Assembly: GCF_016722765.1 (NCBI RefSeq) | Contig: NZ_JAEQND010000006.1 | Coordinates: 186,001 to 250,000, forward strand | DNA length: 64,000 bases | Source: Ramlibacter alkalitolerans | Lineage (GTDB): Bacteria > Pseudomonadota > Gammaproteobacteria > Burkholderiales > Burkholderiaceae_C | Reading direction: 5' to 3' | Part shown: positions 1 to 64,000 of the stretch, one piece after another | Numbering within the stretch: the first letter of the stretch is position 1 | Layout of the letters: every line of letters starts with the position of its first letter | Made by a program: the position numbers and the translations under genes | The notes under the pieces: generated by a model | Told to the model about the DNA's origin: nothing | Seen by the model: the letters and a program-made list of their open reading frames with translations, nothing else | Databases searched by the model: none

Positions 1-438
1 CCAGCGCGCGCACCGTTTCCTCGATCGGTGTGGTCGGATCGAAACCGTGGACCTGGTACAGGTCGATGTGTTCGAGCTGCAGGCGCTTCAGGCTCGCCTT
101 CACGCCGTCGAGGACGTGGCTGCGCGTGTTGCCGCGCATGTTGGTGCCGGGCCCGGTCTCGCCGAACACCTTGGTGGCGACCACCACCTGGTCGCGCGCC
201 ACCTTCAGGTTGCGCAGCGCCTGCCCGGTGATCTGCTCGGACATGCCGCCCGCATACACGTCGGCGGTGTCGATGAAGTTGATGCCGGCGTCGAGCGCCT
301 GGCCCACCAGCCGCTCCGCATCCGACTGCTGCAGCTTGCCGATGGGCCCCACATGCCTTCGCTGCCGCCGAAGGTCATGGTGCCGAGGCAGAGCTCGGAG
401 ACGAACAGGCCGGTGCGGCCCAAGGGGACGTGGCGCAT
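1..438 (-). pseudogene. Aldo/keto reductase, partial, with an apparent frameshift
   Basis: The N-terminal half of an NADPH-dependent aldo/keto reductase; the gene runs off the left edge. ATG at 438 follows an AGGAG. The first 30 or so codons read MRHVPLGRTGLFVSELCLG then GTMTFGGSEGMWG, typical of the family. At the GGGGCCC tract near 344-350 the frame breaks: a downstream frame continues as family-like sequence (IGKLQQSDAERL, later HIDLYQVHGFDPTT), which needs one extra base after the CC. Either a base was lost in the genome, giving a pseudogene, or the homopolymer-like tract is an assembly error. The family call is firm; the broken state is what the given sequence shows. Confidence 0.75.
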
Positions 439-578
439 GCGGGGGCTCCTCTCTTGCGAAGCAGCGATTGTGCGGCGACCCGTGCGGGATTGCGCAGGAT
501 CAAACAATGCGGCGCGCGGCGCGCAGTGTGTCAGCAAACGTACATGCGGCGCTGCCCGGCCGCCCTACAGTAAGCCGC

Positions 579-1664
579 ATGAAGAAGATGGGGTCGGCGG
601 CCCCGCGCGAGGTCGCGGGCATCGATGCATGGGAGGTGCCGGGCCTCATCGGCGCGGAGCTCGCGCACCACGTCACGCCGGCGCTGCAGGTCGTGCAGCG
701 GCTCAAGGCCGCGGGCCTGATGACGCATTCCGAGGCACGCGCCTTCACCGAGGCGGCGGAGCACCTGCAGCGCATCGCGCTCACCAGCCAGCAGATCACG
801 CGCCTGGCCCACGGCCGCCTGCGCCAGTCGCACGAGCGCCTGGATGTGGCCGAAGTGGTGCGCCACGTGCTGGCCGAAAACGACGCGCGCTATCAGCGGC
901 AGGGCATCGCCATCGAATCCCATCTGCATCCGATAGCCGTGATTTCGGATGCGGGGCTGCTGGTCAGCCTGTGCGAGATCGCGCTCGAATGCGCCGCCTG
1001 CGACGGCGAGCGGCTGCAGGTGTGGCTGGCGATGCAGCACTGGCCCGAGCATGCGCTGCTCACGATCCGCTCGCGACCGCATTTCCGGGACGGCCGCGAG
1101 ATCGAGGCCTCGCACTCGCTGCAATGGATCCACCTGTGCCGCCTGGCCGACGCCACGGGCGTGAAGGTGCGCCGCACCAGCGAAACCGAGTTCGTGCAGA
1201 TCACGGTCGAATTCCCGCGCACGGTGAAGGAGATGGCCGGCCTCACGGCCATGGAGGTGGACGGCGGCGCGGACCACGTGGCGGATTCGTCTTCGCTGGC
1301 CGGCCACCACGTGCTGCTCGTCACGCGCGACCACGCCACGGCGTGGGAGCTGGACCTGGTCTGCCGCAAGATGCGGCTCGTGCTCGACGTGGTGCAGGAC
1401 TGCTCGCAGGCGGTGCGCTTCTGCGAGCTGGAGCTGCCGGACATGATCGTGCTGGACGAGGCCTCGCGCGACAGCGCCTTCGAGGACCTGCGCCAGCACG
1501 TGCTGCGCGAGAACATCAACTTCCCGTGCCTGGAGATCGTGGAGGCCGCCAACGTGGTGGAGCTGGGCACCTGGCACGATGGCGCAACGAGCCGCGTGAG
1601 CCGGTCGGAGCTGCGGCCGCAGCTGCAGGCCTTGCTGGCGATGGAGCTCGCCAAGGTTTTCTGA
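579..1664 (+). CDS. Degenerate sensor-kinase/receiver-like protein
   Basis: A soluble protein of about 361 residues with no signal peptide or membrane segment. The N-terminal half has a long helical stretch (LIGAELAHHVTPALQVVQR, then LTSQQITRLAHGRLRQS) and a segment resembling a histidine-kinase ATPase fold, but I see no clear N, G1 or G2 boxes. Residues about 240-360 look like a CheY-type receiver (HHVLLVTRD, later PDMIVLDEAS) without the full acidic pocket. I chose ATG 579; ATG 588 is also possible. It is divergent from the aldo/keto reductase. I do not recognise a defined family; a role in signal relay without catalysis is only an inference. Confidence 0.6.
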   Translation: MKKMGSAAPREVAGIDAWEVPGLIGAELAHHVTPALQVVQRLKAAGLMTHSEARAFTEAAEHLQRIALTSQQITRLAHGRLRQSHERLDVAEVVRHVLAENDARYQRQGIAIESHLHPIAVISDAGLLVSLCEIALECAACDGERLQVWLAMQHWPEHALLTIRSRPHFRDGREIEASHSLQWIHLCRLADATGVKVRRTSETEFVQITVEFPRTVKEMAGLTAMEVDGGADHVADSSSLAGHHVLLVTRDHATAWELDLVCRKMRLVLDVVQDCSQAVRFCELELPDMIVLDEASRDSAFEDLRQHVLRENINFPCLEIVEAANVVELGTWHDGATSRVSRSELRPQLQALLAMELAKVF

Positions 1665-1757
1665 GCTGCTGTCGCGCTGGCGCGCAAGCTGGACGGCGTC
1701 CTACACAGGTGGCTGAGCCCGATGGCTAGCATCGTCGCTTTCGGAGAAGACGCCACG

Positions 1758-1961
1758 ATGCCCACCCAGCAGAACCCCAGCCGTTCCGCCCGCAAGGAAC
1801 GCATCGACCTCAGCTACGACTACGCCGTCTGCGCCTGGGCGCGGCACTTCAACGTGAGCGAACGGCACGTGAAGGAAGCCGTGGCCGCGGTGGGGGACGA
1901 TGCCGAGAAGGTGCGGGCCCATCTGAAGGCCGTGCGTTCGTCGGAGAGGCCCTCGGCCTGA
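1758..1961 (+). CDS. DUF3606 domain small protein
   Basis: A 67-residue basic protein. The core RKERIDLSYDYAVCAWARHF followed by NVSERHVKEAVAAVG and a C-terminal HLKAV matches the DUF3606 family, small proteins of unknown function common in proteobacteria. ATG 1758 has GGAGAAG about 8 bases upstream; the in-frame ATG at 1722 has no such site. It is convergent with pncB, with a palindromic repeat between the two 3' ends. Function unknown. Confidence 0.75.
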   Translation: MPTQQNPSRSARKERIDLSYDYAVCAWARHFNVSERHVKEAVAAVGDDAEKVRAHLKAVRSSERPSA

Positions 1962-1969
1962 CCCCGCAT

Positions 1970-2073
1970 GGCTCCCTCCCCCTCTGGGGGAGGCTGGGGT
2001 GGGGGCGCTCCCCCGCGCGCATGTTGCGCACGAGCGCCCCCCTCCCAGCCTCCCCCCAGAGGGGGGAGGAGCA
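1970..2073. repeat. Dispersed GC-rich palindrome, family 1, copy 1
   Basis: Inverted repeat between two convergent genes. The left arm contains GGGGGAGGCTGGGGTGGGGG and the right arm its near-complement CCCCCCTCCCAGCCTCCCC. Closely related copies lie at 5950-6039 and 8735-8842. Its placement between 3' ends suggests it may act as a bidirectional terminator; that is inference. Confidence 0.85.
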
Positions 2074-2075
2074 AG

Positions 2076-3269
2076 TCACGTGGCCACCCCGAACACCTGC
2101 CGCAAATACGCCAGGAACGTCTCGTCCGTCGCCAGCGTCTTCCCCGGCGCATCCGACAGCTTCGCCACCGGCTGGCCGTTCACTTCCACCAGCTTCATCA
2201 CGATGTTCAGCGGCTGCAGGCCGACGTCGTTGGTCAGATGGGTGCCGATGCCGAAGCCCAGGTTCACCCGGTCGCCGAAGTGCCGGTAGAGGGACAGCGC
2301 CTTCTCCACGTCCAGGCTGTCCGAGTACACGAGCCGCTTGCCGTGCGCGTCGATGCGCAGCCGCGCGTAATGGGCCAGGGCCTTCTCGCCCCAGGCCACC
2401 GGGTCGCCCGAGTCGTGCCGCAGGCCGTCGAACAGCTTGGCGAAGTACAGGTCGAAGTCGGTGAGGAAGGCGTCCATGCCCACCGTGTCGGTGAGCGCGA
2501 TGCCGAGGTCGCCCCGGTACTCCTGCACCCACTCCTCCAGGGCCCCGCGCTGGAAATCGCGCAGGCGCACGCCGGTGGCCTGGAAGGTCTGCAGGTACTC
2601 GTGCCCCATGGTGCCGATGGGCGTGATGCCGCAGTCGCGCGCCAGCAGCACGTTGGACGTGCCCTTGAAGTACTCCGGCAGTTCGCGCGCCAGCGTGGCC
2701 ACCACCTCCGCCTGCCACGCGCGCGCATAGCGGCGCCGCACGCCGAAGTCGAAGAACTCGAAGGGGTGCGCCAGGGCGGGCTGCAGTGAGAAGGCGCGCA
2801 GCCGGTCGATCTTCGCCTGCAGCCGCCGGCGCCCTTCCGCGAAGGCCGCGTCGCGGTCGAAGCGGCGGAAGTACAGCTCGTTGACGATCGCCAGCACGAA
2901 GATCTCGAAGCCCATCACGTGCACCTGCGGCCCTTGCGCCTCGATGCGCAGGTGCTCGCCTTCGGTCCAGGCCCGGATGAAGTCGCGCTGGAAATGGAAG
3001 ATGCGCAGGAAGTCGACGAAGTCGCTCCGGATGAAGCGCAGCCCCGCGAGGTACGCGAGTTCGTCCCGCGCGAAGAACCGGCGGCACAGGTCGTCGAGCT
3101 GCGCATTCACTTCCTCGCACAGTTCGGCCAGCGGGTACGCGGGGGTGTTGCGCAGCACGAAGCGGTAGCGCGCCTGCGTCTGCGGGTGCCGATGCAGCAT
3201 CGGCTGCCACATCGTGAACTTGTAGAGATCGGTGTCCAGCAGGCTGCGGACGACGGGCTCGGTCTGCAT
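2076..3269 (-). CDS. pncB: Nicotinate phosphoribosyltransferase
   Basis: Converts nicotinate and PRPP to nicotinate mononucleotide, with ATP hydrolysis, in the Preiss-Handler NAD salvage route. Cytoplasmic. 397 residues, as in E. coli PncB (about 400). The N-terminus has [19 protein letters not shown] and the central region [13 protein letters not shown] with the His expected to be phosphorylated near residue 221; later come LRHDSGDP and [11 protein letters not shown], all hallmarks of the family. Start ATG 3269. A strong hairpin terminator lies just upstream (3284-3314), so the gene is probably transcribed alone from a promoter close to its start. Confidence 0.95.
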
Positions 3270-3283
3270 CGGGGGAGGGTAAG

Positions 3284-3314
3284 GAAAAAGGAGCCCGCGT
3301 GGGGCTCCTTTTTC
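3284..3314 (-). terminator. Rho-independent terminator, probably bidirectional
   Basis: Perfect 13-bp stem: GAAAAAGGAGCCC (3284-3296) pairs with GGGCTCCTTTTTC (3302-3314), loop of 5. An A run on one side and a T run on the other give a U tract on either strand. It follows the MscS-like gene on the minus strand and separates it from pncB. Confidence 0.9.
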
Positions 3315-3336
3315 TGCTGCGGTGCGCGGTGAAGGG

Positions 3337-4185
3337 TCAGCCGCCTTCCGCGTCGTGGCGCTTGTCGGCGGGCACCGGGCCGCCGGGCATGCCGCCGCCT
3401 TGCGGATAGCCGCCGGTGGGCCACTGGGCGCGCTCGGCTTCCATCTTCTCGCGCGCCTGGTCGCCCATGTTGTCGGCCACCTGCACGATCTTGCCCTTGT
3501 TCTCCTGCGCCTTGGCGTACCACTTGCGCAGGATCTCGCCGGCCGTTTCGCGGCCGCCCAGGCCGAAGGCCAGGCCCATGCCGAGGGCGATCGCACCCAC
3601 CACCGCCATGAACAGCGTGTTGACCAGTTCGGTGGCGATGCCCAGCTGGTTCACCGCGACGACGATCGCGAAGGCCCACACGATGATCGCGGAGGTCTTG
3701 GCGAGGAAGTCCGTGTTGGACAGGCCCGCTTCGCTGGCCGCGCCGCGCACCAGGTTGCTCAGGGCGCGGGCCGCGAGGCCGCCGATCACCAGCACCACCA
3801 TCGCGACGATCACGTTCGGCAGCCACAGCAGCAGCTGGCGCAGGACCTCGGACACGGCGGGCAGGCCCAGCGCGTCGAAGGCGACCACCAGTGCGATCAG
3901 GCGCACGAACCACTTGACGACGAGGCCGATCATGCCGGCGGCATCGGTGTTCATGCCCATGCGCTGCACGAAGTCGGCCAGGCCGGCTCGCTCGGCGAAG
4001 TGGTTGAAGCGGATGGTGCGCAGGATCGCGGCCAGGCCGCGCTCGATCAGCGAGGCGATGAACCAGCCTGCGATGAGGATCAGCGCGAAGCCGATGATCT
4101 TCGGGATCGCCGAGAACAGCAGCGCCATGGCTGCTGCGAGCGACGTGAACATGGCGTCGCTCCAGTGGGTGACTGCGGTGGGCAT
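3337..4185 (-). CDS. MscS-like small mechanosensitive channel / conserved TM-helix protein
   Basis: A 282-residue inner-membrane protein with about five hydrophobic segments: [73 protein letters not shown], and [18 protein letters not shown]. The last, followed by an amphipathic charged stretch ([13 protein letters not shown]), resembles the pore helix of MscS-type channels, but the large C-terminal beta domain is absent and the tail is Gly/Pro-rich. It fits the short channel-like proteins carrying the conserved TM helix found in MscS relatives. ATG 4185 follows AGGAGA. An osmotic-release function is plausible but not shown. Confidence 0.75.
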
Positions 4186-4329
4186 GGACGGATCTCCTGT
4201 GGCGGATGGTGTTAACTACCGCACACTTTCACCCGTGGCGTGCGCCGTCCAAGTCGGCCGCCGTCAGAGCCGGTTGTAGGAGCGCTTTACAAAGGCGGAG
4301 GGCGGTGTCTGTCATGACGCCCTGCGTCC

Positions 4330-4419
4330 CGTAGGCTGGAGGTGAGCCGCGAAGCGCGAACCCCAGCGATGCGGTGGAACCGCTGGGGTTCGGCCTGCGG
4401 CGCTCACCGCCAGCCTACG
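4330..4419. repeat. Dispersed CGTAGGCTGG palindrome, family 2, copy 1
   Basis: Begins CGTAGGCTGGAGGTGAGCCG and ends CTCACCGCCAGCCTACG, with an inner pair AACCCCAGCG / CGCTGGGGTT. Copies at 16284-16374 and 49584-49672 share termini, inner arms and length. Lies between the MscS-like gene and the 3' end of gabD. Confidence 0.9.
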
Positions 4420-4426
4420 ACATCCA

Positions 4427-5905
4427 TCACTTCAGCACGTCACCGAGGCACAGGTACTTCATCTCCACGTACTCATCGATGCCGTGGCTCGACCCTTCGC
4501 GGCCCAGGCCCGACTGCTTCACCCCGCCGAAGGGTACGTGCTCGGTGGAGATGACCCCGGTGTTGATGCCCACCATGCCGTATTCCAGCGCCTCGCCCAC
4601 CCGGAAGATGCGGCCCACGTCGCGGCTGTAGAAGTAGCTGGCGAGTCCGAATTCGGTGTTGTTGGCCGCGGCGATCGCTTCCTGCTCGGTCTTGAACCTG
4701 AACACGGGCGCCAGCGGGCCGAAGGTCTCCTCGCGCGCGCAGAGCATGTCGCCCGTCGCGCCGGAGATCACCGTCGGCTCGAAGAACTGGCCCTGCAGCC
4801 GGCTGCCGCCGGTGACGATCTGCGCCCCCTTGGCCTTCGCGTCGTCCAGGTGCTGCTGCACCTTCTGCACGGCGGCCGGCTCGATCAGCGGGCCCTGCAC
4901 CACGCCTTCCTCGAAGCCGTTGCCCACCTTCATCGTCCTGACCTTCGCGGCGAACTTCTGCACGAAGGCGTCGTACACGCCTTCCTGCACGTAGATCCGG
5001 TTGGCGCAGACGCAGGTCTGGCCGGCGTTGCGGTACTTGCTGGCGATCGCACCTTCGACGGCCGAATCGATGTCGGCATCGTCGAACACGATGAAGGGCG
5101 CGTTGCCGCCCAGCTCGAGCGAGAGCTTCTTGATGCTGGGCGCGCTCTGGGCCATGAGGATGCGGCCCACTTCGGTGGAACCGGTGAAGCTGATGTGGCG
5201 CACGATGTCGCTGGCGCAGAACACCTTGCCGATGGCGATGCTGTTGGCGCCGTCGGCCGGCAGCAGGTTCAGCACGCCGGGCGGCATGCCGGCGCGCATC
5301 GCCAGTTCGGCCGCGGCCAGCGCCGTGAGCGGCGTCAGTTCGGCCGGCTTGATCACCACCGGGCAGCCGGCGGCCAGCGCCGGCGCCACCTTGCGCGTGA
5401 TCATCGCCAGCGGGAAGTTCCAGGGCGTGATGGCCGCGCAGACGCCGATGGGCTGGCGGATCACCAGCAGGCGGCGGTTGTTGTCGAACTGCGGCAGGGT
5501 CTCGCCGTTGACGCGCTTGGCCTCCTCGGCGAACCACTCGACGAAGCTGGCGCCGTAGGCCACTTCGCCCTTCGCCTCGGCCAAGGGCTTGCCCTGTTCG
5601 GCGGTCATCAGGCGGCCCAGGTCTTCCTGGTTGGCCATCAGCAGCTCGTACCACTTGCGCAGGATCGCGCTGCGCTCCTTGGCCGTCCTGTTGCGCCACG
5701 CCGGCCAGGCGCGATTGGCGGCAGCGATGGCCTGTTCGGCTTCGCGTCCGCCGAGGTTGGCGACGTCCGCGAGCTTCAGGCCGGTGGCGGGATCGTGCAC
5801 GTCGAAGCGCGACGTGCCGTGCACCCATTCGCCATCGATCAGGGCGTCGGTCTTGAGGAGGCTGGGGTCCTTCAGCAGGGCGAGGGGGGAGGTCTTCATG
5901 TCCAT
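4427..5905 (-). CDS. gabD: NAD(P)-dependent succinate-semialdehyde dehydrogenase
   Basis: Oxidises succinate semialdehyde to succinate, the last step of the 4-aminobutyrate shunt. 492 residues with the aldehyde dehydrogenase motifs in order: [14 protein letters not shown], the dinucleotide turn [21 protein letters not shown] (catalytic Glu), [14 protein letters not shown] (catalytic Cys) and [13 protein letters not shown]. The C-terminal [10 protein letters not shown] is usual for the GabD subgroup. ATG 5905 is 8 bases from AGGAG; a second ATG two codons later is less well placed. No gabT or transporter is adjacent, so related semialdehyde substrates cannot be excluded. Confidence 0.9.
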
Positions 5906-5949
5906 GCGCTGTTCTCCTGGTCTTTGCAACAAGCATAGCGCGCCCTCTT

Positions 5950-6039
5950 CCTCCCTCCCCCTCCGGGGGAGGCTGGGGTGGGGGCGCTTTCGGCCCGGGA
6001 ACGGCCCCATCCTCGCCTTCCCCCAGAGGGGGAAGGAGC
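5950..6039. repeat. Dispersed GC-rich palindrome, family 1, copy 2
   Basis: Same family as 1970-2073: GGGGGAGGCTGGGGTGGGGG on the left and CTTCCCCCAGAGGGGGAAG on the right. Lies between the divergent starts of gabD and alaS, just upstream of the alaS -10 element, so it is not confined to 3' ends. Confidence 0.85.
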
Positions 6040-6076
6040 AACAGCCTTCGTCCGGGTGCGAACATGGGCCCAAACC

Positions 6077-6082
6077 TATAAT
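6077..6082 (+). promoter_or_regulatory. Candidate -10 element for alaS
   Basis: A perfect TATAAT, 22 bases upstream of the alaS ATG. I do not see a convincing -35 hexamer at the usual distance, so the assignment rests on the -10 alone. Confidence 0.45.
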
Positions 6083-6104
6083 GAAAGGTTCAGCTGGACC
6101 CCCC

Positions 6105-8729
<2,625 letters not shown>

Positions 8730-8734
8730 TCTTG

Positions 8735-8842
8735 TCTTTCCCTTCCCCTCCGGGGGAGGGCAGGGGGGCGCTCCAGGGCGCCCCTTTCCATTTCGGCGCC
8801 GAGAATGCCCCCACCCCAGTCCTCCCCCGGAGGGGAGGGAGC
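8735..8842. repeat. Dispersed GC-rich palindrome, family 1, copy 3
   Basis: The left arm contains CCTTCCCCTCCGGGGGAGGG and the right arm CCTCCCCCGGAGGGGAGG; related to 1970-2073 and 5950-6039 but more diverged, with a longer centre. It directly follows the alaS stop codon and marks the left edge of the benzoyl-CoA reductase module. Confidence 0.75.
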
Positions 8843-8863
8843 CTGCAGGCAGCCGTCCGTCCT

Positions 8864-8904
8864 TTGACCAGGATCAAGGTTTCGCCCAGCCTCTCCGGCA
8901 ATAT
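8864..8904 (+). promoter_or_regulatory. FNR/ANR-type site and -10 element ahead of the reductase operon
   Basis: TTGAC-CAGG-ATCAA at 8864-8877 matches the FNR-family palindrome (TTGAT-N4-ATCAA) at 9 of 10 arm positions. A -10-like CAATAT lies at 8899-8904, implying a start site near 8911-8912. This puts the palindrome centre about 41 bases upstream, the class II activator position used by FNR. Oxygen-limited activation is therefore likely; it is inferred from sequence only. Confidence 0.75.
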
Positions 8905-8945
8905 CGGCATTCAGGTACTGCAATACCGATTTAGCTGGAGGCGAC

Positions 8946-10121
8946 ATGGAGACACAAGGACTGGACCGCGAGGCCGAGCTCGACGAGATCCTGGAGTACT
9001 GCAACACGCTCAGGCAATCGCCGCCGCCGGCGGACGATGCGCTGCCCGACGGGTTCACCGGCACCCTCGGCCACTTCCCCGTGTACTTCCCCGAGGAGGT
9101 GGCGCATGCCGCCGGCTTGCTGCCCGTCAACCTGCTGGGCGGGGGCAACAAGCTGGAGCTCAAGCACGCGGACGCGCACATGGGGTCGTTCATCTGCTCG
9201 ATCTGCCGCTCCACGACGGAGATGGGGCTCAACGGCCAGCTGAAGGGGCTCAAGGGCTTCATCACCCACCCGATCTGCGATGCGGCCAAGCACCTGGCCG
9301 GCATCTGGTCCCGCAACATCCCGGACCAGCTCGCCCAGATCCTGTACCTGCCGCAGAACCCCAACACGCCCGGCGCCATCCGCTTCGTGGCGGCGGAGTA
9401 CCAGCGCCTGCGCGGCGAGCTGGAGCGCCGCTCGGGCCGCGAAGCGACCGACCTGAAGCTGCGCGCCAGCATCCAGGCCTACAACCGCAACCGCGCGCTG
9501 GTGCGCGAGCTGTACGCGCTGCGCCGCGACGAGCCCTGGAAGGTGAGCTGCACCGAGTCCTACCTGCTGCTGCGCGCGCGCACGCGCATCCCGTGCGAGG
9601 CGCACAACGACCTGCTCGCGCGCGCACTCGACGGCATCCGCGCGCGCCACCGGCCGGCGCAGGACAAGCCGCGCGTGGTGTTCGTGGGCGGCTTCTGCGA
9701 GCAGCCGCCGCTGGAGATGCTGGAGGCGATCGACGACAACTGCTACGTGGTCGACGACGACCTGCTGATCGGCCTGCGCTGGCTCACCGCCGACGTGCCC
9801 GGCACCGGCGACCCGATCTGGGCGCTGGCCGAGAGTTTCGTGCAGCGCTGCGCGGCCAGCCCGGTGCAGCACGACGAGCGCAAGACGAAGGAAGCCTACC
9901 TGATGGAGATGATCGCCTCCAGCAAGGCCGAGGCGGCGATCGTCACCGCCGCCAAGTTCTGCGAGCCCGGGCTGGACGAGCAGGTGGCCTGGTCCAAGCA
10001 CCTCGACCAGGTCGGCGTGCAGTACCTCGTGCTGGAGTTCGAGGAAAAGATGACCTCGTTCGAGCAGATGGCGATGCAGCTCGAGACCTTCGCCGAATCC
10101 CTCCTCTTCGCCACCGCCTGA
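8946..10121 (+). CDS. bcrC: Benzoyl-CoA reductase-type subunit C (BzdN/BcrC/BadD-like)
   Basis: A 391-residue member of the HgdB/BcrC family that forms, with the B subunit, the ring-reducing iron-sulfur half of class I (ATP-dependent) benzoyl-CoA reductase. Recognisable segments are the [20 protein letters not shown] entry motif, [34 protein letters not shown] and [14 protein letters not shown], with cysteines suited to hold an [4Fe-4S] cluster. ATG 8946 is preceded by CTGGAGGCGAC. It is the first gene of a co-directional set C-B-A-D-ferredoxin. A 2-hydroxyacyl-CoA dehydratase is the main alternative; the four-subunit C-B-A-D order with two ATPases argues for the reductase. The true substrate is unknown. 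Confidence 0.85.
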
Positions 10122-10133
10122 CCGGAGCCGCCC

Positions 10134-11489
10134 ATGACCACCGAAACACTCGAACGCGCCGCCCCCCAGGCCGCACCGGCCGACGAGTTCAACCCGATCC
10201 AGGACGGCCAGCGCCTCATGAAGGCGTGGTACGCCGACCTCGAGCAGGCCAAGGCGCGCGGCCAGAAGGTCGCCAACGTCTTCGTGATGGGCAACGCCAT
10301 CGAGATCCTGCGCACCTTCGACTTCCAGCTCGTGTTCCCGGAGATCAACTCGCTGCAGACGGGCGTCAAGAAGGTCTCCGAGGGCTACCTGCGCGAGTCC
10401 GAGGACTACGGCTACTCGCCCGACGTGTGCTCCTACGTCAAGGCCGACGTCGGCCTGATCCTGCGCCAGCAGAAGCACCCGGCAGGCACCATCCCGCACG
10501 CCGACATCGCCATCACCTCGAACATGTGCAGCACGTTCATCAAGTGGGGCGAGATCTGGGAGCGCATGCTGCATACCCCCACTTTCACGCTCGACCTGCC
10601 CGGCCAGCGCGGCTCGAACTGGCAGGTGCGGCGCGGCGACGCCCAGCACATGGCCGACTCGCAGTGGGTGGAGTCGCAGTTCCGCGACCTGATCACGCGC
10701 TGCGAGAACATCACGGGCAAGCGCTTCGATTTCGACAAGCTCGCGCAGGTGCAGGACCGCGTCAACCGCATGGTCTACCACTGGAACAACGTGATGGCGC
10801 TCAACCGGGTCTGCCCCGCGCCCTACAACGCGATGCTGGACGGCCTGACGTACATCGGCATCATGAACGTCTACCGCGGCACCGAGGAAGGCGTCGAGTA
10901 CATGCGCCGGCTGGAGGAGCAGCTGCGCGCCAAGGTGGCCCGCGGCGAGGGCCGCGTGAAGGAGGAGCGCTTCCGGCTGCTGTTCTCCGGCACGCCCTGC
11001 TACGTGTCCATGCGCCGGCTGGTGGAACTGTTCGAGTCCTGGGGCGGGGTGTTCGCGTATTCCGACTACCTCACCTTCGCCGCCGGCGGCATGGACGCAG
11101 GCGAGATGGTGTACGACACCTCGCGCCCGCTCGAGAGCCTGGCCGAGATCTCCGCCCTGGCGGCGCAACGCGGCCTGTCGAACCAGTTCTTCGCCCACGA
11201 GCGGCTGGCGCAGCAGATCAAGGAGTACGACGTCGACGGCGTCGTCTTCCACGGCATCAAGAGCTGCCGCTTCGTCTCCTCCGGCATGGCCGACACGCGC
11301 AACTACCTGAACCAGCGGATGAACATCCCGAGCCTCTACGTCGAGTCGGACCTGATCGACCCGCGCTACTGGTCCGACGCCCAGATCAAGAACCGGGTCG
11401 ACGCCTTCTTCGAGTCCCTGCACCAGCGCGGCGGCCCGCCGCCCCTGGCCCGCGCGCAGGCCGCCATCGCCAACGGGAGCGCCCAATGA
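10134..11489 (+). CDS. bcrB: Benzoyl-CoA reductase-type subunit B (BzdO/BcrB/BadE-like)
   Basis: A 451-residue partner of the C subunit, expected to hold a further [4Fe-4S] cluster and part of the active site. Family segments: [80 protein letters not shown] and [19 protein letters not shown] near the C-terminus. ATG 10134 follows GGAGCCGCCC, 12 bases after the C-subunit stop. Its stop overlaps the next start as ATGA, so translation of B and A is probably coupled. Confidence 0.87.
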
Positions 11490-12307
11490 GATACATCGCC
11501 GGCGTCGACGTCGGATCCACCCAGACCAAGGCAGTGATCCTGGACGAGAACGGAACGATGGTCGGGCGGGCCCTGCTCGACATGGAAACCAGCATGGTCA
11601 CGATCGCGCAGGATGCCTTCCGCGCGGCCCTGGCCAACGCGGGCCTGCAGGAGGAGCAGGTGGCGCGCATCGCCAGCACGGGCTACGGCCGCTACAACGT
11701 GTCGTTCGGCCATGAGCAGGTGACCGAGATCACCTGCCACGCACGCGGCGCCGTGTTCCTGTTCCCCGGCACCCGCACGGTGATCGACATCGGCGGGCAG
11801 GACACCAAGGCGATCGCGGTGAAGCCGGACGGCCAGGTTGCCGACTTCACCATGAACGACAAGTGCGCCGCCGGCACCGGCCGCTTCCTCGGCGCGGCGT
11901 CCTATGCGCTGGAAATGTCGCTGGGCGACCTGGGGCCGCTGGCACTGAAGTCGCAGAACCCGGTGCGCATCACGACCACCTGCACCGTGTTCGCGGAGTC
12001 CGAGATCATCAGCCACCTGTCGCGCGGCATCCTGCCCGAGGACGTGCTGATGGGCGTGCACCAGGCGATCACCAGCCGCTGCGTCTCGCTGGCGCGCCGC
12101 GTCGGCGTGCACTCGGAAGTGACCTTCACCGGCGGCGTGAGCCGCAACCAGGCGATGGTCAAGCTGCTGGAGGACGCGGTGGGCATGAAGATCAACGTCA
12201 GCCCTGACGCCCATTTCTGCGGTGCGCTGGGGGCCGCCCTGTTCGCCCGCGACCACGTTCTCGCGCATGCCACCCAGCCCGCTGCGCTCGCCGAGGAGAA
12301 AGCATGA
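11486..12307 (+). CDS. bcrA: Benzoyl-CoA reductase-type ATPase subunit A (BzdP-like, short form)
   Basis: A 273-residue ASKHA-fold activator ATPase that drives electrons into the B/C half by ATP hydrolysis. N-terminal phosphate loop [15 protein letters not shown], second loop [14 protein letters not shown], and the two cysteines expected to bridge one [4Fe-4S] cluster between ATPase subunits, in [13 protein letters not shown] and [18 protein letters not shown]; adenosine motif [16 protein letters not shown]. The Thauera-type BcrA is much longer (about 49 kDa); two short ATPases are typical of the Azoarcus Bzd type. It overlaps both neighbours by 4 bases. Confidence 0.85.
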
Positions 12308-13293
12308 TCTACGTTGTGGGACTCGACATCGGATCCACCTACACCAAGGCGATCGCGCTCGATGGCGACTGCAAGGTGGTCGGCACGGCCGTGCGCCGCA
12401 CCGGCTTCAAGCTGGCGCAGGCCTCGGAGGCGGTCTTCGACGACCTGCTGGCGAACTGCAAGCTGCAGCGCGGCGACATCACCTACGTCGGGGCGACCGG
12501 CTATGGCCGCTACACCGTCGCCTACCGGAATGCGCAGATCACGGAACTGACGGCCCATGCCCAGGCGGCGGTGCACCTGTTCCCGGACACGCGGACCATC
12601 CTGGACATCGGCGGCCAGGACATCAAGGCCATCAAGGTCGACGACCAGGGCCGGGTGAAGGCGTTTCGCCTGAACGACAAGTGCGCGGCCGGCACCGGCG
12701 CCTTCCTCGAAAAGACGGCGCGCTACCTCGGCCTGACCACGGAGGACATCGGCCCGTACGCGCTGCGCTCGACGGATCCGAAGGCGATCAGCAGCGTCTG
12801 CGCGGTGTTCGCGGAGTCGGAGGTGATCAACCACCTGTCCAACGGCATTCCGGCCGAGGACATCATGATGGGTGCCATGGTGTCGCTCGGCGGCCGGGCG
12901 ATCCAGCTGATGCGCCGGGTCGGCCTGGAGCCCGGCTACATGCTGACCGGGGGAATGACCCGCAACGCCGCCATGGTGAAGGCCCTCGAGAGCGCACTCG
13001 GGGAGACCTTCCACGTCGCGCCGAACGGCCTCGGCCAGCTCAATGGCGCCTACGGCGCCGCCTACCTCGGCCTGCGGCGCGTGCAGAAGCTGCTCGCCGA
13101 GGGCAAGCCGATCCCGCCCACGGCGGCCCAGCTCGGGCAGGCCCAGGGGGTGCAGACCGTGCGCCGGTGGTCGGCCATGGCGGCGACGCGCCGGCGCTTC
13201 GAGCCGTGCGGCGAGACCGGCGGCCAGACGGGCGAGTGCCCGGTCGTGATCGTCAAGAAGGCACCGGCCGCTTCCGAGCGCGCCGCCGCCTGA
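12304..13293 (+). CDS. bcrD: Benzoyl-CoA reductase-type ATPase subunit D (BzdQ-like)
   Basis: A 329-residue second ATPase, homologous to the preceding subunit: [52 protein letters not shown], and [18 protein letters not shown] with the cluster cysteines, then [17 protein letters not shown]. The C-terminal 50 residues extend beyond the ATPase fold and include a Cys ([16 protein letters not shown]). It overlaps the A subunit by ATGA and is followed 10 bases later by a ferredoxin gene. The A/D pair probably forms the heterodimeric electron-activating unit. Confidence 0.86.
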
Positions 13294-13303
13294 GGAGGCC
13301 GGC

Positions 13304-13630
13304 ATGACCCACGTCGTCACCGAAGCGTGCATCAACTGCAAGCACACCGACTGCGTCGAGGTGTGCCCCGCCGATTCGTTCCACGAGGGCGCGAACTTCC
13401 TGGTGATCAACGCCGACACCTGCGTGGATTGCATGGCCTGCGTGGCCGCGTGCCCGACCAACGCGATCTACGCCGACAGCGACGTGCCGGCGGACCAGCG
13501 CAAGTTCATCGCGCTGAACGCCGAACTCGCGCGCGACTGGCCCGTCATCGTGAAGCGGCGCGAGCCGCTGCCCGATGCCGCGCACTGGGCCGGCGTGGCG
13601 GGCAAGTTGGACCAGTTGCAGCATTCCTGA
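13304..13630 (+). CDS. FdxA-type ferredoxin (BzdM-like position)
   Basis: A 108-residue two-cluster ferredoxin. The N-terminal half has CINCKHTDCVEVCP (Cys 9, 12, 17, 21) and CVDCMACVAACP (Cys 40, 43, 46, 50), with the FdxA-like tail FIALNAELARDWPVI and LPDAAHWAGV. The Cx2Cx4Cx3C spacing and tail match the Azotobacter FdI (7Fe) family, which carries two clusters. The position of the extra non-ligand Cys of FdI (VDCF) is Ser here (ADSF). It follows subunit D by 10 bases behind a GAGGAGG, as ferredoxin bzdM follows bzdNOPQ in Azoarcus. Likely the low-potential donor to the reductase. Confidence 0.88.
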   Translation: MTHVVTEACINCKHTDCVEVCPADSFHEGANFLVINADTCVDCMACVAACPTNAIYADSDVPADQRKFIALNAELARDWPVIVKRREPLPDAAHWAGVAGKLDQLQHS

Positions 13631-13658
13631 GCGGCCCGCAGCCGACGAGGAGGAACGG

Positions 13659-14102
13659 ATGGAAACGATCACCAGCTACATGGAGCAGGACCACGACCGC
13701 ATCGACGGCCATGCCGCACGCGCCACCGCCGCGGCCGGCGCGCAGGACTGGAGCACCCTGCAGGACCAGGGAAGCGAATTCCTGCGGCGGCTGCAGCGGC
13801 ACATCGAGATCGAGGAGGACCTGCTGTTCCCCGCCTTCGAGCAGCGCACCGGCATGGTGGCGGCAGGGCCGTCCCGGCAGATGCGCGACGAGCACGAGTG
13901 GATGCAGCCGATCCTGGTGCGCATGCAGCAGGCGCTGGCCGCCAACGACGGCGCCGAATGGCAGCGCGCGACGCGCTCGCTGCTGGACATCCTGGAGCCG
14001 CACAACGTGAAGGAGGAGCAGATGATGTATCCGATGCTGGAGGATGCGGCCGGCGCGGATGCACAGGAGCTGCTGCTGCAGGTCAGGCGGAGGGCGCTCT
14101 GA
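13659..14102 (+). CDS. Hemerythrin HHE domain protein
   Basis: A 147-residue all-helical protein with the four-helix di-iron pattern: YMEQDHDRIDGH, LQRHIEIEEDLLFPAFE, MRDEHEWMQPIL and LEPHNVKEEQMMYPMLE. Proteins of this family bind O2 or NO or serve in iron-sulfur repair (RIC/YtfE class). ATG 13659 directly follows GAGGAGGAACGG, 28 bases after the ferredoxin stop, so it is probably part of the same transcript. A role in shielding the oxygen-sensitive reductase or sensing NO fits the context but is inferred. Confidence 0.85.
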   Translation: METITSYMEQDHDRIDGHAARATAAAGAQDWSTLQDQGSEFLRRLQRHIEIEEDLLFPAFEQRTGMVAAGPSRQMRDEHEWMQPILVRMQQALAANDGAEWQRATRSLLDILEPHNVKEEQMMYPMLEDAAGADAQELLLQVRRRAL

Positions 14103-14135
14103 GCGCGGGCTGAAGTTCGCGGCATCGGCCGCTCC

Positions 14136-14148
14136 TACAATGGGCCGA
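14136..14148 (+). promoter_or_regulatory. Candidate -10 element giving a leaderless nnrS transcript
   Basis: TACAAT at 14136-14141 is separated by six bases from the nnrS ATG at 14148, which would place the transcription start at or next to the initiator codon. There is no ribosome-binding site in front of this ATG. The -35 region is weak (CTGAAG further upstream than ideal). Confidence 0.4.
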
Positions 14149-15440
14149 TGCCCACCGGCCGCGACGACGCCCGCATCCGTCCGCCGGAGCGTCCCCTGCA
14201 GCGGGGCCCCTGGCGGGCCGCATCGCTGCTGTCGTCCCCGCACAAGCTGTGCTTCTTCTGGGCCGGCATCCAGTGGGCGGTCGCTGCGCTGTGGTGGGCG
14301 CTGCATCAATTCGCGCAAGCCGTGGGCGCCGGCTGGTCCTGGCAGGTCCCTCCTGCCGCGGCCCATGGCCTGTGGTTCAGCCTCGGGCCTATGCCGCTGT
14401 TCATCGCGGGCTTCATGTTCACGGCCGGTCCGAAGTGGCTGCGCCAGCCCCCGGTGGACGCCCGTGCGCTGCGCCTGCCGGTCGCCGGCTTCACCGCGGG
14501 GTGGGCCCTGGCCGCCATGGGCTTCCAGGCCGGCGCCCTCCTGGCGGCCGCCGGCCTGGGCCTCGCTGCCCTCGCGTGGAGCGTGCTGGCGATGCGCCTG
14601 CTTCTCCTGGTCACGCGCAGCACGGAAACGGACCGCATGCATCCCAAGGCCCTTGTGGCGGGCGCGCTTGCGATCGGCGCGTGCCTGGCGGCCTCCGCGG
14701 TGGCCGTGGCGATCGGGCGCGCGGATGCCCTGGGCAGCCTGGCGCGGCTCGGCCTCTGGTGGGGCATCGCCACGGTGTTCATCGTCGTCTCGCACCGCAT
14801 GCTGCCCTTCCTGGGCGATGGCGGCTGGCCGCGGCTGGACGCCCGCTGGCCGGCCTGGCCGCTGTGGCTGCTGGCGTCGGTGCCGGCGGTGCAGGGCGCG
14901 GCGGCACTCGCGCCCGCGTGGCTGGCGCCGCGGCCCGGCTGGCGCTGGCTGATCGCGGCCCATCTCGCCCTGGCCGCTGCCGCGAGCCTGCGCCTGTCCT
15001 TGCGCTGGCTCGGAACGCCGCCCTTGAAGCAGCCGATGGTGGCGATGCTGTTTCGCCCCCTGCTGTGGTGGAACGCGGCCCTGGTGCTGGGTGCTTTCTC
15101 CTGGTTGCCGGCCATCGCGCCGGCGCTGGGCGCCCGCCTGGAGATGGCGGCCCTGCATGCGCTGTCGCTCGGTTACCTGGGCGGGACGATGCTGGCGATG
15201 GTGACGCGGGTGAGCAGCACGCACAGCGGCCGGCCGCACCCGATCGACGCGGTCGCGCGGCGGCTGAACGTGCTGCTGCAGGTGACCGTCTTCGCGCGCG
15301 TGGCGGCAGCCTTGTGGCCTGCTTCGGCCGTCCTGCTGCTGCCCGTCGCGGGCGCCGGATGGCTCGCCGTGGCCGCGACCTGGGCGCTGCGGCACGGCCG
15401 CTGGCTGGGCGAACCGCGGGCCGACGGGGGACCCGGGTGA
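14148..15440 (+). CDS. nnrS: NnrS family heme-copper membrane protein
   Basis: A 430-residue polytopic inner-membrane protein with about 11-12 hydrophobic segments. The N-terminal region LSSPHKLCFFWAGIQW and the signature FSLGPMPLFIAGFMFTAGPKW identify NnrS, which relieves nitric oxide stress in denitrifiers and is usually under FNR/NNR control. The C-terminal HALSLGYLGGTMLAMVTRVS is also conserved. It follows the hemerythrin gene by 45 bases in the same direction, extending an anaerobiosis/NO theme. No nitrite or NO reductase is in the window. Confidence 0.88.
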   Translation: MPTGRDDARIRPPERPLQRGPWRAASLLSSPHKLCFFWAGIQWAVAALWWALHQFAQAVGAGWSWQVPPAAAHGLWFSLGPMPLFIAGFMFTAGPKWLRQPPVDARALRLPVAGFTAGWALAAMGFQAGALLAAAGLGLAALAWSVLAMRLLLLVTRSTETDRMHPKALVAGALAIGACLAASAVAVAIGRADALGSLARLGLWWGIATVFIVVSHRMLPFLGDGGWPRLDARWPAWPLWLLASVPAVQGAAALAPAWLAPRPGWRWLIAAHLALAAAASLRLSLRWLGTPPLKQPMVAMLFRPLLWWNAALVLGAFSWLPAIAPALGARLEMAALHALSLGYLGGTMLAMVTRVSSTHSGRPHPIDAVARRLNVLLQVTVFARVAAALWPASAVLLLPVAGAGWLAVAATWALRHGRWLGEPRADGGPG

Positions 15441-15481
15441 GCGGGGCGCGCCGCCGGCCGGAACGCGCCGGCCACCTGCTT

Positions 15482-15554
15482 CGTCATTCCCGCGCAGGCG
15501 GGAATCCACGCGGCTGCGCGCCTGCCCTGGCCCCCCGCCTGCGCGGGGCTGACG
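15482..15554. repeat. Dispersed palindrome, family 3, copy 1
   Basis: Begins CGTCATTCCCGCGCAGGCGG and ends CCGCCTGCGCGGGGCTGACG. Palindromes of the GTCATTCCCGCGNAGGCGGGAATCC type are widespread in proteobacterial intergenic DNA. The second copy is at 20980-21053 in opposite orientation. Lies between the convergent 3' ends of nnrS and trmB and marks the right edge of the reductase module. Confidence 0.85.
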
Positions 15555-15568
15555 GGCTTCCCGTCAGC

Positions 15569-16270
15569 TCACTTCTTCTCGAAGACGACGTCCCACACGC
15601 CGTGGCCGAGGCGCAAGCCGCGATGCTCGAACTTCGTCAGCGGCCGGTACTCCGGCCTCGGCGCGAACCCGTGCGCGGTATTGCGCAACTGGTGCTCCGC
15701 CGACAGCACCTCCAGCATCTGCTGCGCATACGGCTCCCAATCCGTCGCGCAATGCAGGTAGCCGCCGCTGGCCAGCCGCGGCAGCAGCCTGGCCAGGAAC
15801 TGCGGCTGCACCAGCCGCCGCTTGTTGTGGCGCGCCTTGTGCCACGGATCCGGGAAGAAGATGTGCACGCCGGCCAGCGAGGCGGGCGGCAGCATGTGCT
15901 CCAGCACCTCCACCGCGTCGTGCTGCACGATGCGGACGTTGGCCAGCCCCTGGTCGCCGATGCGTTTGAGCAGCGCGCCCACGCCCGGTGTGTGGACCTC
16001 GCAGCACAGGAAGTTCTTCTGCGGCATCAGCGCCGCGATGTGCGCCGTCGCCTCGCCCATGCCGAAGCCGATCTCCAGGATCGTCGGCGCCTCGCGGCCG
16101 AAGGCCTGCGCGAGATCGATGGGGGCGGGCTGGTAGGGCAGCAGGAACTGCGGGCCCAGCGTGTCGAGCGCGCGCTGCTGGCCGACCGTCGTGCGGCCGG
16201 TGCGCAGCACGAAGCTGCGGATGCCGCGGCGGGGAGGCACGCCCTGGGGCGTGTTCGATGGTTCGTGCAT
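15569..16270 (-). CDS. trmB: tRNA (guanine-N7-)-methyltransferase
   Basis: Uses S-adenosylmethionine to form m7G46 in tRNA variable loops. Cytoplasmic. 233 residues, usual length. SAM-binding loop [19 protein letters not shown], then [16 protein letters not shown], the acidic motif [12 protein letters not shown], and the diagnostic [19 protein letters not shown] with the catalytic PDPW. C-terminal [18 protein letters not shown] is the conserved tail (TKFExRG). ATG 16270. It lies downstream of gluQ with a family 2 repeat in between. Confidence 0.95.
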
Positions 16271-16283
16271 GCCCGGATTGTCA

Positions 16284-16374
16284 CGTAGGCTGGCGGTGAG
16301 CCGCGCAGCGCGAACCCCAGCGCTTGCGCTGTCGCTGGGGTTCCGGCGCTGTCGCGCGTCACCGCCAGCCTACG
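16284..16374. repeat. Dispersed CGTAGGCTGG palindrome, family 2, copy 2
   Basis: CGTAGGCTGGCGGTGAGCCG to CGTCACCGCCAGCCTACG with the inner AACCCCAGCG / CGCTGGGGTT arms. Its right end supplies the TAG stop codon of gluQ (16370-16372 on the minus strand). Confidence 0.9.
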
Positions 16375-17239
16375 GGAACCGGGCAGCCCACGCGGGCACC
16401 GCCTGCGCGAGCACGGCGTCCACGCCGCTGCGCGCATCGACGCCGATCCCCAGCACCGCGGCCGCGGCCGCGAGCGCGGCGGCGGGGTCCGCCACGTCCA
16501 CCGGCGCCGCCCCGTTCTGCTTCGACAGCTTCTCGCCATTGGCCGCGAGCACCAGCGGCGCATGCAGGTACAGCGGCGTGGCGATCCCCAGTGCGCGCTG
16601 CAGCAGGATCTGGCGCGGCGTGTTGTCGACGAGGTCGGCGCCGCGCACCACGTGCGTGATGCCCTGGTCCGCGTCGTCGACGACCACCGCCAGCTGGTAG
16701 GCGAACAGCCCGTCGGCGCGCTTGAGGATGAAGTCGCCGACCTCCTCGGCGACGTTCTGCAGGTGCACGCCCACGCGCCGGTCGGTCCACGGCACCAGGC
16801 CTTCGGGCACGTGGAAGCGCCAGGCGCGCGCCTCCCGCGCACCGAGGCCGCCGCGGCAGGTGCCCGGGTAGACCAGCTCGCCATGCCGCGTGCGCTCGCG
16901 CCCCTGCGCGCGCAGCGCCAGCGCGATGTCCTTGCGCGAGCAGGCACAGGGGTAGGCCTTGCCTTCGCGCACCAGCCGGTCGAGCGCGGCCTGGTACAAG
17001 GGTTCGCGCTGCGATTGCCAGGTGGGCGGCTGGTCGGGCAGCAGGCTGCAGGCGGCGAGCTGGCGCAGGATCTCCTGGTCGGCGCCGGGCACGGTGCGCG
17101 GCCGGTCGACGTCTTCGATGCGCACCAGCCATTCGCCTGCACGGGCGCGCGCGTCCAGCCAGCTCGCGAAGGCGGCCACCAGCGAGCCGGCATGCAGCGG
17201 GCCGGTAGGCGAGGGCGCGAAGCGGCCGCGGTACCGCAT
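16370..17239 (-). CDS. gluQ: Glutamyl-Q tRNA(Asp) synthetase
   Basis: A truncated glutamyl-tRNA synthetase paralogue that attaches Glu to queuosine in tRNA-Asp. 289 residues and no anticodon-binding domain, as expected. Class I signature [17 protein letters not shown] (HIGH-like), [12 protein letters not shown], the zinc-ligand region YPCACSRKD with PGTC, and EKLSKQNG in place of KMSKS. ATG 17239 lies 7 bases after the LysR stop codon, suggesting coupling. The C-terminus ends inside a dispersed repeat that donates the stop codon. Confidence 0.93.
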
Positions 17240-17246
17240 CAGGCCG

Positions 17247-18194
17247 TCATCCCGCCCGGTGCCGCTCCAGCAGCGCGGCGCGCGTCGTGGCGCTTTCCAG
17301 CTGCGCGAGCCACCATTGCAGCGCCCGCCCCGGGCCCAGCGCGCTGGTGTTGCGCCACGCGTAGCTGAGACGGATGGTGCGCCGGCTGCCGCGCTGGATC
17401 TCGCGCGCGACCAGCCGGCCGGCCTCCAGGTAGGGACGCGCCAGCGGCTCCGGCAGGAAGCCGCCGCCGAGCCCGCGCAACTGCGCATCGAGCTTGGCCC
17501 GCATGCTGGGCACCGTCAGCACGTCCTGGCCGGCGAGCAGCCCGTAGGTGAGCGCGTTGCCGCGCTGCTGGGCGGAATCGGACACGGCGACCGCACGATG
17601 CCGGATCAGCACTTCATCGGCGATCGGCTCTTCGATCGTCGCCAGCGGATGGTGCGGGGCGACGGCGAACACGAAGCGCAGGTCGCCGAGCTCGTGGCTG
17701 GAAATGCCGGGCGTGGTGCCGGGCTCGACCAGCACGCCGAGCGCGAGGTCGGCACGGCCGGCGGTCAGCGCTTCGAGCGTGCCGCCCAGCGCCTCGTCGC
17801 GCAGCCGCAGGCGCGTGGTCGGCTCCAGGCCGTAGAAGGTCTCGGCCAGTTCCATCACGGTGGAGAACGAGAGGGCATTGTCGACGGCGACCGTGAACTC
17901 GGCTTCCCACCCGGTGGCGACGCGGCGCACCCGATGCGCCATCGCATCGATGTCCTGCAGCAGCTGCTGCCCGGCGCAGAGCAGTTCATTGCCGGCCGCC
18001 GTGAGCCGTGCCTGGCGCGAGCTGCGGTCGAACAGCAGCACGTCGAGCGCGTCCTCGAGCTGGCGGATGCGGTAGGTGACGGCGCTGGGCACCAGGCCCA
18101 TCTCGCGGGCCGCCGCCGCGAAGCTGCCGTGGTCCGCCACCGCCTGCACGAGGCCGAAGGCGTCCGGGGTCAACACGTCGCGCGGGGAAGCCAT
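17247..18194 (-). CDS. LysR-family transcriptional regulator
   Basis: A 315-residue regulator. N-terminal winged helix [20 protein letters not shown], then [20 protein letters not shown], typical of LysR. The rest is the periplasmic-binding-like effector domain (residues about 95-300). It is divergent from the pirin-DoxX-flavodoxin-pirin genes with a 102-base shared intergenic region containing an imperfect palindrome, so it is the likely regulator of that set. Close relatives near pirin/DoxX genes respond to quinone or electrophile stress in other bacteria; the effector here is unknown. Confidence 0.9.
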
Positions 18195-18218
18195 CTCATC
18201 CGTTGTCGTCAGGAATTT

Positions 18219-18237
18219 TGAATGATGCCATCAATCA
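18219..18237. promoter_or_regulatory. Imperfect palindrome in the LysR-pirin divergent region
   Basis: TGAATGATG-C-CATCAATCA: the two 9-base arms match at 8 positions. Located 24 bases from the LysR start and about 60 bases from the pirin start, a usual place for a LysR-type operator. Binding is inferred. Confidence 0.5.
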
Positions 18238-18296
18238 CCAGCAGGTTCGGCAATGCCGGCGCGCTCCTACATTCGGTCTTTCCAAGGACACGCACG

Positions 18297-19001
18297 ATGC
18301 TTACCGTACGCAGATCACAGGAACGCGGCCATGCCGACCACGGCTGGCTCAAGTCCTTCCACAGTTTTTCGTTCGCCGGCTATCACGACCCCGAGCACAT
18401 GGGCTTTGGGAACCTGCGCGTCATCAACGAGGACCGCATCGCGCCGGGCACCGGCTTCGGCCAGCACGGCCACCGCGACATGGAGATCATCAGCTACGTG
18501 CTTTCCGGCGAGCTCGCGCACCGCGACACGCTGGGCAACGTCAAGGCCATCCCGCCCGGGGACGTGCAGCGCATGAGCGCGGGCCGCGGCGTGATGCACA
18601 GCGAGTTCAACCACGCCGAGGACCAGACCACGCACTTCCTGCAGATCTGGATCGAGCCGAACGTGCAGGGCATCGAGCCGAGCTACGAGCAGAGAGGCTT
18701 CGCCGAGGCCGAGAAGCGCGGCAAGCTGCGGCTGGTCGCCTCGCCCGATGGCGCGCAGGGCTCGGTGCAGATTCATGCCGATGCGCGCGTGTACGCGGGC
18801 CTCTTCAACGGCGACGAGACTGCCAGCATCGAGCTGGATGCGGCGCGGCCGGTCTACGTGCACGTGGTGCGCGGCGAGCTGTCCGTGAACGGCACGCGCC
18901 TGGCGGCCGGCGACGCGGCCAAGCTGCGCGGCGAGCGCACGCTGGCGATCGACCACGGCAAGGATGCCGAGGTGCTGGTCTTCGACCTGTCCGAGCACTG
19001 A
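18297..19001 (+). CDS. Pirin family protein
   Basis: A 234-residue bicupin. The N-terminus MLTVRRSQERGHADHGWLKS followed by FHSFSFAGYHDPEHMGFGN is canonical. Metal ligands lie in FGQHGHRDMEII (two His) and MHSEFNHA (His, Glu). Bacterial pirins bind Fe or Cu, and some have quercetinase activity. ATG 18297 has AAGGA upstream; the longer form from 18222 lacks support. It is the first gene of a four-gene set, facing the LysR regulator. Confidence 0.92.
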   Translation: MLTVRRSQERGHADHGWLKSFHSFSFAGYHDPEHMGFGNLRVINEDRIAPGTGFGQHGHRDMEIISYVLSGELAHRDTLGNVKAIPPGDVQRMSAGRGVMHSEFNHAEDQTTHFLQIWIEPNVQGIEPSYEQRGFAEAEKRGKLRLVASPDGAQGSVQIHADARVYAGLFNGDETASIELDAARPVYVHVVRGELSVNGTRLAAGDAAKLRGERTLAIDHGKDAEVLVFDLSEH

Positions 19002-19038
19002 TCTTCATGTTCCCCACCCCTCCTGAAGGAGCTTCACC

Positions 19039-19503
19039 ATGGCAACACTGACTTCGCCCCAATCCGGTTACTCCGTGAACACCGAGGCTGCCGCCGTGAC
19101 GCCGGCGCAGAACGCGCTGGCGCTGATCGGCCGCGTGCTGATCGCACTGCTCTTCATCCCCTCCGGCTGGGGCAAGATCGCCGGCTTCTCGGGGCTGGTG
19201 GGCTACATCTCGTCCAAGGGCGTGCCGCTGCCCGAGGTGTGCGCCGCGATCGCGATCGCGACCGAACTGGGGCTCGGGCTCCTGCTCCTGGTCGGGTTCA
19301 AGGTCCGCTGGGTGGCGCTGCTGATGGCGATCTTCGTGCTCGTGATCACGCCGATCTTCCACAACTACTGGGCGGTGCCCGAGGCGCAGCTGATGGCGCA
19401 GAAGATGAACTTCTTCAAGAACATGGCGATCGCGGGCGGGCTGCTGGCGTTCGCGGCCTTCGGCGGCGGCACCTTCAGTGTCGACGGCCGTCGCAGGGAC
19501 TGA
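19039..19503 (+). CDS. DoxX family membrane protein
   Basis: A 154-residue inner-membrane protein with four hydrophobic helices (ALIGRVLIALLFIPSGWGKI, VCAAIAIATELGLGLLLLVG, WVALLMAIFVLVITPIFHN, MAIAGGLLAFAAFGGG). The first helix plus SGWGKIAGFSG is the DoxX/YphA signature. ATG 19039 is behind GAAGGAG. Family members are linked to thiosulfate:quinone oxidation or redox stress; here it sits between a pirin and a flavodoxin-like gene. Confidence 0.88.
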   Translation: MATLTSPQSGYSVNTEAAAVTPAQNALALIGRVLIALLFIPSGWGKIAGFSGLVGYISSKGVPLPEVCAAIAIATELGLGLLLLVGFKVRWVALLMAIFVLVITPIFHNYWAVPEAQLMAQKMNFFKNMAIAGGLLAFAAFGGGTFSVDGRRRD

Positions 19504-19507
19504 GGGG

Positions 19508-20074
19508 ATGGCCGAAACGGTGGTCGTCTACCACTCGGGCTACGGCCACACGCAGCGACTGGCGCAGGCGGTGGCCGAGGGCGCCGGCGCGCAGCTGCTC
19601 GCCATCGACGCGGAGGGCAACCTCCCCGCCGGCGGCTGGGAGGAACTGGCCGCCGCCGACGCGATCGTGTTCGGCTCGCCCACCTACATGGGCGGGCCGA
19701 GCTGGCAGTTCAAGAAATTCGCCGATGCCTCGTCGAAGCCCTGGTTCGGGCAGGCGTGGAAGGACAAGCTCTTCGCCGGCTTCACCAACAGCGGCAGCAT
19801 CAACGGCGACAAGTCGAGCACCATGTTCTACTTCTTCACGCTGGCCATGCAGCATGGCGGCGTCTGGGTCGGCAACGGCATGATGCCGTCGAACGCGAAG
19901 GCGGCGCAGCGCAACGACGTGAACTGGATCGGCACCTTCGCCGGCGCCGCCTCGCAGACACCGATCGACGCGTCGGCCGCGGAGATGCTGCCCGGCGACC
20001 TCGAGACCGGCCGCCAGTTCGGGCAACGCGTGGCGACCGCGGCGCAGCGCTGGTCGCGTGGCAGGAGCGCCTGA
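19508..20074 (+). CDS. Flavodoxin/NADPH-dependent FMN reductase family protein (WrbA-like)
   Basis: A 188-residue protein. VVYHSGYGHTQRLAQAVAEG is the FMN phosphate-binding loop, and IVFGSPTYMGGPSWQFKKF the second FMN contact, both typical of WrbA-type quinone reductases. ATG 19508 lies 4 bases after the DoxX stop; an in-frame ATG at 19478 would overlap DoxX. Likely an NAD(P)H:quinone oxidoreductase in the same operon as the pirins. Confidence 0.85.
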   Translation: MAETVVVYHSGYGHTQRLAQAVAEGAGAQLLAIDAEGNLPAGGWEELAAADAIVFGSPTYMGGPSWQFKKFADASSKPWFGQAWKDKLFAGFTNSGSINGDKSSTMFYFFTLAMQHGGVWVGNGMMPSNAKAAQRNDVNWIGTFAGAASQTPIDASAAEMLPGDLETGRQFGQRVATAAQRWSRGRSA

Positions 20075-20075
20075 C

Positions 20076-20975
20076 GTGACCATCGCCCAGCAACTCACCG
20101 GCCACGAGAAGGACCTCGGTGGCGGCTTCCTCGTGCGGCGCCTGCTGCCCGACGCGCGCCAGCGCAGCGTCGGCCCCTTCATCTTCTTCGACCACTTCGG
20201 CCCCGCCCAGGAATTGCCTGGGGTGAACCATGACGTGCGGCCGCATCCGCACATCGGCCTGGCCACCGTCACCTACCTGTTCGAGGGCGCGATGATGCAT
20301 CGCGACAGCCTCGGCACCGCGCAGCTGATCGAGCCGGGCGCGATCAACTGGATGACCTCGGGGCGCGGCATCGTGCATTCGGAGCGGCGCCCCGATCACC
20401 TGCGCGACGTGGCCTTCGTGAACCACGGACTGCAGCTCTGGACGGCGCTGCCGCTGGCGCACGAGGAAACGGAACCCTCGTTCTCGCACACGCCGGCGCA
20501 GGCGATCCCCGAATGCAGCGTGGGCGACGCGCGCGTGCGGGTACTGGTGGGCGAGGCCTTCGGCGTGCGCTCGCCGGTGCCGGCGCTCTCGCGCACGCTG
20601 TACCTCGACGTGCGGCTGCCGGCGGGCGGGCGCATGGATCTGCCGGCGCTGGAGGCGCAGCAGGCGATCTATGCACTGGAAGGCGAGCTGCAGGTGGATG
20701 ACGCGCCGCTGGCGCTGCGCCGCATGGCGGTGCTGGAGCCGGGCGGGGCCGTGACCTTGTTCGCGCCCGCCGGGGCACGGCTGGTGCTGGTGGGCGGCGA
20801 TGCGCTGGATGCCCCGCGCCACATGTGGTGGAACTTCGTCTCCAGCCGCAAGGAGCGGATCCTGCAGGCCGGCGAGGATTGGAAGGCGATGCGGATGGGG
20901 ACGGTGCCGGGGGATGAGGCGGAATTCATTCCGCTGCCGCCGACGCCGATGACGCCGCCCGAACCGCGTTCGTGA
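20076..20975 (+). CDS. Pirin family protein (long form)
   Basis: A 299-residue second pirin, only distantly like the first. The N-terminal cupin has VRRLLPDARQRSVGPFIFFD, then VRPHPHIGLATVTYLFEG (two metal His) and GRGIVHSERRP (His, Glu). I chose GTG 20076, which is 8 bases after AGGAG; GTG 20058 is also in frame. The start lies 1 base after the flavodoxin stop. The C-terminal domain PRHMWWNFVSSRKERILQA is the conserved pirin tail. Confidence 0.9.
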   Translation: MTIAQQLTGHEKDLGGGFLVRRLLPDARQRSVGPFIFFDHFGPAQELPGVNHDVRPHPHIGLATVTYLFEGAMMHRDSLGTAQLIEPGAINWMTSGRGIVHSERRPDHLRDVAFVNHGLQLWTALPLAHEETEPSFSHTPAQAIPECSVGDARVRVLVGEAFGVRSPVPALSRTLYLDVRLPAGGRMDLPALEAQQAIYALEGELQVDDAPLALRRMAVLEPGGAVTLFAPAGARLVLVGGDALDAPRHMWWNFVSSRKERILQAGEDWKAMRMGTVPGDEAEFIPLPPTPMTPPEPRS

Positions 20976-20979
20976 CATC

Positions 20980-21053
20980 CGTCACCCCCGCGTAGGCGGG
21001 GGCCCAGAGCCGCCGCGCAGCGGCGGTGGATTCCCGCCTGCGCGGGAATGACG
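20980..21053. repeat. Dispersed palindrome, family 3, copy 2
   Basis: CGTCACCCCCGCGTAGGCGG on the left and ATTCCCGCCTGCGCGGGAAT followed by GACG on the right; inverted relative to the copy at 15482-15554. Lies between the second pirin and dnaE. Confidence 0.88.
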
Positions 21054-21067
21054 TCGGCCAGGTTTCC

Positions 21068-21080
21068 TAAAATGGCCCCA
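21068..21080 (+). promoter_or_regulatory. Candidate -10 element giving a leaderless dnaE transcript
   Basis: TAAAAT at 21068-21073, then six bases to the dnaE ATG at 21080, with no ribosome-binding site between. Transcription would start at or near the ATG. No good -35 hexamer is visible because the family 3 repeat fills that position. Confidence 0.4.
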
Positions 21081-24000
21081 TGTTCGTCCACCTGCGCCTG
21101 CACACCGAATTCTCCGTCGTCGACGGCACCAACCGCATCGACGAGATCGTGAAGGCGGCGGCCGCGGATGCGCAGCCCGCCCTGGCCATCACCGACCTGA
21201 ACAACATGTTCGGGGCGATCAAGTTCTACAAGGAAGGCCGCGGCAAGGGCGTCAAGCCCGTGGTCGGTTGCGAGCTGATGCTGCAGGGCCTCGGCCCCGA
21301 CGCCCAGGCGGTCTCGCGCGCCATCGTGCTGGTCCAGAACCACCAGGGCTACCTGAACCTGTGCGAGATCCTCGCCCGTGCCTGGACCGTCAACGTGGTG
21401 CGCGCCCAGGCCGTGGCGAAGCTGGAATGGCTGCAGGAGCTCAATGCGGGCCTGATCCTGCTGTCCGGTGCGCAGGCCGGCGCCATCGGCCAGGCGCTGC
21501 TGCAGGGCGACGAGAGCCGCGCCGGGGAACTCGCGCTGCAGCTCGCCGGCATTTTCCCGCACCGCTTCTACCTGGAACTGCAGCGTGCCGGCCGCCCCGA
21601 GGACGAGCCGCACGTGGCCGCCGCCGTCCAACTGGCCGCCCGCCTGAAGCTGCCCGTGGTCGCCACGCACCCGGTGCAGTTCACGAAGGAAGACGACTAC
21701 GAGGCGCACGAGGCGCGCGTCTGCATCTCGGAAGGCGAGATCCTCGGCAACCCGCGCCGGGTGCGCCGCTTCACGCGCGAGCAGTACTTCAAGACCCAGG
21801 CGCAGATGGAGGCGCTGTTCGAGGACATCCCCTCGGCGATCACCAACACGCTGGAGATCGCGCGCCGCTGCAACCTGGTGCTGGAACTGGGCAAGCCGCG
21901 GCTGCCCAACTTCCCCACGCCCAACGGCATGCCGATCGAGGAGTACTTCCGTTACGCCTCGCACGAGGGCCTGAACGAGCGCCTTGCGCATCTGTTCGCC
22001 GACGAGGCTGAGCGCGAGAAGCAGCGGCCGCGCTACGAGGAGCGGCTGGAGTTCGAGCTCGAGATCATCCTGAAGATGGGGTTCCCGGGCTACTTCCTGA
22101 TCGTGGGCGACTTCATCAACTGGGCCAAGAACCATGGCTGCCCGGTCGGTCCGGGCCGCGGCTCCGGCGCCGGCTCGCTGGTCGCGTACGCGCTGAAGAT
22201 CACCGACCTCGACCCGCTGCAGTACAGCCTGCTGTTCGAGCGCTTCCTGAACCCGGAACGCGTGTCGATGCCCGACTTCGACATCGACTTCTGCCAGGGC
22301 AACCGCGACCGCGTGATCGAGTACGTGAAGGAGAAGTACGGCCGCGACGCCGTGTCGCAGATCGCCACCTTCGGCACGATGGCCGCGCGCGCCGCGGTGC
22401 GCGACGTCGGCCGCGTGCTGGACATGAGCTACACCTTCTGCGACGGCATCAGCAAGCTGATCCCGAACAAGCCCGGCACGCACATCACGATCGCCGACGC
22501 GCTGGAGCAGGAGCCGATCCTCAAGGAACGCTACGAGCGCGAGGAGGAAGTGCGCACGCTGCTGGACCTGGCGCAGAAGCTCGAAGGCATGACGCGCAAC
22601 GTCGGCATGCACGCCGGCGGCGTGCTGATCGCGCCCGGCAAGCTCACCGACTTCACGCCGCTGTACCAGCAGCCTGGCAGCGATTCCGCGGTGAGCCAGT
22701 ACGACAAGGACGACGTGGAGGCCGCCGGCCTGGTCAAGTTCGACTTCCTGGGCCTCGCCACGCTCACCATCCTGGAACTGGCGCGCGAATTCATCGTGCG
22801 GCGCCATCCGAGCCGGCAGGACTTCAGCTTCGAGACCGTGCCGCTGGACGACGCGCGCACCTACAAGCTGTTCACCGACGGCAAGACCGAAGCCGTGTTC
22901 CAGTTCGAATCGCGCGGCATGCAGGGCATGTTGCGCGACGCCAAGCCGTCGCGGCTGGAAGACCTGATCGCGCTGAACGCGCTGTACCGCCCGGGCCCGA
23001 TGGACCTGATCCCCAGCTTCGTGGCCCGCAAGCACGGGCGCGAGACGGTGGAGTACCCGCATCCCGCGGTGGCGGAGATGCTCAGCGAGACCTACGGCAT
23101 CATGGTCTACCAGGAACAGGTGATGCAGACGGCGCAGATCCTGGGCGGCTATTCGCTCGGTGGCGCGGACCTGCTGCGCCGGGCCATGGGCAAGAAGAAG
23201 GCCGAGGAGATGGCCGTGCACCGGGAGCGGTTCCGCGAGGGCGCGAACAAGACGCACGGCATCCCCCAGGACAAGGCCGACGAGATCTTCGACCTGATGG
23301 AGAAGTTCGCGGGCTACGGCTTCAACAAGTCGCACGCCGCCGCGTACTCGCTGCTGGCGTACCACACGGGCTGGCTGAAGGTCCATTTCACGGCGGAGTT
23401 CTACTGCGCCAACATGACCATCGAAATGGACAACACCGACAAGCTGAAGGTGTTGCACGAGGACGCGGTCAAGAACTTCGGCATGACCTTCGAGCCACCG
23501 GACGTCAACCGCGGTGCCTGGCGCTTCGAGCCGATCTCGGACAAGGTGATCCGCTACGGCCTGGGCGCGATCAAGGGCACGGGCCAGTCGGCGATCGAGG
23601 CGATCGTGGCGGCGCGCGAGGAGGGCGGGGCTTTCAAGAGCCTGTACGACTTCTGCTGCCGTGTGGACCGCTCGCGCATCAACAAGCGCACGGTGGAAGC
23701 GCTGATCAAGGCCGGTGCCTTCGACTGTTTGACGCTCCATCGCGCCTCGCTGGTGGCGACCATCGACCGCGCGTACGAGTTCGCCGCGGCGCAGGAAGCC
23801 AACGCCAACCAGGGCGGCCTGTTCGACATGGGCGACACGCACGGCGCGAGTCACCAGGAGCCGGACCTGGTGGAGGCCACGCCCTGGGGCGTGAAGGAGC
23901 GCCTGTCGCAGGAAAAGACGGCGATCGGCTTCTACCTCTCGGGCCACCTGTTCGACGAAGTGGAGCGCGAGGTGCGCCGATTCTGCCGCCGCAGGATCGA

Positions 24001-24544
24001 GGAACTGGTGGACACGCGCGACATCCTGATGCTGGCGGGCATCGTGACGGACCTGCGCATCATCAACGGCCAGCGCGGCAAGCTGGCGCTGTTCAAGCTG
24101 GATGACAAGAGCGACACGATCGAGGCCGCCGCCGACGAATCGGTGTTCAACTCGCACAAGGCGTGGTTCAAGGACGACGAGCTGATCGTGGTGCAGGCCA
24201 AGCTGCAGCCCGATCGCTTCTCCGGCGGCTTCCGCCTGAACATCCAGCAGATCTGGGACCTGGCGACGGCGCGCTGCCGCTTCGGCAAGTACCTGAAGGT
24301 GGCCGTCAACGGCGCGGTGCCGGACATCCAGCGCCTGGTGCGCGACTTCCCGCCCAGGCGGGAGATGACGGAGCAGGGCGAACTGGTGCGCGGCTTGCCG
24401 GTGCGGCTGGAAGTGCTGCGCGAGCAGGCGCGGGCCGAGCTGCAACTGGGCGAACAGGCGAAGTTCTTCCCGACCGACGCCGCGCTCGCCAGCTGGATGG
24501 CCCAGGCCTACCAGGGCCAGGCGCAGGTGGTGTACGAGGGTTGA
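21080..24544 (+). CDS. dnaE: DNA polymerase III subunit alpha
   Basis: Replicative polymerase, catalytic subunit. 1154 residues, close to E. coli DnaE (1160). N-terminal PHP domain MFVHLRLHTEFSVVDG; the catalytic aspartates lie in RVSMPDFDIDFCQGNRDR and the preceding GPGRGSGAGSLVAYAL, with a third acidic residue further on in the palm; thumb/fingers LYRPGPMDLIPSFVARKHG; helix-hairpin-helix and an OB fold near the C-terminus. ATG 21080 starts the conserved PHP motif, so no upstream extension is needed. Flanked by dispersed palindromes on both sides. Confidence 0.97.
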   Translation: MFVHLRLHTEFSVVDGTNRIDEIVKAAAADAQPALAITDLNNMFGAIKFYKEGRGKGVKPVVGCELMLQGLGPDAQAVSRAIVLVQNHQGYLNLCEILARAWTVNVVRAQAVAKLEWLQELNAGLILLSGAQAGAIGQALLQGDESRAGELALQLAGIFPHRFYLELQRAGRPEDEPHVAAAVQLAARLKLPVVATHPVQFTKEDDYEAHEARVCISEGEILGNPRRVRRFTREQYFKTQAQMEALFEDIPSAITNTLEIARRCNLVLELGKPRLPNFPTPNGMPIEEYFRYASHEGLNERLAHLFADEAEREKQRPRYEERLEFELEIILKMGFPGYFLIVGDFINWAKNHGCPVGPGRGSGAGSLVAYALKITDLDPLQYSLLFERFLNPERVSMPDFDIDFCQGNRDRVIEYVKEKYGRDAVSQIATFGTMAARAAVRDVGRVLDMSYTFCDGISKLIPNKPGTHITIADALEQEPILKERYEREEEVRTLLDLAQKLEGMTRNVGMHAGGVLIAPGKLTDFTPLYQQPGSDSAVSQYDKDDVEAAGLVKFDFLGLATLTILELAREFIVRRHPSRQDFSFETVPLDDARTYKLFTDGKTEAVFQFESRGMQGMLRDAKPSRLEDLIALNALYRPGPMDLIPSFVARKHGRETVEYPHPAVAEMLSETYGIMVYQEQVMQTAQILGGYSLGGADLLRRAMGKKKAEEMAVHRERFREGANKTHGIPQDKADEIFDLMEKFAGYGFNKSHAAAYSLLAYHTGWLKVHFTAEFYCANMTIEMDNTDKLKVLHEDAVKNFGMTFEPPDVNRGAWRFEPISDKVIRYGLGAIKGTGQSAIEAIVAAREEGGAFKSLYDFCCRVDRSRINKRTVEALIKAGAFDCLTLHRASLVATIDRAYEFAAAQEANANQGGLFDMGDTHGASHQEPDLVEATPWGVKERLSQEKTAIGFYLSGHLFDEVEREVRRFCRRRIEELVDTRDILMLAGIVTDLRIINGQRGKLALFKLDDKSDTIEAAADESVFNSHKAWFKDDELIVVQAKLQPDRFSGGFRLNIQQIWDLATARCRFGKYLKVAVNGAVPDIQRLVRDFPPRREMTEQGELVRGLPVRLEVLREQARAELQLGEQAKFFPTDAALASWMAQAYQGQAQVVYEG

Positions 24545-24546
24545 GA

Positions 24547-24687
24547 AACCGGAGAACCGAACGCAAAAGCCGCAAAAAAGATCGCAAAGGACGCAAAAAA
24601 GAGCATTGAAGGAAGACTTGTCTCCTTTCGCGGCTTTCGCGTAACCTTTGCGGCCTTTGCGTTCGGTTGTCCGTCTTCCGGTTCTCC
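24547..24687. repeat. Imperfect inverted repeat rich in CGCAAAG, family 4
   Basis: The left part has GGAGAACCGAACGCAAAAGC and runs of CGCAAAG/CGCAAAA; the right part has the complement (CTTTGCGGCCTTTGCGTTCG, then CTTCCGGTTCTCC). It fills the whole gap between the convergent dnaE and TauD-like genes. It is much more AT-rich than the surroundings and could form one long hairpin acting as a terminator on both strands. Confidence 0.75.
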
Positions 24688-24690
24688 CCC

Positions 24691-25404
24691 CTAAGCGGCT
24701 TCCGTCTCGATCGGCGCCGCGAGCGTGTAGCGGCCCTGGATGCGCGCGCGCTGCAGTTTGCGCACGCTGCCCGCGGGCACCGCGTCGTGGCGGTGCATCA
24801 CGGTGAGGTTGTTCCACAGCACGATGTCGCCCGGCTGCCAGCGGTGGCACAGGCTCACCGCATCGGCCGTGCCATAGCTCCAGGCGATGTTCAATAGCCG
24901 CTCGGATTCGGCCTGCGGCACTTCCATGATCCGCGCATCCCGCCGCGTGCCCAGGAACAGCGAGTGCTCGCCTGTCTCCGGCTGCATGATCACCATGGGA
25001 TGGGCGTGCGGCCCGTGCTGGATGGCGAGCCAGCGCAGGCGCGCCACCAGGTCCGGCGCGATCAGGCGCAGGGCGGCAGGCAGGCAGGCGAACCAGGTCG
25101 CGCCGCCGCTTTCCGGCGCCTTGCACGCGTGCAGCAGGCAGGCGAAGGCAGGGCGTTCGGCCCACGCGAGTTCGACGCCCCAGGACGATTCCGCGGCGCC
25201 CAGGTCCGGCAGCGGGTCGACCTGCCCGAAGCGCGCGGCGAAGGCCTCGAAGCCGGGACGGTCCAGGCCGTGGCCACGCAAGACCAGCAGGTGCTGCCGC
25301 TGCCACAAGGCATAGAGCTGGCGGAAACCCGCGGCATCGAGACCGGCGAGGGGGATGCCTTCCAGCAGGGCGCCAAAAGCGGGCGAGAGGGGTTCGTGGA
25401 GCAT
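24691..25404 (-). CDS. TauD/TfdA-fold protein lacking the proximal iron ligands
   Basis: A 237-residue protein with the overall TauD-family layout: LYALWQRQHLLVLRGHGLD at the N-terminus, APESGGATWF, the HPMVIMQPETGEHSLFLG core, and PGDIVLWNNLTVMHRHDAVP followed by RKLQRARIQG, which keep the distal His (204) and the 2-oxoglutarate Arg. The usual WHxD motif is replaced by WGVE (75-78), so two of three iron ligands are changed. ATG 25404 follows GAGGAAA. It may be a non-catalytic or metal-altered relative; no substrate can be named. Confidence 0.8.
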   Translation of the reverse strand: MLHEPLSPAFGALLEGIPLAGLDAAGFRQLYALWQRQHLLVLRGHGLDRPGFEAFAARFGQVDPLPDLGAAESSWGVELAWAERPAFACLLHACKAPESGGATWFACLPAALRLIAPDLVARLRWLAIQHGPHAHPMVIMQPETGEHSLFLGTRRDARIMEVPQAESERLLNIAWSYGTADAVSLCHRWQPGDIVLWNNLTVMHRHDAVPAGSVRKLQRARIQGRYTLAAPIETEAA

Positions 25405-25519
25405 GCGTTTCCTCGGGGGCGCGTCGAGCTGCGCGCTTGGTGCCAGTGTTGGCGAGATCGGCGACCCTGCCAAGCACGGCGGCCCGCGGCGCGCCGGCCT
25501 TACGTATCCTTGCACGCGC

Positions 25520-25607
25520 CCCTGTCAGAAATGACAGGGCGCTCCGCGACCGGCTTTCAGAGGGAGGTCCGCCGCTTGCCCGGCCCGCACCCTGTCAGAT
25601 CTGACAG
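25520..25607. promoter_or_regulatory. Twin TGTCA-N4-TGACA palindromes upstream of the TauD-like gene
   Basis: CCCTGTCAGAAATGACAGGG at 25520-25539 and CTGTCAGATCTGACAG at 25592-25607. Both contain TGTCA-N4-TGACA; their centres are 70 bp apart. Both are upstream of the TauD-like start at 25404 and downstream of the tolA stop. The spacing suggests two sites for one dimeric regulator. No U tract follows, so a terminator is less likely. Confidence 0.55.
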
Positions 25608-25633
25608 TGCGCCGGCGCAACGCACGCAGCGCG

Positions 25634-26542
25634 TCAGCCCTTGGGCTTGAACTCGATGACGACCGGCGAGGGCACGCGGCCATCGACGTCGCGTGGCAGG
25701 ACCTCGGTCTTGTCGAGGGCGCGCAGCACCGCATCGTCCCAGGCCTTGACGCCGCTGGACTTCTTCAGGCGGCGGCTCACGATCGTGCCGTCCGGGGCCA
25801 GGCGCACCTCGACTTCGGCTTCCGGGTTGCCGCTGACCGTGTCGGTGAAGACGATGTTGGGCCGCACGCGCGCGATGACGCGGCCGGCCCAGCCCGCCGA
25901 CGGGCCCGAGGAATGGGCCGCGGTGCCGGTGGAAGAGGGCGCGCCGGTGCCGGCCATGCCCTGCATGCGCCGCATGTTCTCCTCGCGCAGCTGCGCGAGC
26001 CGCTTGACCTCGCGCGCTTCCTTCGCCTCCTGCTCCTTGCGCTTCTTCTCTTCTTCCTTGCGCTTGGCTTCGGCGACCAGGCGCGCCTGCTCGCGCGCCT
26101 GCTCCTTCTTCTTCGCGAGTTCCTCCTCGTGCTTCTTCTTCGCCTCGAGCTTGCGCTTCTCCTCGCGTTCGCGCTGCAGTTCCTCCTGCCGCTCGCGTTC
26201 GAGCTCGCGCTTCTTCTCCCGCTCCAGCGCGATCTGCGCGTCGCGCTGCACCTGCGGGTCGGGCGCCGGTGGCGCACGGACGACCGGCGGCGGTGCCGGC
26301 ACCGGAGCGGGGGCCGGCGGCGGAGGAGGTGGCGGAGGCGGAGCGGGCGGCGCCGCTTCCTGCGGCACGGCGGCCCAGAGCTCGGCCTCCACGGCCACGT
26401 TCTGGCTTTCGCGCTGCCACTTCAGGCCGTGCGTGAGGCCGGCCACCAGCAGCGCGTGCGCGAGCACCGCCAGCGCGAAGCCGCGCCACATCGCATCCTG
26501 CTTGGGCGGCGCGAATTCGAGGCGATCGGCGGCGGTGTCCAT
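25634..26542 (-). CDS. tolA: TolA, inner-membrane linker of the Tol-Pal system
   Basis: Links TolQR proton flux in the inner membrane to the outer membrane. 302 residues: N-terminal membrane anchor (FALAVLAHALLVAGLTHGL), a Pro-rich segment at about 60-95, a long charged coiled coil (about 105-200, rich in K, E, R, A), and a globular C-terminal domain with RVRPNIVFTDTVSGNPEAEV and AWDDAVLRALDKTEVLP. ATG 26542, 7 bases after the tolR stop. Unlike the usual order, tolB and pal do not follow; the next gene is the TauD-like one. Confidence 0.93.
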   Translation of the reverse strand: MDTAADRLEFAPPKQDAMWRGFALAVLAHALLVAGLTHGLKWQRESQNVAVEAELWAAVPQEAAPPAPPPPPPPPPAPAPVPAPPPVVRAPPAPDPQVQRDAQIALEREKKRELERERQEELQREREEKRKLEAKKKHEEELAKKKEQAREQARLVAEAKRKEEEKKRKEQEAKEAREVKRLAQLREENMRRMQGMAGTGAPSSTGTAAHSSGPSAGWAGRVIARVRPNIVFTDTVSGNPEAEVEVRLAPDGTIVSRRLKKSSGVKAWDDAVLRALDKTEVLPRDVDGRVPSPVVIEFKPKG

Positions 26543-26549
26543 GGCTTGC

Positions 26550-26975
<426 letters not shown>

Positions 26976-27063
26976 CAGTGCCTTCCCGATGACGGAATGA
27001 CTCCGCACATGGCGAAGCCGTCATCGACGCCGCAGGCGAGGTCATGCGCGAAGCGCGTCATCA

Positions 27064-27756
27064 TCAATGCCCCGACGCGGACTGCGCGCCCAGGTTGCGC
27101 TGCAGGATGTTGGAGAACTCCTCGATGAAGGTCTCCAGCTTGATCGCGACGCGGTCGATGTCGCGGGCGAAGCGGTTGTACGCGACGACGGCGGGGATCG
27201 CGGCGAACAGGCCCAGCGCGGTTGCGACCAGCGCCTCGGCGATGCCGGGCGCGACCGTGGCGAGCGTGACCTGCTGCAGCGCGCCCAGCCCGGTGAAGGC
27301 ATGCATGATGCCCCACACCGTGCCGAACAGGCCGACATAGGGCGACACGGAAGCCACGGAGCCCAGGAAGGACAGGTGCGTCTCGACCACGTCGAGTTCG
27401 CGCTGGAAGCTGGCCCGCATCGCGCGCCGCGCGCCGTCCAGCAGCGTGGCGGCATCGCTGATGTGGCGCTCGCGCAGCTTCTGGTATTCGCGCATGCCGG
27501 AGGCGAAGATGCGTTCCATGGGCCCGGCCAGCTTGGCGTTCTGCGCCGCCGCCGAGAACAGGTCGTTCAGGCTGGTGCCGGACCAGAAATCGCGCTCGAA
27601 TTCGTCGTTCTTGCTGTTCACGCTGCGCAGCGCGAACAGCTTGCCGAAGATGGCGGCCCAGCTCGTGACGGAGACGATCAGCAGCAACAGCATCACCAGC
27701 TGCACGACGAGGCTGGCGCCGAGCACGAGTTGGAGGATCGACAGGTCTTGGTTCAT
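27064..27756 (-). CDS. tolQ: TolQ, proton channel component
   Basis: A 230-residue inner-membrane protein of the MotA/TolQ/ExbB family. Three membrane segments: SLVVQLVMLLLLIVSVTSWA near the N-terminus, and after a cytoplasmic loop LGSVASVSPYVGLFGTVWGI and IAEALVATALGLFAAIPAVV. The GTVWGIMHAF and ATALGLFAAIPA motifs are family hallmarks. It overlaps ybgC by ATGA, so it belongs to the long rib-nus-tol transcript. Confidence 0.95.
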   Translation of the reverse strand: MNQDLSILQLVLGASLVVQLVMLLLLIVSVTSWAAIFGKLFALRSVNSKNDEFERDFWSGTSLNDLFSAAAQNAKLAGPMERIFASGMREYQKLRERHISDAATLLDGARRAMRASFQRELDVVETHLSFLGSVASVSPYVGLFGTVWGIMHAFTGLGALQQVTLATVAPGIAEALVATALGLFAAIPAVVAYNRFARDIDRVAIKLETFIEEFSNILQRNLGAQSASGH

Positions 27757-28163
27757 TCGCGGTTGAGGATTGCCAGGAGGGCGGGCGGGATGCGGCCGGG
27801 CCGCAATGTCTTGTCGTCGACCCAGCCGATGCGGATCGTGCCTTCGGCCAGCAGCGTGTCGTCGCGCCGCGCCTGCTGCCCGATTATCAGAGACGCTTTG
27901 CCAACGCTCTTCAACTCGGCCGTAACAAGAAGTTCGTCATCGAGCCTGGACGGCGCCAGGTAACGCACGGAAGTTTCGCCCACGATGAAGATGCCGCCCG
28001 CGCTCGCGCGCAGCGCGCCTTGCGAGATGCCCAGCGAACGCAGCCACTCGGTGCGGGCGCGCTCGAAGAACTTGAGGTAATTGGCGTAGAACACGATGCC
28101 GCCCGCATCGGTATCTTCCCAGTAGACGCGGACCGGCCAGGCAAAGACCTGGTGGGCGCTCAT
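27753..28163 (-). CDS. ybgC: YbgC-type acyl-CoA thioesterase of the Tol-Pal operon
   Basis: A 136-residue hotdog-fold protein. VRVYWEDTDAGGIVFYANYL holds the catalytic Asp and the ANY helix motif of 4-hydroxybenzoyl-CoA thioesterase-like YbgC. It precedes tolQ as in most proteobacteria. It overlaps both the aminotransferase and tolQ by 4 bases. Confidence 0.93.
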   Translation of the reverse strand: MSAHQVFAWPVRVYWEDTDAGGIVFYANYLKFFERARTEWLRSLGISQGALRASAGGIFIVGETSVRYLAPSRLDDELLVTAELKSVGKASLIIGQQARRDDTLLAEGTIRIGWVDDKTLRPGRIPPALLAILNRE

Positions 28164-29344
28164 TCGAGCAGGCCCTTCAGCCGGGCCGCCGCTTCCTGCA
28201 GCTGCGCCATCGAATTGGCAGTGGAAAAGCGGATGAAGCGCCCGGTGTCCGCATGGCCGAAGTCGCGGCCCGGCGTCACGGCGACGTGGGCCCGGCGCAT
28301 CACCTCGAAGGCGAAGTCCCAGCTGCCCTGCACGCCGAGGTGCCGCGCGGCCGCCTCACAGTCGGCCCACGCGTAGAAGGCGCCATCGGGCACCACCGGA
28401 ACGGCCAGCCCCATCGCCTGCAGCTGCGGGATGAACCAGTCGCGGCGGGCCCGGAACTCGGCGCGCCGGCGCTCGTATTCGGCCAGGCTCTCGGGCTCGA
28501 AGCAGGCCAGCGCCGCGTGCTGCGCCACGGTGCTGGGGCAGATGAACAGGTTCTGCGCCAGGCGTTCGAGCGGCGCGACCAGCACCTCCGGCACCACCAG
28601 CCAGCCGAGGCGCCAGCCGGTCATGTTGAAGTACTTGGAGAAGCTGTTGATGCTGATCACCTGGTCGTCGAGCGCCAGGGCCGTGTGGCCGAAGGTGTCG
28701 TCGTGCGACAGGCCCAGGTAGATCTCGTCCAGCAGCGTGATGCCGCCCTGGGCCTTCACGAAGCCGTGGATGCGGCGCAGTTCGTCGGGATGGATCGAGG
28801 TGCCGGTGGGGTTCGACGGCGATGCGAGCAGCACGCCGCGGGTGCGCGGACCCCAGTGCTCTTCGACCTTGGCGGCGCTGAGCTGGTAGCGCTCGGCCGC
28901 CGTGGTGGGGATCAGCACCGCGTCGCCTTCGGCGGCGCTCACGAAGTGCCGGTTGCACGGATAGCTCGGATCCGGCATCAGGATCTCGTCGCCGGCCTCG
29001 ATCAGCGCCAGGCAGGCCAGTTGCAAGGCCGCGGAGGCGCCCGCCGTCACCACGATGCGGCTGGCCGGCACGGTCACGCCGAAGCGCGTGCGGTACCAGC
29101 CGCTGATGCGCTCGCGCAGCGCGTGCAGGCCGGTGGCGTCGGTGTACTGCGTGCGGCCGTCGCGGATCGCCCTTTCCGCCGCTTCCTGCACCAGCGGCGG
29201 CGCGGTGAAGTCCGGTTCGCCGATGTTCAGGAAGATCATGGGGCTCGCGCTGCGCGCCACTTCGCGCGCGAGCTGCGAGGCGGCCTTGGCCACCTCCATC
29301 ACGTAGAACGGTTCGATGCGCTCGGCGCGCTTCGAAATCCTCAT
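28160..29344 (-). CDS. Pyridoxal phosphate-dependent aminotransferase, class I/II
   Basis: A 394-residue fold type I aminotransferase of the AspC/AlaT group. [66 protein letters not shown], and the PLP lysine in [18 protein letters not shown]. The C-terminal [10 protein letters not shown] includes the substrate carboxylate Arg. Substrate cannot be fixed from sequence. It is locked into the operon by 4-base overlaps with nusB before it and ybgC after it. Confidence 0.9.
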
Positions 29345-29820
29345 GGCCTCGCCTTGCCGGTGGCGCGGTCCGCTTCCACTTCCAGCGAACGCAGCTGCGG
29401 CGCGAGTCCGTTGAGCACGCCGTTGACGTACTTGTGGCCGTCGGTGCCGCCGAACTCCTTGGCCAGTTCGATGCATTCGTTGAGCACGACGCGCCAGGGC
29501 ACGTCGGGCGCATGCAGGAACTCGTAGGTGCCGATCCACATCACCGCATGCTCGATGGGCGAGATCTCCTCCAGCCGGCGATCGAGCAGGGGCAGGATCA
29601 GCGCGTCGAGCTGGGCGGCCTCGCGGATGCAGCCGTGCAGCAGGGCGTCGTAGTGCACCGCGTCGGCCTTGTGGAAGCCGGAGAGGCCGCGGGTGAACTG
29701 GTCGATCGACTCGGCGTCCTGCTTGCCCACCAGGTGCTGGTAGAGCGCCTGCACCGCGAATTCGCGGGCGCGGCTGCGCGGCGGCTTGGTCGACGTCTTG
29801 CGAGCGGGCGTGGCGGTCAT
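29341..29820 (-). CDS. nusB: Transcription antitermination factor NusB
   Basis: A 159-residue RNA-binding protein that with NusE/S10 assembles on boxA of rRNA operons. An all-helical domain with [15 protein letters not shown] at the N-terminus, [19 protein letters not shown], and [20 protein letters not shown] with [10 protein letters not shown], all conserved. It overlaps ribH by ATGA; ribH-nusB is a common pair. About 30 residues longer than E. coli NusB, with a basic N-terminal extension. Confidence 0.95.
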
Positions 29821-30281
29821 CCGAGCTCGTCCACCAGATTGGCCATCTCGATGGCGACCAGCGCCGCGTCGCGGCCCTTCTCGACCTGCCGCGCGAGCGC
29901 CTGTTCCATGTTCTCGGTGGTGAGGATCGCGTTGGCGACCGGCAGCTGGTAGTCCAGCGCCACGCGCGTCACGCCGGCGGCCGATTCGTTCGACACCAGC
30001 TCGAAGTGGTAGGTCTCGCCGCGGATCACGCAGCCCAGCGCCACCAGGGCGTCGTAGCCGCCCTTCTCGGCCATGGCCTGCAGGGCGATCGGCACCTCCA
30101 GGGCACCGGGGACCAGCACGTGGTCGATGTTCTTCTCCTGCACGCCGCGCGCGATCAGTTCGTTGCGGCAGGCCTTCGCCAGCGCGTCGGTCACGCCCTG
30201 GTTGAAGCGCGCCTGCACGATGCCGATGACCAGTTCCTTGCCGTCCAGCCGGTCGGCCGTGCCCTTGTCTGCACCAAACAT
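29817..30281 (-). CDS. ribH: 6,7-dimethyl-8-ribityllumazine synthase
   Basis: Condenses the pyrimidine intermediate with 3,4-dihydroxy-2-butanone 4-phosphate. 154 residues, standard length. [57 protein letters not shown] (conserved His in the active site), and [20 protein letters not shown] 30281 lies 20 bases after the ribB(X) stop codon. Confidence 0.96.
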
Positions 30282-30301
30282 GGAAACCCTCGAAAAACGT
30301 T

Positions 30302-31432
30302 TCAGTCGGGGCGGTGGATGTAGCCCGCCACTTCCAGGCCGTAGCCGGCCATGCTGGGCATGCGCCGCGGCGTGCCCATGAGGTTCATGCGCTGCACGCC
30401 CAGCTCGCGCAGGATCTGCGCGCCCACGCCGTAGGTCCGCAGGTCCATGCGCCCGCGCTCGGGCGCATGGGAGGCCTTGGCCGTGCCTTCGAACTGCGCC
30501 AGCAGCTGCTCCGCCGTCTCGCCGCAATTGAGCAGCACCGCCACGCCGTGGCCGGTGGCCGCGATGTGCGTGAGGCTCTGGTCCAGGCTCCACGAATGCA
30601 TCGGCCGCTGGATCTCCAGCGCGTCGAGCACGGAGAGCGGCTCGTGCACCCGCACCGGCACTTCCTGACCGGGCTGCCACGCGCCTTTCACCAGCGCGAG
30701 GTGCAGGCCCTGGCTGGGCTTGTCGCGCCACGCATGGGCGACGAAGTCGCCGAAGGCGGTGGTGATGGGGCGCTCGCCGATCTTGTGCACCAGCGATTCG
30801 TTGCGGCTGCGGTAGTGGATCAGGTCGGCGATGGTGCCGATCTTCAGGCCGTGTTCGGCGGCGAACAGCTGCAGGTCCGGCAGGCGGGCCATGGTGCCGT
30901 CGTCCTTCATGATCTCGCAGATCACCGCGGCGGGCGTGAGCCCCGCGATGGCGGCGAGGTCGCAGCCGGCTTCGGTATGGCCGGCGCGCATCAGCACGCC
31001 GCCGTCGACGGCCTGCAGCGGGAAGATGTGGCCCGGCTGCACCAGGTCGGCGGCCCGGGCGCCGCGCGCGACCGCCGCCTGCACGGTGCGGGCGCGATCC
31101 GCCGCGGAAATGCCGGTGGTGACGCCCTCGGCCGCCTCGATGGAGACGGTGAAGGCCGTGCCCATCTTCGTGCCGTTGCGCGCCACCATGGGCGGCAGTT
31201 GCAGCCGCTCGCAGCGATCGCGCGTGAGCGTGAGGCACACGAGCCCGCGGCCGAAGCGCGCCATGAAATTGATCGCGTCGGGCGAGACATGCTCGGCCGC
31301 CAGCACGAGGTCGCCCTCGTTCTCGCGGTCCTCCTCGTCGACGAGGATCACCATGCGGCCGGCCTTGATCTCGGCGACGATCTCCTCGACGCTGGAGATG
31401 GCGACGGGAGCAACGGGAGTGCGGGCGTTCAT
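30302..31432 (-). CDS. ribB: 3,4-dihydroxy-2-butanone-4-phosphate synthase with degenerate GTP cyclohydrolase II domain (RibBX type)
   Basis: 376 residues. The N-terminal domain (1-210) is an intact DHBP synthase: [34 protein letters not shown], and the acid/His region [18 protein letters not shown]. The C-terminal domain (210-376) aligns in size and end ([19 protein letters not shown], similar to RibA) but lacks the zinc cysteines and the SECLTGD / RCDCG motif; it reads [15 protein letters not shown] there. This is the RibBX architecture known in proteobacteria, so a separate ribA is expected elsewhere. It overlaps ribE by 4 bases. Confidence 0.9.
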
Positions 31433-32058
31433 TGCGGCACCTTTCCGGCGCCCAGCATGCGTTCGACGTAGCGGGCGATCAGGTCGATTTCGAGATTGAC
31501 GCGCGCGCCGGCCTTGACGGCATGCAGCGCCGTGTTTTCGACGGTGTGCGGGATCAGGTTGATGCTCAGCTCGGTGCCGTCGGCGCGGTCCTCGATCGTG
31601 TTGACCGTGAGGCTCACGCCGTTGACGGTGATCGAGCCCTTGTAGGCGAGGTACTTGCCGAGCGCCTGCGGCGCGAGGATGCGCAGCTCCCAGCTTTCGC
31701 CCACCGGCGCCATCTTCGTGACCGCGCCGACGCCGTCGACGTGGCCCGAGACGAGGTGGCCGCCCAGGCGGTCCTGCGGGCGCAGCGCCTTTTCCAGGTT
31801 CACCGGGCCGGGTTGCGCGAGGCCGGCGGTCTTGTCCAGCGATTCGGCGGAAATCTCGATCGTGAAGTGGCCGGCGTTGGCGTCCAGCGAGGTCACCGTC
31901 ATGCAGGCGCCGTTGAGCGCGATGCTGTCGCCCAGCCCCACATCGTCCAGGTAGCCTGCCGGCGCGGTGATGGTCAGCCGCTTGCCGTGCTGCTGCGAAG
32001 ATCCGAGGTCGTCGATGGCGGCGATACGCCCGACGCCGGTGATGATGCCGGTGAACAT
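31429..32058 (-). CDS. ribE: Riboflavin synthase alpha chain
   Basis: Dismutates two 6,7-dimethyl-8-ribityllumazine molecules to riboflavin. 209 residues formed by two lumazine-binding repeats: [16 protein letters not shown] with [14 protein letters not shown], and [15 protein letters not shown] with [19 protein letters not shown] 32058, 18 bases after ribD. Some nomenclatures call this ribC. Confidence 0.96.
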
Positions 32059-32076
32059 CCCTGCATTGTGACAGGC

Positions 32077-33180
32077 CTAGAAGTCCCGCCCGGCGACGCG
32101 GGCCAGGACCCGCAGGTCGGCGCCGACGCGCTCGATCCCGCCGAACTCCAGCGCCACGCCTTGTGCGAGGTCTTCCAGCGGCCCGATATTGACCATGCCG
32201 CGCCCGGGGCCCAGGAGCTTGGGCGCCAGGTAGACCAGGAACTCGTCGACCAGCGCTTCGCGCAGCAGCGAGCCGTTGAGCTTGAAGCCGGCTTCGACGT
32301 GCAGTTCGTTGACGCCGCGCCCGGCCAGGTCCTTCAGCAGCGCGGCCAGGTCCACCTTGCCGCCGGCGCCGGCCAGTTGGCTCACGTGCGCGCTGCGTGC
32401 TTCCAGCGCGGTCTGGGCGTCGGGCTTCGCCTCGGCGGCGTAGATCCACACCGGTCGCCCCGCCACCGAGAAGAGGGCGGCGGCGGGCGGCGTCTGCAGC
32501 CGGCTGTCCACCACCACCAGCGGCGGCTGCTTGCCCACCGGGGCGAGCCGCACGTCGAGGCGAGGGTCGTCGTCCAGCACCGTGCCGATGCCGGTGAGCA
32601 GGGCGCCGGCGCGGGCGCGCCAGGCGTGGCCGTCGGCGCGGGCCGCCTCGCCGGTGATCCACTGGCTGCGGCCGTTGGCCAGGGCCGTCTGGCCGTCCAG
32701 GGAGGCGGCGATCTTCATGCGCACCCAGGGCCGGCCGCGGACCATGCGGCTGAAGAAGCCGATGTTCAGCTCGCGCGATTCACGCGCACCGGGCCCGACC
32801 TCCACCGCCACCCCGGCCGCCCGCAGCCGCGCGAAGCCCTGGCCGGCCACCAGCGGATTGGGGTCGGCGAGCGAGGCGACCACGCGGGCGATCCCGGCGG
32901 CCGCCAGCGCCTCGCAGCACGGGCCGGTGCGGCCATGGTGGGAGCAGGGTTCGAGCGTGACCCAGGCGGTGGCGCCGCGCACGTCCGCGCCGCGCGCCGC
33001 CGCATCGCGCAGCGCCATGATTTCCGCGTGGGCCTGGCCGGCCGGCTGGGTGTGGCCGGTGCCGAGGACGCGCGCCCCGTCGGCCGAGACGATCACGCAG
33101 CCGACGCGGGGGTTGGGCTCGGACAGGCCGATGGCCCGCGCCGCGAGGGCGAGGGCCTGGGCCATGAAGTCGGTGGACAC
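32077..33180 (-). CDS. ribD: Bifunctional pyrimidine deaminase/reductase
   Basis: 367 residues. The N-terminal cytidine deaminase-like domain has zinc ligands in GQAHAEIMAL and VTLEPCSHHGRTGPCCEAL; the C-terminal reductase domain has PWVRMKIAASLDGQTALANG and ELHVEAGFKLNGSLL. Catalyses deamination then ribosyl reduction in riboflavin synthesis. First gene of the rib cluster. No FMN riboswitch fits in the 40-base gap to pilY1; the promoter must lie in or beyond the terminator region upstream. Confidence 0.95.
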   Translation of the reverse strand: MSTDFMAQALALAARAIGLSEPNPRVGCVIVSADGARVLGTGHTQPAGQAHAEIMALRDAAARGADVRGATAWVTLEPCSHHGRTGPCCEALAAAGIARVVASLADPNPLVAGQGFARLRAAGVAVEVGPGARESRELNIGFFSRMVRGRPWVRMKIAASLDGQTALANGRSQWITGEAARADGHAWRARAGALLTGIGTVLDDDPRLDVRLAPVGKQPPLVVVDSRLQTPPAAALFSVAGRPVWIYAAEAKPDAQTALEARSAHVSQLAGAGGKVDLAALLKDLAGRGVNELHVEAGFKLNGSLLREALVDEFLVYLAPKLLGPGRGMVNIGPLEDLAQGVALEFGGIERVGADLRVLARVAGRDF

Positions 33181-33189
33181 GGAAAGGAA

Positions 33190-33214
33190 AAGGGCGGGTT
33201 GTTCGCCCGCCCTT
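33190..33214 (-). terminator. Rho-independent terminator of the pilus operon
   Basis: AAGGGCGGG (33190-33198) pairs with CCCGCCCTT (33206-33214), loop of 7. On the minus strand it is followed by TTTTCCTTTCC, giving a U-rich tail just after the pilY1 stop codon and before ribD. Confidence 0.85.
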
Positions 33215-33220
33215 CTACCA

Positions 33221-36200
33221 TCAATCGCCGTTCAGCTCGCGCCAGGAGATGCGGCGCGGCGGGCCACCGGTCGGGTCGTAGGGCAGTTCCTCGGTGAGGG
33301 TGCGGCCCAGGTCGGTGTGCGTCCCTTCCTCGTTGGTCTCGCCACCGCCGCCTTCGCCGCCGCCGTTGGGGTCGCCGCCCGGGTTCGTTCCGCCGAACGG
33401 CGAGTCGCCGCCGGACAGGCGGATCACGCCCTCCACGGTGCCGTTCTGCGTCTTCACCACCGACGGCCGCGTCGCGACGCAGGTGCACAGTTCCTCGCCG
33501 GCGACGTTCTTGGTGCCCGCCACCGCGCTGCCGGTCTGGTAGTTGAGGTAGTAGAGGAAGCTCTTGGCGTCGACCAGGCTGCTGTCGCCGCTGCAGCCGA
33601 CGACGACGCCGGTGCTGGGCGGTTGCGGCTTGATCGTGGTGAACACCAGCGTCCCGAGCGCCAGCGTCGCATCCGTCACCGAGCGTTCGCCGGGGATCGC
33701 GAAGTCGATGAACCAGCCGTTCTTGACGCTCCAGTCCACCGGGTTCGACGTGACCGTGCGGACCACCTGGCCCGGCGTGCAGATCGAGGTCGGGGCGCCC
33801 TGCGGGCACTCGCCGACCGTCAGCGTCTGCTGGACGAAGTTGCTGCCGCCGGAGCGGGGCGTCGGCAGCCGGACGGCGTCGAGCTTGTCCTTGATCGCGT
33901 ACATCGTTTGCGTCCGCGTGTCGGTCAGGTCGTTGGTGCCGAGGTAGCGGCCCGTGCCCACGATCACCAGGGGCTTGTCACCGATCAGGGCCAGTTCCGG
34001 CTTGGACGTGATCGGCTGCCCGTTGCCGCTCGGGTCCTGCAACTGCACCAGCTGGTGCGCCTCCACGCCCGGCGCGCCGACGGAGTCGTTCACGTCGAAG
34101 CGCCACACGTTGCCCAGCATGTCGCCGCCGTAGATCTCCTCCGTGGTGTTGTTGCTGGCCGGGTTGGTGGCAAAGCCCTCCAGCTTGGCCAGCCCGCTCG
34201 GGTTGTTCGCGCTCCCCGTGCCCGTGCTGATGGTCGTGAGCAGCGCACCGGTGGAAGCATTCAGCACGAACAGCCGGCCGACCCCGTCGTCGTTGTTGTA
34301 GCCGGACGCCAGGATCACCACCCAGGTGCCGTTGCGCAGCTTCGTGATCCGCGCGTTGCTGTAGCTGTAGCCGAGGCCCGCGTTGTTCTTGAACTCCCAC
34401 AGCAGCCGGGGGCTGGCCGGGTTCGTGATGTCGAGCGCGTAGTACGCCTTGCCGCCCTGGTTCAGCCCGCCCACGAGGACGGTGCGCCATTCGCCGGCCG
34501 CGCAGGCCTGCGACGGGGCACTCGGGCAGATGTCGCCCACTTCGGGCGTGCCGTCGACGAAGTAGCGGTGCTTGTTGGCGTAGTCGGTGTCGGCGAGGCG
34601 GTAGATCTCCGGCAGCACCGTGGAGGGGATGAAGCCCCAGCGTTCCCGGCCGGTGAGGGCGTCGAAGGCGTGCAGCATGCCGTCGTTGGCCGCCACGTAG
34701 ACGGTGGGTGCGCGGCTCGCCATGGCGGCCTTGAACGCCGCGAAGCCCGGGTCCAGGTAGTCCTGCAGCGGCTGCTTCACGTACCGCGCTTCGGCCGACA
34801 CGATGTCCCCCAGGACGTGGGCGCGCTGCCGGTAGTAGGTGCCTTCGAACGTGCGGTCGCCGCGCAGGAAGTTCACCAGGTTCTCGCCGGCCCCGCTGGT
34901 CTGCGCGGCGTCCGTCATGCACGTGGCGCCGTTGGTGCAGAACTGCGTCAGGCCCTGGCTGGTGGACACGTACGTGATCGCCGCGCGCGAGAAGTAGCCC
35001 TGTTGCGTGCCGTTCAGCGTGGCCCAGGTGAAGGGGACCAGCGCCGGAGCGCCGGAGACCGTCCCCGCCGTGTAGATGGTGCGCGTGACCGGCGTGCCCT
35101 GCAGCGTCACGATGTTCTGGCCGTCGTTGCCGCCGGCGGAACCGTCGAAGGCGCCGCCGGACGTGTAGTCGGTACGCACGGCATAGCAGACGCCGCCCTG
35201 CTGGAAGGCATCGTTGAGCTTGTAGGCGTGGTTCGCCTGCCAGGCGGTCGTGGCGCAATCGAGCAACTGCATCGCGGACCATTGCTGCCGCGAGAGGGAT
35301 CCGTCCTCCCGGAACCTCTGCATGATCAGCTCGCCGAACCAGTCGATGGACTTGTAGGAGGAACTGAACACGAAGTTGTCGCTGCTCGTGATGTTCGGGT
35401 TCGAGCTCGCGGCGGCCGCGGCCGTGCCCGGACGGGGCGGGTTGTTGATCTGCGAGAGCACGCCGCTGAGGGCGTCGGCCAGCGAGATGGGGTCCGCCGC
35501 GCTGAAGTACGTTCCGTGCCCGTTGACGGCCGCGTGCCACAGGTCGTCGATGTTGGCACTCGAGTCCGGGGCCGGAGCCGGCCAGGTGCAGGTGGTGCCG
35601 ACCGTCATCCAGGGGCAGATGCCGCTGGCGGGGTTGGCGATGCTGCCGTTGGAGACGGCGAAGAAGTCACCCGAGACCTGGCTCCAGTAATCCGGCTGGA
35701 ACACCCTCTGGCCCGAGCGGTCGTTCTGGAAGTTGGAATAGACCATCTGGCCCTGCGCACCGAGGCCGAGGGTGTGGGTGGTCATGTGCTGCTTGTCGCT
35801 GCTGTCGCGGCCGAAGGGCTTCACGTTGTTGGTGCACAGGTCGCTCGCCGTGGTGGCCGGCGGCACGATGGGTCCGGTGCAGGTGCCGGTGCGGTCGACG
35901 CCGGTGTTGATGTCCGGGTCGCGCAGGTCATGGGTGTAGTAGTAGGCGGCAATGTCCGCCAGCGTGTTGGCGGTGCCGCCGTTGGACGTCAGCTGGCACT
36001 CCCTGGCGGTGCCCACCGTGAAGATGGTCGGGCCGGTGCTCGGGGCCACCGCCGTGCAGGAGCCCACGTTCGACCAGGAACTCCACGCGGAGTACGAGCA
36101 GGCCGTGGTGCGGCCCAGCGCGTCCGGCGTGGTGGTCGCCGTGCAACTGGTCACGTTGCTGAGGGTGCCCGGCGTGGTGCCGCAGTTGCGGTACACCGTG

Positions 36201-38536
36201 GTGTTGGTGAAGTTGTTCGCCGAATAGGCCGGGGCGCAGGTCTGGGTGGCTGCGGACGCGGCGAAGCTGTACTGGCATTGCGTCGTCTGGCCCTGGCCGT
36301 TGGGCACCGTCGTGGGCGTGCAGGACGCCGCATTGGTGAAGGAACTCCTCACCGCGTAGCGGCACGAGCGGGCTTGGGCTACGCTGTAGTTGTTGGGGCC
36401 GGGCGACGGGGCCACCGTGCTGCACGAGGTGGCGTCGCCCCAGGTCCCGTCCACGTAGAGGCAGACGGTCGTCGCACCGCCGCTGGTGCCTGTGCTGCAG
36501 GAGCTCACGGGGCTCGGGGTGCCGGTGACGGTGCGACATTCGCGGCGCGACTTGCTGCTGTTGTCCGGCGTACAGCTGCTGACGTTGCTCCAGCCCGTCC
36601 AGGTGTCCCCGCGGTCGTCCGAGGTGCGGGTCTGCAACTGATCGATCCGCTTATTCAACTGCGAGGTCATGGTCTGCAGCTGCGAGATCTGGCGCTGCAA
36701 GGTCCCCAGTTCCGCCATCTGCGTGCTGACGCGCTGCTGCAACTGGCTGCTGCGCGCCTGGTTCTGCGCCTGCGCGCCGTCGTTGTACGGACGCGGCAGC
36801 GGCCCGTCCTGGTTGTCCATGTCGCTCGAGCCGTCCAGCTTCACGCCGCCGCCGCTGTTCCAGAAGCCGTCGGTGGTCAGGATGGTGTAGTTGCGCTGGC
36901 AGGAGAACTGCAGCGGGTCGGTGACGCGCGTGCCGTTCAGCGAGCTGCCGTTCAGCACGCCGGCGTACAGGCGACCGGCCGTGGACAGCGCCGTGCGCAG
37001 GGGCGTGCTGTTGTTCGGCCGCGCCGCGAACAGCTTGGAGTACCAGGTGAATTTCTGGCCGCCGGCGAAGTCGTCGATGTTGACGAAGTCGCTGCCGGTA
37101 TTGTTGTTGATGCTCAGGTAGCCGATGCGATAGCGGCTCCTCAGCGCGATGCTGTCCGCGTCGGTGTCGAGGGCGGAGAAGGCGCGCGAGGTCGCCGTCT
37201 TCATCATCTGCATCCGCGTCCGGTAGTAGGCCCACCAGTTCGCGTAGTTCGTCATCTCCTCCGCGTAGGAGCAGGTGTTGTCGATGCGGCTGGTGCAATC
37301 CGTGCGGCCGACCGCCTTGGTGCTGCTGCCCGGGTACGGATAGCTGTCGTTCGAGCGCGTGATGACGGTCAGGATGTTCTCGCCGGGCACGGGGTTCGTG
37401 CTGCGGCCCGTGCCGTTGCTCCAGTCCGGCGGCGGCACGTTGACGCGTCCGAAGGCCGTGGTCGAGATCGTGACCGTTCCCGTCTTGAGGAGCACGGGCG
37501 AGGCGCTGGTGGTGCCCGGTGCGTACAGCCGGATCCCGCCGTTGCCGGCATTCACCGCGAAGTAGCCGAGGACCGTGCAGTTGCCCGTCCGGGCGAGCGT
37601 GCAGGCGTTGATCCTGCTCACCACGCTGGCCGCCACGTCCGTGCTGGTGCTGCTGCTGGTGCTGGACGCGGAGAGGATTTCCTGGGAATCGACCCGGATG
37701 CTGGTGATGACTGCGCTGGAGGAGTTGGAGAAATCGATCGTCGCCAGGCGCGGCGCCGGGATGCGCGGCCGGTTGAAGGTGGACGACTGCAGGCCTCGGC
37801 AGGTGGTCAGGGTGTTGCTGTTGCACCAGCGCAGCGGAGCGGCGTACTGGAAGTTGCCGGTGGGCACGGCCGACGTCGTGCAGTTGGTCATGGCCGGCGA
37901 ATCGCAGTATTCGCCGGCGATGACCGTGTAGAAGAATGCGCGCGCCTCGAGGTCGGTGCGGGGCCGCTGGCTGTTGGTATCCCGCTGGATGGTGTAGCCG
38001 TCGTACACCACCGACTTCCAGTTGGGCATGCTGGAAGAGGTGTTCGCACCCGTATCGGACGACGTGCCGACCATGCCCGGGTAGCTCGTGACGTCCCGGG
38101 CGCCCGCGTTCGTGTAGTGCACCGGCGGCTGGTAGCGCACCGCCGGGTTGTAGGCCACCCCGTTGAAGGCCGGATTCCGGAACAGGTACGAGGGCAGGCC
38201 CATCGCATCGCCGTTCGACATCGTGGTGGGATGCAGCGGCAGGAGCGTGTTGCTCGCATAGTTGCCGGGCCGGTCGTTGGCCCAGTCGGGAAGGTAGTCC
38301 CAGTCCATGCTGCCGGAGTCGTCCAGCACCATCAGGATGTTCGGCTTGATGTCGACGACCGAACCCACGGCGAAGGTGGGCAGCGGCATCGGCGACAGCT
38401 CGGTCGGGTCGGCCAGCAGCGCGCAGGATGCGGTGACGCCCAGCCCGAAGGCGAGGCCGCGGACCAGCACGCCGCGCACGGGCCGGCCCGCCTTCGCCGC
38501 GGCGGCGGTGTTACATCGCAACATAGGATTGAACAT
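33221..38536 (-). CDS. pilY1: PilY1-type pilus tip adhesin with an inserted Cys-rich repeat region
   Basis: A 1771-residue secreted protein, far longer than P. aeruginosa PilY1 (about 1160). Signal-like N-terminus (GLAFGLGVTASCALLA). A von Willebrand A domain starts with ILMVLDDSGSMDWD (MIDAS D-x-S-x-S, residues 72-76). Inside it, at about 589-635, is a Gln-rich coiled coil, then at about 648-852 some eight short modules with a spaced SC...C pattern (WSNVSSCTP, WGDATSCSTV, SNVGSCTAV), resembling thrombospondin type 1 repeats. The C-terminal beta-propeller is present (PTVYVAANDGMLHAFDALTG, GGDMLGNVWRFDVND). ATG 38536 is behind AGGAGG and overlaps pilX by 26 bases. Confidence 0.9.
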   Translation of the reverse strand: MFNPMLRCNTAAAAKAGRPVRGVLVRGLAFGLGVTASCALLADPTELSPMPLPTFAVGSVVDIKPNILMVLDDSGSMDWDYLPDWANDRPGNYASNTLLPLHPTTMSNGDAMGLPSYLFRNPAFNGVAYNPAVRYQPPVHYTNAGARDVTSYPGMVGTSSDTGANTSSSMPNWKSVVYDGYTIQRDTNSQRPRTDLEARAFFYTVIAGEYCDSPAMTNCTTSAVPTGNFQYAAPLRWCNSNTLTTCRGLQSSTFNRPRIPAPRLATIDFSNSSSAVITSIRVDSQEILSASSTSSSTSTDVAASVVSRINACTLARTGNCTVLGYFAVNAGNGGIRLYAPGTTSASPVLLKTGTVTISTTAFGRVNVPPPDWSNGTGRSTNPVPGENILTVITRSNDSYPYPGSSTKAVGRTDCTSRIDNTCSYAEEMTNYANWWAYYRTRMQMMKTATSRAFSALDTDADSIALRSRYRIGYLSINNNTGSDFVNIDDFAGGQKFTWYSKLFAARPNNSTPLRTALSTAGRLYAGVLNGSSLNGTRVTDPLQFSCQRNYTILTTDGFWNSGGGVKLDGSSDMDNQDGPLPRPYNDGAQAQNQARSSQLQQRVSTQMAELGTLQRQISQLQTMTSQLNKRIDQLQTRTSDDRGDTWTGWSNVSSCTPDNSSKSRRECRTVTGTPSPVSSCSTGTSGGATTVCLYVDGTWGDATSCSTVAPSPGPNNYSVAQARSCRYAVRSSFTNAASCTPTTVPNGQGQTTQCQYSFAASAATQTCAPAYSANNFTNTTVYRNCGTTPGTLSNVTSCTATTTPDALGRTTACSYSAWSSWSNVGSCTAVAPSTGPTIFTVGTARECQLTSNGGTANTLADIAAYYYTHDLRDPDINTGVDRTGTCTGPIVPPATTASDLCTNNVKPFGRDSSDKQHMTTHTLGLGAQGQMVYSNFQNDRSGQRVFQPDYWSQVSGDFFAVSNGSIANPASGICPWMTVGTTCTWPAPAPDSSANIDDLWHAAVNGHGTYFSAADPISLADALSGVLSQINNPPRPGTAAAAASSNPNITSSDNFVFSSSYKSIDWFGELIMQRFREDGSLSRQQWSAMQLLDCATTAWQANHAYKLNDAFQQGGVCYAVRTDYTSGGAFDGSAGGNDGQNIVTLQGTPVTRTIYTAGTVSGAPALVPFTWATLNGTQQGYFSRAAITYVSTSQGLTQFCTNGATCMTDAAQTSGAGENLVNFLRGDRTFEGTYYRQRAHVLGDIVSAEARYVKQPLQDYLDPGFAAFKAAMASRAPTVYVAANDGMLHAFDALTGRERWGFIPSTVLPEIYRLADTDYANKHRYFVDGTPEVGDICPSAPSQACAAGEWRTVLVGGLNQGGKAYYALDITNPASPRLLWEFKNNAGLGYSYSNARITKLRNGTWVVILASGYNNDDGVGRLFVLNASTGALLTTISTGTGSANNPSGLAKLEGFATNPASNNTTEEIYGGDMLGNVWRFDVNDSVGAPGVEAHQLVQLQDPSGNGQPITSKPELALIGDKPLVIVGTGRYLGTNDLTDTRTQTMYAIKDKLDAVRLPTPRSGGSNFVQQTLTVGECPQGAPTSICTPGQVVRTVTSNPVDWSVKNGWFIDFAIPGERSVTDATLALGTLVFTTIKPQPPSTGVVVGCSGDSSLVDAKSFLYYLNYQTGSAVAGTKNVAGEELCTCVATRPSVVKTQNGTVEGVIRLSGGDSPFGGTNPGGDPNGGGEGGGGETNEEGTHTDLGRTLTEELPYDPTGGPPRRISWRELNGD

Positions 38537-39119
38537 AGCTTTCCGTCCTCCTGGGACCCGAGACGCGCACGGTGATGCGGTAGTACACGGCCGTGGCGGC
38601 CTTGAGCGCGATGCCCCCCAGTCCATGCGATCCGCCCGTCGATTCCGAGAGGATCGCGGGCGAGGAGATGCATTCGCCGCCCGAGCCTGGCGGCTGGGCG
38701 AAGGCGCACTGGCGGTGCACGACGTAATAGATGTGGTTCTTGAACTGGTCCTCGCCGGCATCGAAGGAGGCGGGCCCGAGGCTCGTCTGCCAGAAGTCCT
38801 GCCAGCTCTGGGTACCGGTCGGCTTGCTGTTTTCGAGCGTGGCGAAGTAGCCGTTGCTCGGATCGCTGCTGTCGAGCGTGCCGTCGATCGCCTTCTGCCG
38901 CAGCATCGCGAGGGCCTGCTCCACCCCCTTGTCGGATGCGTGCGTCGCCGACTGCTGGAAAGCCAGGTTGCCGGCCACGAGGGTCGCGGTGTCGACGGAA
39001 CGGATCATCGCGATGCCGGCGATCGTCAGCGCCACCAGCACCACGAGCGCCACGATCAGGACGATGCCGCGCTGGCCGGCGCGTGCGACGCGCGAAGATG
39101 GGATTCGACGCTTCAACAT
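38511..39119 (-). CDS. pilX: PilX-type minor pilin
   Basis: 202 residues. Short leader MLKRRIPSSRVARAGQRG, then the pilin helix IVLIVALVVLVALTIAGIAM. Instead of Phe at +1 it has Ile, as in other PilX proteins, and lacks Glu5, which is common in this subclass. The ALAMLRQKA segment and a Cys pair (QCAF ... GECI) follow. It overlaps pilW by 7 bases and pilY1 by 26. Primes pilus assembly together with PilV/W/Y1. Confidence 0.85.
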   Translation of the reverse strand: MLKRRIPSSRVARAGQRGIVLIVALVVLVALTIAGIAMIRSVDTATLVAGNLAFQQSATHASDKGVEQALAMLRQKAIDGTLDSSDPSNGYFATLENSKPTGTQSWQDFWQTSLGPASFDAGEDQFKNHIYYVVHRQCAFAQPPGSGGECISSPAILSESTGGSHGLGGIALKAATAVYYRITVRVSGPRRTESYVQSYVAM

Positions 39120-40195
39120 CCTGGGGGCACCCTCATCCAGACCGTGTTGCGCGAGGGCGCAACGCTTTCGAACGTCTTGTACCGGTAGCACTGCCAGTCG
39201 GCCGCGGCGCTCAGGTCGATCGGCGCCGGCGAGGTTCCGATGCTCCCGGACCACACGCGCGGCGTCGCCGTCACCGGATCGCACTCGCGCTGTTTCGTCG
39301 TGGCGTTGAGCCGCGACTCGTACTGGTTGCTGCGGGTGACCAGCACGAAGCGCACCGCTGGCGCGCGCGCCCACTGGCAGGCGTCCACCGGAGTGCTCTG
39401 GTCCCACAGGTCGATGGCGTCGCGCGTCCCGGCGGCGGCGGTGTCGTGCCCGTACTGCGCGCGCAGGCTCACGATGTTGGCGCCGACGGCCGTCCAGTTC
39501 GCCGCGTTGTTGGTGCGGCAATCCGCCAGCAGGAAGTCGCACGAGGTGAGCGAACCGTTGCGGATGGCGTAGGCGACGATCCGCGGGTTGCGCCCGAGGT
39601 TGTAGAGCGTGGTCGCCGTGGCGTTGAGGGAGTTGACGCTGACCGTGAAGCCTACGACCCCCGTCACGCGCGCCAGTGTGACGGTGCCGGCGCAGGGCGT
39701 CGGCGCAGCCACCACATAGTCGTCCTGCGCGTAGGCGGCGGCGGCGCGGACCGTGTACGCGGAGCCGGCGGTGGCCACGATTTCCTGGCCTTCCGGTTGC
39801 CCGCTGTCGTTGCCGTACACGACCAGAACGCGATCGGTGTTGGGGTCGCCGGCGGGCACCAGGGCCGTCGGGGGATTGATCACGACCGGCGCGAGCGGCA
39901 CGACCGCTCCGGTGGGCACCTGCAGGTTGCAGCCGACCAGGCTGGAAGCGCTGATGCCGTAGCCCGCCTGCACGAGGTCGCGCCGCAGCAGGTGCATCAT
40001 CACCGCCCCGCTGCTCAGGGCGTCGTTGCCGGCGGTGCTGGTGCGCGTGCGCTGGTCGGAGGTGACCAGCACTTCCATCATGATGACCGTCCCGATCATC
40101 GCGATGGCCAAGCCCACCAGGATTTCCACCAGGGTGAAACCTGCCAGCCGCCGGGGCTGGCGGCGTTGCGCGTGCGCACGGTGCAAGGGGTTCAT
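39113..40195 (-). CDS. pilW: PilW-type minor pilin
   Basis: 360 residues, the largest minor pilin here. Prepilin peptidase site RRLAGFTLVEILVGLAIAMI (G/F cut, Glu5 present). A long C-terminal beta region with several Cys. PilW family members carry MHLLRRDLVQAGYGI after the helix, seen here. ATG 40195 overlaps pilV by 4 bases. Confidence 0.87.
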   Translation of the reverse strand: MNPLHRAHAQRRQPRRLAGFTLVEILVGLAIAMIGTVIMMEVLVTSDQRTRTSTAGNDALSSGAVMMHLLRRDLVQAGYGISASSLVGCNLQVPTGAVVPLAPVVINPPTALVPAGDPNTDRVLVVYGNDSGQPEGQEIVATAGSAYTVRAAAAYAQDDYVVAAPTPCAGTVTLARVTGVVGFTVSVNSLNATATTLYNLGRNPRIVAYAIRNGSLTSCDFLLADCRTNNAANWTAVGANIVSLRAQYGHDTAAAGTRDAIDLWDQSTPVDACQWARAPAVRFVLVTRSNQYESRLNATTKQRECDPVTATPRVWSGSIGTSPAPIDLSAAADWQCYRYKTFESVAPSRNTVWMRVPPGC

Positions 40196-40659
40196 TCGCT
40201 GATCTGGGCCTCGACGTCGTAGCGGTGCGGGGCCGAGCCCTCGTCCTGGGGTGCGCGCCAGAAGATGGAAATGGTGACGATGCCCTGGCCGTTGACGCTG
40301 ACGTCCGGCCGGGTCGTCGAGGAGGTGATGGTCACGCCGGGCAGGGTGTTGGCCACGGTGGCCATCCACTCGATGTACCCCGGGCAGGCCGACGAGGTGC
40401 AGGTGTTGTACCGGGTCTGGAGATTGGTGACCGCGCGGTTGTCCGCCCACATCTTGCCGATCAGCTGGTCGGCGAGTTGCGCGGCTTCGGCCCGGTAGCT
40501 CGCATCGGTGGACTGCTTCACCGCGCTGGCCTGCAGGCCGACCAGGCCGAGGATGCCCACCGTGAAGATCAGGATCGCGATCAGCGCCTCGAGCAGCATG
40601 ATCCCTCGCTGCGCGTGGCGGCGGCGCCTGGGGGAAGGCGGGGTTCGGTTCAGGCGCAT
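40192..40659 (-). CDS. pilV: PilV-type minor pilin
   Basis: 155 residues. Leader HAQRG then IMLLEALIAILIFTVGILGL, the PilV signature with Glu5, followed by VGLQASAVKQSTDASYRAEA. A Cys pair (NTCTSSACPGY) sits near residue 90. Part of the minor-pilin operon. Confidence 0.88.
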   Translation of the reverse strand: MRLNRTPPSPRRRRHAQRGIMLLEALIAILIFTVGILGLVGLQASAVKQSTDASYRAEAAQLADQLIGKMWADNRAVTNLQTRYNTCTSSACPGYIEWMATVANTLPGVTITSSTTRPDVSVNGQGIVTISIFWRAPQDEGSAPHRYDVEAQISE

Positions 40660-40669
40660 TCCGTCCTCC

Positions 40670-41275
40670 TTACCAGGGGCAGGCCCGCGAGTCCGGCGAC
40701 GTCGTCTTGGGGTCGCACATGCGGATCTGCCCCATGGCCGTCACCACCACGTTGAGGCAGCGCATTTCCCCTCCGGCCGTGGCGCACGTGCCACCGCCGG
40801 GATAGGTGACCTGGTACACCTTCATCTTGCCGGCCGGCAGGGTGTCGGGCGTGGTGCGCCCCATCGGATTCATGTTCACCTGGCTCTCGGCCTCCGCCGG
40901 GCCGCCGCCGCCGATGTCCATCTGGACGACGGCGACCGCAGGGGTGCCGGTGGTGTCGGTGCCGGTCCGGCTCTGGATCGTCGCGGGGCAGGCCTCCTGC
41001 CCGTCCACGAGGCTCGTGTCCGCGGTCTCGCAGCCCACCAGCCAGCTGCCGGGCGTGCCACCGAGCTCGAACTTCACGATGCGGTTGCGGCGCAGCGCTT
41101 CCGTCTTGGCCAGCACCAGGCCACCCTGGATGGAGTCGGCCATGCCGCGGATCTGCCGATTGAGCATGCCGGTCCTGAAGGCGGGCACGCCGATGGCCGT
41201 CATGATGCCCACCAGGGTCAGGCCGACCATCACCTCGATGAGGCTCACGCCGCGCTGCTGGCGAAGCTTCAGCAC
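40670..41275 (-). CDS. FimT/GspH-type minor pilin (FimU position)
   Basis: 201 residues. Prepilin site [20 protein letters not shown], then [19 protein letters not shown] and [12 protein letters not shown], typical of FimT/GspH. I chose GTG 41275, which overlaps the pilE stop by 7 bases; no ATG is suitably placed. Shares the AEALRRNR core with the unrelated lone pseudopilin at 42689. Confidence 0.82.
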
Positions 41276-41709
41276 GAGGTCGCCTGCTTCGTGAGCCAGC
41301 AGTTCACCGTCGTGTCCGTCCACCCGGGCACGCCACTGACGACGGTGCGCTTGGCGTTCGACTGGTCGACGGTGAAGGTGAACCCGGTCATCCCGTTCTT
41401 GCCGACGGCGGACAGCACGTAGCCGGTGGCGGTGCGGGTCTCGGCGCCGCCAGGCGCGGCGGTGAAGTCGAAGTACGTGCTGGTCCCCGTGTCGTTGTTG
41501 CCCGCCGGCGCGTCGACGTAGGTGCGGTTGTCCTGGTAGAACTGCTCCATCTGCACGCGCTTGGAGGCGAGCGCCGTGGTGGCTTCCGGGATCCGGCCGC
41601 GGGTCACGTAGCTGCGGTAGGAGGGCAGCGCCACCGCGGCGAGGATGGCGACGATGGCCACGGTGATCATCAGCTCGATCAGCGTGAAACCCGATGCTTT
41701 TCTCGACAT
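41269..41709 (-). CDS. pilE: PilE-type type IV pilin
   Basis: 146 residues. Leader MSRKASG, then [20 protein letters not shown], the canonical pilin N-terminus with Glu5, and [20 protein letters not shown], typical of PilE minor pilins. C-terminal disulfide pair ([11 protein letters not shown]). ATG 41709 follows CAAGGG. It is the first gene of the pilE-fimT-pilVWX-pilY1 operon. Confidence 0.9.
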
Positions 41710-41894
41710 ATGTGGCCCTTGTTGTGCGGCCCTGCGGCCAGCCCTCCCGATCCGATTTGCGAGGCAGCTTATGCTGTAATGGTCCGGCATCAGACTTGCA
41801 TTCGATGAGTGGGTCGGGGTGCCTGACGGACGGCTCGGGGGTATGGCAGAGGCATTTCGACGCAGTGAACGAGGGGTCGCGCAGCCCCGGCGGC

Positions 41895-42605
41895 ATGGTG
41901 CGTGACACCAGGCCCGCGGCCCCATGGCCCCAGTGGAAATCGCTGTTGCCGGCCATTGCCGTCTCCCTCCTCGCCCACCTCCTGTTGCTGTTCACCTTCG
42001 CCGTGCCGCGCGAGGCGCATGCGCCGCGCGCGGTGCTTGCGGTCACCCTGCGCGGCGCCGTGATCGAACCGCCGCCAGCCAGCGCGCCGCCGCCGCCGGC
42101 AACGGCCACCGCATCCCCGGTCCCGGCCCCGCAGCCGCCGCCGCGTGCGGCGCGCAAGGCGCAGCCGCTCACCCCGCCCGCACCCGAGGTCGTCGCGGTG
42201 CCGGCCCCCGCCGCCGCGCCCACCGAGCCGCCGCGGGAGGCCGCCGCGCCCTCTGCAGACGCGAGCTTCCATCCGGCCGAGGAACTCACGCAGCTGCCCT
42301 TGCCGCAAGGCGACCCCGAACTGCGCGACATCGCGCCGCAGCTCGTCTCGCGGCGCCTGCGGGCGGAAGTCTGGATCGATGCGACCGGCACGGTGCGCAA
42401 GGCCGAAGTGCGGCGCAACGAGCTGAGTCCCGAACTCGCCGCGCGGCTGGAGGAGGCGCTCACGGGCGTGCACTTCACGCCGGGGCGCCTGCACGACGAG
42501 AGCGTCGGCGCCATCCTGCGCACGCTGCTCTGTTTCGACGATGCGGGATTGTTGCAGGCCTCGTCCGACGAGTGCTGGACGCCGCAGCCCGGAAAGGAAA
42601 GATGA
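41895..42605 (+). CDS. TonB-like periplasm-spanning protein
   Basis: About 236 residues. N-terminal membrane anchor ([20 protein letters not shown]), a long Pro/Ala-rich linker at about 45-110 and a C-terminal domain ([35 protein letters not shown]) resembling the TonB/TolA C-terminal fold. Start uncertain: ATG 41895 has a weak site; upstream in-frame codons exist. No exbBD neighbours. It is divergent from pilE. A role as energy transducer is inferred. Confidence 0.65.
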
Positions 42606-42688
42606 CCCGCGCCCGTGGTTGCTGCATCACCGGGATGTGATGCATTCCTTGCCTCCGGCGCGGGCGGGCGGGGCGTACCGTGCGCGGC

Positions 42689-43246
42689 ATGCCCACCCAC
42701 GCGCCTGTCCGCCAGCACGGGGCCACGCTGATCGAGCTGGTCGTCGCCCTCGCCATCCTCATGGCCCTGCTCGCCGGCGGCGCGCCGCCCGTGGCGGAGT
42801 TCCTCGAAGGCGCGAAGCTCGCGGCGGCGTCGAGCGATCTCGTGGGCGACCTGCACCTCGCCCGGGCCGAGGCGCTCAGGCGCAATCGCCGCGTGACGGT
42901 CTGCAAGTCGCCCGACGGTCTGGGCTGCAGCAGCCACGGCGGTTGGGAGCAGGGCTGGATCGTGTTCGGCGACGAGAACGGCAACGGCGCGCTCGACGAC
43001 GGCGAGGAAGTGCTCGGCCGGCACGAGCCGCTGCCGTGGAACCTGCGGCTGGTGGGGAACCGGCCGGTGGCGGCCTACGTTTCGTACACCGCCGTCGGGG
43101 CGTCGAAGCTCATGGGCGGCGGCTTCCAGGCCGGCACGCTGACGATCTGCCGGCGCTCGGGGGCGGCGACGCCGGCGCGCCAGGTGATCGTCAATTCCAT
43201 CGGCCGCCCGCGCGTGCAGAAGACGACGGTGGCCAGCTGCGTGTGA
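42689..43246 (+). CDS. GspH/FimT family pseudopilin
   Basis: 185 residues with prepilin site QHGATLIELVVALAILMALL (Glu5 present), then LHLARAEALRRNRRVTVCKS and the GspH-type loop VFGDENGNGALDDGEEVLGR. Not co-directional with the pilus operon, and its family differs from the FimT-like gene at 40670. ATG 42689; GTG 42680 is an alternative. Convergent with nrdR, stop codons 1 base apart. Confidence 0.85.
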   Translation: MPTHAPVRQHGATLIELVVALAILMALLAGGAPPVAEFLEGAKLAAASSDLVGDLHLARAEALRRNRRVTVCKSPDGLGCSSHGGWEQGWIVFGDENGNGALDDGEEVLGRHEPLPWNLRLVGNRPVAAYVSYTAVGASKLMGGGFQAGTLTICRRSGAATPARQVIVNSIGRPRVQKTTVASCV

Positions 43247-43247
43247 G

Positions 43248-43697
43248 CTACCTGCGGATCTCGTCCACCACCGTCTTGAACTCGTCGACGTCCTCGAAGC
43301 TGCGGTAGACGCTGGCGAAGCGGACGTAGGCCACCTTGTCCAGCTTTTTGAGCTCGCGCATCACGAGCTCGCCGATGCGCGAACTCGGGATTTCGCGCAG
43401 CCCTAGGTTCAGCAGCTTTTCCTCCATGCGCTCCACCGCGGCGTCGATCTGCTCGGTGCTCACGGGGCGCTTGCGCAAGGCCAGGTTCATCGAGCCGAGC
43501 AGCTTGGCGCGGTCGTACTCGATGCGGCGGCCGTCCTTCTTGACCACCGCCGGAAAGGTGACGTCCGGCCGCTCGTAGGTGGTGAAGCGCTTCTCGCAAT
43601 CCGCGCACTGGCGCCGGCGGCGGATGAAGTCGCCGTCCTCCGCCATGCGCGTCTCCACCACCTGGGTTTCGGCATGGCCGCAGAACGGGCAGCGCAT
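43248..43697 (-). CDS. nrdR: Transcriptional repressor NrdR
   Basis: 149 residues. Zinc ribbon MRCPFCGH ... [13 protein letters not shown], then the ATP-cone domain with [20 protein letters not shown]. Represses ribonucleotide reductase operons through NrdR boxes, sensing (d)ATP. Follows glyA by 8 bases, the common glyA-nrdR pair. Confidence 0.96.
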
Positions 43698-43705
43698 GGA
43701 CTGGC

Positions 43706-44950
43706 CTACTTGTAGACCGGGAAGCGGCGCGTCAGGGCGTTGACCTGTTCGCGCACGCGCTCGATGTTGGCGGCGTCGCGCGGATGGTCCAGCACGTCGG
43801 CGACCAGCTTGGCCGTCTGGCGCGCTTCCTGTTCCTGGAAGCCGCGCGTGGTCATGGCCGGCGTGCCGACGCGCAGGCCGCTGGTGACCATCGGCTTTTC
43901 CGGATCGTTGGGGATCGCGTTCTTGTTGATGGTGATGTGCGCCTGGCCGAGCACGGCCTCGGCTTCCTTGCCGGTGATGCCCTTGCCGCGCAGGTCGACC
44001 AGCATCACGTGGCTTTCGGTGCGGCCGCTCACGATGCGCAGGCCGCGCTCGGCCAGCGTCTCGGCGACGACCTGCGCGTTCCGCAGCACCTGTTGCTGGT
44101 AGCTCTTGAACTCGGGCGACAGCGCTTCCTTGAACGCCACGGCCTTGGCGGCGATGACGTGCATCAGGGGGCCGCCCTGCAGGCCGGGGAAGATCGCGCT
44201 GTTGATCGCCTTCTCGTGCGGTGCCTTCATCAGGATGAAGCCGCCGCGCGGGCCGCGCAGGCTCTTGTGCGTGGTGGAGGTCACCACGTCGGCATGCGGC
44301 ACCGGGTTCGGGTACACGCCGGCGGCGATCAGGCCGGCGTAGTGCGCCATGTCGACCATGAAGATCGCGCCGACGTCCTTCGCCACCTTGGCGAAGCGCT
44401 CGAAGTCGATGCGCAGCGAATAGGCCGACGCGCCGGCGATGATCAGCTTGGGCTTGTGCTCGTGGGCCTTGCGCTCCATCGCGTCGTAGTCGATCGCTTC
44501 TTCCTTGTTCAGGCCGTAGCTCACGACGTTGAACCACTTGCCGCTCATGTTGAGGGGCATGCCGTGCGTGAGGTGGCCGCCCTCGGCCAGGCTCATGCCC
44601 ATGATGGTGTCGCCGGGCTTGAGGAAGGCCAGGAACACGGCCTCGTTGGCCTGGGCCCCGGAGTGCGGCTGCACGTTGGCGGCGTCGGCGCCGAAGATCT
44701 GCTTGATGCGGGCTATGGCCAGCTGTTCGGCGACGTCGACGTTCTCGCAGCCGCCGTAGTAGCGCTTGCCGGGGTAGCCCTCGGCGTACTTGTTCGTGAG
44801 CTGGGTGCCCTGGGCGGCCATCACGGCGGGCGAGGCGTAGTTCTCGCTCGCAATCAGCTCGATGTGCTCTTCCTGGCGGCGGTTCTCCGCCTGGATGGCG
44901 GCCCAGAGTTCGGGATCGGTGTCTTGGATGAGGATTCGGCGGTCGTACAT
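43706..44950 (-). CDS. glyA: Serine hydroxymethyltransferase
   Basis: Interconverts serine and glycine with tetrahydrofolate, the main source of one-carbon units. 414 residues. N-terminal [43 protein letters not shown] lysine in [18 protein letters not shown], and [12 protein letters not shown] near the C-terminus. ATG 44950. Upstream leader carries a ZTP riboswitch (44975-45135), linking expression to folate status. Confidence 0.97.
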
Positions 44951-44974
44951 GAGCGGCAGTTCCGTGGACGATTG

Positions 44975-45135
44975 ATCCCTGTGCGGGCCAGGGCTGCCCA
45001 GGCGAACGGCGGTTCACCGGCCCGCATCCGGAGGGGCCGGCGGTACGCTTCCCAGTGGTTTGAGGGGGAACCCCCGGTGGATCCACGTCAGCGCGCCCCG
45101 CAGGGCGCGCCTATCGCCAGTCGCGCACGGCGGCG
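44975..45135 (-). promoter_or_regulatory. ZTP (pfl) riboswitch ahead of glyA
   Basis: On the minus strand the leader contains GCGCGACTGGCGATAG, a strong GC hairpin, the P2/J2 element ACCACTGGGAAGCGTACCG and, after a variable linker, GTTCGCCTGGGCAGCCC. These match the conserved parts of the pfl motif (CUGGCG; CACxGGGGAGCGU; CGCCUGGGCA) in the right order. The ligand ZTP/ZMP signals folate shortage, and glyA is a known target class. The exact ends and the expression platform are estimated. Confidence 0.87.
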
Positions 45136-45163
45136 AGTTTACCTTAGGCGGATGATGCGCCGC

Positions 45164-45982
45164 TCAGGAGATCACCGCCGGCGCGTCCTGGTCCTGCGGG
45201 GTCGGCGCCGGGTTCGGCGCGACGGTGCGCAGCGTCGGGGGCGGGGCGATCGGCACCGGGCGGCCATGCGCCACCTGCTGCAGGCGCGCGTGCTCGGCCA
45301 TCACCTTCTCCGCATAGCCGCCGTCCTCGGCCAGCAAGGCCGCGCCGACGTAGAACTTCAGGCCGGCCTGCACCGAGCCGGCGCGCTGTATGCATTCCTG
45401 CAGCACCTTGGCGCCCACGCGCAGGTTGGTCACGGGGTCGAAGGCGGCGAGCTTGCCGCCGAAGTTCTCGTACTTGTCGCTGTGGATGCCCGTCATCACC
45501 TGCATGAGCCCCTGGGCCCCGACGGGGCTCTGGGCGAAGGGGTTGAAGCCGGATTCCACCGCCATCACGGCCAGCAGGAGGGTCGGGTCGATCTTCATGC
45601 GCTGGCCGATCTCGTAGGCCTCGGCGACGAGGGCGCTGAGGGGCTCCGGCGCGACCCGGTACTTCTTGCTGAGCCAATAGGCCACTGCGGCCTGCTGCTT
45701 GGGCAACTCCTTCGGATTCAGCGCCGTGGCGCGGTCGATCGCATCGAGCTCGGGCACGAGGCCGAGCGTTTCCACCTGGCGCGCATGCAGCCAGGTCATG
45801 AGCTGGGACTCCCCGGCCTGACGCAGGTCAGGGCGGGCCAGCAAGGTCAAAACGGAAAACACCACTGCCAGCCCCACCACTGCGAAGCCGTTGTGCGTGA
45901 TCTCGAAGAAGCCCTCGGCGACGTCGCAGCAGAAGGTCTGCACGCCCCGGGTGAGACTTCCCAGTTTTCCTGACGCTGTCAT
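45164..45982 (-). CDS. Membrane-anchored lytic transglycosylase (SLT domain)
   Basis: 272 residues. N-terminal anchor (GFAVVGLAVVFSVLTLLA, residues about 26-45), then a soluble helical part and the SLT catalytic domain: LLLAVMAVESGFNPFAQSPV with the catalytic Glu, GAQGLMQVM, and NLRVGAKVLQECI. Cleaves peptidoglycan in the periplasm. The C-terminal tail is Pro-rich. ATG 45982 behind AAAGGAG. Preceded by a strong promoter and a leader of about 180 bases. Confidence 0.88.
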   Translation of the reverse strand: MTASGKLGSLTRGVQTFCCDVAEGFFEITHNGFAVVGLAVVFSVLTLLARPDLRQAGESQLMTWLHARQVETLGLVPELDAIDRATALNPKELPKQQAAVAYWLSKKYRVAPEPLSALVAEAYEIGQRMKIDPTLLLAVMAVESGFNPFAQSPVGAQGLMQVMTGIHSDKYENFGGKLAAFDPVTNLRVGAKVLQECIQRAGSVQAGLKFYVGAALLAEDGGYAEKVMAEHARLQQVAHGRPVPIAPPPTLRTVAPNPAPTPQDQDAPAVIS

Positions 45983-46164
45983 AGCACTCCTTTCTACGCG
46001 CGGAGCCGAAAGCTTCGGCCGCTCCGGGGAAGCGGCAGTGGACTCTCGGTCCCTCGTTTGGATTGGTACGCCATCGAAGGGGAGGCCCCTGGGGGGCTCA
46101 TCCCGGTTTCGATTCGCCGGGTTCGGCAGCGGGTCTTCTGGTTGCCCCCTACGGGTGGGGGACG
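45983..46164 (-). other. Structured 5' leader of the transglycosylase gene
   Basis: The predicted transcript starts near 46164 and runs about 180 bases before the start codon. It holds several hairpins, among them GGAGC...CCGAA AGC TTCGG..GCTCC at about 46000-46024, a CCCGG...CCGGG stem around 46103-46122, and GGGG/CCCC-rich pairings near 46080-46100. Single-stranded purine-rich segments lie between (GGGGGCAACCAGAAGACCC). I do not recognise it as a known riboswitch class. A regulatory role is inferred from length and folding. Confidence 0.45.
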
Positions 46165-46170
46165 GGGCGG

Positions 46171-46200
46171 ATTCTAGGCAGGCGCTAAATTCCAGGTCAA
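46171..46200 (-). promoter_or_regulatory. Strong sigma-70-type promoter for the transglycosylase gene
   Basis: On the minus strand TTGACC (46195-46200), spacer of 18, and TAGAAT (46171-46176). Both hexamers are close to consensus. Confidence 0.7.
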
Positions 46201-46496
46201 GGATGTTTCTCCAATTCTTTATTCGTTGAAAGAGATAAGAAGGCGATACTGTAGGGCTCAACAGCAGAAAAGTTCCGTAGTCCGGCCTCGCCTACGCTTG
46301 TCAGCCCTCGCCGCACACCGGCGCGGTCGCTACGAAAAAAGGAGCAAGAGCGGAAAACTGACGGCGCCGGCACCGCTTGTCGGCAGACGGACCGCCGGAC
46401 GGCCGTCTGTCCGCCAGCCGGCCGTTGGGCGTCGGTTCTTGCAATCGGGCAGGGCGCGCCGATTGAAATGAGGATTTGCAATCCGCGCCAACCCGG

Positions 46497-46692
46497 CCTA
46501 CCTTGACGGGGCCTGAGCGATCAGGCGTCAGCCGGTAGGGCCACTGCGTGGCAGCCCCGGCTTCCTAAAGGAAGCAATCTTTGCTTCCGGCGCAACGCGG
46601 ACGGCACGTTCGTGTTGCGAACCCAGACGGCAGCGACATCAGGTCGGACCGTCCAGCCCGGCAGGCAGCTTCAGGCACCTGGCCGGGCTTTC
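46497..46692 (+). ncRNA. Candidate structured RNA with terminator
   Basis: A three-tier stem-loop: CCTACC/GGTAGG (46497-46502 with 46534-46539), TGAC/GTCA (46504-46507 with 46527-46530) and GCCTGA/TCAGGC closed by a GCGA tetraloop. Next comes GCCAC-TGC-GTGGC (46540-46552). Then CTTCC-TAAA-GGAAG (46561-46574) competes with GGAAGCAA-TCT-TTGCTTCC (46570-46588) for the same GGAAG. The 3' end AGCCCGGCAGG ... CCTGGCCGGGCT with a U-rich tail (about 46655-46692) looks like a terminator, on the plus strand only. I do not match it to a known class. Confidence 0.5.
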
Positions 46693-46766
46693 CATTTTGG
46701 GGCTCCCGCCTTGCGGCAGTGCGCAACGCACGCTTTGGCGCGTTTCGCGGCGAGAATACGGCCCGT

Positions 46767-46790
46767 GCCCCCCTTGCGGGGGCTTTCCTT
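46767..46790 (+). terminator. Terminator-like hairpin before the DUF349 gene
   Basis: GCCCCC (46767-46772), loop CTTGC, GGGGGC (46778-46783), then TTTCCTTTCC. It lies only 20 bases upstream of the next start codon, so it could end the upstream transcript or act as an attenuator. Confidence 0.55.
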
Positions 46791-46809
46791 TCCATCGAAC
46801 AAAACCATT

Positions 46810-49569
46810 GTGAGCAGCTTGAAGACCCACGACACCCAGGCGCTGGACGCGCTGACGGGGGGTGCCTTTTCCGCGCCTACCTCCGGCGAACGCGCCGCCC
46901 GCGTGCGCGAGTGGTTGAACACCGAGCCGAGCACCGAGCAGATGCAGGAGGTGTTCCGCGAGCTGAGCGGCCGCGACAAGGGCGCGGCGCGCCTGCTGCG
47001 CGAACGGCTCGACGAGATCAAGCGCGCCAAGGGGCAGGAGGCGATCGCCGCGGAATGGTCCGAGCGGGCCCGCAACCTGCTGTCGCAACCGCGCCTGAAC
47101 ATCGCCGATGCGCTCGCGTGGCAGCGCGATGCCGCCAAGGCGGGGGCGCCCCTCAGCCGCGAGCCGCTGGCGGGCGTCAAGTCGCAGTTGGCCGAGCGCG
47201 TCAAGGGCATCGAGGACCTGCAGAACCGGGTGCAGATCCAGCGCGAGGCCGCTGTGCTGCTCGCCCAGCGCATCGAGGTGCTTTCCACCAAGTCCTGGAA
47301 GGACGCGCAGCTCGCGGCCGAGGCCCTGCGTGCCGACGTGCCGCAATGGCAGGCGCAGGCGCAGGCCCTCCTCGACGACGCGAACTGGGCCAGCGTCGAC
47401 GCCAGGTTCCCGCCGCTGCTGGAGGCCTCGCGCTCGCAGCTGCAGGTGGTGTGGGATGCCTTCCAGTCCGCGCTGGCGCAGGCCACCGCCGCCGCCGAAG
47501 ACACGAATGCGCCGCTGCCGCCCGTGCCCGTGTGGGCCGACGAACTGCGCCAGGCGCGCGGCCTGCCGGCCGAGAACGTCCCGCCGAAGCCGCCCAAGCC
47601 GAAGGTCGATCCCGAGCTGAAGGCCAGGGCCCACCAGGCGGTCAGCGAGGCGCTGGCCCGGGTCGAACAGGAAGTGGCGCAAGGCCACGGCAAGGCCAGC
47701 GCCGGCGCCGCCAACGCGCTGCGCAATGCGCTGAAGGAACACGGCAAGCTGGTCGACGACAAGCTCGAAGCGCAGGCGCATGCCGCGCTCGGTGCCGCCG
47801 GCGAACTGGAAGGCTGGCAGCGCTGGCGCGCCGACCAGCTCCGCCAGGAACTCGTCGCCAAGGCCGAAGCCCTGTTCGAGACGGCGCCGGCGCCGGTCAC
47901 CCCCGAGCCGGCGGCCGCGGACACCGAAGCAGCGGCGACGGAGCAGGCGGAGGCCGAATCGCCCGCCGCGACGCCGGTGCCGGCACCCATGGTGCGCAAG
48001 CCGCGCTTCGGCGGCCGCAAGATGCAGGAGACGCTGCGCAGCCTGCGCGAGCAGTGGAAGCAGGTCGACCAGGGCGGGCCGCCCAACCACGCGCTGTGGA
48101 AGCGCTTCGACGAGGCCTGCAACGAAGCCTACAAGGTGGTCCAGGAGTGGCTGGACAAGGTCAAGGCGGAGGCCGCCGAACACCGTGCCGGCCGGCTGGC
48201 GCTGATCGAGGAAGTGAAGGCCTGGGCCGCCGCGCACCCGCAGGCGGACAACGGCGACTGGAAGGGCTTCAACCGCGCGATCCACCAGTTCTCCGAGCGC
48301 TGGCGCGAGGCCGGCCACCTGAGCGAGAAGGCCTTCGCCGAACTGCAGCCGCAGTGGAAGGAGGCGATCTCCCACGCCGCCGCTCCGCTGGAGGGCGCGC
48401 AGAAGGAAAGCGTCGAGCGCCGCAACGCGATGATCGAGGAGGCCAGGGTGCTGGGCGAGGCGCCCATGCTGCGCATCGACGCCGTCAAGGCGCTGCAGCA
48501 GCGCTGGCAGGCCGAGGCGCAGACGGTTCCGCTCGATCGCAAGCAGGAGCAGAAGCTCTGGGACGCCTTTCGCAAGCCGATCGACGAGGCCTTCAACCGC
48601 AAGACCGCCGAGCGCGAGAAGGCGACCGCGGCCCTGAGCGCGCGCGACCGCGCGGTGCTGGAAGCGTCGAAGGCGGTGGAGGAAGCGACGGCGAGCGGCG
48701 ACGCGCAGAAGATCCGCGCCACGATGCAGGCGCTGGAGCAGGCGCTGCGGGCCGGCGATGCGCCGGCGGCCGCAGCCGCGCCTGCGGCGCCGGCGCAGCC
48801 CGCCGAGGGATCGGGCGAAGAAGCGGCGACGGCGCAGGCGGGTGGCGAGAGTGCCGAGAGTCCCGAAGGGGGCGAAGCGGCTGCCGCGGCCCCGCCCAAG
48901 CCGGCACCGAAGCCCGTGATCGCGATGCGCGGTGACGACCGTCCCGGCGCCCGGCGGCCGGAGGTCGCCACGGCGGCGCGCCCTGGCGGGCGCTTCGATG
49001 CGCGGCGTCCGGGCGGCCCGGGAGGCCGCGATGCGCGCGACGACCGGCGCGGTCCGCCGCGTGGCGACCGCTTCGAGCGCGGCGACCGCTTCGAGCGCGA
49101 GGACCGCGGCCCGCGCCTGGGGGACGCCGCCTTCCGCGCCCAGCGCGAGGCGCAGGAACACGCGCAGGCGGCGCTGCGCAAGCTGGCCGCGCAGGCGCAT
49201 GGCGAGGCGCTGACGCAGCTCATGACGGCGTGGGAGCAGCGCTCGGGTGAGCAGGTGCCCAGCCACCAGGAACTGGGCAAGGCGGTGAGCCCGCAAGTGC
49301 GCCAGGCCTGGATCCAGGCCCTGGGCAAGGGCGCTTCCGGCGATCCGTCGGAAACGCTGCTGCGGCTCGAAATCGCGGCCGACGTGCCGACGCCGGGCGA
49401 GCAGATCACGGCCCGGCGCATGCTGCAACTGCAGTTGCTGACCAAGCGGCACGAAGCGGGTCCGCAGGAGACCTGGGGCGCGGACGTGGCCAAGGTGCTG
49501 GCGACGCCGTACGAGGCGGGGGCGGCGCGCAGGTTGCAGAATGCGTTGAAGGCGCTGCTGCGGCGGTAA
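46810..49569 (+). CDS. DUF349 domain-containing protein
   Basis: About 919 residues, cytoplasmic, mostly alpha-helical with several DUF349 modules of the form W-K-x-x-x...LW..F (for example REQWKQVDQGGPPNHALWKR, FNRAIHQFSERWREAGHL, LQQRWQAEAQ ... LWDAFRKPIDEAF). A Pro/Ala-rich linker lies at about 360-395 and a Gly/Arg/Asp-rich basic stretch at about 705-770 (GDRFERGDRFERED) that could contact RNA. I chose GTG 46810; no strong ribosome site is visible, so the start is uncertain. Molecular function unknown; DUF349 proteins are linked to ribosome or RNA-related roles in some bacteria. Confidence 0.75.
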   Translation: MSSLKTHDTQALDALTGGAFSAPTSGERAARVREWLNTEPSTEQMQEVFRELSGRDKGAARLLRERLDEIKRAKGQEAIAAEWSERARNLLSQPRLNIADALAWQRDAAKAGAPLSREPLAGVKSQLAERVKGIEDLQNRVQIQREAAVLLAQRIEVLSTKSWKDAQLAAEALRADVPQWQAQAQALLDDANWASVDARFPPLLEASRSQLQVVWDAFQSALAQATAAAEDTNAPLPPVPVWADELRQARGLPAENVPPKPPKPKVDPELKARAHQAVSEALARVEQEVAQGHGKASAGAANALRNALKEHGKLVDDKLEAQAHAALGAAGELEGWQRWRADQLRQELVAKAEALFETAPAPVTPEPAAADTEAAATEQAEAESPAATPVPAPMVRKPRFGGRKMQETLRSLREQWKQVDQGGPPNHALWKRFDEACNEAYKVVQEWLDKVKAEAAEHRAGRLALIEEVKAWAAAHPQADNGDWKGFNRAIHQFSERWREAGHLSEKAFAELQPQWKEAISHAAAPLEGAQKESVERRNAMIEEARVLGEAPMLRIDAVKALQQRWQAEAQTVPLDRKQEQKLWDAFRKPIDEAFNRKTAEREKATAALSARDRAVLEASKAVEEATASGDAQKIRATMQALEQALRAGDAPAAAAAPAAPAQPAEGSGEEAATAQAGGESAESPEGGEAAAAAPPKPAPKPVIAMRGDDRPGARRPEVATAARPGGRFDARRPGGPGGRDARDDRRGPPRGDRFERGDRFEREDRGPRLGDAAFRAQREAQEHAQAALRKLAAQAHGEALTQLMTAWEQRSGEQVPSHQELGKAVSPQVRQAWIQALGKGASGDPSETLLRLEIAADVPTPGEQITARRMLQLQLLTKRHEAGPQETWGADVAKVLATPYEAGAARRLQNALKALLRR

Positions 49570-49583
49570 GCCGGATTCCGGAT

Positions 49584-49672
49584 CGTAGGCTGGTGGTGGA
49601 GCGTCAGCGAAACCCCAGCGCTTCGCGCATCGCTGGGGTTCGCGCGCTGCCGCGGCTCACCGCCAGCCTACG
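49584..49672. repeat. Dispersed CGTAGGCTGG palindrome, family 2, copy 3
   Basis: CGTAGGCTGGTGGTGGAGCG to GGCTCACCGCCAGCCTACG with inner AACCCCAGCG / CGCTGGGGTT. Between the convergent DUF349 and mtfA genes. Its right end supplies the TAG stop of mtfA (49668-49670 on the minus strand), as copy 2 does for gluQ. Confidence 0.9.
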
Positions 49673-50432
49673 AATTTCCCTTCGGCAGATAAAACCCGTC
49701 GAACAGGGCGGTAAGTTCCGCGAACTCCCGCCCGAACCGCTCCCGGTTCACGAAATACGCCTCGCACGCCACGGCGAAGAACTCGTCGATCGCGGTCGCA
49801 CCGTACGCATCCAGCCACGGCTCCTCGCCGCCGAAGCGCTCCGCCACGATCACCTGCTCGCGAAAGCCCTGGTACGCGTGCTGCAGGGTTTCCAGCCAGC
49901 GCGCCCGCGCCTGGCGCGAAGGCAGCGGCGGGCAGCCGTCCGCTGCGCCGTCGCGCAGGTCGATCTTGTGCACGAACTCGTGGATCACCACGTTGAAGCC
50001 GGTCTCGGCCGACGCGCCGGCATGGGCCACGTCGTGCCAGTTCAGCATCACGGGCCCGCCGTCCATCGCCTCGCCGGCGAGCACCTCGTGCCAGTCGTGC
50101 ACCACGCCGCTCTCGTCGGTCTGCGAGCGCCGCGCCAGCACTTCGTCGGGATGCACCACGATGCCGACGAAATCGTCGTACCAGGCCAGTCCGAGATGCA
50201 GCACGGGCAGCACGGCCTGCGCGGCGATCGCCAGCGCGATCTCGTCGCTGATCGCGAGTCCGCCGGCGCCATGGAATTCCTTGCTGGCGAGGAATTCGGC
50301 CGCGAGTGCACGCAGCTTCCCGGTTTCCTCAGGGGAACGGGCGGCGAGGAACGGATAGCGCTGGAGCGTGGCGCGCCAGAGCGCGTCGGGAATCTCCGGC
50401 GCGCTGCGACGGCGTCGCAGCCAGCCCCACAT
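49668..50432 (-). CDS. mtfA: MtfA-type zinc-dependent peptidase
   Basis: 254 residues. Zinc motif VIHEFVHKIDLRDG (HExxH), with the further Glu in AIDEFFAVACEAYF, as in MtfA, the glucose-PTS regulator Mlc-binding peptidase. N-terminal WGWLRRRRSAPEIPDALW is family-like. Start overlaps the lpxH stop (TGATG). The stop codon lies inside a dispersed repeat. Confidence 0.9.
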   Translation of the reverse strand: MWGWLRRRRSAPEIPDALWRATLQRYPFLAARSPEETGKLRALAAEFLASKEFHGAGGLAISDEIALAIAAQAVLPVLHLGLAWYDDFVGIVVHPDEVLARRSQTDESGVVHDWHEVLAGEAMDGGPVMLNWHDVAHAGASAETGFNVVIHEFVHKIDLRDGAADGCPPLPSRQARARWLETLQHAYQGFREQVIVAERFGGEEPWLDAYGATAIDEFFAVACEAYFVNRERFGREFAELTALFDGFYLPKGNS

Positions 50433-51172
50433 CAGGCCAGCCCGACGCGCTGCACCGTGCCCTCGCGCGCGATGCGCAGGGCCTCCAGCCGGGGCGGCGT
50501 GGCGGCTGCATCCCAGTCGGTCAGGACGATGCGGCGATGGCGCGCATCCAGCGTGTGCTCGCCCGGCTTGTGCGTGTGCCCATGGACCAGGACCTCGGCG
50601 TCGGCGGCTTCGAGCCACTGCAGCGCGGCGGCCGTGTCGACGTCCGAATACACGCGGTCGGTGGCCTTGAGCGCCTCGCTCTCCTCGCGCAGCCCGCGCG
50701 CGACCGCCTGGCGCACCGACAAGGGCTGCGCCAGGAAACCCTGCTGCCACGCGGACCCGCGCACCTGGGCACGGAAGGCCTGGTAGTCGGTGTCGCCGAC
50801 GCACAGCGCGTCGCCGTGCGAGAGCAGCCAGCGCCGGCCGCCGAAGGTGAAGACGGTAGGATCCTGCAGCAGCGTCATGCCCGTGGCCTGCGCAAGGCCC
50901 TGGCCGACCAGGAAGTCGCGGTTGCCGACCATGAAGAACAGCGGCACGCGCCACGCCGCCGCGCGCAGGACCTCGGCGCATTCGGCCTCGAAGCCCTCGG
51001 CCTCGAGGACGTCGTCGCCGACCCAGGCCTCGAACAGGTCCCCGAGCAGGAACAGGGCATCGGCGGCGCTCGCCGCCATGTAGCGCCGCCAGGCCTCGAA
51101 GGTGCCCGCATGGCCCGCCTGCAGGTGCAGGTCGGAGATGCATTCGACGCTGCGCCAGAGCGGCGGGGCCAC
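50432..51172 (-). CDS. lpxH: UDP-2,3-diacylglucosamine diphosphatase
   Basis: Forms lipid X in lipid A synthesis, at the inner membrane. About 246 residues. Calcineurin-like motifs ECISDLHLQA, FLLGDLFEAWVGDD, FFMVGNRDFLVG, RRWLLSHGDALC, and EVLVHGHTHKPGEH. I chose GTG 51172 behind CAGGAA; there is no in-frame ATG nearby. Located between ppiB and mtfA, as ppiB-lpxH occurs elsewhere. Confidence 0.92.
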   Translation of the reverse strand: MAPPLWRSVECISDLHLQAGHAGTFEAWRRYMAASAADALFLLGDLFEAWVGDDVLEAEGFEAECAEVLRAAAWRVPLFFMVGNRDFLVGQGLAQATGMTLLQDPTVFTFGGRRWLLSHGDALCVGDTDYQAFRAQVRGSAWQQGFLAQPLSVRQAVARGLREESEALKATDRVYSDVDTAAALQWLEAADAEVLVHGHTHKPGEHTLDARHRRIVLTDWDAAATPPRLEALRIAREGTVQRVGLA

Positions 51173-51213
51173 GAGTTCCTGCGCCTGCGGCGCGGGCGCT
51201 GGCGCGGTCGTGT

Positions 51214-51717
51214 TCAGACCACGACCGCCTTGTCGATCACCACATCCTGCATCGGCACGTCGTCGTGGAAGCCCTTGCGGCCGGTGCTCACGGCCCGCAT
51301 CTTGTCGACCACGTCCTGCCCCGCCACCACCTTGCCGAAGACGGCATAGCCCCAGCCCTGCGCGGTGGGCGACTTGTGGTTCAGGAAATCGTTGTCGGCC
51401 ACGTTGATGAAGAACTGCGCCGAGGCCGAGTGCGGGTCGTTCGTGCGGGCCATCGCGACCGTGTACTTCTCGTTCTTCAGGCCGTTGTCGGCCTCGTTCT
51501 GGATGGTCGCGTCGGTCGGCTTCTGCTTCATGCCCGGCTCGAAGCCGCCGCCCTGGACCATGAAGCCGTCGATCACGCGGTGGAAGATGGTGCCGTCGTA
51601 GTGGCCCTTCTTCACGTAGCTGAGGAAATTGGCGACGGTCTTGGGCGCCTTCTGCTCGTCGAGCTCCAGCGTGACGACGCCCTGGCCGCGGATGTGCAAT
51701 TCCACCTTGGGATTCAT
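51214..51717 (-). CDS. ppiB: Cyclophilin-type peptidyl-prolyl isomerase, cytoplasmic
   Basis: 167 residues without signal peptide. [20 protein letters not shown] (catalytic Arg) and [18 protein letters not shown] are the family core, with [18 protein letters not shown] 51717 is 12 bases after the neighbouring cyclophilin's stop. Confidence 0.94.
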
Positions 51718-51729
51718 GGCAGGCCTTTC

Positions 51730-52299
51730 TTACTTGACGATCTCGGCGGAGTTGATGACGACCGGCGTCACCGGCACGTCGGAGTGCATGCCCATGCGGC
51801 CGGTCTGCACGCCCTTGATCTTGTCCACCACGTCCATGCCGCTCACCACCTTGCCGAACACGGTGTAGCCCGGGTTGCCCGGCTTCGGATCGAGGAAGGC
51901 GTTGTTGGCGACGTTGATGTAGAACTGCGCGGTGGCGGAATTCGGGTCCGCCGTGCGGGCCATGGCCACCGTGCCGATCTCGTTCTTCAGGCCGGTCTGC
52001 GCGCCTTCGTGCGGCACCGGCGCTCGGGTCTTCTTCTCGGCCATGTTCTTGTCCATGCCGCCGCCCTGGATCATGAAGTTGTTGATCACGCGGTGGAAGA
52101 TCGTGCCGTCGTAGTGGTGGTCCTTCACGTACTGCAGGAAGTTCTCCACCGTCTTGGGCGCCTTGTCCGGATACACCTCGATGACGATGTCGCCGGCGGA
52201 AGTGTTGAACTTCACCCGGGGCGCATCGGCGGCCCAGGTGGCGCCGGCGGCGCAGGCAAGAACGAGGACAGCCGCTGCGCGGCGCGTGAACGAGGACAT
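51730..52299 (-). CDS. Cyclophilin-type peptidyl-prolyl isomerase, periplasmic
   Basis: 189 residues with a Sec signal peptide ([20 protein letters not shown]). Core [20 protein letters not shown] and [17 protein letters not shown]. It duplicates the ppiB fold next door and is probably the exported paralogue (PpiA type). ATG 52299 overlaps the L,D-transpeptidase stop by 1 base (TGA/ATG shared). Confidence 0.92.
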
Positions 52300-53591
52300 C
52301 AGCCAACCACTCCTTCGAAGAAGATCTTCCATTGCGGACCCTGCCGCACCCAGTACTGCCGCTTGGTCACGCCCGTGCGGGCGCCCAGCGGCACCTCGCC
52401 GAAGGTTACCACCATGGTGTCGGCGCTATCCGTCCAGCGCAGCACCGACAGGTCCTTGAGCTCGATCTCCTTGCCGCGCATGCGGCCGAGTTCCACCTTC
52501 AGCAGCGGCTGCGATTCCTCGAAGGTCTTGCCGTTCAGCGCGAAGTCGGGCGTGTAGAAACCGAGCAGCCGGTTGACGTCGCCGCTGGCCTTGGCATTGC
52601 GCCAGGCCTGCAGCACGTCGTGGAAGTGGCGCGCATCGTGCTGCGCCGCGGTGGGGGCCACCCAGCGCAGCGAGGGCGCGATGACCACCGGCGTGCTGCG
52701 CACCTCCACGGTGCGGATGATGCGTTCGAGATCCGGGTTCGCGAGCACGACGCAGCCGTCCGTGGCCTTGGGCGCGCGGGCGAACTGCTCCGGCGGCGTG
52801 CCGTGCAGCCAGATGCCGCGCCCCGTCTTGCCGCGCCGCGCGTCGTACGGGTTCGGGTAGTTGATCGGCAGCGCGCCCGAGCCATAGAAGTCCTTGAGCG
52901 ACTTCGGGTCGAGGTTGCTGGTGATGAAGTACACGCCCAGCGGCGTGCGCAGGTCGCCTTCGGCCGTCTTCTCGATCCCGAGCTTGCCGACCGAGATGTA
53001 GTAGTCGGCGATCAGCTTCGGCCCGGCCGTGCCGTTCTCGAACAGGTACAGCCGCGAGCGCGAGGCGTCGATGGCGATTGCGTGCTTGTTCTGCGGCGAC
53101 AACTGCAGGAACTGCGCGGGGATCGCGCCGAGCGGCGGCCGCTCGCGCAGCGCGCGCATGCGCTGCTGCGATTCCTCGCGCAGTTCGGCCAGGGCCTGCG
53201 CGCCGGTGCGCACCGCGCTGTCCGGCACGTCGCCGAAGACGCGGACCGGCCGCTGCTGCGCCGTCAGCAGGTCGCCGTAGACCAGTTGCGCGAGGCTGAA
53301 GTTCGGATGGTCCCTGACCAGCGTTTCGGCCCTGGCGAGCGCAGCGCGGGTCTGCGCCTGGCCGATCAGCTTGTAGATCTCGATCAGCCGGGCCTCGGCC
53401 TCGCCGTCACGGACCTTGGCCGGCGCCGCCCGGCCGTGCACGGCCTTGGCAGCCTTCGCCGGCTTGGCGCCTGGCCTTTGCAGCTTGTGCGGCGTGGCGG
53501 CAACGGCGGCGGCGACGCAGCCGGCCGCGCAGCACGCGACGACGAGCGCCCTGGCGATGCCGATGGAGCGGTGGGGGAGGTTCAACTGCAC
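52299..53591 (-). CDS. L,D-transpeptidase (YkuD) with C-terminal Cds6-like domain
   Basis: 430 residues. Signal peptide ([20 protein letters not shown]). A YkuD domain with [18 protein letters not shown], then [20 protein letters not shown] and DGCVVL, which contain the catalytic His and Cys. The C-terminal part (about 325-430; [30 protein letters not shown]) is an NTF2-like Cds6 domain. Makes 3-3 crosslinks or anchors proteins to peptidoglycan in the periplasm. The upstream TPR protein shares the Cds6-like domain. Confidence 0.9.
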
Positions 53592-53619
53592 AACCTTCGC
53601 CTGCGCGCCGGGGCGGCGC

Positions 53620-54798
53620 TCAGCCGCCGGAGCTTTCGCGCACGATGGCCCAGCGCTCGCCGTTCTTCACCAGCTCCAGCGTCTTGCGGCTGTTCACGTG
53701 CAGCGCATCCGCGCTGTAGTTCTGCTTGAAGCGCGCCACGGCCTTGTTGCCGTTGACCGTGACATTCAGGTCGCTGACCTGCACCGAGATCTTCGACTTG
53801 CCGACGATGCGCGCGCGCCGTTCCTGCTCCCAGGCCTGGCGCGACATCCGCCCCGGCGGGTCGAACTCCTTGCCGTAGGCGGAGAGATAGCCGGTCATGT
53901 CCTTCGAGGCCCAGGCATTGGCCCAGGCCTTCACGGCGGCCTCGACCGCGCCCCGGGCGTCGCCGCCGGCAGCGGCGCTCGCGGCGGCAGGAGCGGACGG
54001 CGCGGCGGCGGCGACGGCCGTCCCGCCGGTGGCGGGGGTCGGCGCAGGCGCGGGCGCGGCGGCCCGGGTCGCCGGCGTGGCGGGCGCCACGGCACCACCC
54101 GTCACGGGCGCCGGCACGCGGGCGGCCGGCGCCGCAGCGGCGGCAGGCGCTGCGGCCACGGCGGGGGCGGCGGGGCGCGCCGCAGGGGTGGCGGGGCTGG
54201 CCGGCGCGGGGGCAGCGGCCACGATCGCACCACCGCGCACGGGCGCAGCGGCGGCGGCGCCGGCGCGCGGGTTCGGTGCGAACAATTCGCGGATCAGCGC
54301 CAGCTTCGGTTGTACGGCCGTGTTGCTGGCATCGAGCTGCAGTGCACGGCTGTAGGCCTGGCTGGCCAGCTTGGCATACACGTCGCCGAGGTTCTCGTGC
54401 GCGGTGGAATAGCTCGGGTTGGTGCGGATCGCCATCTCGAGCGCCGCGCGGGCCTTGTCGAATTGCGCCTGGCCGGCATAGAGCACGGCCAGGTTGTTGT
54501 ACGGCTCCGGCAGTTCGGGGTAATCCTCGGTGAGCTTCTGGAAGGTGCTGATCGCTTCGGCGGTGCGGCCCGCCTCGGTGAGCACCACGCCCTTGAGGAA
54601 GCGCATCTGCGGGTCCTTGGGCTTGCCGGCCAGGTACTGGTCGGCCTTCGCCAGCGCTTCGGTCGCCTTGCCGGAGCGCAGGAGCTGGTTGACATCGCCG
54701 TACTCGTCGGCGCGCGCCGCGCCGGTGGCGAGCAGGGTGGCGGTGACGACCACCGCCAGGCCGAGCGATTTGCGAAATTCCCAGCGCGCAAGCTTCAT
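53620..54798 (-). CDS. Periplasmic TPR protein with Cds6-like C-terminal domain
   Basis: 392 residues. Sec signal ([20 protein letters not shown]), then TPR units at about 35-160 ([60 protein letters not shown]), a long Ala/Pro linker, and a C-terminal Cds6-like fold ([20 protein letters not shown] ... WAIVRESS). It is the first gene before the L,D-transpeptidase, 28 bases away; likely helps assemble or recruit envelope enzymes. Confidence 0.85.
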
Positions 54799-54819
54799 GA
54801 GGTCCCTTGTTCCAACGCT

Positions 54820-54848
54820 ATGACAGCCCTGGGGGCGGGCTATATACT
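54820..54848 (+). promoter_or_regulatory. Sigma-70-type promoter for cysS
   Basis: ATGACA (54820-54825), spacer of exactly 17, TATACT (54843-54848). The predicted start near 54855 gives a leader of about 100 bases before the cysS ATG at 54955. It lies between the divergent TPR gene and cysS. Confidence 0.7.
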
Positions 54849-54954
54849 GCGTGCCGATTGTAGCCGTGGGGCCGCGCCGCCGGCTCGATCGGCTCTGCCC
54901 AGAACAACATCATCCGCCCGCGGCCCCGGGGCCGGCGGCGCCCCCGAGATCCCA

Positions 54955-56331
54955 ATGAGCCTGCGCATCTACAACACGCTGACGCGTGCGCTGGAGAACT
55001 TTTCGCCGCTGGAGCCCGGCCACGTCCGCATCTATGTGTGCGGCATGACCGTGTACGACCTGTGCCACATGGGCCACGCGCGCGCCAACGTGGCTTTCGA
55101 CGTGGTGCAACGCTGGTTGAAGGCCTCGGGCCTGCAGGTCACGTTCGTGCGAAACATCACGGATATCGAGGACAAGATCATCCGCCGCGCCGTCGAGAAT
55201 GGCGAGACCGTGCGCGCGCTCACCGACCGCATGATCACCGAGATGTACCGCGACTTCGACGCGCTGGGGATCGAGCGGCCCACGCACGACCCGCGGGCCA
55301 CCGACTACGTGCCCGAGATGCTGGACATCGTGCGCAAGCTGGAAGACAAGGGCCTGGCCTACCGAGCCGAGGGCGGCGACGTGAACTTCGCGGTGCGCCG
55401 CTTCCCCGGCTACGGCAAGCTGTCGGGCAAGTCGCTCGACGAACTGCATGCGGGCGAGCGCGTCGCGGTGCTGGAAGGCAAGGAAGACCCGCTCGACTTC
55501 GTGCTGTGGAAGTCCGCCAAGCCGGAGGAGCCGGCCGACGCGCAATGGGAAAGCCCGTACGGGCGCGGCCGCCCGGGCTGGCACATCGAGTGCTCCGCCA
55601 TGTCCTGTGCGCTGCTCGGGAATACCTTCGACATCCACGGCGGCGGGGCGGACCTGCAGTTCCCCCACCACGAGAACGAGATCGCGCAGAGCGAAGGCGC
55701 CAACGGCGTGCCGCTCGCGAAGCTGTGGATGCACAACGGCTTCGTGAACATCGACAACCAGAAGATGTCGAAGTCCCTCGGCAACTTCTTCACGATCCGC
55801 GACGTGCTCGCGAAGTTCGACGCCGAGACGATCCGCTTCTTCATCGTGCGGGCGCACTACCGCAGCCCGCTCAATTACAGCGACGTCCACCTCGAGGACG
55901 CGCGCGCGTCGCTGCGGCGCCTGTACACCGCGCTCGACGCGGTGGCGCCGGCGCCGGTCGCCATCGACTGGAACGAGCCCGCCGCCGCGCGTTTCAAGGC
56001 CGCCATGGACAACGACTTCGGCACGCCCGAGGCGGTGGCGGTGCTGTTCGAGCTGGCCGCGGACGTGAACCGCACGCAGTCGGCGCAACGCGCCGGGCTG
56101 CTCAAGGCGCTGGGCGGCACGCTGGGCCTCCTGCAGGGGGATCCCAAGGCCTTCCTGCGCGCCGGTGCCGGGCTGGACGAAGCCAGCATCCAGCAGATGA
56201 TCGCGGCGCGCGCCGCCGCCAAGCAGGCCAGGGATTTCGCGGAAGCCGACCGCATCCGCCAGGCACTGCTCGCCCAGGGGATCGTTCTCAAGGACTCGCC
56301 GACCGGGACGACCTGGGAGGCGAAATCTTGA
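54955..56331 (+). CDS. cysS: Cysteinyl-tRNA synthetase
   Basis: Charges tRNA-Cys. 458 residues. Class [21 protein letters not shown] (Cys zinc ligand and HIGH-type HMGH), [31 protein letters not shown], and [13 protein letters not shown] (KMSKS). ATG 54955. Its stop codon overlaps the next gene's TTG start. Confidence 0.96.
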
Positions 56332-56978
56332 GCACTGCAGGCGAGGCCCCTGGCGGGCTGGTCACACCGGAATACTGGGACGAAGCGCGCAAGTACCTCA
56401 CGCGGCGCGACCGCGTCATGAAGCGGCTGATCCCGCAGTTCGGCAACGCCTGCCTGCAGTCGCGCGGCGACGCCTTCACCACGCTGGCGCGCAGCATCGT
56501 GGGCCAGCAGATCTCGGTCAAGGCGGCGCAGAGCGTGTGGGACAGGTTCTCCGCGCTCCCCCGGCGCATGACGCCGGCCAACGTGCTCAAGCTCAAGGTC
56601 GACGACATGCGGCAGGCCGGCCTGTCCGCGCGCAAGATCGAATACCTGGTCGACCTGGCCCTGCATTTCGACTCCGGCGCGATCCACGTCGAGGCCTGGC
56701 GCGCCATGAGCGACGAGGACATCGTCAACGAACTCGTGGGTATCCGGGGCATCGGCCGCTGGACGGCGGAGATGTTCCTCATCTTCCACCTGATGCGCCC
56801 GAACGTGCTGCCGCTGGACGACGTCGGGCTCATCACCGGCATCAGCAAGAATTATTTCTCGGGCGACCCGGTCAGCCGCAGCGACGCCCGCGAGGTGGCC
56901 GCGGCCTGGAACCCCTATTGCTCGGTCGCGACTTGGTATATTTGGAGGTCGCTCGACCCGCTGCCCGTGGCCTATTGA
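56328..56978 (+). CDS. DNA-3-methyladenine glycosylase, AlkA/HhH-GPD family
   Basis: 216 residues, base-excision repair of alkylated bases. HhH motif [19 protein letters not shown], followed by VLPLDDVGL with the catalytic Asp. [19 protein letters not shown] is typical of bacterial AlkA relatives. No AdaA/N-terminal domain is present. I chose TTG 56328 because GGAGG lies 7 bases upstream and it overlaps the cysS stop. Confidence 0.87.
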
Positions 56979-57014
56979 CCGCGGCGTGGCGCAGGGCGCT
57001 TATAGGAGCAACGC

Positions 57015-57992
57015 TTGGCGAAACGGACCTTCCTGGACTTCGAGCAACCGATCGCGGAGCTGGAGACCAAGATCGAGGAACTGCGCTACGTGCAGACGGA
57101 ATCGGCAGTCGACATCTCCGAGGAGATAGAGCAGCTCGGGAAGAAGAGCCAGCAGCTGACCAAGGACATCTACAGCCAGCTCTCGCCGTGGCAGATCACC
57201 AAGATCGCGCGCCACCCCGAGCGGCCGTACACGCTGGATTACGTGAAGGAGATCTTCACCGACTTCGTGGAGATGCACGGCGACCGCCACTTCTCCGACG
57301 ACCAGTCGATCGTCGGCGGCCTGGCGCGGTTCAACGGCAATGCCTGCATGGTGCTCGGCCACCAGAAGGGCCGCGACACGAAGGAGCGCGCAGTGCGCAA
57401 CTTCGGCATGACGCGTCCCGAGGGCTACCGCAAGGCCCTGCGGCTGATGAAGACGGCGGAGAAGTTCAGGCTGCCGGTGTTCACCTTCGTGGACACGCCC
57501 GGCGCCTTCCCCGGCATCGATGCCGAGGAGCGCGGCCAGTCCGAGGCCATCGGCCGCAACATCTACGAGATGGCGCAGCTCGAAGTGCCGATCATCACCA
57601 CCGTCATCGGCGAGGGCGGCTCCGGCGGCGCGCTGGCGATCTCGGTGGCCGACCAGGTGCTGATGCTGCAGTATTCGATCTATTCCGTGATCAGCCCCGA
57701 GGGCTGCGCCTCGATCCTGTGGAAGACCTCCGAGAAGGCGCAGGAAGCGGCGGATGCGATGGGCATCACGGCGCACCGGCTCAAGGCGATCGGCCTGATC
57801 GACAAGATCGTCAACGAACCGGTGGGCGGCGCCCACCGCGACCACAAGCAGATGGCGGCTTTCCTGAAGCGCGCGCTGAACGACGCCTGGCGCCAGCTCT
57901 CCGACCTGAAGGTGCGCGAGCTGCTGGAGCGGCGCTACGAGCGGCTGCAAAGCTATGGCCGCTTCTCCGACACCAAGGCCGAATCTGCCTGA
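57015..57992 (+). CDS. accA: Acetyl-CoA carboxylase carboxyltransferase subunit alpha
   Basis: Transfers carboxyl from biotin to acetyl-CoA with AccD. 325 residues. N-terminal [76 protein letters not shown], and [17 protein letters not shown]. Start TTG 57015 with AGGAG at the right distance. accD is not in the window. Confidence 0.96.
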
Positions 57993-58944
57993 TCCCGACG
58001 GCAATCCCGCGGCCTCTTCGCTCGCGGGATTGCAGTTGCCCCTGCCGCTGGCCGTCGCCTATAGCGGCGGCGCGGATTCCACCGTGCTCCTGCTCGCCGC
58101 CGCGCGCCGCTGGCCCGGCCAGGTGCAGGCGATCCACGTGCATCACGGCCTGCAGGATGCCGCCGACGGCTTCGAGGACCATTGCCGTTCGACCTGCGCC
58201 GCCCTGAGCGTGCCCTTGCAGGTGCGGCGCGTGCATGCGCGCCATGCGAGCGGCGAGAGCCCGGAGGAGGTGGCCCGCACGGCCCGCTACCAGGCACTCG
58301 CGCGGGCCGCGCGCGAAGCAGGCCTGCATGCGGTGCTGCTGGCGCAGCATGCCGACGACCAGGTCGAGACCTTGCTGCTGGCCTTGAGCCGCGGCGCGGG
58401 CCTGCCCGGGCTGGCGGCCATGCCGCCGGTGTTCCAGCGCGAGGGCATGGTGTTCGTGCGGCCGCTGCTCCTGCTGTCGGCGCAGGCGATCCGCGCCTGG
58501 CTGCGCGAGCAGGGCATCGCCGTCGTCGAGGACCCGACCAACGCCGACACCGCGTTCACGCGCAACCGGATCCGCCACCTGCTGCTGCCGGCGCTGGCGG
58601 AGTGCTTTCCGCAGTACCGCGAGACCTTCGCGCGCTCCTCGCGTCACGCGGCGCAGGCGCAGGACCTGCTGGAAACGGTGGCCGAGGAGGACCTGGCGCG
58701 CATGGGCGGCACGCCGGCGATCACCGCGCTGCAGATGCTGCCGCGCGCGCGCCAGGCCAACGTGCTGCGGCACTGGCTGCGCAAGGCGCATGCGGCGAGC
58801 GCCAGCGCCGCGCAGCTGGAGGAACTGCTGGACCAGGTCGCCGACTGCAGGACGCGCGGGCACCGCATCCGCATCAAGGTGGGCGCGGGTTTCGTGCAGC
58901 GCCAGGGCGAGCGGCTGCAGTACGGGGCGGACCTTTCCGTCTGA
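57955..58944 (+). CDS. tilS: tRNA(Ile)-lysidine synthase
   Basis: Forms lysidine at C34 of the AUA-reading tRNA-Ile. 329 residues, a short form without the far C-terminal domain, as in many betaproteobacteria. PP-loop [20 protein letters not shown], then [33 protein letters not shown], and [19 protein letters not shown]. It starts inside the accA 3' end (38-base overlap). Confidence 0.92.
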
Positions 58945-58975
58945 ACGCGCGCGCGACCGCACTATCATTGCCGCC

Positions 58976-59038
58976 ATGAACACCCACCGGGTCACCTGCA
59001 ACCCGCCTCCCTCCGCGCCACCGGCCGGCCTCGCCTGA
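58976..59038 (+). CDS. Short proline-rich upstream ORF (candidate leader peptide)
   Basis: A 20-codon ORF, MNTHRVTCNPPPSAPPAGLA. A -10-like TATCAT ends at 58968, seven bases before its ATG, so the RNA may start at the initiator codon. It holds a PPP tract and one Cys codon. Three hairpins follow before the permease start, arranged as in translation-controlled leaders. Whether it is translated is not shown. Confidence 0.45.
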   Translation: MNTHRVTCNPPPSAPPAGLA

Positions 59039-59106
59039 GGCCTTCGTGATCCCGCCGCGGCGGGGTCGCTCCGTGTGTGCAAGGCGGGCACCCCCGTGTG
59101 CCCGCC
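59027..59106 (+). promoter_or_regulatory. Three-hairpin leader between the uORF and the DMT permease
   Basis: GGCCTC-GCCT-GAGGCC (59027-59042, covering the uORF stop), GATCCCGCC/GGCGGGGTC (59048-59067), and GGCGGGCAC/GTGCCCGCC (59083-59106, loop of 6). The last ends just before AGGA and the start codon region, so it could mask the ribosome site. Inferred regulatory leader. Confidence 0.5.
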
Positions 59107-59122
59107 AGGAATGGGTGTCTTC

Positions 59123-59986
59123 ATGCAAACCGATCTTTCCGGGGCGCGGGCCGTGTTCGGCCCGACAGCCCTGTTCGTCCTCCTGTGGAGCAGCGGCGCA
59201 CTGGTGTCGCGCTGGGGGCTGGAGCAGGCCAGCACCGTGGCCTTCCTCGTGCTGCGCTTCGCGCTCGCGCTGGCGACGTTGTCGGTCGTGGCGCTGGCGC
59301 GCGGCCGCTGGTGGCCGCGCAGCGGCACGGCGCCGCAGGTCGCCCTGGCCGGCCTCGTGCTGGTGGGCGGCTACTCGCTGTCCTACTTGCTGGCGCTGGA
59401 CCTCGGGGTCACCCCGGGGCTGCTGGCCACGCTGCTGGGCCTGCAGCCGCTGCTGACGCTGCTGGCGACCGAACGGCCGCTGCAGCCTGCCCGCTTCGCA
59501 GGCCTGGCGCTGGCGCTGGCGCTGGGCGGACTCGTCCTGGTGGTGGGGGACAGCCTCCTGCGCGCGCGCCTGGCGCCGGCCGGGCTGCTGTGCGCGTTCG
59601 CGGCGCTGGCCTGCATCACGGTCGGCACGCTGATGCAGAAGCGATTGCAGCAGGCGCCGCTCGCCGTGCTGCCGCTGCAGTACGCGGTGGCGCTGCTGCT
59701 GTTCCTGCTGTTGTCCTTCGTGATGCCGGTGCGGGTGCAGTCGTCCACTGGGCTGGTGCTGGCGGTCGGGTGGCTGGGGCTCGGGATCTCGGTGGCAGCC
59801 ACGCTGCTGCTGTACGGCCTCATCGCCGCCGGCAACCTGGTGAACGTCACGAGTCTGTTCTACCTCGTGCCGGCCTGCACGGCGGCGCTCGACTGGCTCA
59901 TCTTCGGCCACGCGATGGCGCCGCTGTCCCTGGCGGGCACGGCGGCGATCGTGGGCGGACTGGTCTTGGTGCTGCGAGGAGCTTAG
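59123..59986 (+). CDS. DMT superfamily permease (EamA family)
   Basis: About 287 residues with ten hydrophobic helices in two EamA halves (GPTALFVLLWSSGALVSRWG, AGLLCAFAALACITVGTLMQ). Exports or imports small metabolites; the substrate cannot be told. Start uncertain among ATG 59123, 59111 and 59075; I chose 59123. Its 3' end overlaps the convergent metzincin-like gene by 4 bases. Confidence 0.85.
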   Translation: MQTDLSGARAVFGPTALFVLLWSSGALVSRWGLEQASTVAFLVLRFALALATLSVVALARGRWWPRSGTAPQVALAGLVLVGGYSLSYLLALDLGVTPGLLATLLGLQPLLTLLATERPLQPARFAGLALALALGGLVLVVGDSLLRARLAPAGLLCAFAALACITVGTLMQKRLQQAPLAVLPLQYAVALLLFLLLSFVMPVRVQSSTGLVLAVGWLGLGISVAATLLLYGLIAAGNLVNVTSLFYLVPACTAALDWLIFGHAMAPLSLAGTAAIVGGLVLVLRGA

Positions 59987-60921
59987 GAGGCTGCCCGACC
60001 GGCGGAAAGCCGGGTCTGGGCCGTGCGGCTGCCGAGGCTGGCGGCGCGCTGCATCCAGCGCGTCGCCTGCACCGCATCCTGCGGCACCACGGCGCCCTTC
60101 TGGTAGGCGACCCCGAGGAAGTAGCTCATCTCCATGCGCCCGAAGCGCACGCCCTGGTCGGTGCACTTGCCCGAGCGCTTGACGATCATCGGCACGTCGG
60201 CGCTGCCTTCGGCGAAGGCCTGCATCTCCGCGACGGTGCGCTGCAGGTAGCGGTCGCGCGACAGCGCGGCCTGCTGCTTGTCGGGCAGGATCGCCACCAG
60301 CTCGCTGGCGAGGATCGGCAGCACCTCGAAGGGCGTCATGCCGCCGTGCGTGGCGGGCGAGTACCAGGCGTGGAGCATCGCCTTGTCGAGCGGCTGCAGG
60401 CCTTCGGTCTGGTTCGTGAAGTAGCTCAGCACCGTGGGACCTTCGGGGTGGCCGCGCACGCCCATCACGTGCATCGCCTCGTGGTACGCGCAGCGCCGGG
60501 CGTCGCCGTCGCGCATCTGCATCTCCACCCAGTCGAGCCTCGTCTCGTGCTGGAAGTGCAGCTGCGTCACGCAGGGCTCGTTGTCGGACAGGGTGCTGTC
60601 GGGGGTGATCTGGATGCGCACGTCGGCGGTCTGGGCCGCGTCGGGCTGGTCGCTCACGTCGGCCACCTGCAGGCCCGCCTCGGCCGCCACGTCGCGCAGC
60701 GCCTGCAGCGTGTGCTGCCTGTGGGCTGCCGCGTTGACGCCGTTGATGCTGACCTTCAGTTGCGGCTGCTCCCAATGCACGAGGCGCGTCGGGATCCCGC
60801 TCTGGTGCCACAGCACTTCCCACAGGGTGTTCATGCCCGTTTCGAACGCATCGGCGTGCGCGAAACCGGGGATGAAGGCTGCGGCGGCAGCGAGGAGGGC
60901 GGCGGCACCCGTTCTGAACAT
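59983..60921 (-). CDS. Secreted metzincin-like protein with C-terminal Sel1-type repeat
   Basis: 312 residues. Signal peptide (GAAALLAAAAAFIPGFAHAD). The central CAYHEAMHVMGVRGHPEGPT has an HExxHxxG core followed by a His one residue later than in classical metzincins. The C-terminus FLGVAYQKGAVVPQDAVQAT with RWMQRAASLGS is a Sel1-type helix pair. Likely a periplasmic or secreted zinc protease; the zinc geometry is inferred. Confidence 0.7.
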   Translation of the reverse strand: MFRTGAAALLAAAAAFIPGFAHADAFETGMNTLWEVLWHQSGIPTRLVHWEQPQLKVSINGVNAAAHRQHTLQALRDVAAEAGLQVADVSDQPDAAQTADVRIQITPDSTLSDNEPCVTQLHFQHETRLDWVEMQMRDGDARRCAYHEAMHVMGVRGHPEGPTVLSYFTNQTEGLQPLDKAMLHAWYSPATHGGMTPFEVLPILASELVAILPDKQQAALSRDRYLQRTVAEMQAFAEGSADVPMIVKRSGKCTDQGVRFGRMEMSYFLGVAYQKGAVVPQDAVQATRWMQRAASLGSRTAQTRLSAGRAAS

Positions 60922-61085
60922 CAAGCTGGTCCTTTCGGTGTTGAGCGACAAACGTGGGGTAGGACAGCTCCCACGCAAGAATGGTTTCATCGGTGACAGG
61001 TTTTTCATCGCCCAGGCGCAGAAATTTCCTGCGCCCCGCAGGCTCATCCGCGCTTGCAGGGTCTGCGGCAGGATGCCGCCCCCAT

Positions 61086-61124
61086 AAAAAAACCCGGCCG
61101 GGCCGCCGAAGCGGTCCTGCCGGG
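61086..61124 (-). terminator. Rho-independent terminator of the large secreted protein gene
   Basis: On the minus strand a hairpin with arms CCCGGC and GCCGGG, inner CCGC-TTCG-GCGG, then TTTTTTTA. It lies 60 bases past the stop codon at 61184. Confidence 0.88.
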
Positions 61125-61183
61125 AACCCGTGTAGCAATCGTTCGGGCGGCGGGGCTGGCTGCCCCGCCGCGCCTTGTCGCGC

Positions 61184-63817
61184 TTACTTGCGAGTGATGT
61201 TGGCCGTCGCCCCGCCACCCAGGACCGGGTTGCTGGACCAGGCGCGCACTTGCGTCGGCGCCACCGACCAGCCACCGGCGGTGGCCGGGTTCTGGAAGGA
61301 GCCGCTCGAGAACTTCTGGTCGAACGCCCAGCTGCCGTCGGCCGTCACACCCGTCGTTCCGATCGTGCACTCCGGGATGGTGTCGGTGCCGTCGCAGGTC
61401 TGGCCTGCGTTCGGGCCGCGCGACAGCGTGCCGTTCATGAACGTGATCGAGATCGTCTGGCTGTTGCGGATCGTGTCCGTGCCGTCCACGCGCCACCGGA
61501 ACTTGCTGGCTTCGAACTGCGCCCGCGCGATGGCGATGGTCTCGCCAGCGGCGACCGTGATCGAGGCCAGGCCGGTGTTCTCCGACTGGATGCCGGCGGC
61601 GTCCACCACCTTGTACTGCACGGTGTAGGTGCCGGGGACCGTGGAGGTGAAGGTGACGGCGCCGTTGACCGGCGTCGGCTGCGTGCCCAGTCCGGCGGGC
61701 CAGCTGGTGATCACCACGTTCTTCAGGTCGGCGAAACCGTCCGGATCGGTGGCGTTCGCCAGCAGGTTCACCGTGGAGGCGATGGCGCTCACCGCGTTGG
61801 CGGTGGTGTTGCCGGCCACCGGCGCATCGTTCACCGGCGTGACGGTGATGTTCACCGTGGCCGGATCGGACACGGGCGCGCCGTTGAAGGACACGTTGAA
61901 CGTGACGCCGTCGATGCCGCTCGCGTTGGGGTTCGGCAGGTAGTTCAGGAAACCATCCGCGGACACGGTGGTCGTGCCGAGGCGCGCCGCCTGCAGGATG
62001 TTCACCGTCACGGTGCCGCCCTGCTGGACGGCGGTGCGCAGCGACGTGGTCTGGCCGTTGACCAGCACGGTGGCGTTGGCCAGCAGGTCGATCACCAGCT
62101 CCTGGCCGGCGGTGCAGCCGGTCGACGAGGTGGCCGCGCAGTCTTCCGCCACGGTGGCGGTGACGTTGCCCGCCACGACCTGGCCGGCCGTCACGGCCAT
62201 GCCGCGCGCGGTCTGCACCGTGTGCATGTTGCTGCCGCCCTTGTTCGACACCACCTGCACCTGGTTGGGCGGCGACTTGATGCCGCGCACCGTGACCGCA
62301 TTGGCGGCCAGTGCGGCGCCGGGGCCGCGACCGATGTACGAGCCGTCGGTGCCGCGGACGCTGCCGAAGCCGGCCAGCGTCAGCACCGCCGTCGGGTCGC
62401 TGGACTCGGCGGTCACGGCGATGGTGCCGTCCTGCGGGCCGTTGTAGTCGGCGGTCTTGATCACCACGTCGTCGGTCAGGGCCTTGAGCATGTAGCTCGG
62501 GCGGACCTGGCCGTTGGCGTCACGGGCGTTGGTGTTCACGATGCAGACGTGGCTGGGCGGCGGGCCGCTCACGGCCATCTGGGCCCAGTAGTCGCTGCTG
62601 CCTTCGTCGTTGACCATGGCGATCGCGGAGCCTTGCGACGGCGCGGTGTACGGGCCGGGGTTCACCACGGTGTTGCCGTCGGCGTCGAGGCTGAGGGCGC
62701 CGCCGCACGGCTGCGCGTAGAACTCCAGCAGGGGCTTGATCAGGCCCTGGATCGGCTGGGCCGGGATGCGCGCCTGCAGCGTCGGCGTGGCCGTCGTGAA
62801 CACGTCGACGTCGGTCGCATTGCCGGTCGCGTCGGCACGGTAGGTCGCACGACCGCCGCCCACACGGCCCGGAATGATGTCCGTCATCAGGCGGCCGGCC
62901 ACCGTGAAGTTGGTCGCGCCGTCCAGGACGTACAGCAGGTCACCGTTGCCGTCCGCCTGCGAAGCACGCACTTCGACGCGGAAGGTGTTGTGGTTCTGCG
63001 GACGCGGGATCCCCTTGGTGTTGGGGGTGGGGCTGTTGTCGATGTCGTAGACGGTGATGTCGGGCAGCGGGCTGCCGGTCACGGGGCCGACGCGAGCCGG
63101 GTCGGCGATGTACTTCTTGCCGGTGCCGGGGTTGGTCGTGGTGCCGCCCTGCGCGACCAGGGAGTCATAGAACGGGTCCGTGCCGGCCGGCGCAGACTGC
63201 AGGTCGGGCATCGGGGGCACTTCGGCGCCGCCCGGGGCGGGGGACGGCAGGAGGTAGGGGCCGAGCGCGCCGGTCAGCGTGCATTCGAAGGTGAAGGGGC
63301 AGCCGACGCCGATGTCGGAGGTTTCGAAGATGCGGTCGCCTTCCGAACGATTCTTGAAGACCTCGTCCATGAACGGGGTGATCACGCGGTAGTCGCCGGC
63401 GAAGGGCAGGGGACGGATGTCGAGGCGATGGCGCGCGAAGACGGTCTGGCCGCCATCGGGGATCGCTTCCAGCGCGATGATCAGGCGCGCCTTGAAGCCG
63501 CGGGCGTCATCCAGCAGCACGTTGTCCGCGCCGTAGTAGAAGTGCTCCTCGAAGAAGTTGTCCGGAAAGACTTCGGGCAGGCTCGCGGGGCCGTCCGGCG
63601 GCGCCACGACGCACCAGCCGCCATCCCATTCGGCCTGGGTGCTCAGGTTGCAGTACTCCATGGTGATGCCCGTGGTGTCCTGGAACCACGTCGGGAAGCC
63701 CGTGGAATCGGACGCCGTGCTGATCGGGCCCACCCGTTCGAGACCGGCAAACGCCGGGGCGGCTGCGGCCGTGGCCAGCAGGATCGCTGCAGATATTGCG
63801 TGCAACTTGTGTTTCAT
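61184..63817 (-). CDS. Large secreted protein with Ig/cadherin-like domains
   Basis: 877 residues. Signal peptide (HAISAAILLATAAAAPAFAG). The N-terminal 500 residues have no family I recognise. The C-terminal third has two domains of the bacterial Ig/cadherin-like type (ITVTPVNDAPVAGNTTANAV; LLANATDPDGFADLKNVVI). Scattered Cys pairs suggest disulfides. ATG 63817 behind GAGGAG. Possibly a surface or exported adhesin-like protein; no function can be assigned. Confidence 0.75.
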   Translation of the reverse strand: MKHKLHAISAAILLATAAAAPAFAGLERVGPISTASDSTGFPTWFQDTTGITMEYCNLSTQAEWDGGWCVVAPPDGPASLPEVFPDNFFEEHFYYGADNVLLDDARGFKARLIIALEAIPDGGQTVFARHRLDIRPLPFAGDYRVITPFMDEVFKNRSEGDRIFETSDIGVGCPFTFECTLTGALGPYLLPSPAPGGAEVPPMPDLQSAPAGTDPFYDSLVAQGGTTTNPGTGKKYIADPARVGPVTGSPLPDITVYDIDNSPTPNTKGIPRPQNHNTFRVEVRASQADGNGDLLYVLDGATNFTVAGRLMTDIIPGRVGGGRATYRADATGNATDVDVFTTATPTLQARIPAQPIQGLIKPLLEFYAQPCGGALSLDADGNTVVNPGPYTAPSQGSAIAMVNDEGSSDYWAQMAVSGPPPSHVCIVNTNARDANGQVRPSYMLKALTDDVVIKTADYNGPQDGTIAVTAESSDPTAVLTLAGFGSVRGTDGSYIGRGPGAALAANAVTVRGIKSPPNQVQVVSNKGGSNMHTVQTARGMAVTAGQVVAGNVTATVAEDCAATSSTGCTAGQELVIDLLANATVLVNGQTTSLRTAVQQGGTVTVNILQAARLGTTTVSADGFLNYLPNPNASGIDGVTFNVSFNGAPVSDPATVNITVTPVNDAPVAGNTTANAVSAIASTVNLLANATDPDGFADLKNVVITSWPAGLGTQPTPVNGAVTFTSTVPGTYTVQYKVVDAAGIQSENTGLASITVAAGETIAIARAQFEASKFRWRVDGTDTIRNSQTISITFMNGTLSRGPNAGQTCDGTDTIPECTIGTTGVTADGSWAFDQKFSSGSFQNPATAGGWSVAPTQVRAWSSNPVLGGGATANITRK

Positions 63818-63846
63818 ACCGACTCCTCAAAAAAACGCTTGGCTGT

Positions 63847-63868
63847 AAAAAACCGGGAGTTCCCCCGG
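63847..63868 (-). terminator. Terminator-like hairpin in the leader of the secreted protein gene
   Basis: On the minus strand CCGGG-GGAACT-CCCGG followed by TTTTTT, 30 bases before the start codon. It either ends an upstream transcript or attenuates this gene. Confidence 0.6.
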
Positions 63869-63928
63869 CTGGCTTGACTTGATGTTGCGGCGTGCAACAC
63901 CTTTGTGGTCCCTGCAAGCATCTGTATC

Positions 63929-63943
63929 GCAGCGAACGTGCCA
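63929..63943 (-). promoter_or_regulatory. Possible sigma-54 promoter
   Basis: On the minus strand TGGCAC-GTTCG-CTGC, matching the -24/-12 pattern (TGGCAC-N5-TTGC) except one base. It would start transcription near 63917, ahead of the hairpin at 63847-63868. A single-site match. Confidence 0.35.
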
Positions 63944-64000
63944 CCGGCTTTTGGCCGAGAAGTGAATACGAATGAGTACGTTTGAGAGGAACGAAGGTCC

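Follow-up and report, generated by a model that had tools for sequence, protein, structure and literature searches.

A class I aryl-CoA reductase cassette predicted to supply Ramlibacter alkalitolerans and its relatives with a second reductase

Introduction

Several class I aryl-CoA reductases have been described. MbdONQP, the four-subunit 3-methylbenzoyl-CoA reductase encoded by mbd of Azoarcus sp. CIB, is represented by solved structures (PDB 9g87, 9gai, 9gal, and 9gba). The mbd genes sit in a cluster that also encodes a dedicated ligase, a transporter, and enzymes of the pathway (PMC4424350). BzdNOPQ of Azoarcus/Aromatoleum is also a class I enzyme, and activation by AcpR/FNR is known for bzd and mbd (PMC6678401 and PMC4424350). 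Thauera-type BcrCBAD is encoded in the order C-B-A-D followed by a ferredoxin gene. Magnetospirillum sp. pMbN1 has two class I reductases, BcrCBAD and MbrCBAD (4-methylbenzoyl-CoA reductase); PMC4268860 reports dedicated Dch, Had, and Oah proteins for each. As far as these sources go, the second reductases Mbd and Mbr come with whole pathways, whereas the cassette described here stands alone. It lies in a 64,000-nucleotide stretch of R. alkalitolerans DNA, called the window below.

Results

Gene content and family assignment

Seven intact genes, from the gamma/C subunit through NnrS, form one run on the + strand of the window (Table 1). Two PF06050 catalytic subunits and two different PF01869 ATPase subunits in a single gene run are the architecture of class I reductases. 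The first-pass annotation had read a class I reductase in C-B-A-D order followed by an FdxA-type ferredoxin, and the intact genes, their families, and the FdxA cut-off agreed with this.

Table 1. Features of the cassette and its edges (window coordinates)
Feature	Position	Strand	Details
Inverted repeat, left edge, dispersed intergenic type	8741-8839	.	arms 8741-8766/8814-8839
FNR/CRP-family-type box TTGACCAGGATCAA	8864-8877	+	9/10 consensus positions, 68 nt upstream of gamma-subunit start
Gamma (C/N-like) catalytic-dimer subunit	8946-10121	+	391 aa, PF06050
Beta (B/O-like) active-site subunit	10134-11489	+	451 aa, PF06050
Alpha (A/Q-like) ATPase-activator subunit	11486-12307	+	273 aa, PF01869
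Delta (D/P-like) ATPase-activator subunit	12304-13293	+	329 aa, PF01869
FdxA-type ferredoxin	13304-13630	+	NF045490 above cut-off, 145 vs 135 bits
Hemerythrin-domain protein	13659-14102	+	PF01814
NnrS	14148-15440	+	more divergent of the genome's two NnrS
Inverted repeat, right edge, second dispersed type	15482-15554	.	arms 15482-15502/15534-15554

The four subunits were compared with solved structures. The top matches were MbdN for gamma (2e-106, 45% identity, 359.3 bits), MbdO for beta (2.6e-110, 44% identity, 372.6 bits), MbdQ for alpha (2.7e-102), and MbdP for delta (2e-74), so that MBR was the nearest type for all four among solved structures. The BzdN chain scored 106 bits (MbdN, 359) and the BzdO chain 86 bits (MbdO, 373). 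The bzd type proposed at first was rejected, as the BzdN and BzdO models reached 104 and 97.5 bits (TIGR03190 and TIGR03191; cut-offs 454 and 449). The ATPase subunits are indeed short, a feature that had been taken as bzd-like; MBR chains are short as well (269 and 273 aa). The Thauera BCR type was also rejected on its models (score/cut-off in bits: TIGR02263 290/421, TIGR02260 227/487, TIGR02259 221/578, and TIGR02261 162/313). Grouping of subunits B and C with 2-hydroxyacyl-CoA dehydratases, which would have spoken against the first reading, was not found: HadB and HadC scored 98.7 and 141 bits, far below MbdO and MbdN.

In a quick tree, the cassette reductase grouped with MBR, apart from BCR, BZD, and HAD (SH-aLRT 96 for 45 MBR-like rows), and the cassette clade, with 22 of its 49 members in the tree, had an SH-aLRT of 99; Mbd, Bzd, and Had sit on branches that the tree program flags as long. 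MbdONQP shares with the cassette short ATPase subunits and conserved cluster ligands, but it falls in another clade of this tree, and the catalytic subunits are only 44-45% identical. On sequence grounds, the cassette reductase is a class I enzyme of a new clade within the MBR-like branch.

Conserved residues of the catalytic subunits

The class I active-site set consists of three Cys ligands of the [4Fe-4S] cluster, an acid Glu, and a thioester-binding Tyr pair; BzdO catalytic residues from PMC11971306 served as reference. In the beta subunit this set is Cys99, Cys132, Cys378, Glu70, Tyr101, and Tyr312, all invariant in the 22 clade members sampled of 49. Glu70 was aligned against HadB, MbdO, and BcrB only; the position lies outside the BzdO fragment used. 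BzdO His131 corresponds to Phe135 in the cassette. Phe380, two residues past Cys378, is Phe in 22/22 sampled clade members, and the position is Thr in 20/20 MBR-like sequences compared and in 3/3 Ktedonobacteria sequences. This clade-specific difference points to a possible substrate other than benzoyl-CoA or methylbenzoyl-CoA.

The gamma subunit keeps Cys19, 84, 111, 251, and 339 in 43/43 aligned clade sequences and Cys266 in 42/43. Class I gamma subunits are expected to provide six Cys for a double-cubane cluster; Cys84, Cys111, and Cys339 coincide with three of the BzdN ligand positions. Cys19 pairs with BzdN Cys36 unsafely, as the BzdN fragment used begins at that residue. No Cys stands at the positions of BzdN Cys263 and Cys293; Cys251 and Cys266, common to MbdN and BcrC, are present instead. 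Between R. alkalitolerans and R. monticola, dN/dS values of 0.075-0.153 indicated purifying selection on N, O, Q, and P.

Ferredoxin, hemerythrin-domain protein, and NnrS

FdxA and/or the di-iron hemerythrin protein stood beside N-O-Q-P in 38/41 testable loci. Both were counted by tblastn, because the GC-pattern gene caller misses overlapping or short genes. FdxA was 3' of P in 25/41 clade loci and was not found beside the cassette at 15/41 testable loci. The genome has two FdxA-type ferredoxins above cut-off, the other at C23:199091; the cassette copy is the probable electron donor.

The hemerythrin protein was found by tblastn in 31/41 clade loci and by Pfam in one more (L062), which bears out its proposed attachment to the reductase. 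His12, His48, Glu52, His79, His115, and Glu119 (H-HxxxE-H-HxxxE) are kept in 31/31 aligned clade sequences. O2-carrying hemerythrins have a five-His ligand pattern with HxxxH and HxxxxD. The invariant set departs from it. It is the pattern of YtfE/RIC iron-sulfur repair proteins, and full-length RIC models scored below cut-off on this protein. COG3945 hemerythrin-domain genes occur in betaproteobacterial benzoate clusters regulated by BenR, AphS, or BoxR (PMC6449761); the cassette protein accompanies an anaerobic reductase instead. No hemerythrin-linked stand-alone reductase was described in the literature surveyed, by title and start of abstract and with few subscription journals covered.

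NnrS does adjoin the module here, as first noted. Among fetched loci it does so elsewhere only in R. monticola: the three matches in fetched-locus genes were the window and two copies of one R. monticola region. NnrS was therefore rejected as a core part.

Partner genes in the genome

No dch, oah, had, or 2-oxoacid:ferredoxin oxidoreductase was detected in the 64-kb window by tblastn with own-genome proteins (E <= 1e-10), and no benzoate-CoA ligase matched at E <= 1e-40 in the window's stretch of contig C30. With no partners linked, the view that the reductase depends on CoA esters made elsewhere held up. The partners are lacking from the window only. The genome-wide search suggested by the first-pass annotation found them on other contigs: C1 carries a complete Thauera-type benzoyl-CoA cluster and C23 two benzoate-CoA ligases, indicating that the window module is a second reductase. 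The C1 enzyme differs from the cassette in subunit B (34-35% identity), its long BcrA (448 aa), a different ferredoxin (81 aa), and its linkage to had, oah, dch, and an oxidoreductase operon. A BcrAD-family match on C17 was discarded; the own-genome beta-subunit search found nothing there, and its neighbour looks nagA-like by eye.

Distribution and co-occurring pathways

The matches listed covered 80 of 255 relatives. Among them, those with >=72% identity came from 49 genomes and formed one clade, in which betaproteobacterial drafts predominated. The records of two carriers, R. monticola and R. lithotrophicus, are named strains rather than MAGs; the labels Myxococcota, Acidobacteria, and Lysobacter on clade MAGs may be binning errors. 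The cassette is sporadic in the genus (2/37 same-genus genomes searched, own included; two more Ramlibacter records among matches listed). It was found in 0/368 other genomes of the class sample. Sixteen plasmid records matched, all at <60% identity, and plasmid carriage was rejected.

An oah gene above cut-off was present in 42/49 clade genomes, compared with 9/368 other genomes of the class sample. This class-wide background is too lenient for close kin: of the 35 genomes of the genus that lack the cassette, 7 gave a beta-subunit match at E < 1e-50. The 7/49 clade genomes without oah above cut-off are all MAGs, one of them with oah split between contigs. In five genomes (G063, G069, G081, G099, and G106), no oah reached the cut-off and no second class I reductase was clearly seen.

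The primary reductases varied. Thauera-type BcrC (>=60% identity) was found in 29/49 genomes plus 2 fragments. Bzd-like reductases were found in 6/49, and the two fetched were 77-78% identical to BzdN and 74% to BzdO. G084 has an AOR/HdrA-type set adjoining oah, apparently a class II primary reductase. In G097 and G100, the 17-20 kb fetched around bzd-like dch-had-oah genes contained no reductase, and the cassette is their sole BcrC-type match in a search that covered class I.

Linked pathway genes were found at only 1/41 testable clade loci, which differs from mbd, from Mbr with its dedicated enzymes, and from bzd with its linked pathway (L199 and L200). In L042, the cassette follows had, oah, and a dch-like gene. 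The neighbours annotated were two sets of 10 proteins from a few loci. Most were unrelated (e.g., recD, a fructokinase-like kinase, and a transporter), and one locus (L039) had an acyl-CoA ligase of ambiguous type; neighbours were set aside as a substrate hint. A Ktedonobacteria operon (L073) encodes an OAH/BadI-like hydrolase with similar scores on the OAH and BadI models.

The 48 loci fell into at least 13 context groups, a rough lower bound given chaining via generic gene families and the inclusion of one-flank loci. Synonymous divergence from R. monticola was 0.30-0.40 for N, O, Q, and P and 0.30-0.35 for alaS, trmB, bcrC, and oah, implying that the cassette is a long resident; in this comparison and for dN/dS, alaS was covered over 474 codons only, and gluQRS and bcrB were excluded.

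Promoter and insertion site

An FNR-type box with >=9/10 consensus positions lay within 120 nt in 20/45 module promoters of the clade versus 5/230 control genes. The Fisher P of 8e-14 is optimistic, because related genomes are not independent. The box scored <=7/10 in 12/45 clade promoters, and none of 29 promoters of relatives outside the clade had one at >=9/10.

Two palindromic repeats had been said to mark the module's edges. Both exist. With <=2 mismatches allowed, the window contains three more copies of the left motif beyond its two arms and one more copy of the right motif. Both appear to be dispersed repeats, and they were rejected as cassette ends. Insertion between alaS and trmB, also proposed at first, was supported by synteny. 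The two genes were <200 nt apart in 8/29 other trmB loci from the genus (read in 29 of the 36 further genus genomes that gave a match), including R. monticola, which has the same cassette at another site. This neighbourhood is not universal; 16/29 trmB loci had no alaS within the fetched 1.5 kb.

Discussion

We consider it probable that the cassette encodes a second, anaerobically induced, ATP-dependent class I aryl-CoA reductase that acts in trans for the host's benzoyl-CoA pathway. When O2 drops, an FNR/AcpR-type regulator would act at the predicted box. From reduced FdxA, the alpha-delta ATPase dimer would receive electrons one at a time and drive them into the gamma Fe-S centre and the three-Cys [4Fe-4S] active site of beta. 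An aryl-CoA, most probably benzoyl-CoA itself or one of its simple derivatives, would be dearomatised to a dienoyl-CoA, and the unlinked dch, had, and oah of the host would complete ring breakdown. A guard role is probable for the hemerythrin protein, which would protect the Fe-S centres from O2 or NO or repair them.

The enzyme might instead extend the substrate range to an aryl-CoA with a substituent, namely benzoyl-CoA bearing a halo, hydroxy, or methyl group. Reductive removal of the substituent would yield benzoyl-CoA and would explain why the cassette has no dch, had, and oah of its own. PMC4992971 describes class I reductases that remove the halogen from 3-Cl- and 4-F-benzoyl-CoA. At least 37/49 clade genomes, including 2 fragments, carry a second class I reductase, beside which a plain isoenzyme seems redundant. 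Phe380 so close to a cluster ligand points the same way, as does membership of the MBR branch, where the named enzymes act on methyl-benzoyl-CoAs. However, G097 and G100 showed no other class I reductase, the order in L042 points to dearomatisation, and the few neighbours, with a single ambiguous ligase, offered little. We consider substrate extension unlikely.

A non-aromatic role is improbable, whether the enzyme were to reduce an alicyclic or another conjugated enoyl-CoA or to act in the manner of 2-hydroxyacyl-CoA dehydratases. PF06050 and PF01869 are common to those dehydratases, and the L073 hydrolase would fit, but two different ATPase subunits are a reductase trait, dehydratase chains score far below MBR chains, and the cassette co-occurs with oah. 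Sporadic occurrence and varied contexts could also reflect a horizontally transferred neutral passenger whose role is not distinct from that of the primary reductase. Purifying selection, the recurring box and companions, and synonymous divergence like that of resident genes make this highly improbable.

Tentatively, the clade could represent a fourth class I subtype: a portable unit that brings its own equipment (reductase, private ferredoxin, and di-iron guard), with FNR-type control and a clade-specific Phe beside the active-site cluster. Facultative anaerobes would use it to carry out or widen ring reduction under fluctuating O2/NO, atop any primary reductase (Thauera-type, bzd-type, or class II), and it would take the place of that reductase in a few genomes. 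Its recurrence in about 50 related genomes makes it look like a portable extra for anaerobic aromatic breakdown. As it occurs alone and beside varied primary pathways, anaerobic aromatic degradation looks modular, such that the costly ring-reduction step may be gained or exchanged independently of the rest. With its recurring di-iron-type companion, the cassette opens to test how facultative bacteria keep O2-sensitive reductases working.

The cassette and its pathway partners

The gene run studied here, hereafter the cassette, lies in a genome of 5.7 Mb. The first-pass annotation had described a reductase without degradation partners, and within the 64-kb window this was confirmed: no gene resembling the genome's own dienoyl-CoA hydratase (dch), ring hydrolase (oah), dehydrogenase (had) or 2-oxoacid:ferredoxin oxidoreductase was found there. 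A search of the rest of the genome located the partners elsewhere. On contig C1 lie had, oah and dch, all passing NCBIfam cut-offs, and the four genes bcrC, bcrB, bcrA and bcrD, of which bcrA and bcrD also pass theirs; the contig further holds a divergent oxidoreductase operon and the gene for a short ferredoxin. Contig C23 carries two benzoate-CoA ligases over cut-off. The genome has in total two FdxA over cut-off, two NnrS and 21 hemerythrin-domain matches. The C1 oxidoreductase operon, which adjoins the primary bcr cluster, also encodes a rubrerythrin-domain protein, so that a di-iron-type protein neighbours this benzoyl-CoA reductase too.

Coordinates of the cassette and of loci from this and other genomes
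Feature	Locus	Position	Strand	Content or context
Cassette, seven open genes	window	8946–15440	+	gamma, beta, alpha and delta subunits of class I aryl-CoA reductase; FdxA ferredoxin; hemerythrin-domain protein; NnrS; flanked by alaS and trmB
Rubrerythrin-domain protein	L007 (C1)	7989–8513		
Pyr_redox protein	L048 (Rhodoferax MAG palsa_997)	13171–14244		357 aa
had-oah-dch and following genes	L137 (G084, same MAG as L048)	9468–20000		
mbd-type cluster	L142 (G102)	8256–16509		

Reductase type and active site

For all four subunits, the closest solved structure was 3-methylbenzoyl-CoA reductase (MBR). Gamma matched MbdN (2e-106, 45% identity), beta MbdO (2.6e-110, 44% identity), alpha MbdQ (2.7e-102) and delta MbdP (2e-74). 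No cassette subunit reached the curated equivalog cut-offs for the Thauera (BCR) or Azoarcus (BZD) types, and the earlier assignment to the bzd type was rejected. A quick maximum-likelihood tree was built from 56 beta subunits, including 22 of the 49 members of the cassette clade. The clade (SH-aLRT 99) fell inside the MBR-like group, separate from the genome's own BcrB and in a different sub-clade from two Mbd sequences; its exact join is unsure, because the tree program warned of long branches.

Among the matches listed, the nearest relatives outside the clade were from Ktedonobacteria (L071–L073, 62–64%). Their reductases adjoin OAH/BadI-like hydrolase, dehydrogenase-like and hydratase-like genes, all under curated cut-offs in L073, the locus scanned. 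Other MBR-like reductases (L076–L104, 47–55% identity) came from MAGs of Dormibacterota, Acidobacteria, Actinomycetota, Gemmatimonadota, Planctomycetota and Chloroflexota. Many adjoin oah-, dch- or had-like genes, and in eight loci a protein family of about 90 aa lies 3' of the delta gene.

Beta-subunit residues were mapped against the BzdO structure paper (PMC11971306). The cluster residues C99, C132 and C378, the thioester residues Y101 and Y312, and E70 were invariant in all 22 sampled clade sequences. Phe135 corresponds to His131 in BzdO and to Tyr in 19 of 20 MBR-like relatives; Phe is also found there in BcrB and the solved MbdO. Phe380 is replaced by Thr in all 20 MBR-like and all three Ktedonobacteria sequences compared. 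Compared with R. monticola, the four subunits had dN/dS of 0.075–0.153, indicating purifying selection.

Recurrence, companions and location

A scan of genome contigs, with 80 of 255 matches listed, gave at least 48 relatives that form the clade with the window at 72–96% identity. By record title, the hosts are mainly Burkholderiales and Rhodocyclaceae, for the most part MAGs. Companions were counted in the 41 loci that include the delta gene and extend at least 1.5 kb beyond it (eight loci with short flanks were left out). FdxA was downstream in 25/41 and upstream in 1/41, hemerythrin was downstream in 31/41, and one or both were present in 38/41; L048, L061 and L074 had neither. Pathway genes were linked in 1/41 (L042). 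Pfam added a hemerythrin gene in L062, and one also in Ktedonobacteria locus L073.

In L048, a pyridine-nucleotide oxidoreductase (Pyr_redox) takes the place of FdxA after delta and begins MTYVVTE, resembling the FdxA start; it may act as a ferredoxin-NADP reductase for the cassette. In L052, L058, L059 and L075, a protein of about 400–470 aa, hydrophobic as judged by eye, is directly 3' of the hemerythrin gene, the NnrS position of the window. Two of these were scanned and gave no Pfam family; one of the two matched NnrS at no better than E 0.37.

Six probable hemerythrin ligands (H12, H48, E52, H79, H115 and E119) were invariant in 31/31 aligned proteins. We take this set to be YtfE/RIC-like and not that of O2 carriers, and therefore consider that the protein may as likely serve Fe–S centre repair or NO handling as O2 scavenging. 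With a dN/dS of 0.56 against R. monticola, its gene changes more quickly than those of the reductase.

Cassette flanks vary: the 48 loci compared fall into at least 13 context groups. Insertion between alaS and trmB, as proposed earlier, was supported. In R. monticola the cassette is at another site and the alaS–trmB gap is closed to about 77 nt; among 29 other trmB loci, alaS was at most 200 nt away in eight and within the fetched 1.5 kb in 13, but absent from that stretch in 16. Synonymous divergence of the cassette from R. monticola resembles that of housekeeping genes, which makes it likelier that a long-resident unit has changed position than that the two species exchanged it very recently.

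Promoter box and possible control

The box TTGAT-N4-ATCAA was scored out of 10 within 120 nt of the gamma start. Sites of at least 9/10 occurred in 20/45 clade loci versus 5/230 control genes taken from these loci (Fisher P 8e-14, which overstates the case because the loci are kin and gene starts came from a crude caller); at 8/10 or more the counts were 30/45 and 17/230. Seventeen of the 20 best sites sit 60–81 nt ahead of gamma. The best score was 7/10 or less in 12/45 clade loci, and only 1/29 more distant relatives had a box of at least 8/10. The genome's own had/oxidoreductase intergenic region also has one 9/10 site. In published work, the FNR-family activator AcpR acts on bzd through a site centred at -41.5 (PMC6678401), and mbd requires AcpR as well (PMC4424350).

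Co-occurrence with the benzoyl-CoA pathway

oah was over the curated cut-off in 42/49 clade genomes versus 9/368 other genomes of the class sample; the cassette was in none of these 368. The background rises inside the genus, where 7/35 cassette-free genomes have a reductase beta-subunit match at E < 1e-50. All seven clade genomes without oah over cut-off are MAGs: G063, G069, G081, G099, G106, G061 and G104. Of these, G061 does have bcrC, and in G104 oah is divided between two contigs.

The primary reductase differs across the clade. It is Thauera-type in 29/49 genomes plus two fragments, and bzd-like in 6/49 (27–29% to BcrC; two fetched had 77–78% to BzdN and 74% to BzdO). The remaining 12 include G063, G069, G081, G099 and G106, in which oah is not over cut-off. 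Among the others, G101 has a second match (39%), G088 and G105 have oah close to contig ends, and in G078 (L042) pathway genes adjoin the cassette. G097 and G100, both MAGs, have bzd-like dch-had-oah with no reductase in the stretch fetched, and the cassette was their sole match in a search covering class I. In G084, a Thauera-like had-oah-dch set is followed by AOR- (aldehyde-ferredoxin-oxidoreductase-) and HdrA-like genes, which suggests a class II benzoyl-CoA reductase in a betaproteobacterium; no class II model was over its cut-off. G102 (Burkholderiales bacterium 70-64) has three class I reductases: Thauera-type, mbd-type and the cassette.

Two kinds of substrate are candidates. Plain benzoyl-CoA would fit G097, G100 and L042, and a substituted or halogenated benzoyl-CoA would fit both the Phe380 change and the fact that most hosts already have a primary reductase. 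The finding is real and holds more interest than an orphan reductase would: the cassette encodes a portable, accessory aryl-CoA reductase of class I, which probably works via its host's own pathway.
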